A DNA stretch of 27,174 nucleotides. It comes from a virus. The stretch spans positions 1-27,174 of IMG/VR virus record IMGVR_UViG_3300025000_000363. One strand, written 5' to 3'. The notes beneath the pieces were generated by a model. That model was not told the DNA's origin. It ran no database searches and saw only the letters and a list, made by a program, of their open reading frames with translations. A program made the translations under genes and the position numbers. Positions 1-27,174 of the stretch are shown here, piece by piece (the stretch's first letter is position 1; every line of letters begins with the position of its first letter).

Positions 1-142
1 TTTTTTCGGGTTTATGGTAGCGCCATGTTCAGCCAACAGGAAACATCAATGGGAGGTGTCACATGCAACCAGGGGGGGGAAAGCCCTCCGCAACAGGGGA
101 AGGGCGGATAACAACTATCGCCCTTTTTCTGCAAAATCTTAC

Positions 143-170
143 TTGACATTAATTATTTTTCTGCTACCTT
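143..170 (+). promoter_or_regulatory. Probable rightward sigma70-type promoter for the replication genes
   Basis: A perfect -35 hexamer TTGACA is followed after 16 bases by TACCTT, in an AT-rich spacer that stands out from its surroundings. It points toward the replication gene that starts 150 bases downstream. The -10 match is weak, so this is a prediction from position and the -35 box. Confidence 0.45.
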
Positions 171-248
171 GCGGCAAAATTGAATATCAACCGCTGGTCG
201 AGAGCGTGTTAAAACTTGGTGATGGCTCCTAGTTGAGCCAGATCCCGT

Positions 249-290
249 AAGCCTGTCAGGATGCTCGACCCATCTTGGCAGGCTTTCGTT
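249..290 (+). terminator. Hairpin in the leader of the O gene, possible attenuator
   Basis: AAGCCTGTCA at 249-258 can pair with TGGCAGGCTT at 276-285, giving ten pairs including one G-T, with a 17-base loop. It is followed by TTTCGTTATTTC. It sits between the predicted promoter and the O gene start, where it could act as a leaky terminator or attenuator. The loop is long and the T run is broken, so its strength is uncertain. Confidence 0.4.
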
Positions 291-319
291 ATTTCAGCCG
301 ATGGCAAAAAGGGATGGGA

Positions 320-1162
320 ATGGGGCCACAATGCGAAGATGGCTATACCAAAATTGCTAATGAGCTGCTTGAAGCTTTGTGCCGTTTTAGAATATCTGGA
401 GAATCAATGCAGGTTTTTTTGACAATTTTACGCAAGACTTATGGTTTTGGTAAGAAGTCCGACATGATCGCTTTGAGCCAATTTGCAGAAGCAACCGGCA
501 TTGGAAAGCCAAATGTAGTAAGGGCGCTCAGACAACTGTCTACTCTCAACCTGATATTGGTTGAAAAGGGTTCGGTCATATCTTACGGGATTAACAAACA
601 CCATGAAACCTGGATCAGGGAAAAGCGAGAAAAAATACGTCCGTCTTTACCTAAACCTGTTATCAAAATTGATAACGATATTGTCAAAAACGATAACGAT
701 AGCGTTATCAAAATTGACAACGCGTCGTTGTCAGAAACGATAATAAACGTTATCGAAATTGATAACAAACCGTTGTCAAAATTGACACCCACAAAAGAAA
801 GGAAAGAAAAGAAAGAAACTACTACAAAAGAAAAAGTAAATCTTCTTGAAATATGTGAAGCATGGAAAGCGTTTGTGGAAATGCGTAAATCAATCAAGAA
901 GCAGATGACTGAATATGCCATGCGTCTCAGAGTTAAAGAACTATTCCGTTTATACGAACAGGGATACGACCCCATAGAAGTTTTAAATCAATCTACCGCT
1001 AGTAATTATCAAGATTTATACCCAACAAAGGAGAAGACAAATGGACGCCGAGACGAAGGAACTGGAACTCCAAAAGAAAATCAAAGAAGGCCAGGATTTA
1101 TTGAAGCAAACGGCCCTGACGCTGATTGGCTCGGAACTGGCCAACAACCCCCCCTCTTGTGA
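320..1162 (+). CDS. O: Phage replication initiation protein O
   Basis: This is the origin-binding initiator of a lambda-type replication system, expected to bind iterons and recruit helicase loader and helicase. The N-terminal 90 or so residues have the winged-helix pattern of the Phage_rep_O family (YTKIANELLEAL, then LRKTYGFGKKSDMIALSQFA, then IGKPNVVRALRQL). The middle, about residues 114-156, is the low-complexity translation of the DNA iterons (repeated VIKIDN). A C-terminal helical part follows, ending near NYQDLYPTKEK. ATG 320 is preferred over ATG 314 or TTG 275 because the AAAAGGG ribosome site lies six bases before it. The last 41 codons overlap the next gene by 122 bases, which is unusually long. 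That tail looks like read-through past a lost stop. It is followed by loader and helicase genes, the classic O-P order with a DnaC-type loader. Confidence 0.88.
   Translation: MGPQCEDGYTKIANELLEALCRFRISGESMQVFLTILRKTYGFGKKSDMIALSQFAEATGIGKPNVVRALRQLSTLNLILVEKGSVISYGINKHHETWIREKREKIRPSLPKPVIKIDNDIVKNDNDSVIKIDNASLSETIINVIEIDNKPLSKLTPTKERKEKKETTTKEKVNLLEICEAWKAFVEMRKSIKKQMTEYAMRLRVKELFRLYEQGYDPIEVLNQSTASNYQDLYPTKEKTNGRRDEGTGTPKENQRRPGFIEANGPDADWLGTGQQPPLL
659..789. repeat. Six palindromic iterons inside the O gene
   Basis: Six 18-base units start at 659, 680, 704, 727, 749 and 772, a regular spacing of 21 to 24 bases or about two helix turns. The consensus is GTTRTCAAAATTGAYAAC, an interrupted palindrome. 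Units 1, 3 and 5 fit it best; units 2 and 4 carry AAACGATAAY in the right half. Location inside the initiator gene, about 18-base palindromic units and helical phasing are the features of the lambda origin iterons, so these are most likely the binding sites of the O protein. Confidence 0.9.
790..845. other. A-rich purine tract next to the iterons, likely unwinding element
   Basis: Immediately after the sixth iteron the top strand is almost all A and G for about 50 bases (runs such as AAAGAAAGGAAAGAAAAG). In lambda the iterons are likewise followed by an AT-rich, strand-biased tract where the duplex opens. The role here is inferred from that arrangement. Confidence 0.7.
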
Positions 1163-1841
1163 CCGCTGTGGGGGGGAAATGTCGTGGAGCGGGAAACTGG
1201 ATGGATGGTGCTGTGTAGCTTGCTATGAAAGACAGCAAGCTCACGAAGCGTCCCGCCTTGCAAAAGCCAGGAAGCGTATGCTGGAACAGTCTGGTATCGG
1301 GGAACGATTTATTGGCATGACTTTTAGCAATTACATTCCGGAGAATCTAGCTGCTGAAAAAATATTGGGAGCTTGTAAGGACTACGTTGACAAATTTAGT
1401 CCAGGGTCAGATTCGTATCTTATTTTTATAGGTTCGCCGGGTACTGGTAAAAATATGTTAGCCGCTATTATTGGGCAAGAAATTATCAAGAAAGATTTTC
1501 ATGTGGTTCATACAACTGCAATCAAATGTGTGCGGCAAATAAAAGATTCTTGGCGTGGTAAGGAAAATTCTGAACAGGATGTTATAGATTCTTTTGTGAG
1601 GCCCGATTTGTTGATAATCGATGAGGTAGGTGTGCAGTTTGGTACGCCTACAGAGCAGCTATTTCTTACTGAAATCATTAACGACAGATACGAGCGCAAA
1701 AAACCGATGATCCTTATTTCCAACTGTACGTTAAAGCAGTTGGAAGATTTAATGGGAGCGCGTGCTATAGACAGGTTCCATGAAAGCAATAGCCAGATAT
1801 TTGTTTTTAACTGGAACAGCTACAGGCGCAAATCCAAATGA
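1041..1841 (+). CDS. dnaC-like: DnaC-like helicase loader (AAA+ ATPase)
   Basis: This protein probably loads the neighbouring DnaB-type helicase at the origin. Residues 40-61 hold a four-cysteine zinc-binding motif (CDRC, then CCVAC). A DnaC/IstB-type ATPase core follows, with Walker A GSPGTGKN at 131-138, Walker B LLIIDE around 190-195, a sensor-like ISNCT near 227 and a basic RAIDRFHE segment near 241 where the arginine finger is expected. The length of 266 residues is normal for the family. The start has a clear AAAGGAGAAGACA ribosome site and lies inside the O gene. The stop overlaps the DnaB start (ATGA), so the two are probably translationally coupled. Confidence 0.9.
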   Translation: MDAETKELELQKKIKEGQDLLKQTALTLIGSELANNPPSCDRCGGEMSWSGKLDGWCCVACYERQQAHEASRLAKARKRMLEQSGIGERFIGMTFSNYIPENLAAEKILGACKDYVDKFSPGSDSYLIFIGSPGTGKNMLAAIIGQEIIKKDFHVVHTTAIKCVRQIKDSWRGKENSEQDVIDSFVRPDLLIIDEVGVQFGTPTEQLFLTEIINDRYERKKPMILISNCTLKQLEDLMGARAIDRFHESNSQIFVFNWNSYRRKSK

Positions 1842-3184
1842 ACGACCGCAAACTACCACCGCAAGCCATAGAGGGCGAAGTCTCGATCCTTGGGGCCATA
1901 TTTCTTGACAACTCTTGCATCCGTAAAGTCTCCGGAATCATCGACGCAATGGACTTTTACCGTGAATCGCATCGAAAAATATTCAGAGCGATGCTTCATC
2001 ATCAGTCCAAAGGAATTCCTATCGATCTCGTAACACTCAGCAACACGTTGAAGGATCGTGATGAGCTGGAAGAAGTCGGCGGGGCATCCTATCTGGTCCA
2101 GCTTGTCGATTACGTCCCGACTTCAGCCAACGTCGAGTATTACTGTAAGATGGTCAAAGAAGCATCGGTGCGCCGGCAGATGATCTTGTACGGCGAGAAG
2201 ATAAGCGAGATGGCCTATGAAAGCGAGTCGGTAGGCGAGATCATCCCTGAAGCGAAGTCAGGTTTGTCTGAAATCACGGCAAACATGGATTCGTTTGGCG
2301 GTGTTTCCCTGCAAGACCTTTCCACCTTCGACTCTCGTATGGCGAATTACGAACGGCGCGTCAAGACAATCGACCAAGACAGGTTCATCACTGAATACGC
2401 ACTGCTGGACAGGAAAATCAGAGGGGTAGCGCCTGGGGAAGTGATGACCATAGTTGCAGAGCCGGGAGGGTTCAAGACTGCGTTTCTGCAAAACCTTCTC
2501 AAGCGTGGGGCAAAACGGACGAGCAAACATGCGCTGTTTTTTTCAATGGAGATGCCTGACGACAAGATATTTGAACGGGAAATCCAGATTGATTGCGGTG
2601 TTTCAGGGTGGGATGTGGAGTGTCATTTCAAGGGTGGCGGTAGGTATGCGATAGACCAGAAAAACATCGCTGCCGGCCATAACGGGCTGATTGTCTGTTC
2701 GAAACCGCGTCTTTCGCTGGAACAAATGGAGCGGTATGTTGATCTGACACGACAGAAATTTGGCGAAGTGGTGGCCCTTGGGATTGACTTTATCCAACTC
2801 ATGCCGGGACCGCCTGGGACTAGCAAAATATTTGACAGGATCGAGCACAACGCTTATGGAGCAAAAACTATGGCGAAGGCGCTCAACGTCCCGGTGATTC
2901 TTCTGTCGCAGATTAACGTATTAGGACGTAAGGAAAAGCAGGGTATCAATTTCAGCGATGCGAAAGGCGGCGGGGCTATAGAAGAAGCTGCCGACATAGG
3001 ACTTGGTTTCTACCATGATAAGAGCGGCGTCCTGGTTTGTGAAGGGCTGAAGAATCGCAATGGGCCGCGAGGTTGGAAACTTGAAGCAGAGATCAACCGG
3101 GTTACGTTTCAGTTTATCGACTTCACTCTTTACGAGGAACGGAAGGGCAAGGCTAAAGGGGAGGATGACGGATGTCCGTACTAA
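1838..3184 (+). CDS. dnaB-like: Replicative DNA helicase, DnaB family
   Basis: This hexameric 5'-3' helicase unwinds phage DNA at the fork. The N-terminal DnaB domain covers about residues 5-110 (PPQAIEGEVSILGAIF, then DFYRESHRKIF, then IDLVTLSNTL). The RecA-like motor starts near 185. Its Walker A is AEPGGFKT at 207-214, unusual where cellular DnaB has the pattern ARPSMGKT, but the lysine and threonine are kept. The catalytic glutamate fits SMEMP (E238), Walker B is ALGIDFIQ with D317, and LLSQIN (Q358) and SDAKGGGAIEEAADI match later motifs. At 448 residues it is typical in size. It is coupled to the loader gene by an ATGA overlap. Confidence 0.93.
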   Translation: MNDRKLPPQAIEGEVSILGAIFLDNSCIRKVSGIIDAMDFYRESHRKIFRAMLHHQSKGIPIDLVTLSNTLKDRDELEEVGGASYLVQLVDYVPTSANVEYYCKMVKEASVRRQMILYGEKISEMAYESESVGEIIPEAKSGLSEITANMDSFGGVSLQDLSTFDSRMANYERRVKTIDQDRFITEYALLDRKIRGVAPGEVMTIVAEPGGFKTAFLQNLLKRGAKRTSKHALFFSMEMPDDKIFEREIQIDCGVSGWDVECHFKGGGRYAIDQKNIAAGHNGLIVCSKPRLSLEQMERYVDLTRQKFGEVVALGIDFIQLMPGPPGTSKIFDRIEHNAYGAKTMAKALNVPVILLSQINVLGRKEKQGINFSDAKGGGAIEEAADIGLGFYHDKSGVLVCEGLKNRNGPRGWKLEAEINRVTFQFIDFTLYEERKGKAKGEDDGCPY

Positions 3185-3203
3185 TGAAGGGGAGGGAGCA
3201 ATT

Positions 3204-3389
3204 ATGGGATTGAAACAGCATATTGGCTTTCTGGTGATATTGGCCGTCATGATGTTTATAGCTTGGCTGTTTGACATTAATAACGTCCAGAATAAGTATG
3301 ATTGGACTGTCCCGTTCGTATCTGCGTTCATGGTTTGGTTGATAGCTGAAGTATTGTACTGGCTGTTCTATTATTTTTTTATCGTTTGA
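3204..3389 (+). CDS. Small two-helix membrane protein
   Basis: This 61-residue protein has two hydrophobic stretches, about residues 7-22 (IGFLVILAVMMFIAWLF) and 37-60 (ending in LYWLFYYFFIV), separated by a polar turn. It should sit in the inner membrane. ATG 3204 is chosen because GGGAGGGAGC stands just upstream; the open frame further upstream overlaps the helicase gene and is not credible. It follows the helicase by 19 bases and is probably in the same transcript. I do not recognise the family. A holin is conceivable from size and topology, but no lysis gene is adjacent. Confidence 0.65.
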   Translation: MGLKQHIGFLVILAVMMFIAWLFDINNVQNKYDWTVPFVSAFMVWLIAEVLYWLFYYFFIV

Positions 3390-3404
3390 CCTTCAAGGAG
3401 ACGT

Positions 3405-3617
3405 ATGCAAACGCTCAACCTACTCAACGACACCATTCTCGTCTGTAATTCCGGTGAAGTGCGTCAGGTCTGGACCGATCAGCCGAACGAGCACAAGTAT
3501 CGCGTCTGGACGGAGCAGGAAGTGAGACTCGCGACCTTACTTGACGAAAAGGATCTCTTGGAAATCGTCAAACGGAAGAAATCGCCAAAAGGGTTTGTGT
3601 TTAAAGGTCAGGTATAG
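3405..3617 (+). CDS. Hypothetical phage protein, 70 residues
   Basis: A small soluble protein of unknown function with an excellent ribosome site (AAGGAGACGT before the ATG). It is charged throughout, has no cysteine pair beyond a single Cys14, and no membrane segment. It ends in a basic stretch (IVKRKKSPKGFVFKG). It lies 15 bases after the small membrane protein gene and is probably cotranscribed with the replication genes. Confidence 0.6.
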   Translation: MQTLNLLNDTILVCNSGEVRQVWTDQPNEHKYRVWTEQEVRLATLLDEKDLLEIVKRKKSPKGFVFKGQV

Positions 3618-3744
3618 GGCAGGGACGAACGAGGCTAAGGCAGGAATTGATTTTGAGACAGGGTGAATGGTTGTGGTAGGGTCGGCAAAGGCAAACGTGT
3701 TATAACGCAAATTTGGAAGAAATTGAAATCGAAAGGAGGGAGTG

Positions 3745-3903
3745 ATGGATGATGCGGAGATTTGCCCTTATAAAGATGCGAAACATTGCACTAGACCGCA
3801 CGTACACGCCAACGTGCGTCATTGCCGATGGGCGGCGAGGGTTCGGCACAAGTCGCAGTGGGGTGGGTCGTTGGTGAGATGCTGGAAGGGGAAGAAATTA
3901 TAA
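3745..3903 (+). CDS. Small Cys/His-rich basic protein, 52 residues
   Basis: A short gene with a strong ribosome site (AAAGGAGGGAGTG). The product begins MDDAEICPYKDAKHC and contains four cysteines (7, 15, 27, 41) and several histidines, a plausible metal site, in a strongly basic background. It has no recognisable family. The coding call rests on the ribosome site, the start after a gene-free gap and the Cys/His pattern. The 127 bases upstream show no clear promoter. Confidence 0.5.
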   Translation: MDDAEICPYKDAKHCTRPHVHANVRHCRWAARVRHKSQWGGSLVRCWKGKKL

Positions 3904-3984
3904 CGGTTTGAAATAACCGGCGAAGCGCAGCAAAGACCGAGTTGATTGTTTGGTTATAGCCCGTTTTCGCCACGGAGAGGCGGC

Positions 3985-4245
3985 ATGATTAAGGCACCGT
4001 GGACAACAGCGCAAATCGAAAATCTAAGGAAACGGCAAGCAGAACCAACATTGCACTCCTATACCTGCGACGACTGCGGGAATGATCTGTACCCGACAGA
4101 GCAAGGATGGGAGTGTTACACAGATGGATGCAACTACACTCAGGATTGGGCACACACTTCGGACGTGACCGGAGAGTTTCAATCACTAGTGGATTTCAGG
4201 AAGCACCTGGACAGCAAAATAGACGCATCACTGGAAGGGATATAA
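3985..4245 (+). CDS. Zinc-ribbon-like hypothetical protein, 86 residues
   Basis: The product starts MIKAPWTTAQIENLRKRQ and holds a treble-clef or zinc-ribbon pattern around residues 27-45 (CDDCGNDLYPTEQGWECYTD, then C). The family is common as a hypothetical protein in phages; the role is unknown. ATG 3985 is chosen for the GGAGAGGCGGC ribosome site. The C-terminal third is acidic and probably helical. Confidence 0.65.
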   Translation: MIKAPWTTAQIENLRKRQAEPTLHSYTCDDCGNDLYPTEQGWECYTDGCNYTQDWAHTSDVTGEFQSLVDFRKHLDSKIDASLEGI

Positions 4246-4308
4246 CAATGATTACCCTGCCATATCAGCCGTGATAACTGGATAATTAGCGACAAAGGCA
4301 GAAATACA

Positions 4309-4605
4309 ATGACCGTGCCAAACCTTTACAAACGCTGCGACAACCCCCCCTGCCACGAACTAGCCCCATACCCTGACCCGTACTGTTGCCCACGGTGCAA
4401 GAAGAACCACCAGAGCAGGATGTATCACTTGCGGCACTTTGGCCCAACGCGTCAGGAAAAGGTAACGTGGCAAAGCAAGCGCCAACGAGTGATGACGGAC
4501 GCGGAACAGGAGCAGATTAACTTGACAGCAACACGGGCGATGGCGGCGAGGATGAAGCAGCCGCTTGATAAACTGGCAGCGCGGAGATGTGGCGCTCTTT
4601 GGTAA
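4309..4605 (+). CDS. Cys-rich zinc-finger-like hypothetical protein, 98 residues
   Basis: The N-terminal 32 residues carry five or six cysteines (RCDNPPCHELAPYPDPYCC, then PRC), resembling the short zinc knuckles seen where the sequence reads PYCCPRCKKNHQSR. The rest is basic and helical and may bind nucleic acid. The ribosome site is weak (AAAGGCAG, ten bases before the ATG). The family is not recognised. Confidence 0.58.
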   Translation: MTVPNLYKRCDNPPCHELAPYPDPYCCPRCKKNHQSRMYHLRHFGPTRQEKVTWQSKRQRVMTDAEQEQINLTATRAMAARMKQPLDKLAARRCGALW

Positions 4606-4608
4606 AAC

Positions 4609-4625
4609 GTGACCGGCTAATTGGG
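4609..4625. repeat. 17-base direct repeat, copy 1
   Basis: The sequence CGTGACCGGCTAATTGG occurs here and again, identical and in the same orientation, at 5793-5809. A shorter relative (AACGTGACCGGCAAAT) lies inside a gene near 5337. This copy is upstream of a rightward gene and the second is in the leader of a leftward gene, so a simple promoter role does not explain both. Confidence 0.5.
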
Positions 4626-4632
4626 GAGAGAT

Positions 4633-4822
4633 ATGAGCCAACAGGACTTGATTGAAATGTGCAACGACGCGATAACTGAAAGGCCGTCGCCTGGAATTAC
4701 GGCTTAAACGAGATCCACCGGCTGATATGCCGAAAGGATTTTTGCTTGAAGAAGACAAAGGGAAGGGGAGGCTTTATGAGTTTAACCCCTGGAAGGTTAA
4801 GGCGTGGGCGGAGGGGAAGTAA
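4633..4822 (+). pseudogene. Small gene split by a frameshift
   Basis: ATG 4633, with a GGGGAGAG ribosome site, opens MSQQDLIEMCNDAITE and then stops at 4705 after 24 codons. The next frame continues from the same point with GRRLELRLKRDPPADMPKGF and on to a stop at 4820-4822, ending in a sensible sequence (GRLYEFNPWKVKAWAEG). Removing one base of the AAA at 4679-4681 joins the two parts into one protein of about 62 residues. So this is either a decayed gene, a sequencing indel or a programmed shift. Function unknown. Confidence 0.55.
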
Positions 4823-4853
4823 AAAAGAGGCCGGGAAATTAATCTCGGCCTCT
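4820..4853 (-). terminator. Intrinsic terminator of the long leftward operon
   Basis: AGAGGCCG at 4826-4833 pairs perfectly with CGGCCTCT at 4846-4853, with two further weak pairs inside. On the minus strand the stem is followed by a run of six T. It lies just after the last leftward gene and also separates it from the convergent rightward genes. Confidence 0.85.
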
Positions 4854-4858
4854 GTGCG

Positions 4859-5026
4859 TTAATCCTTGTGGCAAGCTGTAATGCAACTTTCTGGCTCTCC
4901 GTATTTACTGATGACTATCCCTTCATGCAACACCTTGGCTTCTTCTGGTGGCCTTACTAGCAACGCGGCAAATATCGCCAGTGCTATCAAACTTCCGATC
5001 AGCGTCCTCTTCTCCCGTCTCTTCAT
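4859..5026 (-). CDS. Small membrane-anchored protein, 55 residues
   Basis: A textbook ribosome site (AAGGAGGGTACGAC) precedes ATG 5026. The product begins with a basic MKRREKRTLIGS, then one hydrophobic helix (about residues 9-24), then a short outside domain with two cysteines (ESCITACHKD). This is the shape of a signal anchor or small lipoprotein-like peptide, although no lipobox is seen. It is the last gene before the terminator and overlaps the preceding gene in another frame by about 100 bases. Confidence 0.65.
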   Translation of the reverse strand: MKRREKRTLIGSLIALAIFAALLVRPPEEAKVLHEGIVISKYGEPESCITACHKD

Positions 5027-5123
5027 GTCGTACCCTCCTTGTGATGTAATACACAGTCTCAGCTAAAATATAGGCCATTCCTATCAGTAGTAGATGAGAC
5101 TGAATCCAGTTAATGATCTTCAA
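4923..5123 (-). CDS. Small membrane protein with TTG start, 66 residues
   Basis: AAGGGGGGAG lies just before TTG 5123, giving MKIINWIQSHLLLIGMAYIL and one clear transmembrane helix (about residues 8-25), then a charged tail (RRVRHEETGEEDADRK). The frame stays open to 4923 across the start of the next gene, so the last 35 residues overlap it. The start also overlaps the end of the preceding gene by four bases, which supports coupling. Function unknown; two overlapping small membrane genes could suggest a lysis-type pair, but that is speculation. Confidence 0.5.
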   Translation of the reverse strand: MKIINWIQSHLLLIGMAYILAETVYYITRRVRHEETGEEDADRKFDSTGDICRVASKATRRSQGVA

Positions 5124-5458
5124 AACTCCCCCCTTAATCTCGCGGCACATGTCGCGGCGGTGATGTCTTCTTTCGTGTGGCCGGCAGCTATCAACGCTTT
5201 CTGTTGCCAGTTCTTGACCTTGATTTCGCAGGCGTAAACGATGCCCTGGCGCTTGAGATAGCGCGTCCCGTCAAGTTCCATCCGGTAGACATGGCGCATG
5301 GTCGCGTTACCCATTCTTACCGTAACGACTTGATAAACGTGACCGGCAAATCGTAAAAGCGGTTTCGTTGCCGTTATCCAAAGGTGCGGGACAGTCGTGA
5401 TGGATTGCGGGTTAAGGCGGTCAAGTTCGATGCAGGCGAAGTCTGGTTTCTTTTTCAT
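5120..5458 (-). CDS. Hypothetical phage protein, paralogue of the 21897 gene product
   Basis: A 112-residue protein starting MKKKPDFACIELDRLNPQS behind GAGGAAGAGAA. The second half, from LLRFAGHVYQVV to the end, resembles the protein encoded at 21897-22181. Both have an L-F-x-G-x-VY strand, then an aromatic strand, then a C-terminal helix pair, W-Q-x-x-AL-x-x-x-G-x-T-x-EDITAA-x-x-x-AR-L-x-GE. It starts four bases before the stop of the upstream gene. The function of this family is not known to me. Confidence 0.65.
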   Translation of the reverse strand: MKKKPDFACIELDRLNPQSITTVPHLWITATKPLLRFAGHVYQVVTVRMGNATMRHVYRMELDGTRYLKRQGIVYACEIKVKNWQQKALIAAGHTKEDITAATCAARLRGEF

Positions 5459-5613
5459 TTCTCTTCCTCGTTCAAACTCTCGATGATGACTTGCTCTGCT
5501 TCTTCGAGGGTATAGTGACACGTTGGGCAATGATTTCTGAATGTCCAGACATGGCAGAGAGGACAACTATGCCCCTGCTTCCGCTTCACAGGTGGATCTT
5601 GCACACTTTGCAT
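5455..5613 (-). CDS. Small zinc-ribbon protein, 52 residues
   Basis: The product MQSVQDPPVKRKQGHSCPLC continues to a second knuckle CPTC twelve residues later, forming a four-cysteine zinc ribbon (C17, C20, and CPTC near residues 29-32), and ends in an acidic helix. The ribosome site AAGGGAG lies nine bases upstream. The stop overlaps the next start (ATGA) and the start lies within the end of the upstream gene, so it is embedded in the operon by coupling. A DNA- or protein-binding role is likely but unproven. Confidence 0.7.
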   Translation of the reverse strand: MQSVQDPPVKRKQGHSCPLCHVWTFRNHCPTCHYTLEEAEQVIIESLNEEEK

Positions 5614-5774
5614 AATGCTTCGCTCCCTTGCGCTTCAAATAATTCAGACGATGCGCGTTGCAATCCTGGGTTGCAGATCGCGGCAAATAAACCTTTGGCC
5701 TCGGTCTGTCTCCAATAGTGGTAAACCCTGGCGCTTTCCCTGACTTTGGCTTTGAATTTTGGCGGTCGTTTCAT
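5586..5774 (-). CDS. Hypothetical basic protein, 62 residues
   Basis: A strong AAGGAGGGAGCC ribosome site precedes the ATG. The N-terminal half is basic (MKRPPKFKAKVRESARVYHY) and the end carries a CKVC pair. The last 28 bases overlap the zinc-ribbon gene. No family recognised. The promoter-distal position and the 93-base gap to the upstream VWA gene, which holds a hairpin and a direct repeat, suggest it opens a sub-operon. Confidence 0.6.
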   Translation of the reverse strand: MKRPPKFKAKVRESARVYHYWRQTEAKGLFAAICNPGLQRASSELFEAQGSEALCKVCKIHL

Positions 5775-5792
5775 GGCTCCCTCCTTAAAAAT

Positions 5793-5809
5793 CGTGACCG
5801 GCTAATTGG
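5793..5809. repeat. 17-base direct repeat, copy 2
   Basis: Identical to the copy at 4609-4625 (CGTGACCGGCTAATTGG). Here it lies between the VWA gene stop and the ribosome site of the next leftward gene. Confidence 0.5.
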
Positions 5810-5833
5810 TAAATCTCATTGCATCGCTTTATC

Positions 5834-5858
5834 GCTTCCCTGTGGCATTCAGGGAAGC
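5834..5858 (-). other. Intergenic hairpin after the VWA gene
   Basis: GCTTCCCTG pairs perfectly with CAGGGAAGC across a seven-base loop. It follows the stop of the VWA gene by nine bases on the minus strand. No T run follows, so it is more likely an RNA-processing or stability hairpin than a terminator. Confidence 0.55.
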
Positions 5859-5867
5859 TAACAACGA

Positions 5868-7088
5868 TTAATGACCGGGTTTCAACCTCACACACTCACC
5901 GAACGGCGGAGGGCTGGCTTGATACTTTCCGGTATTTACCCATAACACTGGCATTTCTGGCTCGTTGCCGTAATCTGAACATTGCAAGTCACTCAAATAA
6001 ACGACGGCGCAAGGCGTTTCTTCTGCGTTCTCTTCAATCCATTCCCAAACCGGGCTAAACCTCGTCCCGCCGCCGCCTTTCGCGTCAAGTCTAATCGGGC
6101 GCGTCTCTGCGGTGAATTCCTCAACGTGTTGTACTTTCGTGTCACAGTAAACCACGGTGACGGTCGTCGGGTACTGGTTCAAAATGTCGTCAATCTCGCT
6201 TGCAAACTGTTGTAAATCGTCCTTGGTGATACTACCGGACGTGTCAACGGCTACAACAAGCGGCGGCATTTCCTGGTTGTAGAGTGAGGGAAGGATAAGG
6301 CCTCTTGAGAAATAACGCGGGTTCGGACGCTTCCAGGTGTAATCGTTTCGGGCGGTGCGGTCGATGAATTGCCGTAAAGCCTCTCGCCAGTCAACGACAG
6401 GCTCCAAGAGTTCGTCAACGTACCTTGCAAGACTTCCCGGCAATTTGCCTGCCATTTTCGCGGCCTGTGCTGCCTGCTGCGTGGCGATTTTCCAGTCTTG
6501 CGCGTTCTGGGCCTTGTCGCTGTCGCTGGCTGGTTGTCCGTCTTTTCCTGGCAAGTCTCTGACTTCACCACATTTACCGGGATCGCCTAAATTTGGCTCC
6601 TGCGGTCCTTTGCCTTGCTTCCCCTGTCCGTTGCCTGCTCCGTTTCCCTTTCCCGGTCCTGGGCCTTGTGGTGGCTCTGGAATAAGGTTGTAAATTGCTT
6701 CTGCTTCCAGGTTGTGGAACGCGGGATTATCAAGATGATCTTTCGGTAAAACCATTCCTGCCGTTTTGATGAGATGATTTATACTGAGGTCGGCAGAAGT
6801 ATTCCAGCGTTGCGGGTCGCGTTCTCCCCGTCTGCATTGGTGCGCGTTGGCAAGGTGCATTACTTCATGGCACAAGACCCCTTTAAGCTGGTCAATGGGC
6901 AAAGAATCAACAAAGGCGGGGCAATAGCCAATACTTACTCCATCGGTCCACATGGTGCGCTGCTCGGGGTTCGGGATGTAAAGCATTTCATCCTCTATCA
7001 ACTTGGTTTTGAGGGCAAGCGAGCCAAAAAACGGTTGATCGAGGATAAGAGCTGCCCTTGCTTTCTGCATTTTCTGTTGTGCGGTCAT
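5868..7088 (-). CDS. Metallopeptidase-like protein with VWA domain (DUF2201/COG3864 type)
   Basis: A 406-residue protein with two domains. The N-terminal part (about 1-135) resembles the putative metallopeptidase domain and holds HEVMHLANAH, with H74, E75, H78 and H83 placed as in HExxH zinc sites. A Gly/Pro/Gln-rich linker covers about 138-195. The C-terminal part (about 275-400) is a VWA-like fold with a complete MIDAS: DTSGS at 282-286, Thr342 in GGGGTRF and Asp367 in LSDLQ. ATG 7088 has a GGAGGGAAAACCA ribosome site; the upstream extension to 7193 is not credible. Such proteins pair with MoxR-type ATPases, and one is encoded upstream in this operon. The substrate is unknown. Confidence 0.88.
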   Translation of the reverse strand: MTAQQKMQKARAALILDQPFFGSLALKTKLIEDEMLYIPNPEQRTMWTDGVSIGYCPAFVDSLPIDQLKGVLCHEVMHLANAHQCRRGERDPQRWNTSADLSINHLIKTAGMVLPKDHLDNPAFHNLEAEAIYNLIPEPPQGPGPGKGNGAGNGQGKQGKGPQEPNLGDPGKCGEVRDLPGKDGQPASDSDKAQNAQDWKIATQQAAQAAKMAGKLPGSLARYVDELLEPVVDWREALRQFIDRTARNDYTWKRPNPRYFSRGLILPSLYNQEMPPLVVAVDTSGSITKDDLQQFASEIDDILNQYPTTVTVVYCDTKVQHVEEFTAETRPIRLDAKGGGGTRFSPVWEWIEENAEETPCAVVYLSDLQCSDYGNEPEMPVLWVNTGKYQASPPPFGECVRLKPGH

Positions 7089-7234
7089 TGGTTTTCCCTC
7101 CATTCCTTCATGCTGGCCTTGGTAAATCCCATACAGAACCAGTACCATCCTAAAGATGGGTTCCATTGCGGTACTTTTAAGCCTCCGCAGCATTCACATA
7201 TTGTGTCTGCTGGCCTATTGTCGGGCTGTTGCAT
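7085..7234 (-). CDS. Small Cys-rich protein, 49 residues
   Basis: AAGGAGGCATC precedes ATG 7234. The product has CECCGG near residues 13-18 and a further cysteine in WYWFCMGF, with several tryptophans; this may bind metal. It overlaps the VWA gene start by four bases (ATGA) and so is probably coupled to it. An in-frame TTG start at 7297 lacks a ribosome site. No family recognised. Confidence 0.62.
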   Translation of the reverse strand: MQQPDNRPADTICECCGGLKVPQWNPSLGWYWFCMGFTKASMKEWRENQ

Positions 7235-7297
7235 GATGCCTCCTTTCTGTTGATTGCTTAATGATGCCCCTGAATAGATCAGGAGCACGATAAACAA

Positions 7298-7408
7298 TCA
7301 AGGTCGTTCTTTGTCTTTTAACTGGCGTTGTAAATCCTTGATAAGTCTACGTTGCAAAAGGTTGATGATAGCAATAATAATAAAAGCTATAATCATGACT
7401 GCATCCAT
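7298..7408 (-). CDS. Tiny membrane peptide, 36 residues
   Basis: AAAGGAGGCTTAAT precedes ATG 7408. The product is MDAVMIIAFIIIAIINLLQR followed by a basic helix (RLIKDLQRQLKDKERP): one transmembrane helix with a charged cytoplasmic tail. It lies between the DUF3150-like and VWA genes of the MoxR module. A second such peptide lies just before the MoxR gene, so these may be membrane anchors or regulators of the module; that is an inference from position. Confidence 0.6.
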   Translation of the reverse strand: MDAVMIIAFIIIAIINLLQRRLIKDLQRQLKDKERP

Positions 7409-7437
7409 ATTAAGCCTCCTTTCCATAGTTAGTTAAA

Positions 7438-8295
7438 TCAAGCTGCATTCATATAACCGCACATTTTATTCATGATTTCGGCACAGTCATTTGCAACGGC
7501 TTGCCGGGTCTTCTTGTCGGTCCTGAGCGTGTCGGGTTCGTATGCTGTCAATCGTGCCGATACTTCTTTAGTCAGTCGGTCAAGTTCCGCGTCTCCTGCA
7601 ATATTGAGACGGGGTAACAGGTCCACGAGTTCAACGATATTACCGACAAGAGAATCCCTAAAGATTGCATCGGGAGTGCTCAACCGTTCTGCCATTGCTG
7701 AAACTGCGGTATGCAGGCGGTTCCATACGTCTCTCATTGCTGCATCCTGGGCCTGTTGACTACGGGCGTCAAGTTCGGCCTTGATCCTTGTAACCTCGGC
7801 GTCTCCAAGGTCAACACGAAAATCGTTAGCATCCGGCAGCGGGTCAACCTGCGTTTCAAAGGAATATTTACTGACGATATTCTCTGTGGAAGGGTAATCG
7901 CTTTGCACAAACAAGGAATTGAGACGTATTTTAGCATCCTCGACTAATGCGGGATACTCGGTCAAAAACTCGTTGACTGCTGCCTGGAACGCGGCTTTAT
8001 ATTTTCGCATCCCTTCTGAATAAGCGAAAAAGTTCGCGGCTGGCAAAATCCTTGCTCCGTCATCGTTCCAGGGGAGAGTTTGAGCATAGTGGAATGTTCG
8101 GGCGTCTCCTGCTGCGCTCTGTACTTTCTTCAAGGCGTTGGTGGCAATGAGGGCCTTGTTGTAGCGTCCGGCGTCGCTTGAAGTCTGATATTCCTCTTTT
8201 ACTTTCGCGGTGGCGGTCTTGTCGAGCTTACGAGCCGACCAGATTGAGATCGAGAGACGGGCAAGCATGGCTTTTTTGCTGATTACGTGTGTCAT
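7438..8295 (-). CDS. DUF3150-like phage protein
   Basis: This 285-residue, mostly helical, soluble protein starts MTHVISKKAMLARLSISIWS behind AAAGGAGCATTAAACC. The opening (LSISIWSARKLDK) and the organisation resemble DUF3150 proteins, which in phages are found beside MoxR ATPase and VWA/CobT-like genes, exactly the neighbours here. Its biochemical role is unknown; it probably forms a complex with, or is acted on by, the ATPase. There is no signal peptide and no membrane helix. The family call is from memory of pattern and context, not from a search. Confidence 0.75.
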   Translation of the reverse strand: MTHVISKKAMLARLSISIWSARKLDKTATAKVKEEYQTSSDAGRYNKALIATNALKKVQSAAGDARTFHYAQTLPWNDDGARILPAANFFAYSEGMRKYKAAFQAAVNEFLTEYPALVEDAKIRLNSLFVQSDYPSTENIVSKYSFETQVDPLPDANDFRVDLGDAEVTRIKAELDARSQQAQDAAMRDVWNRLHTAVSAMAERLSTPDAIFRDSLVGNIVELVDLLPRLNIAGDAELDRLTKEVSARLTAYEPDTLRTDKKTRQAVANDCAEIMNKMCGYMNAA

Positions 8296-8298
8296 GGT

Positions 8299-8508
8299 TT
8301 AATGCTCCTTTCGTTGTCTGCGGTCGTTTCCGCGTGATGTAAAGCACTGGTTAGGGCAAAGGTTGCAAGGTTTCTTGTCTACGACAAAATACAAGTCAAT
8401 TAAAAAGTCTGCTCCGCGTGGCGTCTCCATCAGTTTGCAGCCGTGTCTAACGAGGTCGGCTAAATCGGGCTGCGGCTTGTGCCTCCGTTCCTGTAGTCGT
8501 CTGGTCAT
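8299..8508 (-). CDS. Small Cys-rich basic protein, 69 residues
   Basis: A GGAAAGGAGCT ribosome site lies right before the ATG. The N-terminus is very basic (MTRRLQERRHKPQPD). A cysteine cluster CNLCPNQC near residues 48-55, plus Cys24, could hold a metal ion. The stop is three bases before the DUF3150-like start, so the two are cotranscribed. Function unknown. Confidence 0.62.
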   Translation of the reverse strand: MTRRLQERRHKPQPDLADLVRHGCKLMETPRGADFLIDLYFVVDKKPCNLCPNQCFTSRGNDRRQRKEH

Positions 8509-8568
8509 AGCTCCTTTCCTCCTTGTAATGAAATACCGTTCGTGGTTGGCTGTAACTGTTTATCTGAA

Positions 8569-8587
8569 CCGTTAAGGGTCTTAACGG
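8569..8587 (-). other. Intergenic hairpin after the MoxR gene
   Basis: CCGTTAAG and CTTAACGG form a perfect eight-pair stem over a three-base loop, 17 bases past the MoxR stop on the minus strand. No T run follows. Together with the hairpin at 5834-5858 it suggests processing or differential stability of the leftward transcript. Confidence 0.5.
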
Positions 8588-8604
8588 CTCAATAAACGGT
8601 CAAG

Positions 8605-9615
8605 CTAAATCAAAATGGACTGATGCGCGGTTGCCCACTTCACAAAGCCTCGTGAACTGGTTACGGTCGGGGCAAGTTTCACGGCGTCTCTCATCAGCAA
8701 AACAGAAAATTCAGCGGGTAAGCGGTCGCAATATTCCGCAAGTCGATCAATCGTGTTATCGGAACACTTACGGCTCAAAGCACCACAAAGTGCATACAGG
8801 GTCGCGGGGTCGGTCGGCACTTCTCCCGCCTGGGGATTCATCAATATCGCGTCGGGGTTCGGGAGGTTGCGACAGATACGGAGAAATCCAAGGAATTCAG
8901 CGGCGAACGCTTCACCGGCTGCGCCTGCTATTACCGGATATTCAAGCTCTTGCGCGATCCCTAAATTTAAGATCCTGCCGACGTTGGCAACGGTGCGGGG
9001 GCAAGGGCTGTTAAAAAGGTCGGGGCTTGGCTTAAAGTCGTGCAAAAGGTTCGGGCGGAAGCGTACAAAACTAATCAACTCGGTCGGCATGTTGTTGCTC
9101 AATGCCCAATTGCACCAGGAATCAAGGTCGGGCTGTAACTCAACTATGGTTGTAAAGCGGGATTTGACCGGCTCTAAAAGTCCTGATACTCCGGCGCGGT
9201 CCTGGCGGCGGTTGGTGGCTCCGATAAAGCAAACGTGATCAGATACTTTATGGCCATTGACACGACGTGCTAGAATCAGTTGCATTGCGGCGGCCTGTGT
9301 TGCGGGTGGCGCTTGTCCAAGATCGTCTAAAAAGAAAAGTGTGGGGCGCGTTGCCTCGACTGCTTGGCGGAGTTCACCAAAAGGTAAAAACTCGGCAGCG
9401 TTGTTGACTATTCCAGGCAGCCCCTTGAAGTCTACGGGGTCCGACACGACAGGGTGAGTTATAATCAGGTCTGCTCCTGCGGCTTTCGCGGCCTGTGACA
9501 CAATATCCGATTTGCCTACACCGGGAGCGCCTTGGATCAATACCGGCTCTCTAGCGGGTATCATCGTTGCTAAAAGCGTTTCAAGCTGTTTTGGGTTCAA
9601 TGCGATCTCTGACAT
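8605..9615 (-). CDS. MoxR-family AAA+ ATPase
   Basis: This chaperone-like ATPase is thought to remodel or insert cofactors into partner proteins with VWA domains. Seen in the 336-residue product: Walker A GAPGVGKS at 29-36, Walker B LFFLDD at 93-98, sensor-1 region GATNRRQD with N135, and an SRF arginine near 153. The C-terminal half is helical and unlike the rest of the window. ATG 9615 is used because AAGGAGG sits nine bases before it; a TTG six bases earlier would be too close. It heads the ATPase/DUF3150/VWA set, with a small Cys-rich gene and a membrane peptide gene between them. Confidence 0.92.
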   Translation of the reverse strand: MSEIALNPKQLETLLATMIPAREPVLIQGAPGVGKSDIVSQAAKAAGADLIITHPVVSDPVDFKGLPGIVNNAAEFLPFGELRQAVEATRPTLFFLDDLGQAPPATQAAAMQLILARRVNGHKVSDHVCFIGATNRRQDRAGVSGLLEPVKSRFTTIVELQPDLDSWCNWALSNNMPTELISFVRFRPNLLHDFKPSPDLFNSPCPRTVANVGRILNLGIAQELEYPVIAGAAGEAFAAEFLGFLRICRNLPNPDAILMNPQAGEVPTDPATLYALCGALSRKCSDNTIDRLAEYCDRLPAEFSVLLMRDAVKLAPTVTSSRGFVKWATAHQSILI

Positions 9616-9617
9616 GG

Positions 9618-9689
9618 TCAATTTCCTCCTTTAATCTGTAGTAATGCCCAAACGAGCACGATAATTCCGCCGATGGTGATACATTCCAT
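9618..9689 (-). CDS. Tiny membrane peptide, 23 residues
   Basis: ATG 9689 opens MECITIGGIIVLVWALLQIK and stops after GGN, two bases before the MoxR start codon. The ribosome site is moderate (TAGAGG, six bases upstream). The single hydrophobic helix and tight coupling to the ATPase gene parallel the 36-residue peptide at 7298-7408. It may also act simply as a coupling leader. It is short, so confidence is limited. Confidence 0.45.
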   Translation of the reverse strand: MECITIGGIIVLVWALLQIKGGN

Positions 9690-9690
9690 G

Positions 9691-9882
9691 TTAAACCTCT
9701 ATTCCTAGTTTCCTGGCGATTGCTTTGCATTCAAAGCAGGGTTCAGTTTTACCAGTGTCACGCATAAGTTTTTGCACTTCTGCCATGTCTTTAAAGCCTG
9801 ATAGGGTCGTAACTCCTGCAACAGTCCTCAAGTGCTGCTTTTCTTCCTTGGTCAAAGATTTAAAAGTTGCTTTCTTTTGCAT
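9691..9882 (-). CDS. Hypothetical protein with CxxC, 63 residues
   Basis: The product begins MQKKATFKSLTKEEKQHLRT and holds CFEC near residues 49-52. The pattern TKEEKQHLRTVAG followed by GFKDMAEVQKLM suggests a small helical domain. The ribosome site GGAGGATTGAACC overlaps the end of the upstream gene. It is a link in the leftward operon; function unknown. Confidence 0.62.
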   Translation of the reverse strand: MQKKATFKSLTKEEKQHLRTVAGVTTLSGFKDMAEVQKLMRDTGKTEPCFECKAIARKLGIEV

Positions 9883-9885
9883 GGT

Positions 9886-10020
9886 TCAATCCTCCAAAAT
9901 GACGGTTTCAACCTTTAGAGGCTGCTTTGTGTAAATGACGATGGTCAAGCGGTCGCTGTCCTGGGTTGCGGTCAAGAGAGCATCACCTAATTTGACTGTG
10001 GTAATCAAGGGCTGTGTCAT
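9886..10020 (-). CDS. Hypothetical beta-rich small protein, 44 residues
   Basis: GAAAGGAACCCCC precedes ATG 10020. The product MTQPLITTVKLGDALLTATQ continues with alternating strand-like segments (DRLTIVIYTKQPLKVETVIL). It has no cysteine and no membrane helix. Its end supplies the ribosome site of the next gene. No family recognised. Confidence 0.58.
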   Translation of the reverse strand: MTQPLITTVKLGDALLTATQDSDRLTIVIYTKQPLKVETVILED

Positions 10021-10091
10021 GGGGGTTCCTTTCTGTGGATTTAACCGCCTATAGAACGCAACAAACCGGGGCTTGCTGCGTCGTAAAAAGG

Positions 10092-10649
10092 TTAAAGCCA
10101 GATAAAGCCTATGCGCTCCATATCGGCGCGGAATGCTGCGATTAAGCAGGGTAAACGTGCCTCTAGCATTTCTTTTAGGTTGTCGCTGGTCAATTCCTCG
10201 TCAGTCGCTTCGGGCCATACGGCAGAGTCACGAGCATAGACAAGGTTTTTATTGTTGGCATGGTAAACGGTATTAGCAACATAATGCAGGGGTCCATCAG
10301 TGCTCATAAGGTGCCATTTAATCAGGGGTGCAAGTTCGGGAAAGATTCTTTCAATATCTTCGTGCAAGCATCCGCCTGCGGCTATATCTCTGCGGCGGCG
10401 GGATTCGTCGGTATATATGTCTGCGGTAATTGCAAAAGTCTGGTGGCCGTTCTGGCAATCGTCGTCAAAGCGGATTTCAACATGCATAGTGCCGTTTGTG
10501 CCGTAACCTGCAACCTTGCGGCCTTCGCTTTTCCAGGTCTGGTTTCGGTGAACAAGTGCGCATCTTACTTCCTGTGGGGCGTGGATGGTAAACATCCTGC
10601 CGGGTATGTTGTTAATGCTGTGGGCGTGTTCTGCGATTGGATAGTTCAT
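10092..10649 (-). CDS. Conserved hypothetical phage protein, 185 residues
   Basis: ATG 10649 follows AAAGGAGAACACA; the in-frame upstream extension overlaps the 31-residue gene and is rejected. The product is soluble, with a region FPELAPLIKWHLMSTDGPLH followed by YVANTVYHA that I associate with hypothetical phage proteins of unknown function, and an acidic DEELTSDNLKEML segment. It is the first sizeable gene of the leftward operon. The last eight codons share sequence with a 23-base stretch at 12192-12214. Confidence 0.72.
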   Translation of the reverse strand: MNYPIAEHAHSINNIPGRMFTIHAPQEVRCALVHRNQTWKSEGRKVAGYGTNGTMHVEIRFDDDCQNGHQTFAITADIYTDESRRRRDIAAGGCLHEDIERIFPELAPLIKWHLMSTDGPLHYVANTVYHANNKNLVYARDSAVWPEATDEELTSDNLKEMLEARLPCLIAAFRADMERIGFIWL

Positions 10650-10662
10650 TGTGTTCTCCTTT

Positions 10663-10758
10663 CTAAAATCGTACTTCAAGAATAAGGTGGCGTACTCGTG
10701 GCAGTTCTGAGCGCTTGATATAATCCCATTTGCCGGTTATCCATTTGACACGGATCAT
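10663..10758 (-). CDS. First gene of the leftward operon, 31 residues
   Basis: AAAGGAGATTACAAC precedes ATG 10758, about 35 bases after the predicted promoter. The product MIRVKWITGKWDYIKRSELP is a basic peptide with no membrane helix and ends EVRF. The stop lies 13 bases before the next start. Such leader-sized first genes are common in phage operons; a role is not known. Confidence 0.58.
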   Translation of the reverse strand: MIRVKWITGKWDYIKRSELPRVRHLILEVRF

Positions 10759-10792
10759 GTTGTAATCTCCTTTGTAAATGATGGTATAACCA

Positions 10793-10820
10793 ATTATACT
10801 GTAATCATAATCATAATCAA
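10793..10820 (-). promoter_or_regulatory. Promoter of the long leftward operon, with repeat-containing spacer
   Basis: On the minus strand TTGATT is followed after exactly 16 bases by a perfect TATAAT. The spacer ATGATTATGATTACAG contains a tandem ATGATT and closely matches the spacer of the promoter at 11537-11564. A spacer conserved in two promoters points to a shared operator for a phage regulator. Confidence 0.8.
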
Positions 10821-10893
10821 GCTATAAATAGTGGACAGAGCTACTTTTTTTGTAGAGACTTGTTGCAGTAAGGAAGAAAATGCACGTTTTGAG

Positions 10894-10950
10894 TTTTCAA
10901 CAGGGTTATCAACAGATAAAGGTGGGGTTTTCAACAGGGGGTGTGGATAA
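10894..10950. repeat. Cluster of four DnaA-box-like sites
   Basis: Within 57 bases lie TTTTCAACA (10894-10902), TTATCAACA (10906-10914), TTTTCAACA (10928-10936) and, on the other strand, a perfect TTATCCACA (10942-10950). The two GTTTTCAACAGGG units are identical 13-base repeats. All fit TTWTCMACA, close to the bacterial DnaA consensus. The cluster sits between the leftward promoter and a leftward terminator, outside any gene. It could be a second origin, a DnaA-responsive control site or a DnaA sink. Confidence 0.65.
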
Positions 10951-10951
10951 A

Positions 10952-10983
10952 AACAAAAAAATAAAGCCCCTTTTTGAGGGGCT
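10952..10983 (-). terminator. Intrinsic terminator after the HNH gene
   Basis: AGCCCCT at 10965-10971 pairs with AGGGGCT at 10977-10983 over a five-base loop. On the minus strand it is followed by TTATTTTTTTG. It ends the short zinc-ribbon/HNH transcript before the DnaA-box cluster. Confidence 0.82.
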
Positions 10984-11324
10984 AAAAACTGAGTGAAGTA
11001 GTTTCTTCAAGCGTTAATTCTCGAACTGGGTTTATTTTGATGTGTAATTGTTTGTGATCTGCATAGTTCTCTAGCCTTTCAAGATTTGTTCTTCGGTTGT
11101 CAAGGCGATTTTTGTTTTTATGGTGGATAATCTCGTCTGGTTCAGCATCCATAATAAGCCTGTGCATATATAAAGCGATAAACTTTTTACCTCGCCTGAA
11201 ACTTTGCACGGGCATAACCTGCGCTACAACTCCAACAATAATTCTTTACTTTTTCATAATCGGATTCGTCAATTATGGCGGTTCCTCCGACAATACCAGA
11301 AAGTGTGATAGCTAGAGTTTTCAT
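10982..11324 (-). pseudogene. HNH homing endonuclease gene with a frameshift
   Basis: Frame one starts at ATG 11324 behind GGAAGGGG and runs MKTLAITLSGIVGGTAIIDE through YCWSCSAGYARAKFQAR to a stop at 11187-11189. The other frame carries on with GKKFIALYMHRLIMDAEPDE and the HNH core (IIHHKNKNRLDNRRTNLERL). Restoring one base near 11190 yields a protein of about 112 residues with the usual order of phage HNH enzymes: a D-x-Y-x-x-V start, a basic hairpin, MHRLIM, HHKN, and LDNRRTNL. The alternative is an active short HNH protein from ATG 11215, but that lacks a ribosome site. It could be real decay or a homopolymer error at the T5 run. The start overlaps the upstream zinc-ribbon gene (ATGA). 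Confidence 0.75.
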
Positions 11325-11500
11325 TTTAACCCCTTCCATTTCCGGCTCTTACATGCGGGGCATTCCTGCGGGGTCTTCCCAAGGCTTTTAGGTGTCCAGG
11401 TGTGTTTGCAGTTCTCTCGCTGGCATTGGTACTGCCATGAATCGGCGGGGCCTAGATCGGGCAAAGATACGGCGGGGTGCTCTCCATTGATTAGATACAT
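11321..11500 (-). CDS. Zinc-ribbon protein, 59 residues
   Basis: CAGGAGGATTATC precedes ATG 11500, and the stop overlaps the HNH start. Two cysteine pairs are visible: C26 and C31 in YQCQRENCKHTWTP, and CPAC in the segment ECPACKSRKWKG near the end. The pattern C-x4-C-x-x-x-W-x-P followed by CPxCxSxxW is a common phage zinc ribbon, related in style to the protein at 12901. DNA binding is likely. It is the first gene after the promoter at 11537-11564. Confidence 0.72.
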   Translation of the reverse strand: MYLINGEHPAVSLPDLGPADSWQYQCQRENCKHTWTPKSLGKTPQECPACKSRKWKGLK

Positions 11501-11536
11501 GATAATCCTCCTGAGGGTTTGATTAAGCTATAGGGG

Positions 11537-11564
11537 AGAATATCATAATCCTAATCATAGTCAA
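11537..11564 (-). promoter_or_regulatory. Promoter of the zinc-ribbon/HNH transcript
   Basis: TTGACT is followed after 16 bases by TATTCT on the minus strand. The spacer ATGATTAGGATTATGA matches the spacer at 10799-10814 in its first 7 bases and most of the rest. It overlaps the 3' end of the RHH-like gene by four bases. Confidence 0.72.
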
Positions 11565-12001
11565 GGCGTTTTACACTTTCGGGCGTTCTGCTCTACGATC
11601 TGGTTGATAAATGCTTCGTCAAGCGGTGGCAAGGTTCCCGGCCTTATGTAGTGCTGAAGGATATCGCGGATCGTTACGCCTACTTTCTTTCCTTGCAATC
11701 CTGCCAGCAACTTCAATTCCCATAAGAGAGTTACAGGAAGATGAATTGAAAAGCCTATTTCTGCCTTGTCCTTTCCTGGGTTGCGGTTCCTTGGGATCAT
11801 CTGAGGCCAAAAGATCTCATGCGTGTATAGATACTTCCTTTCCAGCTCTCGCCTTGCTTGAATGATGCGGGGCTGTGGGTCGGTGTGTTCCAAGTCGCTC
11901 CCATCTGGTTTGATCCAGGTATAACCGAGAGTCGATTCCTGCAAGGTCACTTCCTGCGGTTGCTGCGTTTGCCGGTCGATGAGGGATACAACGTAATTCA
12001 T
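11561..12001 (-). CDS. Ribbon-helix-helix-like DNA-binding protein, 146 residues
   Basis: The ATG follows ACGGAGGCTAT. About residues 80-120 read IGFSIHLPVTLLWELKLLAG and then VGVTIRDILQHYI, the strand, helix, turn, helix order of CopG/Arc regulators with a longer N-terminal part of unknown role. Because its stop abuts one of two promoters with a shared spacer, it is a candidate for the regulator that binds that spacer. That link is inferred from position only. The first 75 residues (MNYVVSLIDRQTQQPQEVTL onward) have no motif I know. Confidence 0.6.
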   Translation of the reverse strand: MNYVVSLIDRQTQQPQEVTLQESTLGYTWIKPDGSDLEHTDPQPRIIQARRELERKYLYTHEIFWPQMIPRNRNPGKDKAEIGFSIHLPVTLLWELKLLAGLQGKKVGVTIRDILQHYIRPGTLPPLDEAFINQIVEQNARKCKTP

Positions 12002-12651
12002 ATAGCCTCCGTGTAAAGTTGCGCTTTCCAGATGGTTTAAACCTATCTGTATAAAGATACCTTCCGGCCTTGGGGTTCTCCCCTTGGGGATGTGTCGTCA
12101 AAAGTCGCGTTTCCCCTGCCGCCTCTTCTCCATACCATACTATAGATACATCTGAACTTTAGCCTCCAGGGGTTTCCCTTGGGGGTTCCCCGGTTAAAGC
12201 CAGAATAAGCCTATACTATCCCCTGTCCTGCCTACTTAAAAGCCTTCCTAGGGCAAATTTGGAAGTCGAGCACATTCCGAAAACAGCCAAAAGAGCCAAA
12301 AACAGCTTTCAAAGCACTGTATCAGGTTCCAAAAGGGAAAAAAAGAGTAAAGCCGACCGGATGTAAAACAGCCAGAAAGGGCAAACAAAGAAAGGGGCGG
12401 CTTATCGTTTCAGGGTATTATGTCAAGTTCATGCGCGCGCGGCGGCTCTGGTGGCCGATCTAGCTATATTCCAGGGGTACAAATAGGGTGTATCGGGAGG
12501 GGAAAAGGGTGTGGCAAGGTAGCATGGGCCATCGACGGAAGTGCCAAGTGCTTGATTATCGCGGGGTTGTGTCACCAACTACTTCCGTTAGTTGCTCAAT
12601 CCGTCCCGATCTCCCCCGTCCAGGCGGCTCCTGCTGGCCTGCTCGATCCTG

Positions 12652-12678
12652 CCCCTGCCGGCCCCACCCCCACCCCCC
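12652..12678 (-). other. G-quadruplex motif
   Basis: The minus strand carries four G runs of 6, 5, 4 and 4 separated by loops of 1, 1 and 6 bases. This meets the usual definition of a stable intrastrand quadruplex. It lies in the divergent control region upstream of the recombinase operon. Confidence 0.65.
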
Positions 12679-12851
12679 TGATCGTCCCGGCTCGCAATAT
12701 AATATGTCACCCCTACACTCAAATTCCCGTCATTTTCCATCTTTAAAACGAGTTCTCCGCAATTTTCCCCTATCAAAACAGCCGTTTACCATGATTTGCC
12801 ACTTTCTAAAATTTTTTCCTCAATTTTCCATGTATTTTTTGCTTGCTTTTG

Positions 12852-12857
12852 TATAAT
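12852..12857 (+). promoter_or_regulatory. -10 box of a likely rightward promoter
   Basis: A perfect TATAAT, preceded by TTTTG, lies 44 bases before the first gene of the rightward operon, in an AT-rich patch. No good -35 box is seen at 16-18 bases, so activation or an extended -10 may be needed. Just downstream, ACTACTATCC, TTACTACG and ATTACTATC repeat a TACTA core and may be an operator. Confidence 0.5.
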
Positions 12858-12900
12858 ATTCTCACTACTATCCTTACTACGATTACTATCGGGAGGTACA

Positions 12901-13077
12901 ATGATGCAGTGTCCTAAATGTGGGTACGAATGGGAGCCAAGGATTAATAACCCGAAGTGTTGCCCTGATTGTAAGACGAGATTGCGGAGGCATAAATTGG
13001 CGGGACCGACTAGGACGGTGAGTATTGCGCGTCCGGATGCGGTCCCTGAGACTAGACTGGACTACGAGGATCTGTGA
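12901..13077 (+). CDS. Zinc-ribbon protein before the recombinase, 58 residues
   Basis: GGGAGGTACA precedes ATG 12901. The product MMQCPKCGYEWEPRINNPKC continues CPDCKTRLRRHK: CxxC at residues 4-7 and a second pair at 20-24, a classic small zinc ribbon. An acidic tail ends VPETRLDYEDL. Its stop overlaps the recombinase start (TGATG), so the pair is coupled. It may aid DNA binding or regulate the recombinase; no direct evidence. Confidence 0.72.
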   Translation: MMQCPKCGYEWEPRINNPKCCPDCKTRLRRHKLAGPTRTVSIARPDAVPETRLDYEDL

Positions 13078-13742
13078 TGACCTACATTTCCTACCTCAGA
13101 GTTTCAACCGACCGTCAAGGCGCGACCGGCTACGGGATCGATGCGCAGCGTGAGGCGATTCAGCGTTTCACTCAACAGCCTGTTATGGCTGAATTTGTAG
13201 AGGTTGAGTCCGGTCGTAAGGGGTCTAAGTTTCGTCCTGAGCTGATGTCGGCGTTGGGCAAATGTAAGCAATTGGGCGCCACCCTGGTCATCGGCAAAAT
13301 TGACCGTCTTGCGCGTGACGTTCGGTTTTTCCTTGAGGTTTTGGACGACTATGGCGTTGACATACGTTTTGCGGAGTTTTCTGACATCGATCCAAAATCT
13401 GACGAAGGCCGAATGGTTCTTGTAGGCATGGCGAATTTTGCTGAGTTTGAGGGGCGAAGGATTAGCACACGGACGAAAGCTGCTCTTGCTGCGGCGAAAG
13501 CGAGAGGGGTCAAGTTAGGCGGGTACAGAGGCGCTGATATGGCGAATGCGCGGAAAGCTGCGGCGGTCTTGAAGAGGGAGAAGGCGCAAGCGTTTCGGGA
13601 CTCGGTGTTTCTGGTGGTCAAGGGGGCTTTGGAGGTTGGGGGTTCATTGACTGCTGCTGCGTCGATTCTTAATTCTAAGGGAGTTCTTACGTCTGCGGGT
13701 GCTTCGTGGTGTGCGAAGACGGTGAGTAGGGTGATACGATGA
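13077..13742 (+). CDS. Small serine recombinase (resolvase/invertase type)
   Basis: This site-specific recombinase of the serine family cuts by a phosphoserine link. In 221 residues the catalytic core shows YLRVSTDRQ with Ser10 as the nucleophile and Arg8, the conserved GKIDRLARD (about 73-81), and the E-helix segment FAEFEGRRISTRTKAALAAA at about 121-140. A C-terminal helix-turn-helix runs about 187-221 (SLTAAASILNSKGV, then WCAKTVSRVI). The size is that of resolvases and invertases, not of large serine integrases. ATG 13077 overlaps the upstream stop and is preferred to GTG 13074. No crossover site was found. Confidence 0.92.
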   Translation: MTYISYLRVSTDRQGATGYGIDAQREAIQRFTQQPVMAEFVEVESGRKGSKFRPELMSALGKCKQLGATLVIGKIDRLARDVRFFLEVLDDYGVDIRFAEFSDIDPKSDEGRMVLVGMANFAEFEGRRISTRTKAALAAAKARGVKLGGYRGADMANARKAAAVLKREKAQAFRDSVFLVVKGALEVGGSLTAAASILNSKGVLTSAGASWCAKTVSRVIR

Positions 13743-13882
13743 AACTCTGCATCAAATGTGGCAGCGAGGTCGAGAGCAAGAAGGGTGTCTATTGCCCTGT
13801 GTGTCTCAAGAAGATTTGTCAGCCGCGTTTCAATGGACGGCGCGGGGTTATTATGCCTGATTATAAAAGGAGGGCGCTGTGA
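13739..13882 (+). CDS. Zinc-ribbon protein after the recombinase, 47 residues
   Basis: ATG 13739 overlaps the recombinase stop (ATGA). The product MKLCIKCGSEVESKKGVYCP continues VCLKKIC: CxxC at 4-7 and 19-22, a further Cys27, then a basic tail. It supplies the ribosome site of the next gene (AAAAGGAGGG). Function unknown; it flanks the recombinase opposite the zinc ribbon at 12901. Confidence 0.7.
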   Translation: MKLCIKCGSEVESKKGVYCPVCLKKICQPRFNGRRGVIMPDYKRRAL

Positions 13883-14307
13883 GAGAGATCCGCGTTAGAG
13901 CCTGGGATGCAGAGAGGGGGAAGATGGTCTATGGCGACGAGATTGAGAACGATACTCAGCCATACATCGAGGACGGTTGTCATGTCTGCGACACTCAACG
14001 CTACTTTACCGGGCTTTCCTATGGCAAGCTGTACGTCGCCTACTATAATGAGCATGGCGATTGGACGGAGTGCGAGGTTATGCAGTCTACCGGCCTTGAA
14101 GACAGGAATGGAAAAGAGATTTACGAAGGCGATGTTTGCAATTTCCCCGAAACTAACGCCACCCCAGGCGTTGTCACTTGGTATGCAGACGGATGGAGAG
14201 CCAGAACAGGCCATCACGTGCCGTGGCGTATGTTGTTAAAACATTGGAAAGGCTGCGAAGTCATCAGAAATATCTACGAAAATCCATCTCTTTTGGAGGC
14301 AAAATGA
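13879..14307 (+). CDS. YopX-family protein
   Basis: The 142-residue product matches the YopX pattern of phage proteins: an opening MREIRVRAWDAERGKMVYGD, the central MQSTGLEDRNGKEIYEGDVC, a VVTWYADGWRA strand and a C-terminal EVIRNIYENPSLLE. The start is GTG, overlapping the upstream stop, behind AAAAGGAGGGCGCT. The family is widespread in phages and prophages and its function is not known. Confidence 0.88.
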   Translation: MREIRVRAWDAERGKMVYGDEIENDTQPYIEDGCHVCDTQRYFTGLSYGKLYVAYYNEHGDWTECEVMQSTGLEDRNGKEIYEGDVCNFPETNATPGVVTWYADGWRARTGHHVPWRMLLKHWKGCEVIRNIYENPSLLEAK

Positions 14308-14429
14308 GCATCTTCGACTCCCCTGTCACCGACGAGAACTGCGAGTTCCTAGAGCGCGTTGCTATCATCATGGAAGGTGAGAAGTGCGATGAGGCGAGGG
14401 CTGTGGAGATTGTAAAGGAGCTGACATGA
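14304..14429 (+). CDS. Hypothetical acidic peptide, 41 residues
   Basis: TTTTGGAGGCAAA precedes the ATG, which overlaps the YopX-like stop. The product MSIFDSPVTDENCEFLERVA is acidic and helical with two cysteines, and ends EIVKELT. It overlaps the next gene by four bases. No family recognised. Confidence 0.6.
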   Translation: MSIFDSPVTDENCEFLERVAIIMEGEKCDEARAVEIVKELT

Positions 14430-14614
14430 AAAGCAAGGCAGACATTATCAAGGAATTGCGCTACCTGAGTAAGCGCATGATTTCGTGTGGCGTGGCGATG
14501 GACTATTACGGCGGTTTTGCACCGAACGTAGCTGACCGTGGCCGCGAGATGGTCGGTGCTGGCAAGATTGCCGCTGAGTGGGCTGATGATTGGGAAAAGT
14601 GGCTTTCAATGTAG
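14426..14614 (+). CDS. Hypothetical protein, 62 residues
   Basis: A ribosome site (AAAGGAGCTGAC) sits directly before the ATG. The product opens MKSKADIIKELRYLSKRMIS and reads as a helical hairpin ending in ADDWEKWL. The pattern of a helix, then MDYYGGF, then AEWADDWE is typical of small phage proteins of unknown function. It overlaps both neighbours. Confidence 0.6.
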   Translation: MKSKADIIKELRYLSKRMISCGVAMDYYGGFAPNVADRGREMVGAGKIAAEWADDWEKWLSM

Positions 14615-14829
14615 CATTTGCAATCGTAACGGCATGGCCGATGTACTACGCATGGAACTGCATTGCTCCGAAGTATCTAGTGGCATACGTCCCGGCTCAG
14701 TTCATGTCTGTCCCGTACTGGCACATCGTCGGTATTTTTCTGGTCTGCACCTTCCTTGGCGAGCAAATTCAGAAGTTGACGCCGAAGATTATTCAAATTT
14801 CAACGAAGCAGGAAAACGGTAAGGGATAA
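14590..14829 (+). CDS. Small membrane protein, about 79 residues
   Basis: The frame reads two hydrophobic segments, about residues 6-22 (NVAFAIVTAWPMYYAW) and 43-58 (VPYWHIVGIFLVCTFLGEQI), then a short polar tail. The start is uncertain: TTG 14590 and GTG 14599 are both in frame, both inside the preceding gene, and neither has a strong ribosome site, so translation is probably coupled. I recognise this as a small phage membrane protein type with no known function. Confidence 0.6.
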   Translation: MGKVAFNVAFAIVTAWPMYYAWNCIAPKYLVAYVPAQFMSVPYWHIVGIFLVCTFLGEQIQKLTPKIIQISTKQENGKG

Positions 14830-14840
14830 CGTTTTTAGAT

Positions 14841-14854
14841 GACCCGCAAGGGTC
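14841..14854 (+). other. GNRA-tetraloop hairpin in a gene gap
   Basis: GACCC, GCAA, GGGTC: a perfect five-pair stem capped by a GNRA loop, in the 71-base gap between two small genes. No T run follows, so RNA processing or stability is more likely than termination. Confidence 0.45.
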
Positions 14855-14900
14855 GGGTCGAGCGGTTGGTTATTTTGCGCGGTGATCGGAGGGTAATTTG

Positions 14901-15095
14901 ATGGAAAAAGACCAGAGGAAATGTGCTGATTGTTGCCATATTGAAGCGGCAATCACGACAGTAGAGGGGGCCGTCTTGAGACACAGATGCAGCGTCCCGT
15001 TTGACCTATCGAACGCACCTGTAGTGGTTGCGCGACATTTGATAAAACTTCCTGGTTCGAGTGCGCCTGAGTGCCCACATTGGAAAGCAAAATAA
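14901..15095 (+). CDS. Cys-rich hypothetical protein, 64 residues
   Basis: CGGAGGGTAATTT precedes ATG 14901, preferred to TTG 14898. The product MEKDQRKCADCCHIEAAITT has CADCC near residue 8, then HRCSVP near 30 and a final ECPHWKAK. The cysteine spacing suggests a zinc site. No family known. Confidence 0.62.
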   Translation: MEKDQRKCADCCHIEAAITTVEGAVLRHRCSVPFDLSNAPVVVARHLIKLPGSSAPECPHWKAK

Positions 15096-15104
15096 CACCA
15101 AGTT

Positions 15105-15121
15105 CACCGGCTCGCCCGGTG
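15105..15121 (+). other. Intergenic hairpin
   Basis: CACCGG and CCGGTG form a six-pair stem with a five-base loop, between a stop and the next ribosome site. There is no T run. Confidence 0.4.
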
Positions 15122-15154
15122 CAGCGGGAGTTATACCACGGAGAGGGAGAGAGT

Positions 15155-15346
15155 ATGGAATGTCCAGAATGTAATATGGAAATGGAAATGACTGATACCA
15201 CATTCAGCAACACCAACACCAAACGCGCAGTTAGCGGGCAACATACCGGCAACATTTGGCGGTGCAATAACAGCGAATGCTCCGACGATTGCTTTTGGTT
15301 AGAAAACTTACTGGAAGGCGGTAGTTTGGAGCATTGGAGTTATTAA
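15155..15346 (+). CDS. Zinc-finger-like hypothetical protein, 63 residues
   Basis: GGAGAGGGAGAGAGT precedes ATG 15155. The product opens MECPECNMEMEMTDTTFSNT and closes with a second cysteine set (WRCNNSECSDDCFW). Two separated CxxC-like pairs around a beta hairpin are the usual zinc-ribbon layout. Function unknown. Confidence 0.65.
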   Translation: MECPECNMEMEMTDTTFSNTNTKRAVSGQHTGNIWRCNNSECSDDCFWLENLLEGGSLEHWSY

Positions 15347-15390
15347 CCCGCCGCCATCTGCGCGGCCATAACGAGGATGAGGGAGGGGAA

Positions 15391-15504
15391 GTGAAAGACA
15401 TTGTGGAAGCGATTGTTTTTGGCATAGTGGCGGTGCTTATCTGCCCTTTGGGGTGGATTGGGTTGCTGTGTTTGGCAATGGTGATAGAAGCGATAAAAGG
15501 ATAA
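15391..15504 (+). CDS. Tiny membrane peptide with GTG start, 37 residues
   Basis: GGGAGGGGAA lies directly before GTG 15391. The product MKDIVEAIVFGIVAVLICPL continues with GWIGLLCLAMVIEAIKG: one or two membrane-spanning segments and almost no soluble part. The stop is followed by AAAGGAGG, the ribosome site of the next gene. It resembles the other small membrane peptides in this window only in kind, not in sequence. Confidence 0.55.
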   Translation: MKDIVEAIVFGIVAVLICPLGWIGLLCLAMVIEAIKG

Positions 15505-15514
15505 AGGAGGCACC

Positions 15515-15787
15515 ATGAGCGAAAATAGCGACCTGCGGGAGAGGGCGAGGAAATTTCTGGCATCTGACTACAATCCAAGGGGGTATTTTACCGAACCACG
15601 TGAGATTATCAGTCTACTTCTCGCCGCCCTTGACGCCGCCGAGCGGGAGGAGAGGGAGCGGTGCGCTAGGATAGCGGAAGAGTACCCTGTTCCTTTTGAT
15701 AAGTACGATACTGGCAGAGTTGGGGGATTTGATACCGCTTGCGATTATATTGCTGCCGCCATCCGGCGCGAAGGGGGGAAGGGATGA
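15515..15787 (+). CDS. Hypothetical helical protein, 90 residues
   Basis: AAAGGAGGCACC precedes the ATG. The product is charged and helical with a middle LLLAALDAAEREERERCARI, a pattern seen in many hypothetical phage and prophage proteins. It overlaps the next gene by four bases. Function unknown. Confidence 0.65.
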   Translation: MSENSDLRERARKFLASDYNPRGYFTEPREIISLLLAALDAAEREERERCARIAEEYPVPFDKYDTGRVGGFDTACDYIAAAIRREGGKG

Positions 15788-16149
15788 GTGAAAAGGTTGA
15801 GACGTGGGCTGTAGAGGTTTCTCTTAATGGGGAACGGGCGCTGTCAATTGGCCACGATTGGCTTTCTGGACGGGAGGATATAGCCGATTTTAAAGATGAA
15901 GTGGTGAGGTGTGCGGAACATCTGCTTTCATTTGTTGGCGGCGAAACTGAGCAAGTCGCCACCCTCCGCGCCAAATTGACGAAAGTAGAGGAAGCCCTTG
16001 CCGAGATGACGGAGAGGGCGAGGAAGTTGGGGGAGGCGGTACTTGATCCATATCATAAACCCATTGTCAGGAAACAATACGGGTTTATCAGCCAAGACGT
16101 AATATGTACCTGCCCCGCCTGCACAATCGCTCGGGAGGTGGTGAAGTGA
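15784..16149 (+). CDS. Hypothetical protein with coiled segment and CxC..C end, 121 residues
   Basis: ATG 15784 overlaps the upstream stop and follows GAAGGGGGGAAGGG. The N-terminal half looks globular (ETWAVEVSLNGERALSIGHD). A coiled-coil helix runs about residues 55-90 (EQVATLRAKLTKVEEALAEM). The end holds CTCPAC, which may bind metal. No family recognised. Confidence 0.62.
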   Translation: MSEKVETWAVEVSLNGERALSIGHDWLSGREDIADFKDEVVRCAEHLLSFVGGETEQVATLRAKLTKVEEALAEMTERARKLGEAVLDPYHKPIVRKQYGFISQDVICTCPACTIAREVVK

Positions 16150-16177
16150 GCGACATTGTCTACTCGCGTTCGTACTG

Positions 16178-16462
16178 ATGCCGAACTGGAAAATCAAGCG
16201 CTGGCGCTCTGAGGCGTATAAAGCCTGGATTCGCTCCTTGCCATGCCTAGTTTGTCACATTCAGCCTTGCGGAGTAGCGCATCATGAAAATCCTGTCGGG
16301 CATAGCACAATGTCTGGAAAAACTCACGATTACAGGTGTTTGCCGGTTTGTTGGAGGTGTCATGCAGAACGCCATAATAAAGGACGTAGTTTCTGGTCCT
16401 ATACGGACATTGAACAGGTTATTGAACGCATTAAACGTGCGTCGGGATTTTCTTTCGATTGA
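16178..16462 (+). CDS. HNH nuclease-like protein, DUF968 type
   Basis: The 94-residue product has the layout of the phage DUF968/Ref-like zinc-bound HNH group: RSLPCLVCHIQPCGVAHHEN (CxxC plus the first catalytic-type histidines), then HDYRCLPVCWRCHAERHNKG with the second CxxCH and a final helix. It may nick DNA, as proposed for recombination-associated members. A ten-codon ORF from GTG 16146 ends in TGATG at this start, so translation is probably coupled; there is no ribosome site of its own. Confidence 0.82.
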   Translation: MPNWKIKRWRSEAYKAWIRSLPCLVCHIQPCGVAHHENPVGHSTMSGKTHDYRCLPVCWRCHAERHNKGRSFWSYTDIEQVIERIKRASGFSFD

Positions 16463-16745
16463 TCCGAAAGTGGTCGAAGCGGAACTGCGGCTTGCTGAAT
16501 TGCATCAGATTCTTCTTTTAAAGCAGGAGAACCACGGACTCAATTCTTTTGACGAACAGTGGCTCAAGGACACACAAGAGGCTTTTGACAAGCGTAAAAA
16601 CCAACTAGACCTTGTAGCGATCAAACTTGAACTTGCTGTGGCCCGTCTGTCTGAGCGAACGTTTGTGTCTACTGTTTCCAATACCGAAATCAATTTAGCA
16701 CTGTTTCAACACATGAAGAAAATTCTTGACAATTCCAAAAAATGA
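16362..16745 (+). CDS. Hypothetical helical protein, start uncertain
   Basis: The well-supported part begins near 16458, after the HNH-like gene, with IDPKVVEAELRLAELHQILL and continues as a charged helical protein to KKILDNSKK. For the start there are two options. ATG 16362 has a fine GGAGGTGTC ribosome site and gives 127 residues, but overlaps the HNH-like gene by 101 bases in another frame. GTG 16470 gives 91 residues without overlap but has no ribosome site. I list the longer form. Function unknown. Confidence 0.6.
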   Translation: MQNAIIKDVVSGPIRTLNRLLNALNVRRDFLSIDPKVVEAELRLAELHQILLLKQENHGLNSFDEQWLKDTQEAFDKRKNQLDLVAIKLELAVARLSERTFVSTVSNTEINLALFQHMKKILDNSKK

Positions 16746-16761
16746 GGGGGAGAGTATCGTT

Positions 16762-17007
16762 ATGGCAACGTTCAGAAAAAAACCGGTAGTGATTGAAGCG
16801 GTGCAGTGGTTTCCAGAGACACTTCATCCAGGGGTATGGTGCGATCTTGAAGGCCCGGATGCTGACCGTCCTTACGTCATCACGATTCACAACCAACGGG
16901 CATATTTGGCCCCTGGCGATTGGATTATCCCTGAACCGAAGGAAGGACTTTATTATCCGTGCAAGCCTGACATTTTTGAGAATACGTATGAAAGGGTGTC
17001 TCCATGA
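16762..17007 (+). CDS. Conserved small phage protein (MATFRKKPVVIEAVQW type), 81 residues
   Basis: This belongs to a very common phage family that opens FRKKPVVIEAVQW and closes with a segment like PGDWIIPEPKEGLYYPCKPD followed by IFENTYE. The function is not known, though it is found in many tailed phages. ATG 16762 has GGGGGAGAG upstream. It overlaps the next gene by four bases. Confidence 0.85.
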   Translation: MATFRKKPVVIEAVQWFPETLHPGVWCDLEGPDADRPYVITIHNQRAYLAPGDWIIPEPKEGLYYPCKPDIFENTYERVSP

Positions 17008-17279
17008 GCGAGGAAGTAACCGAAACCCTATCCGGCTTTGAAGCACTAAAAGCCCTGCCGATGGAACAGCGACTCGTCTTCCTCCTTCAGACCTTGGACA
17101 GACTGATGAAGTCGAATCTCTCGTTGCAGAAGCATCCGGCGCTTACGAGAAGCCAGATGGACGAGAACCATGAGAGACATGGGGCGGCGAAAGCGTATCA
17201 GGACACGTCGAAATTCGTTACAGGGCTGTTTGGGGAAGAACTGAGGGCGCTGTTGATACCGAAGGAGGAACTGCATTGA
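17004..17279 (+). CDS. Hypothetical protein, 91 residues
   Basis: ATGA overlap with the upstream gene. The product is soluble and helical (ETLSGFEALKALPMEQRLVF, then LLQTLDRLMKSNLSLQ), with a likely coiled first half, and ends LRALLIPKEELH. Its last codons carry the AAGGAGGAA ribosome site of the next gene. No family recognised. Confidence 0.65.
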   Translation: MSEEVTETLSGFEALKALPMEQRLVFLLQTLDRLMKSNLSLQKHPALTRSQMDENHERHGAAKAYQDTSKFVTGLFGEELRALLIPKEELH

Positions 17280-17677
17280 ATGCAAAGCAATTTTACGAGC
17301 AACTTGCGTTGACACAAAAATACTCTCCTTCTGTTATGCCCTTGGGGTGGGAAAAGTTGTCGGTCGGTCATGAGAGTCCTTTCTTTGGTCAGTCGTGGTA
17401 TCTGAGAAAAGATGGCCTGAAGGTCATCTTCACTGCCGACAATATCCAGGGTGACGGCAAAACGTGGCTGCATGTGTCTATGTCGCGGCAAAAGCGGTTG
17501 CCTTCCTATGAGGACATGCAAGACGTGAAGGCGCTTTTCATCGGCAAGGATCGGCAAGCGTTGCAAATCTTTCCTGCTGAGTCGAAGCATATCAATATTC
17601 ATCCATTCTGTTTGCATCTGTGGTGCGCCGTAGAAGGGGATGGATTGCCGGATTTCGGGAGAGAGGGAACGATATGA
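17276..17677 (+). CDS. DUF7694-like phage protein, 133 residues
   Basis: TTG start, four bases overlapping the upstream stop, behind AAGGAGGAACTGCA. The segment KTWLHVSMSRQKRLPSYEDM, followed by VKALFIGKDRQALQIFP and NIHPFCLHLW, matches a small phage family in which the order is a W-hydrophobic-SVSR strand, LP(S/T)xE(E/D)M, FPxE and NIHPxCLHLW. No activity is known for it. The family name is from memory. Confidence 0.72.
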   Translation: MNAKQFYEQLALTQKYSPSVMPLGWEKLSVGHESPFFGQSWYLRKDGLKVIFTADNIQGDGKTWLHVSMSRQKRLPSYEDMQDVKALFIGKDRQALQIFPAESKHINIHPFCLHLWCAVEGDGLPDFGREGTI

Positions 17678-18093
17678 CGGTTTTAGCATGGGATGGCAAG
17701 ACACTGGCAGCTGACAAACAAATTACGTTTGGGGGAACTCCGGTTCCATGCACCAAAATATTCCGTGTCGAAGATGCCCTTATTGGTTGTACCGGGGAGG
17801 CACAAGAAGGACTCAGCTTTGTAGCATGGTGGAAGGCGGGATGTCCAGACCCTAAGCCTGAGTTCAAAGAAGGCTTTTGTGCTCTTGTTGTTAGGAATAA
17901 CAAACTTTGGAAGTATGAAAACATGCTGGTCTCAATACTGATTGATATGCCGTGTTGGGGTGCGGGGAGTGGCGCTGACTATGCGATTGGTGCAATGGCG
18001 GCTGGTAAGAACGCCGCAGAAGCGGTGGAAATCGCATGTCGTTTTGATGTAAGTTGCGGTCTTGGAATAGACACTTTGACTTTGGAGGGGTAA
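17674..18093 (+). CDS. Phage HslV/proteasome-beta-like Ntn hydrolase
   Basis: Related to the peptidase subunits of HslV and the proteasome. After removal of Met1 the chain starts with Thr2, the expected N-terminal nucleophile. MTVLAWDGKTLAADKQITFG places Asp14 and then Lys28 (CTKIFR) where the catalytic Asp and Lys lie in HslV. ALIGCTGEAQEG follows the family's glycine turn, and YAIGAMAAGKNAAEAVEIAC is the typical C-terminal helix. At 139 residues it is shorter than HslV (about 175), and no HslU-type unfoldase is present. It could process phage or host proteins or be a repurposed fold. The start has a GAGAGGGAACGAT ribosome site. Confidence 0.8.
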   Translation: MTVLAWDGKTLAADKQITFGGTPVPCTKIFRVEDALIGCTGEAQEGLSFVAWWKAGCPDPKPEFKEGFCALVVRNNKLWKYENMLVSILIDMPCWGAGSGADYAIGAMAAGKNAAEAVEIACRFDVSCGLGIDTLTLEG

Positions 18094-18401
18094 TGGCATC
18101 TCAAGCCGGAGAGATTGAGCACGATTCTTCATGGGTGAATTTCTACCGTCTCTACAAAGTCCACAAGCCTGATGGAACGGTCAACGAGTTCAAACAGTGG
18201 ATGGAGTCTTTGGGAGAGTTGCAGAAAACGATTAAGGAATGCCCCTGGTGCAAAGGATTGCCGGCTCTGAGGGTGCATCCGAGTGACAAGCAGCTAGTCT
18301 ATGGGGTCGGCTGCGAAAACGATTTCTGCGCGGTGAATCCTGAGCTTAACGAGGTCTTTGACAATCCTGAAGAAGCTATCCTGGAGTTCAACAATGTCTG
18401 A
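18093..18401 (+). CDS. Lar-like zinc-finger protein, 102 residues
   Basis: TAATG coupling with the upstream gene and a TTTGGAGGGGTA ribosome site. The C-terminal half shows ECPWCKGLPALRVHPSDKQL, then VGCENDFC, then a helix EEAILEFNNV. This is the CPxCxG...V.C..xxC...(A/W)...W/FN order of restriction-alleviation (Lar) family zinc fingers. In phages Lar-type proteins can modulate host restriction; that role here is inferred. The N-terminal 50 residues are extra. Confidence 0.6.
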   Translation: MASQAGEIEHDSSWVNFYRLYKVHKPDGTVNEFKQWMESLGELQKTIKECPWCKGLPALRVHPSDKQLVYGVGCENDFCAVNPELNEVFDNPEEAILEFNNV

Positions 18402-19026
18402 CGAAATCATCGAGATTTTTCCATCGACCATCGAGACTCCGACCATCAAGCGGAAGAAACTCAGCAAGAAATCCCTTGCCAAGCGTCAACGACTCAAGGA
18501 AGAACAGGGCTTTACGGGGCAAGAGATCAACATTGTGAAAGCGCATCTGATGAATCCTGATGCGACTCGACTTGAAAAGGCAAGGGCTGCGGGGCTTATA
18601 GGCACGGATGGAACGATAGCGAATAAGGTGACAACGACTCTCGAAAAGGTGAAGGAGAAGATCAACAATAACCAGCGCCTTCAGGAACTCCTTGCCTTGA
18701 AAAACGCCGGAGTCAATAAGATTGCCGAAGTCGTTGCCGACGCGATGAATGCTGAACAGGCGTTCAGGGGGCGGGAGACGACGATTGAAGACGGCAAACT
18801 GGTGACGAAGGAAGTCATCAAGATGTATCCCGACCATCGAGCGAGAATGGATGCGGCGAAGTTTGCTGCGGAGGCGCAACAGGCGATGCCGGAGAAGAAG
18901 GTTGTCATCGAAGAGTTCAAGTACGAGCAGAAGGTGCAACTAATAGCAGAGGTCAAGGCGAATCCGAGCATGTTGGCGGATCTTCAGAAGATGCTTGAGA
19001 TGAAACAACAGGGGGGTGGAGAATGA
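18394..19026 (+). CDS. terS: Probable terminase small subunit
   Basis: It should bind phage DNA at the packaging site and regulate the large subunit. The 210-residue product has a basic N-terminal stretch (TIKRKKLSKKSLAKRQRLKE), an HTH-like helical part (FTGQEINIVKAHLMNPDATR, then LEKARAAGLIG), a long middle helix (LQELLALKNAGVNKIAEVVA) and a Gln-rich C-terminus. Its place directly before the large subunit and its size support the call. ATG 18394 is behind CTGGAG and overlaps the upstream gene by eight bases. Confidence 0.75.
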   Translation: MSDEIIEIFPSTIETPTIKRKKLSKKSLAKRQRLKEEQGFTGQEINIVKAHLMNPDATRLEKARAAGLIGTDGTIANKVTTTLEKVKEKINNNQRLQELLALKNAGVNKIAEVVADAMNAEQAFRGRETTIEDGKLVTKEVIKMYPDHRARMDAAKFAAEAQQAMPEKKVVIEEFKYEQKVQLIAEVKANPSMLADLQKMLEMKQQGGGE

Positions 19027-19196
19027 ACTACTTGTTTTTAGTTGGCCTGATATTATTACAGGCGGGTTTGATTGCGTTGCAAGTTGTTTTGATAAAAAGA
19101 GCGCCAACTGATTTTATTGTTGGGGCTGGTGTGTTCAATATAATCATCAATGTGGTGTTTGGCATAATGAACATCAGAAATCTTTTTAGGTTGTAA
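19023..19196 (+). CDS. Small two-helix membrane protein between the terminase genes, 57 residues
   Basis: ATGA overlap with the terminase small subunit, behind GGGGGGTGGAGA. The product MNYLFLVGLILLQAGLIALQ has a first membrane helix, a short polar turn (IKRAPTDF) and a second helix (IVGAGVFNIIINVVFGIM). A membrane protein wedged between terS and terL is unusual. A holin-like or superinfection role is possible but unsupported. Confidence 0.6.
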   Translation: MNYLFLVGLILLQAGLIALQVVLIKRAPTDFIVGAGVFNIIINVVFGIMNIRNLFRL

Positions 19197-19197
19197 T

Positions 19198-20943
19198 ATG
19201 ACTAACGCCCTCCAACAATTTGAAGACCTCAGTGCCGATCAGATAGCGGAACTCATTGCCGATCTCAAGATGTCGGTGGATTTCGAGGAATACGCCAGGA
19301 CAAAGCTCAAGGTGCAGCCGAGGGAGGGGGGCGGCTTTGAGCGTTTCATACTTAACGGTCCACAACGACTTTATGAAAAGATTGAAAGAAAAATCATAGC
19401 CAAAGGCCGTTTAGTCAGAGTGGTTATTTTGAAAGGCAGGCGGCAGGGCATATCAACGCTTTTTTCTGGGAAAAATTACCAGCATGTTACGAGTAATCCA
19501 AGCACATATTGCATGCAAATTACACACGAACCTGCTGCTAGTGAGTTCATTTTCAAGATGGTCAAACGCTTTCACAACAATATCCCGGCAAAAGAAAGGC
19601 CAGATGTCCTCGCCAACAATGCCCGTCTTTTAGAGTTCAATAATGCGCAAGGGACCGGACTTGATTCTGCTTTTCGTGTTGCGACTGGCGGTAAAGATGA
19701 CGTTGGTTCGGGGCAAGCAGTGCATCGACTTCATATATCTGATGCCTTTAAGCTGCCCCGAGAGAATGCAGAAGGTCTGATTAAGGCTGTACTGCCATGC
19801 GTACCTCCCGAACCAGGTACAGAAGTAGTGATTGAAGGCACAGCAGACGGCGTTGGGGGGGAAGTATACCGAAGATTTTGGGGGTGCCGTTACAGATATT
19901 TTGTGAAAAGGCTGGACGATAACGGTGAACCAATAGTTGAAGAGGAAGTCAACGAATCCGCCAACAAGTCAAATAACTACACGGCAATCTTTTTTCCCTG
20001 GTTTATTTTTGAACTGAATAGGATGCTTGTACCTTCTGATTTTGTTTTAACAGAAGAAGAGATCGAAATAAAAACTCAGTTCAATTTAGATGATGAACAG
20101 ATGTATTGGCGCAGATACACGATTGATAATGATGCCGATGGCATTATTGAGAAATTTAACGAAATGCACCCTTCTACACCAGAAGAGGCGTTTCTTTCAA
20201 CTGGAGTTCCAGTTTTTGACAACAAAAAGATTGCGGCTTTTAGAGATGCAGCAAAACCGCCCAAAGTACGTTATTCGTGTATGCCGTCAACGGGCGTATG
20301 GTACGCAAAAGAAGACGGAGAACTCCGTGTGTGGCAAGAACCTAAAGTCGGAGCATCGTATATCATCAGTGCTGACGTGGCCGAAGGCCTTGAAAGCGGG
20401 GATTTTGATTCGGCTGATGTTATAGACCATCGAACAGGCGAACAAGTGGCGCATCTCCATGGCAAATGGCCTCCCAAGATATATGGTCAAATACTGGTGT
20501 CTCTTGGTAGAAGATATAACGTGGCGTATTTAGCCCCTGAGCGTAACAACCACGGCCTTACGACTGTCACCGAAATAGTTGACTCCGGATACCCCAGAAT
20601 CCACATGGAGATGGTCCCTGAACCGCCAGGTAAACCACGTAAACGGTGGGGATGGGTAACGAGTTCCAAGACAAGAACCGAGATCCTTGACACTCTCAAA
20701 CTTGAGTGTATCGAAGGGACTCATGGTATAAATTGCGCCGAAACATTCAGCGAAATGCTTGGCTTCAAAAAATGTGGTTCGAAAGAAGAAGCTGAACAAG
20801 GTTGGCACGATGATAGAGTTATTTCCATAGCCATTGGCAAGTATTTACGCCTCAAGGTCCCAATCCCTCAACGTCCGAAACCATCTCATATTAAAGAAGG
20901 TAGAAGTTCAGGTGGTAACAGGGGGGGGTGGGGCGGTGTGTGA
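19198..20943 (+). CDS. terL: Terminase large subunit
   Basis: The packaging motor and DNA-cutting enzyme, 581 residues. The N-terminal ATPase has a Walker A-like KGRRQGIST at 79-87, with Walker B probably at HRLHISDAF (176-184). The C-terminal RNase H-like nuclease begins near 385: the first acidic residue D393 in SADVAEG, acidic D402-D407, E448 in APERNNHG, and D538/D539 in WHDDR. The C-terminal 25 residues are Gly/Arg-rich. The ATPase acidic motif lacks the usual paired acidic end. ATG 19198 is one base after the upstream stop. Confidence 0.93.
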   Translation: MTNALQQFEDLSADQIAELIADLKMSVDFEEYARTKLKVQPREGGGFERFILNGPQRLYEKIERKIIAKGRLVRVVILKGRRQGISTLFSGKNYQHVTSNPSTYCMQITHEPAASEFIFKMVKRFHNNIPAKERPDVLANNARLLEFNNAQGTGLDSAFRVATGGKDDVGSGQAVHRLHISDAFKLPRENAEGLIKAVLPCVPPEPGTEVVIEGTADGVGGEVYRRFWGCRYRYFVKRLDDNGEPIVEEEVNESANKSNNYTAIFFPWFIFELNRMLVPSDFVLTEEEIEIKTQFNLDDEQMYWRRYTIDNDADGIIEKFNEMHPSTPEEAFLSTGVPVFDNKKIAAFRDAAKPPKVRYSCMPSTGVWYAKEDGELRVWQEPKVGASYIISADVAEGLESGDFDSADVIDHRTGEQVAHLHGKWPPKIYGQILVSLGRRYNVAYLAPERNNHGLTTVTEIVDSGYPRIHMEMVPEPPGKPRKRWGWVTSSKTRTEILDTLKLECIEGTHGINCAETFSEMLGFKKCGSKEEAEQGWHDDRVISIAIGKYLRLKVPIPQRPKPSHIKEGRSSGGNRGGWGGV

Positions 20944-20950
20944 AATTAGC

Positions 20951-20979
20951 TTGACTTTTGATTAGTCGTTACGTATAGT
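20951..20979 (+). promoter_or_regulatory. Promoter of the RHH-HNH cassette
   Basis: TTGACT, a 17-base spacer and TATAGT, directly after the terL stop. GACT and AGTC occur as an inverted pair in the spacer (20953-20969). TGCGCTTG at 20979-20986 is repeated inverted as CAAGCGCA at 21012-21019, which spans the ATG of the RHH gene. This suggests autoregulation by the RHH protein. Confidence 0.75.
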
Positions 20980-21018
20980 GCGCTTGTGAATTACATCTGC
21001 CCACAAAGGAGCAAGCGC

Positions 21019-21159
21019 ATGAACCAAACAATTAGCCTGCCAAAAAACTACACTGAAAAACTAAAACAAGAAAAAGCATCTACCGGACAAACCATGTCAG
21101 AAATTATCAGACGCGCCCTGGATCTCTATTTCGAGAAAAGGGAGCGTGGCAATGTCTGA
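21019..21159 (+). CDS. Ribbon-helix-helix (CopG/Arc-type) regulator, 46 residues
   Basis: A complete minimal RHH domain: strand TISLP, helix A NYTEKLKQEKAS, turn TGQTMS, helix B EIIRRALDLYFEKRERG. It should dimerise and bind DNA by the strand. AAAGGAGCAAGCGC precedes the ATG and a good promoter lies upstream, so it likely represses itself and the following HNH gene. The HNH gene overlaps it by eight bases. Confidence 0.8.
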   Translation: MNQTISLPKNYTEKLKQEKASTGQTMSEIIRRALDLYFEKRERGNV

Positions 21160-21703
21160 CATCCCTTATGGTTATTGTCATTGCGGTTGTGGAGTTAAGA
21201 CTAGTGTTGCTGGCTGTAGCCGGTTTGCAAAGGGCCAAATCAAAGGAGAGCCTGTTAAATACATTCACGGGCATTCTCCAAGTCGACCATTGGTTGAAAG
21301 GTTTTGGGAGAAGGTTCTCAAAACTGAATATTGTTGGGAGTGGACGGGTAGCAAAAGTCGCTATGGGGCGATAAGGATCAATGGTAAAAATAAAAAAGCA
21401 AACCGTGTCGCATGGGAACTCACTTACGGTCCAATTCCGGAAGGCTTACACGTCCTTCACAAGTGCGATAACCCCGGTTGCGTTAATCCTAAACATCTTT
21501 TTCTTGGCGACCATACTGATAACATGCAGGATATGGTTAAGAAAGGAAGGGGTGGCAGAGCAAAACTGACTCTGGATCAAGTCAAAGAGATAAGGTCTAT
21601 CGGTAGGTCTGTTACCTCCGGTACAATAGGCAAACAATATGGTATCTCTGAGACTCAGGTTTGCGCCATTCTTCGAGGGGACCAGTGGGGTAGTATTCTG
21701 TGA
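21152..21703 (+). CDS. HNH homing endonuclease with C-terminal DNA-binding domain
   Basis: The 183-residue protein holds an N-terminal Cys-rich part (YCHCGCGVKTSVAGC), then the HNH core: WEWTGSKSRYGAIRINGKNK, RVAWELTYGPIPEG, VLHKCDNPGCVNPKHLFLG and TDNMQDMVKKGR. A helix-turn-helix follows (LTLDQVKEIRSIGRS, then TIGKQYGISETQVCAILRG). This is the common phage HNH layout for homing nucleases. ATG 21152 is preferred over GTG 21146, with GGGAG eight bases upstream. It separates terL from the portal region, consistent with a mobile insert that carries its own promoter. Confidence 0.88.
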   Translation: MSDIPYGYCHCGCGVKTSVAGCSRFAKGQIKGEPVKYIHGHSPSRPLVERFWEKVLKTEYCWEWTGSKSRYGAIRINGKNKKANRVAWELTYGPIPEGLHVLHKCDNPGCVNPKHLFLGDHTDNMQDMVKKGRGGRAKLTLDQVKEIRSIGRSVTSGTIGKQYGISETQVCAILRGDQWGSIL

Positions 21704-21915
21704 AGCAGTGGCCCACGTCCCAAAACACGCTGCACATCCCTCTCTACGACTTCATGAAACTCCCCTGCGAGACACCGGAAGCGTTAATCACGACGCTGAA
21801 GATGCAGATGAGGTTGCATGGGGTGGACTTAGAGCATCATGACGGGCTAAGAATCGACATCGACTTCAGTGGAAACGTGGTGCGGGTCAAGCCAGAATGG
21901 GATTTGCCGTTTTGA
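21700..21915 (+). CDS. Hypothetical protein, 71 residues
   Basis: GTG start overlapping the HNH stop by four bases; the ribosome site is poor, so coupling is likely. The product MKQWPTSQNTLHIPLYDFMK contains LITTLKMQMRLHGVD and an end IDFSGNVVRVKPEWD. It may be a small alpha/beta domain. The family is unknown. Confidence 0.58.
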   Translation: MKQWPTSQNTLHIPLYDFMKLPCETPEALITTLKMQMRLHGVDLEHHDGLRIDIDFSGNVVRVKPEWDLPF

Positions 21916-22181
21916 CGCGCAATCCCTTGAAATGGCATCCGAAGATAGAGCCGGTGCTTGAGTTCAAAGGAGTAGTGTACGTGATTCCTCAAAACTCTAA
22001 TAGGTTTGGTCATGCGAGGTATTTTGTGACCGAGGTAGAAGAAGACGTGATGGTAAAGGTTGGCGACATCCCTACCTGGTCAGGCGACTGGCAACGTGCC
22101 GCGTTAAAGCAGATTGGCGCAACCGACGAAGATATAACCGCAGCGATAGTCTATGCGAGACTCATGGGGGAGACGGTATGA
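21897..22181 (+). CDS. Hypothetical protein, paralogue of the 5120 gene product
   Basis: The 94-residue product shares its C-terminal two thirds with the protein at 5120-5458: VLEFKGVVYVI matches LLRFAGHVYQV, and DWQRAALKQIGATDEDITAA matches NWQQKALIAAGHTKEDITAA. The start at ATG 21897 lacks a ribosome site and lies inside the upstream gene. A later start is possible but would lose part of the domain. Its role is unknown. Confidence 0.6.
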   Translation: MGFAVLTRNPLKWHPKIEPVLEFKGVVYVIPQNSNRFGHARYFVTEVEEDVMVKVGDIPTWSGDWQRAALKQIGATDEDITAAIVYARLMGETV

Positions 22182-22687
22182 GCAGATGGACGGAATTGCG
22201 TGATAAATTGCTAGGTATTGGTGTTGAACCTAAAAGTGTCATGATTTCGGCTGAAGAGAGTGAGAGGCAAAGGGCGCTTGCTGAACATGCACGACGGCAA
22301 TGGGAAGAGTACCAAAGGCAATATCTTGTGCCGCCTATGACATCTGGAAACGTAGCCGCCTCTCCCCCGAAACCGACCTCCATCACCATCTCTCTCGAAA
22401 CTTTCCAGAAGATGCAGATCGAGTCAGGCAGGGAATTACTCTCTGCGTTGTCCGTGATGATGCGCATGGAGGGGATTGACGTAGCTGAGGCGGATAAGAT
22501 TACGATTGAGATCGGGGATGAGGTCAAAGTTAGTGCTATCCCTGCACCTGTCAAACATACAGTCAAGGTTGATACGGATGGGTACGTGTCGGGATTCGAT
22601 AGTGGCTATGCTAAGGCAGCACAATATATGGCGGATAACATGGACAAGCTAATTCTCGACAGCATCAGGAATGAAAATAAAAGTTGA
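22178..22687 (+). CDS. Hypothetical protein, 169 residues
   Basis: ATGA overlap with the upstream gene. The first 50 residues are a charged helix (EESERQRALAEHARRQWEEY). A Pro/Ser linker follows (PPMTSGNVAASPPKPTS), then a TISLETFQKMQIESGRELLS helix and an acidic strand region ADKITIEIGDEVKVS. No family recognised. It is the last gene before the structured RNA region. Confidence 0.68.
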   Translation: MSRWTELRDKLLGIGVEPKSVMISAEESERQRALAEHARRQWEEYQRQYLVPPMTSGNVAASPPKPTSITISLETFQKMQIESGRELLSALSVMMRMEGIDVAEADKITIEIGDEVKVSAIPAPVKHTVKVDTDGYVSGFDSGYAKAAQYMADNMDKLILDSIRNENKS

Positions 22688-22719
22688 CAAACGCTTAATT
22701 GTATGTTTCTGTGCTTTTC

Positions 22720-22875
22720 ATGAACAAGCCCTTGTGGTTAATTAATTTGCTAAAGGACTTGAAAAGAGAAGGTGAGATGCCTGTTACGCATACAGGCGAG
22801 GTTATGATTCTTGTCAACGTGTCACAAGGGGGTATTCAGGATGCGAAGGTATCGGTTTCCAAGACTATAAGGTGA
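22720..22875 (+). CDS. Small ORF before the structured RNA, 51 residues
   Basis: The frame from ATG 22720 gives MNKPLWLINLLKDLKREGEM and ends in a beta-rich GEVMILVNVSQGGIQDAKVS. The tail has the look of small DUF2292/YezD-like peptides (GEV-x-I-x-V-x-x-GGIQDAKV). ATG 22720 has no ribosome site; ATG 22777 has GAGAAGGTGAG and would give 32 residues. A TTGACA at 22684 lies upstream but without a good -10 box. The stop is at the edge of the first RNA hairpin, so it may be a leader peptide. Confidence 0.5.
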   Translation: MNKPLWLINLLKDLKREGEMPVTHTGEVMILVNVSQGGIQDAKVSVSKTIR

Positions 22876-23073
22876 GGGCGCAAGCCCTTTATGTGCGAGG
22901 GTTCCGGTTGGGCCCCATGGCGGCAGCACTGACGGGCCGCGTGACCCTTCGGGGTTGAGCCTGTGACCGAAAGGCATAGGAAACCGGTGACTTTGGGAGT
23001 GGAAAGAACTCCTGACAAATAATTTTCGGAATCTTAAAGTCGCCTCCTCGATGGTGGAGGATGATTGAACGAG
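22874..23073 (+). ncRNA. Structured RNA leader of the portal gene, riboswitch-like
   Basis: Read from the sequence: hairpin AGGGC-GCAA-GCCCT (22875-22888). A closing stem of CCGGTT (22904-22909) with AACCGG (22982-22987) bounds a domain of three arms. Arm one pairs GGCCC (22911-22915) with GGGCC (22934-22938). Arm two is ACCC-UUCG-GGGT (22944-22955), a C(UUCG)G tetraloop. Arm three is CCTGTG-A-CC-GAAA-GG-CATAGG (22960-22980). Then come GGAGT (22996-23000) with ACTCC (23008-23012), and CCTCC (23043-23047) with GGAGG (23056-23060). A multiway junction with stable tetraloops is a hallmark of selected RNA folds. No cobalamin, TPP or c-di-GMP riboswitch core is recognisable. It is most likely a cis-acting leader; an independent small RNA is the alternative. 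Confidence 0.75.
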
Positions 23074-23125
23074 AGGGCCGGATGGTAATCAAGGAAACTT
23101 GACGCTATCCGGCCCTTTCTTTTTT
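23074..23125 (+). terminator. Strong intrinsic terminator directly before the portal gene
   Basis: AGGGCCGGAT (23074-23083) pairs perfectly with ATCCGGCCCT (23107-23116). Inside, TCAAG and CTTGA form a second stem over a GAAA loop. A TTTCTTTTTT tract follows at 23116-23125, and the portal ribosome site GGAG begins at the next bases. Transcription would stop before the portal gene unless the structure is prevented, so this is an expression platform candidate for the RNA upstream. Confidence 0.9.
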
Positions 23126-23134
23126 GGAGCAAAC

Positions 23135-25234
23135 ATGCAAGCAATCGACGGCGTGTCAAGCATCGGATTTCATAAATTCAGACCTCCAAGTGCCGTCTTT
23201 GCCGAACAAGCCTCCAAGACCCCTGCCCCGCAAGACAACCCTATCATCTCTCCCCTTTCCGGATACATCGACAAATGTTGGGACGCTGCGAAAATGGCGA
23301 AACAGCCGATTGAACAGCAGATGCTTAGAAACCTCAGAATGGATAACGGCATCTACGAAGCTGACGTTCTGGCGGCAATCAGGGAAATGGGCGGGTCGGA
23401 AGTCTATGTCCTTCTGACTGCGAAACTCTGTAGGGCAGCGGAAACGTGGATCAACGACATCCTCCGACCGATAGACGACAAGCCGTGGACGATTCAACCG
23501 ACTCCGGTAGCGCAACTTCAACCAGACCTTGAAGCCGAAATCATGAATGAGACTGAGATGGTCTACCAGGAAGTCTTAGCTCAAATTATGCAGGCCGGAG
23601 AGATGTTCAATCTCTCCGACATCAAGGACGAAATCAGAGAGTACGCGACGACGAAACGCGACAAGGCTTTACGGGAAGTGCAGGAAGAAGCCGTTAGACG
23701 TTGCGCTAGAATGTCGCAGAAGATCGATGACCAGATGACCGAAGGGGGCTTTCACGATGCACAGTGGGCCTTTGTCTCCGACTTTGTAAGACTCAAGGCC
23801 GGCATCATCAAGGGTCCGGTCGTAAGACAGGTCAAGACTCAGGAATGGGTGCAGGGACCGGATGGCTGGAATGTCTCTGCGACGAAAAGCCTCAAGCCGA
23901 CCTACGAACGAGTTTCCCCATTTGACTTGTATCCCGCTCCTGACTCACGAAATCCCGATGACGGTTATTTGATCGAAAGAATCCCCCTGACTCGTAAAGG
24001 CTTGTGGGAGATGATCGGCGTCCCTGGCTACTCCGAAGAGAACATCAGGACCGTCATTCGTGAGTACGGCGTTGGAGGGAAGAGAGAACAGCTTTCAATC
24101 GACTCTCAGAGAGCGATGTTCGACTTTGGTTCCACCGACTCCCTCTACAAGTCGGACAAGATGGACGGTTTAGAGTTTTGGGGTTCGGTCCCTGGTTCGA
24201 TGTTAATTGATTGGGGCATGAAAGACCTCGACCCTGAAGAAGAGTACGAAATCAACGCAATCATGGTCGGGTCGTATGTCATCAGGGCAATTCTTAATCC
24301 GGACAAATTAGGGAGAAAGCCGTACTCGGTAGATTCCTATCATAGAGTTCCTGGTTCCTTCTGGGGCAAGGGCGTTCCTGAGTTAATGGCAGACGCACAG
24401 CATCAGGCAAATGTCGCGGGCAGGGCGATTGCCAACAACGCGATGCTGGCTTCAGGACCGATCATCGAAGTCAACACCGATAGATGCGGTGAGAACGAGA
24501 AGTTACACCCCTGGAAAATCTTTCAGTCCACCAACGCGCAAATGCTCGAAGCTCCCGCCGTTCGAGTCTACAACATCCCGATAGTCGTGCAACAGCTTCA
24601 GGCTGTCTTGGAAGTCTGGTCAACCATTGCGGAAGATCAGACCGGCATTCCACGATGGGCTTACGGCAATACCAGTATCGGCGGTGCCGGGTCCACGTCT
24701 TCCGGTCTTTCTATGCTCATGACTTCCGCTTCCAGAAACATCAAGGAAGCAATCGCACACATTGATCGCGTCTTTGCCGGCTGTGTCTCTCGGACCTACG
24801 ACTTCAACATGCTCTACGACGCTGATGAAAGTCTCAAGGGAGATGCGAAAGTCGTAGCAAGGGGTTCCGCAGGGTTCATGGCGAAGGAACAGAAGACCGT
24901 TCGCACGAACGAGATCCTTGCCGCTACCAACAACCCGATAGACTCGCAAATCATGGGTATACCCGGCAGAGCAAAATTGCTCAAGGTGGCGCTGCAAGGA
25001 CTCGATATTCCGGTTGACGACATCATCCCTGATGAAAATGGACTCAAGGAGATCATGGCGAAGATCGAGGAGCAGCAGAAAGCTCAACTCATTCAGTTGC
25101 AGCAGAAAGGTTCCTCTCCGATGGGTGGTACTCCGACAGGCATGAATGGGCCGTCTCCCGGCCCCGCGCCTCAAACCCTCGACCCTGCGGGGAATCCTGC
25201 GGGTGGGGCTGATATGCAGGGGATAGCGGCATGA
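23135..25234 (+). CDS. Portal protein
   Basis: The dodecameric portal forms the DNA entry ring of the prohead. This 699-residue product resembles large portal proteins of podovirus type: a helical N-terminus (PLSGYIDKCWDAAKMAKQPI), a stem/clip region with TYERVSPFDLYPAPDSRNPD, the segment HRVPGSFWGKGVPELMADAQ followed by HQANVAGRAIANNAM, and SSGLSMLMTSASRNIKEAIA near the middle of the C-terminal half. The end is a coiled EEQQKAQLIQLQQKG and a Gly/Pro-rich tail. GGAGCAAAC lies just before ATG 23135, right after the terminator. The family is assigned by pattern and by its place between terL and the scaffold. Confidence 0.88.
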   Translation: MQAIDGVSSIGFHKFRPPSAVFAEQASKTPAPQDNPIISPLSGYIDKCWDAAKMAKQPIEQQMLRNLRMDNGIYEADVLAAIREMGGSEVYVLLTAKLCRAAETWINDILRPIDDKPWTIQPTPVAQLQPDLEAEIMNETEMVYQEVLAQIMQAGEMFNLSDIKDEIREYATTKRDKALREVQEEAVRRCARMSQKIDDQMTEGGFHDAQWAFVSDFVRLKAGIIKGPVVRQVKTQEWVQGPDGWNVSATKSLKPTYERVSPFDLYPAPDSRNPDDGYLIERIPLTRKGLWEMIGVPGYSEENIRTVIREYGVGGKREQLSIDSQRAMFDFGSTDSLYKSDKMDGLEFWGSVPGSMLIDWGMKDLDPEEEYEINAIMVGSYVIRAILNPDKLGRKPYSVDSYHRVPGSFWGKGVPELMADAQHQANVAGRAIANNAMLASGPIIEVNTDRCGENEKLHPWKIFQSTNAQMLEAPAVRVYNIPIVVQQLQAVLEVWSTIAEDQTGIPRWAYGNTSIGGAGSTSSGLSMLMTSASRNIKEAIAHIDRVFAGCVSRTYDFNMLYDADESLKGDAKVVARGSAGFMAKEQKTVRTNEILAATNNPIDSQIMGIPGRAKLLKVALQGLDIPVDDIIPDENGLKEIMAKIEEQQKAQLIQLQQKGSSPMGGTPTGMNGPSPGPAPQTLDPAGNPAGGADMQGIAA

Positions 25235-25806
25235 CAATGACCGGCGATAACGAATACGGCATTCCGGAAGTAGTCAAGGTCGATGCCTTAACGAATGACC
25301 TGGTGGTTATTACGCAGGACCATCACGGCATTCATCAGAAGATAGCGTTCACGGTAGCGCACAAGTTCGCCAATATCGCCTCGGCAGGGACGGCGTTTAT
25401 CTACTTCGTGACTCCGGCGATTACTAGTGGCTTGGTGCATTTCAAACCGTCGCTGTTGACCAGTGACGGCCCGAATGTCGATGTCGAGATGTATGAAGGC
25501 GGGACGGTCGCAGCGAATGGGACGGGACTGACTCCGGTCAATCGGCATCGGTACAATGCGGTTGCTAGTGCGATGGTGGATACCTTTTTCCACACCCCGA
25601 CGACGCCAAGCCCGACTTTGAAAATAGACTCAGACTTTTTAGGTGGTGGTACGGGAGTTGGCATCAGTAAAACAGGAGCGGGGTCAATGACTGACACCGA
25701 ATTTGTCCTTGTGCCGGCAACCAAGTATTTTATCAAAGTCGTTAATAACGGTGCCGGAACGGTCAACGTCCATCTCAAGCTGTTCTGGTACGAGGAATCA
25801 TATTGA
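25231..25806 (+). CDS. Probable head decoration or minor structural protein
   Basis: ATGA overlap with the portal gene. The 191-residue product is beta-rich without cysteines: FIYFVTPAITSGLVHFKPSL, then VDVEMYEGGTVAANGTGLTP, then FHTPTTPSPTL and a final FIKVVNNGAGTVNVHLKLFW. The type is common in tailed phage head modules between portal and scaffold or capsid, and is usually called structural. An exact role (decoration or head completion) cannot be decided from sequence. Confidence 0.65.
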   Translation: MTMTGDNEYGIPEVVKVDALTNDLVVITQDHHGIHQKIAFTVAHKFANIASAGTAFIYFVTPAITSGLVHFKPSLLTSDGPNVDVEMYEGGTVAANGTGLTPVNRHRYNAVASAMVDTFFHTPTTPSPTLKIDSDFLGGGTGVGISKTGAGSMTDTEFVLVPATKYFIKVVNNGAGTVNVHLKLFWYEESY

Positions 25807-26063
25807 TAACCGACACGAGACTTCTAGGCGAGTTAAACGAACTCAAGGATTCGCGCTTCTACGAGCACCTTCTGAAACTGAAGGAAGATGCCAGCGAAGA
25901 AATCGACAATGCCGCTTCAGACAGAGTGGCGAACGTCGCAATCGGAAAACGGAGAATCCTGAAAGAGATCATTGAAGAAATCGACAACGCCTTGAACAAC
26001 TTTCAGAGTCTCAAGGCGAAGGAAGCAACCAGTAAGACAGTGAACATGAGCAAGACATTCTGA
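25803..26063 (+). CDS. Hypothetical helical protein, 86 residues
   Basis: TTG start overlapping the upstream stop, with GAGGAATCATA in front. The product is a long charged helix, probably coiled coil (LGELNELKDSRFYEHLLKLK and EEIDNAASDRVANVAIGKRR), with a short polar tail. It lies between a structural gene and the scaffold gene; a chaperone or head-assembly helper is possible. Confidence 0.62.
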   Translation: MITDTRLLGELNELKDSRFYEHLLKLKEDASEEIDNAASDRVANVAIGKRRILKEIIEEIDNALNNFQSLKAKEATSKTVNMSKTF

Positions 26064-26089
26064 CCGGGACTCCGGCCCTCCGGCCCCGG
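26064..26089 (+). other. GC-rich hairpin before the scaffold gene
   Basis: CCGGG pairs with CCCGG, and inside CCGG pairs with CCGG over a CCCT loop. A second small inverted repeat (CGCTT/AAGCG) lies at 26107-26118. Only a weak T-rich stretch follows, so it is probably a partial terminator or an mRNA stability element that lets scaffold and capsid be made at a different level from portal. Confidence 0.5.
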
Positions 26090-26135
26090 CATTTAACATT
26101 GGGATTCGCTTAAAAGCGCCCCTTGGAGGCAGTAA

Positions 26136-27092
26136 ATGGAAGACGGAGCAACGAAAGCCAGAAAAGAAAAGGAAAGGTTGATCAAGTTGGAACAGGAGCG
26201 TCTTCAAGCGTTAGCCGGCGAGACTGACACGACACCAGAAGTCGAAACCGAAGGGACTCCCGAAGTGGCCCCTGAAGTCGAGACTCCCGTTGTCGAGGTT
26301 CCTCCCGACCAGAAGTACGAAACGCTGCTGGCTAAGTACAACTCTGAAGTCCCCCGACTCCATTCGTGGAATCGGGAAAAGGACGAGAAGATTGCGACAT
26401 TGACCAACGAGATCACCAACCTTCAGCGCCAGATCATCGAACTGCAAACGGCATCGGTCCCTGAGACTGACGACGAAGGCAAACCGCTGTACCGCTCCCC
26501 GCACGTCACTGATGAGATCCGTAAATCGGATACCTATCAGTATTACCTCGCGGAGTTTGGTCAGACCTACGCCGAACGTCAAGCCGAAATGTCGATCCTG
26601 GCCGCGCAAAATACGGTTAAGCCTGTCGAGGAAAGGATGAACTCGAACGAGGCTGAGACTGCCGAACAAAGATTCCACCGGGAACTCCACGAAATCTGCC
26701 CCGATTGGATCGATGTCAAACGAGGAATCAATGTAGACCCTGCTTTTGTCGGTTGGTTGAACGAGACGTTTGCTTTAAAGGCGTTTCAGGAAGCAGCCTA
26801 CGAAGGCGACATTCACAGCATGGCGAACATCATCAACCGCTTCAAATCAACCATCAAACTACCGGAACCCCCTCCGAAGCGAGAAATACCCGCTCATCTG
26901 GCCGCGCCTGCAAAGGCAGGCGGTGGCGCTCAGACGATCATCGAGAACAACAAGGGGAACGTCATGAAAATGACCGACCTTGAGGCTTTGTACAACGACT
27001 TTTCCCGAGGTCTGTATCGCGGGAAAGAACAGGAGTACGAGGCGAAAAAGCGGGAATTTCTGCAAGCTAAGGCAGAGGGCAGACTGGTTTAA
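26136..27092 (+). CDS. Probable scaffolding protein
   Basis: A 318-residue, acidic, helical protein typical of phage scaffolds. It has a Glu/Val/Pro/Thr-rich segment (TTPEVETEGTPEVAPEVETP, about 33-53) and a coiled coil around 80-105 (EKDEKIATLTNEITNLQRQI). It ends in a basic C-terminal helix (GKEQEYEAKKREFLQAKAEG) like those that bind capsid. It lies between portal and the probable capsid gene. TTGGAGGCAGTAA precedes the ATG. The internal charged repeats support a structural, not enzymatic, role. Confidence 0.78.
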   Translation: MEDGATKARKEKERLIKLEQERLQALAGETDTTPEVETEGTPEVAPEVETPVVEVPPDQKYETLLAKYNSEVPRLHSWNREKDEKIATLTNEITNLQRQIIELQTASVPETDDEGKPLYRSPHVTDEIRKSDTYQYYLAEFGQTYAERQAEMSILAAQNTVKPVEERMNSNEAETAEQRFHRELHEICPDWIDVKRGINVDPAFVGWLNETFALKAFQEAAYEGDIHSMANIINRFKSTIKLPEPPPKREIPAHLAAPAKAGGGAQTIIENNKGNVMKMTDLEALYNDFSRGLYRGKEQEYEAKKREFLQAKAEGRLV

Positions 27093-27103
27093 GGAGAGTC
27101 ACA

Positions 27104-27174
27104 ATGTCTGTCAATCGAGTAGCAGGTTATCCCGATCTTTCCAGTTCGGGAGCAAGCGTTTACACCCCGGCAAT
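27104..27174 (+). CDS. Start of the next head gene, probably major capsid protein (partial)
   Basis: AAGGAGAGTCACA precedes ATG 27104, twelve bases after the scaffold stop. Only 23 codons are inside the window (MSVNRVAGYPDLSSSGASVY, then TPA). The position after a scaffold gene is where the capsid gene normally lies, but the sequence is too short to prove it. Confidence 0.55.
   Translation, partial: MSVNRVAGYPDLSSSGASVYTPA

Follow-up and report, generated by a model that had tools for sequence, protein, structure and literature searches.

A conserved intrinsic terminator directly 5' of a phage portal gene as a candidate gate of the head operon

The late structural operon of lambda is preceded by a promoter, a short leader and an intrinsic terminator, tR', which must be bypassed. 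Phage morons are small genes that have a promoter and a terminator and lie between late genes, the put RNA of HK022 is composed of two hairpins conserved in sequence, and the phage protein P7 is small. Antitermination at the lambda late promoter PR' is the task of Q (PMC7171158), and in the Caulobacter GTA the GafYZ antiterminator, loaded at the promoter, bypasses an early terminator of the head cluster (PMC11150451). AlpA of Pseudomonas aeruginosa is reported to be a promoter-loaded factor that bypasses a downstream intrinsic terminator (PMC7969949, PMC9371919), the HK022 put RNA to be a cis-acting RNA that affects the polymerase near promoters (PMC9378689), and P7 to antiterminate at an intrinsic terminator (PMC6624301).

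We analyzed a 27,174-nucleotide stretch of viral DNA (IMG/VR record IMGVR_UViG_3300025000_000363, hereafter the window), in which a preliminary description had proposed a riboswitch-like attenuator upstream of the portal gene. All of the RNA elements named there were located in the sequence, and the portal leader with its surroundings comprises the following features.

22684..22689, plus strand: candidate −35 element TTGACA upstream of the small ORF; the −10 element is poor in the window copy
22720..22875, plus strand: 51-aa ORF of an alpha-beta-beta small protein family (A7), a candidate trans factor
22876-22887: GCAA hairpin
about 22878-23024, plus strand: multi-arm RNA module, apparently an optional insert, absent in L003-L005
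22904-22909 (CCGGTT) paired with 22982-22987 (AACCGG): helix closing the junction
22943-22956: TTCG hairpin
22960-22980: GAAA hairpin
22996-23012: hairpin inside the multi-arm module, with one compensatory A-U to G-C change
23012..23040, plus strand: second promoter-like site, CTGACA-17-TAAAGT, of low confidence (6 of 40 shuffles score equally high)
23024..23041, plus strand: TTCGGAATCTTAAAGTC motif preceding hairpin 1; L003-L005 retain it, and L035, L042 and L044 have similar versions
23043..23060, plus strand: hairpin 1 (CCTCC/GGAGG); nearly all leaders have a GC-rich hairpin here
23071..23125, plus strand: intrinsic terminator, 21-pair stem and T-tract (hairpin 23071-23119, T-tract 23115-23125)
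23126..23134, plus strand: portal Shine-Dalgarno sequence (GGAG) and spacer, too short for any promoter
23135..25234, plus strand: portal gene (PF23899, E 1.7e-11; phrog_332, E 2.7e-48)

The reading we favor, with a probability of about 0.58, is that the 5' leader of the head operon contains a transcriptional gate of the lambda tR', AlpA or GTA kind, which would be released by antitermination. Terminator gating of structural operons is already familiar in kind from lambda Q and the Caulobacter GTA (PMC11150451), in contrast to the earlier suggestion that RNA control at the portal would be new or little described.

The terminator lies next to the portal ribosome site, as described before, but its stem is longer than the ten pairs first counted, with 21 pairs and −35 kcal/mol (z −7.8 versus shuffled sequences), and 9 nt separate the end of its T-tract from the portal ATG (23135). 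The whole portal leader folds with a z of about −5 relative to shuffled sequence because the terminator hairpin carries it. Within the 60 kb of one relative's genome that were examined, the portal-leader hairpin outranks every other intrinsic-terminator hairpin. A ranking of single hairpins in six genomes placed it first in four and second in one; from the L121 genome, it had been excluded by the filter for single hairpins. Portal-based searches, which reached about 50% portal identity, yielded 22 loci with an intrinsic terminator immediately 5' of the portal; the start was mapped in 19 of the 22, and in these the distance between the end of the T-tract and the portal ATG is 6-22 nt. The stem sequences vary among the leaders (GGCCGG, AAGCCCGG, ACCCGCG, GCCCGC, ACCCCGUAUC) with the pairing retained: 98.3% of pairs are kept across 18 distinct sequences, and two-sided changes occur at 5 of 10 pairs. 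None of 500 shuffles equaled this result, and slid controls scored far lower. In L008, whose portal is 98% identical, a new terminator stands before the portal and the rest of the leader is replaced. A leader terminator is absent from nearly all portals more distant than this clade; in annotated phage records, the portals found were only distant (under 60% identity), and the leader DNA had no match. The portal terminator is real and conserved; relatives retain its position while altering its sequence, which gives it the appearance of a deliberate on/off gate.

The terminator could also simply be leaky. That it acts as an unregulated partial terminator or 5' stabilizing hairpin, which would set the dose of head genes and protect the mRNA end, strikes us as improbable: a hairpin directly before the Shine-Dalgarno sequence would indeed cap a processed portal mRNA, and strong hairpins followed by T-tracts also stand before structural genes within the late region, but the near-perfect terminator strength and the compensatorily kept T-tract exceed the needs of stabilization, and related phages with a promoter right before the portal have no such hairpin.

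The position of the promoters speaks for a gate. By consensus matching, the terminator-bearing leaders have sigma-70-like promoters at about −150 to −320, before the terminator; those of L035, L037, L039, L041, L043 and L121 beat 40 of 40 shuffles, and that of L240 beat 39 of 40. In nine terminator-less leaders (L010, L011, L012, L034, L038, L104, L114, L123 and L171), a sigma-70-like promoter lies 53-100 nt before the portal ATG. In L041, L121 and L240, the promoter, hairpin and terminator follow one another without any gene between promoter and terminator. Portal transcription must therefore pass the terminator, since the promoters are upstream and at least three leaders contain no gene in between. 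In the window copy, the promoter scores weakly against the consensus; the TTGACA that lies some 36-40 nt upstream of the small-ORF start codon is kept in L003-L005 and L009 despite diverged flanks. The attenuator position assigned earlier to the terminator is thus borne out by its conservation between promoter and portal, its compensatory changes and its recurrence at another operon, which is described below.

The multi-arm junction upstream of the portal, in which the preliminary description had seen an aptamer, is present as drawn, but its folding energy is no better than chance because z values versus dinucleotide-shuffled sequence are small in size (−0.5 to −1.6 for the junction alone), the closing helix is lost in some folds, and one arm is rearranged between alleles by a 2-nt insertion. 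Near-identical copies of the module in four contigs represent only two alleles, which differ by six substitutions and one 2-nt indel; beyond one compensatory change, the module showed no covariation among homologues of the kind expected from an aptamer. L003-L005 (portals 96-98% identical) cleanly lack the module but retain the terminator, the CCTCC/GGAGG hairpin and the flanking TTCGGA motif, and the module is missing from most of the clade. Other leaders have tRNA genes between the small ORF and the terminator, namely tRNA-Tyr (L040:2800-2885), tRNA-Thr (L107:2312-2387), and tRNA-Met plus tRNA-Asn (L111:1528-1783), and a tRNA-Met-like stretch was seen by eye in L042. Because it is missing in near-identical relatives and tRNA genes are located there in others, the module is an optional passenger in a docking spot for RNA genes. 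Judged from these sequence comparisons, the multi-arm fold is not a conserved part of the leader, and it would probably not be the sensor.

These results make it highly improbable that the multi-arm RNA is a ligand-sensing riboswitch or other aptamer, which would switch the terminator upon binding of a ligand or protein. A structured RNA and a terminator do follow in the appropriate order, the hairpin at 22996-23012 has its compensatory pair change between the alleles, and the module is less diverged between them than the portal silent sites. However, close relatives keep the terminator without the module, other relatives have tRNA genes in its place, and antiterminator pairing with the 5' arm of the terminator was no more frequent than in shuffles on average (mean z 0.03), even though UUCGG/CCGGA are able to pair in several leaders. 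The module matched no Rfam family at gathering or relaxed thresholds; the aptamer-plus-terminator interpretation and the gating of head genes by a ligand through this fold are not supported.

Two further identities of the module were rejected, a tRNA or tRNA-like RNA (ARAGORN 0, no RF00005 match at E up to 10, T-loop missing) and a group I/II intron (Rfam unmatched, size only about 147 nt). A group I intron (RF00028, 64.7 bits) does occur at L108:6454-6714, downstream of the portal match.

The small ORF beside the gate encodes a member of a family of 14 proteins of about 50 aa. The AF2 model comprises a helix and a beta hairpin (pLDDT 87); comparison with PDB folds gave nothing convincing (best Z 2.2), and DUF2292 (PF10055) matched faintly in two of the 14 members (best E 0.0097), with the window member unmatched. 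The small protein was found in 11 of 13 contigs with the terminator versus 0 of 7 without it, an association that may reflect few events because the phages are related and only one of the four terminator-less genomes scanned is more than a fragment. The two exceptions are L008 (a 25-kb contig) and the L240 MAG, in which the contig with the portal ends 1.7 kb upstream. The L041 and L121 leaders have no small ORF, and the small-protein gene is instead upstream of the terminase gene. On this association, the 50-aa alpha-beta-beta protein would be the best candidate for a trans factor.

Between the window and L009, the cassette at 22720-23125 is 1-4% diverged versus 37% in the upstream flank and about 10% in the portal. 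With a divergence far below that of its flanks, the stretch from the small ORF through the terminator either travels as one unit or is conserved as such; recent exchange or strong constraint may account for this. The cassette might thus resemble a moron, with the small ORF and a passenger RNA gene inserted between terminase and portal together with their own promoter and an end terminator, which the late transcript would pass by general antitermination or leakiness. The divergence pattern, the tRNA genes at the same place in relatives and the HNH gene found there instead in L008 all fit such an insertion, which we nevertheless consider unlikely in view of the terminator in L041, L121 and L240 with no gene after the promoter, the T-tract that always abuts the portal Shine-Dalgarno sequence, and the same layout before replication genes. 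The L008 ORF (2440-2920, HNH-type-looking by eye) lies between terminase and portal and replaces the leader except for the new terminator. The window itself has a free-standing HNH endonuclease gene between terminase and portal, at 21146-21703.

The arrangement seen at the head genes recurs near the start of the window.

about 88-127: terminator upstream of the replication-operon promoter
143..170, plus strand: promoter of the replication operon, TTGACA-16-TACCTT, a consensus match
224..239, plus strand: hairpin (GGCTC/GAGCC) before the second leader terminator, recognized by eye
249..297, plus strand: second leader terminator (−21.7 kcal/mol), directly 5' of the replication O-like gene
start at about 314/320: replication O-like gene (phrog_678, E 2.6e-46)

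A genome scan revealed the promoter-hairpin-terminator-Shine-Dalgarno-ORF layout before replication-initiation genes in the window and in the L006, L121 and L107 genomes. In the L040 genome, it precedes a 123-aa gene, holin-like by eye (L262:18876-18977, genome about 38876-38977); this second copy was matched by a covariance model built from the portal leaders (E 8.5e-4) and has the motif CGGTTAG and the spacer CTA-ATGA in common with that genome's portal leader. The model also recovered the untrained portal leaders L037, L039 and L043. Scanning four terminator-less genomes, of which only L123 is long (66.8 kb) and the others are fragments, gave no convincing case at an operon start. The same layout at the replication operon suggests one common antitermination system, which would serve both the replication and head operons.

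In the mechanism that we propose, RNA polymerase would start at the sigma-70-type promoter predicted upstream by consensus matching, transcribe the short leader and then meet the strong intrinsic terminator. The anatomy and its conservation show the terminator to lie so near the ribosome site of the portal gene that read-through is the only route to portal mRNA. Read-through would presumably need antitermination during the lytic program, as at lambda PR'-tR', and the small protein beside the gate may act as the antitermination factor. This reading is favored because the terminator is kept at a near-fixed distance from the ATG, its stem shows two-sided changes, some leaders have promoter and terminator without a gene, and the layout recurs; it is weakened because the window promoter is weak, hairpin 1 beats shuffles only weakly, L008 has no small protein in its 25-kb contig, and no lambda Q or Q21 family protein was found. 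The lambda Q and Q21 families (PF03589, PF06530) each matched 0 of 9 genomes, with control genomes positive, and a search for T7-like RNA polymerase (PF00940) matched none, with no signal from the control either.

A more specific version, which we put forward tentatively and rate as rather unlikely, is a new processive antitermination system of Geobacterales-associated phages, in which the small protein, encoded beside the gate or beside the terminase, would recognize nut-like hairpin-1 RNA and let the host RNA polymerase pass the terminators of replication, head and lysis leaders. Hairpin 1 is single and variable in sequence among leaders and scores weakly better than shuffles (mean z −1.2 across leaders); together with its CGG-containing flank, it is a weak candidate for a cis signal. 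By eye, UCUUAAA and the hairpin resemble boxA/boxB (nut).

The best matches of a portal search of bacterial genomes were a Geobacteraceae and a Deferrisomatales MAG contig, no more than a hint at the host. The window also contains an unusual phage gene pair on the minus strand: a phrog_1314 gene (5868-7193), annotated as an HNH endonuclease with a sequence that looks VWA/CoxE-type, and a phrog_1297 MoxR-like ATPase gene (8605-9621).

With the transcriptional gate as the favored reading, an odd RNA fold becomes a testable regulatory scheme in an uncultured phage group, in which terminators stand directly 5' of the replication and head ribosome sites. If read-through is regulated, this would be antitermination without a known Q protein and with a 50-aa candidate factor. 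The comparison also shows the portal leader to be a spot where genes for tRNAs and other structured RNAs settle.

Like lambda PR'-tR', the portal leader combines a constitutive-type promoter, a short leader and an intrinsic terminator before a late structural operon; unlike lambda, the terminator abuts the Shine-Dalgarno sequence of the first gene, the nine genomes have no match to PF03589 or PF06530, and the layout is also present at the replication operon. The phage-like head cluster of the Caulobacter GTA likewise has a terminator near its beginning, but there it comes after the first gene and consists of 150-bp repeats, whereas the phage has a plain hairpin within the 5' leader. AlpA shares the intrinsic terminator downstream of a promoter, with a cell-death operon as its target in place of a head operon. 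HK022 put shares the presence of RNA hairpins in cis close to promoters, where they could influence the polymerase, although the single, variable hairpin 1 differs from the two conserved hairpins of put. The window cassette resembles morons in having a small gene, a promoter and a terminator between late genes; unlike in morons, the terminator persists without the gene and also stands at other operons.
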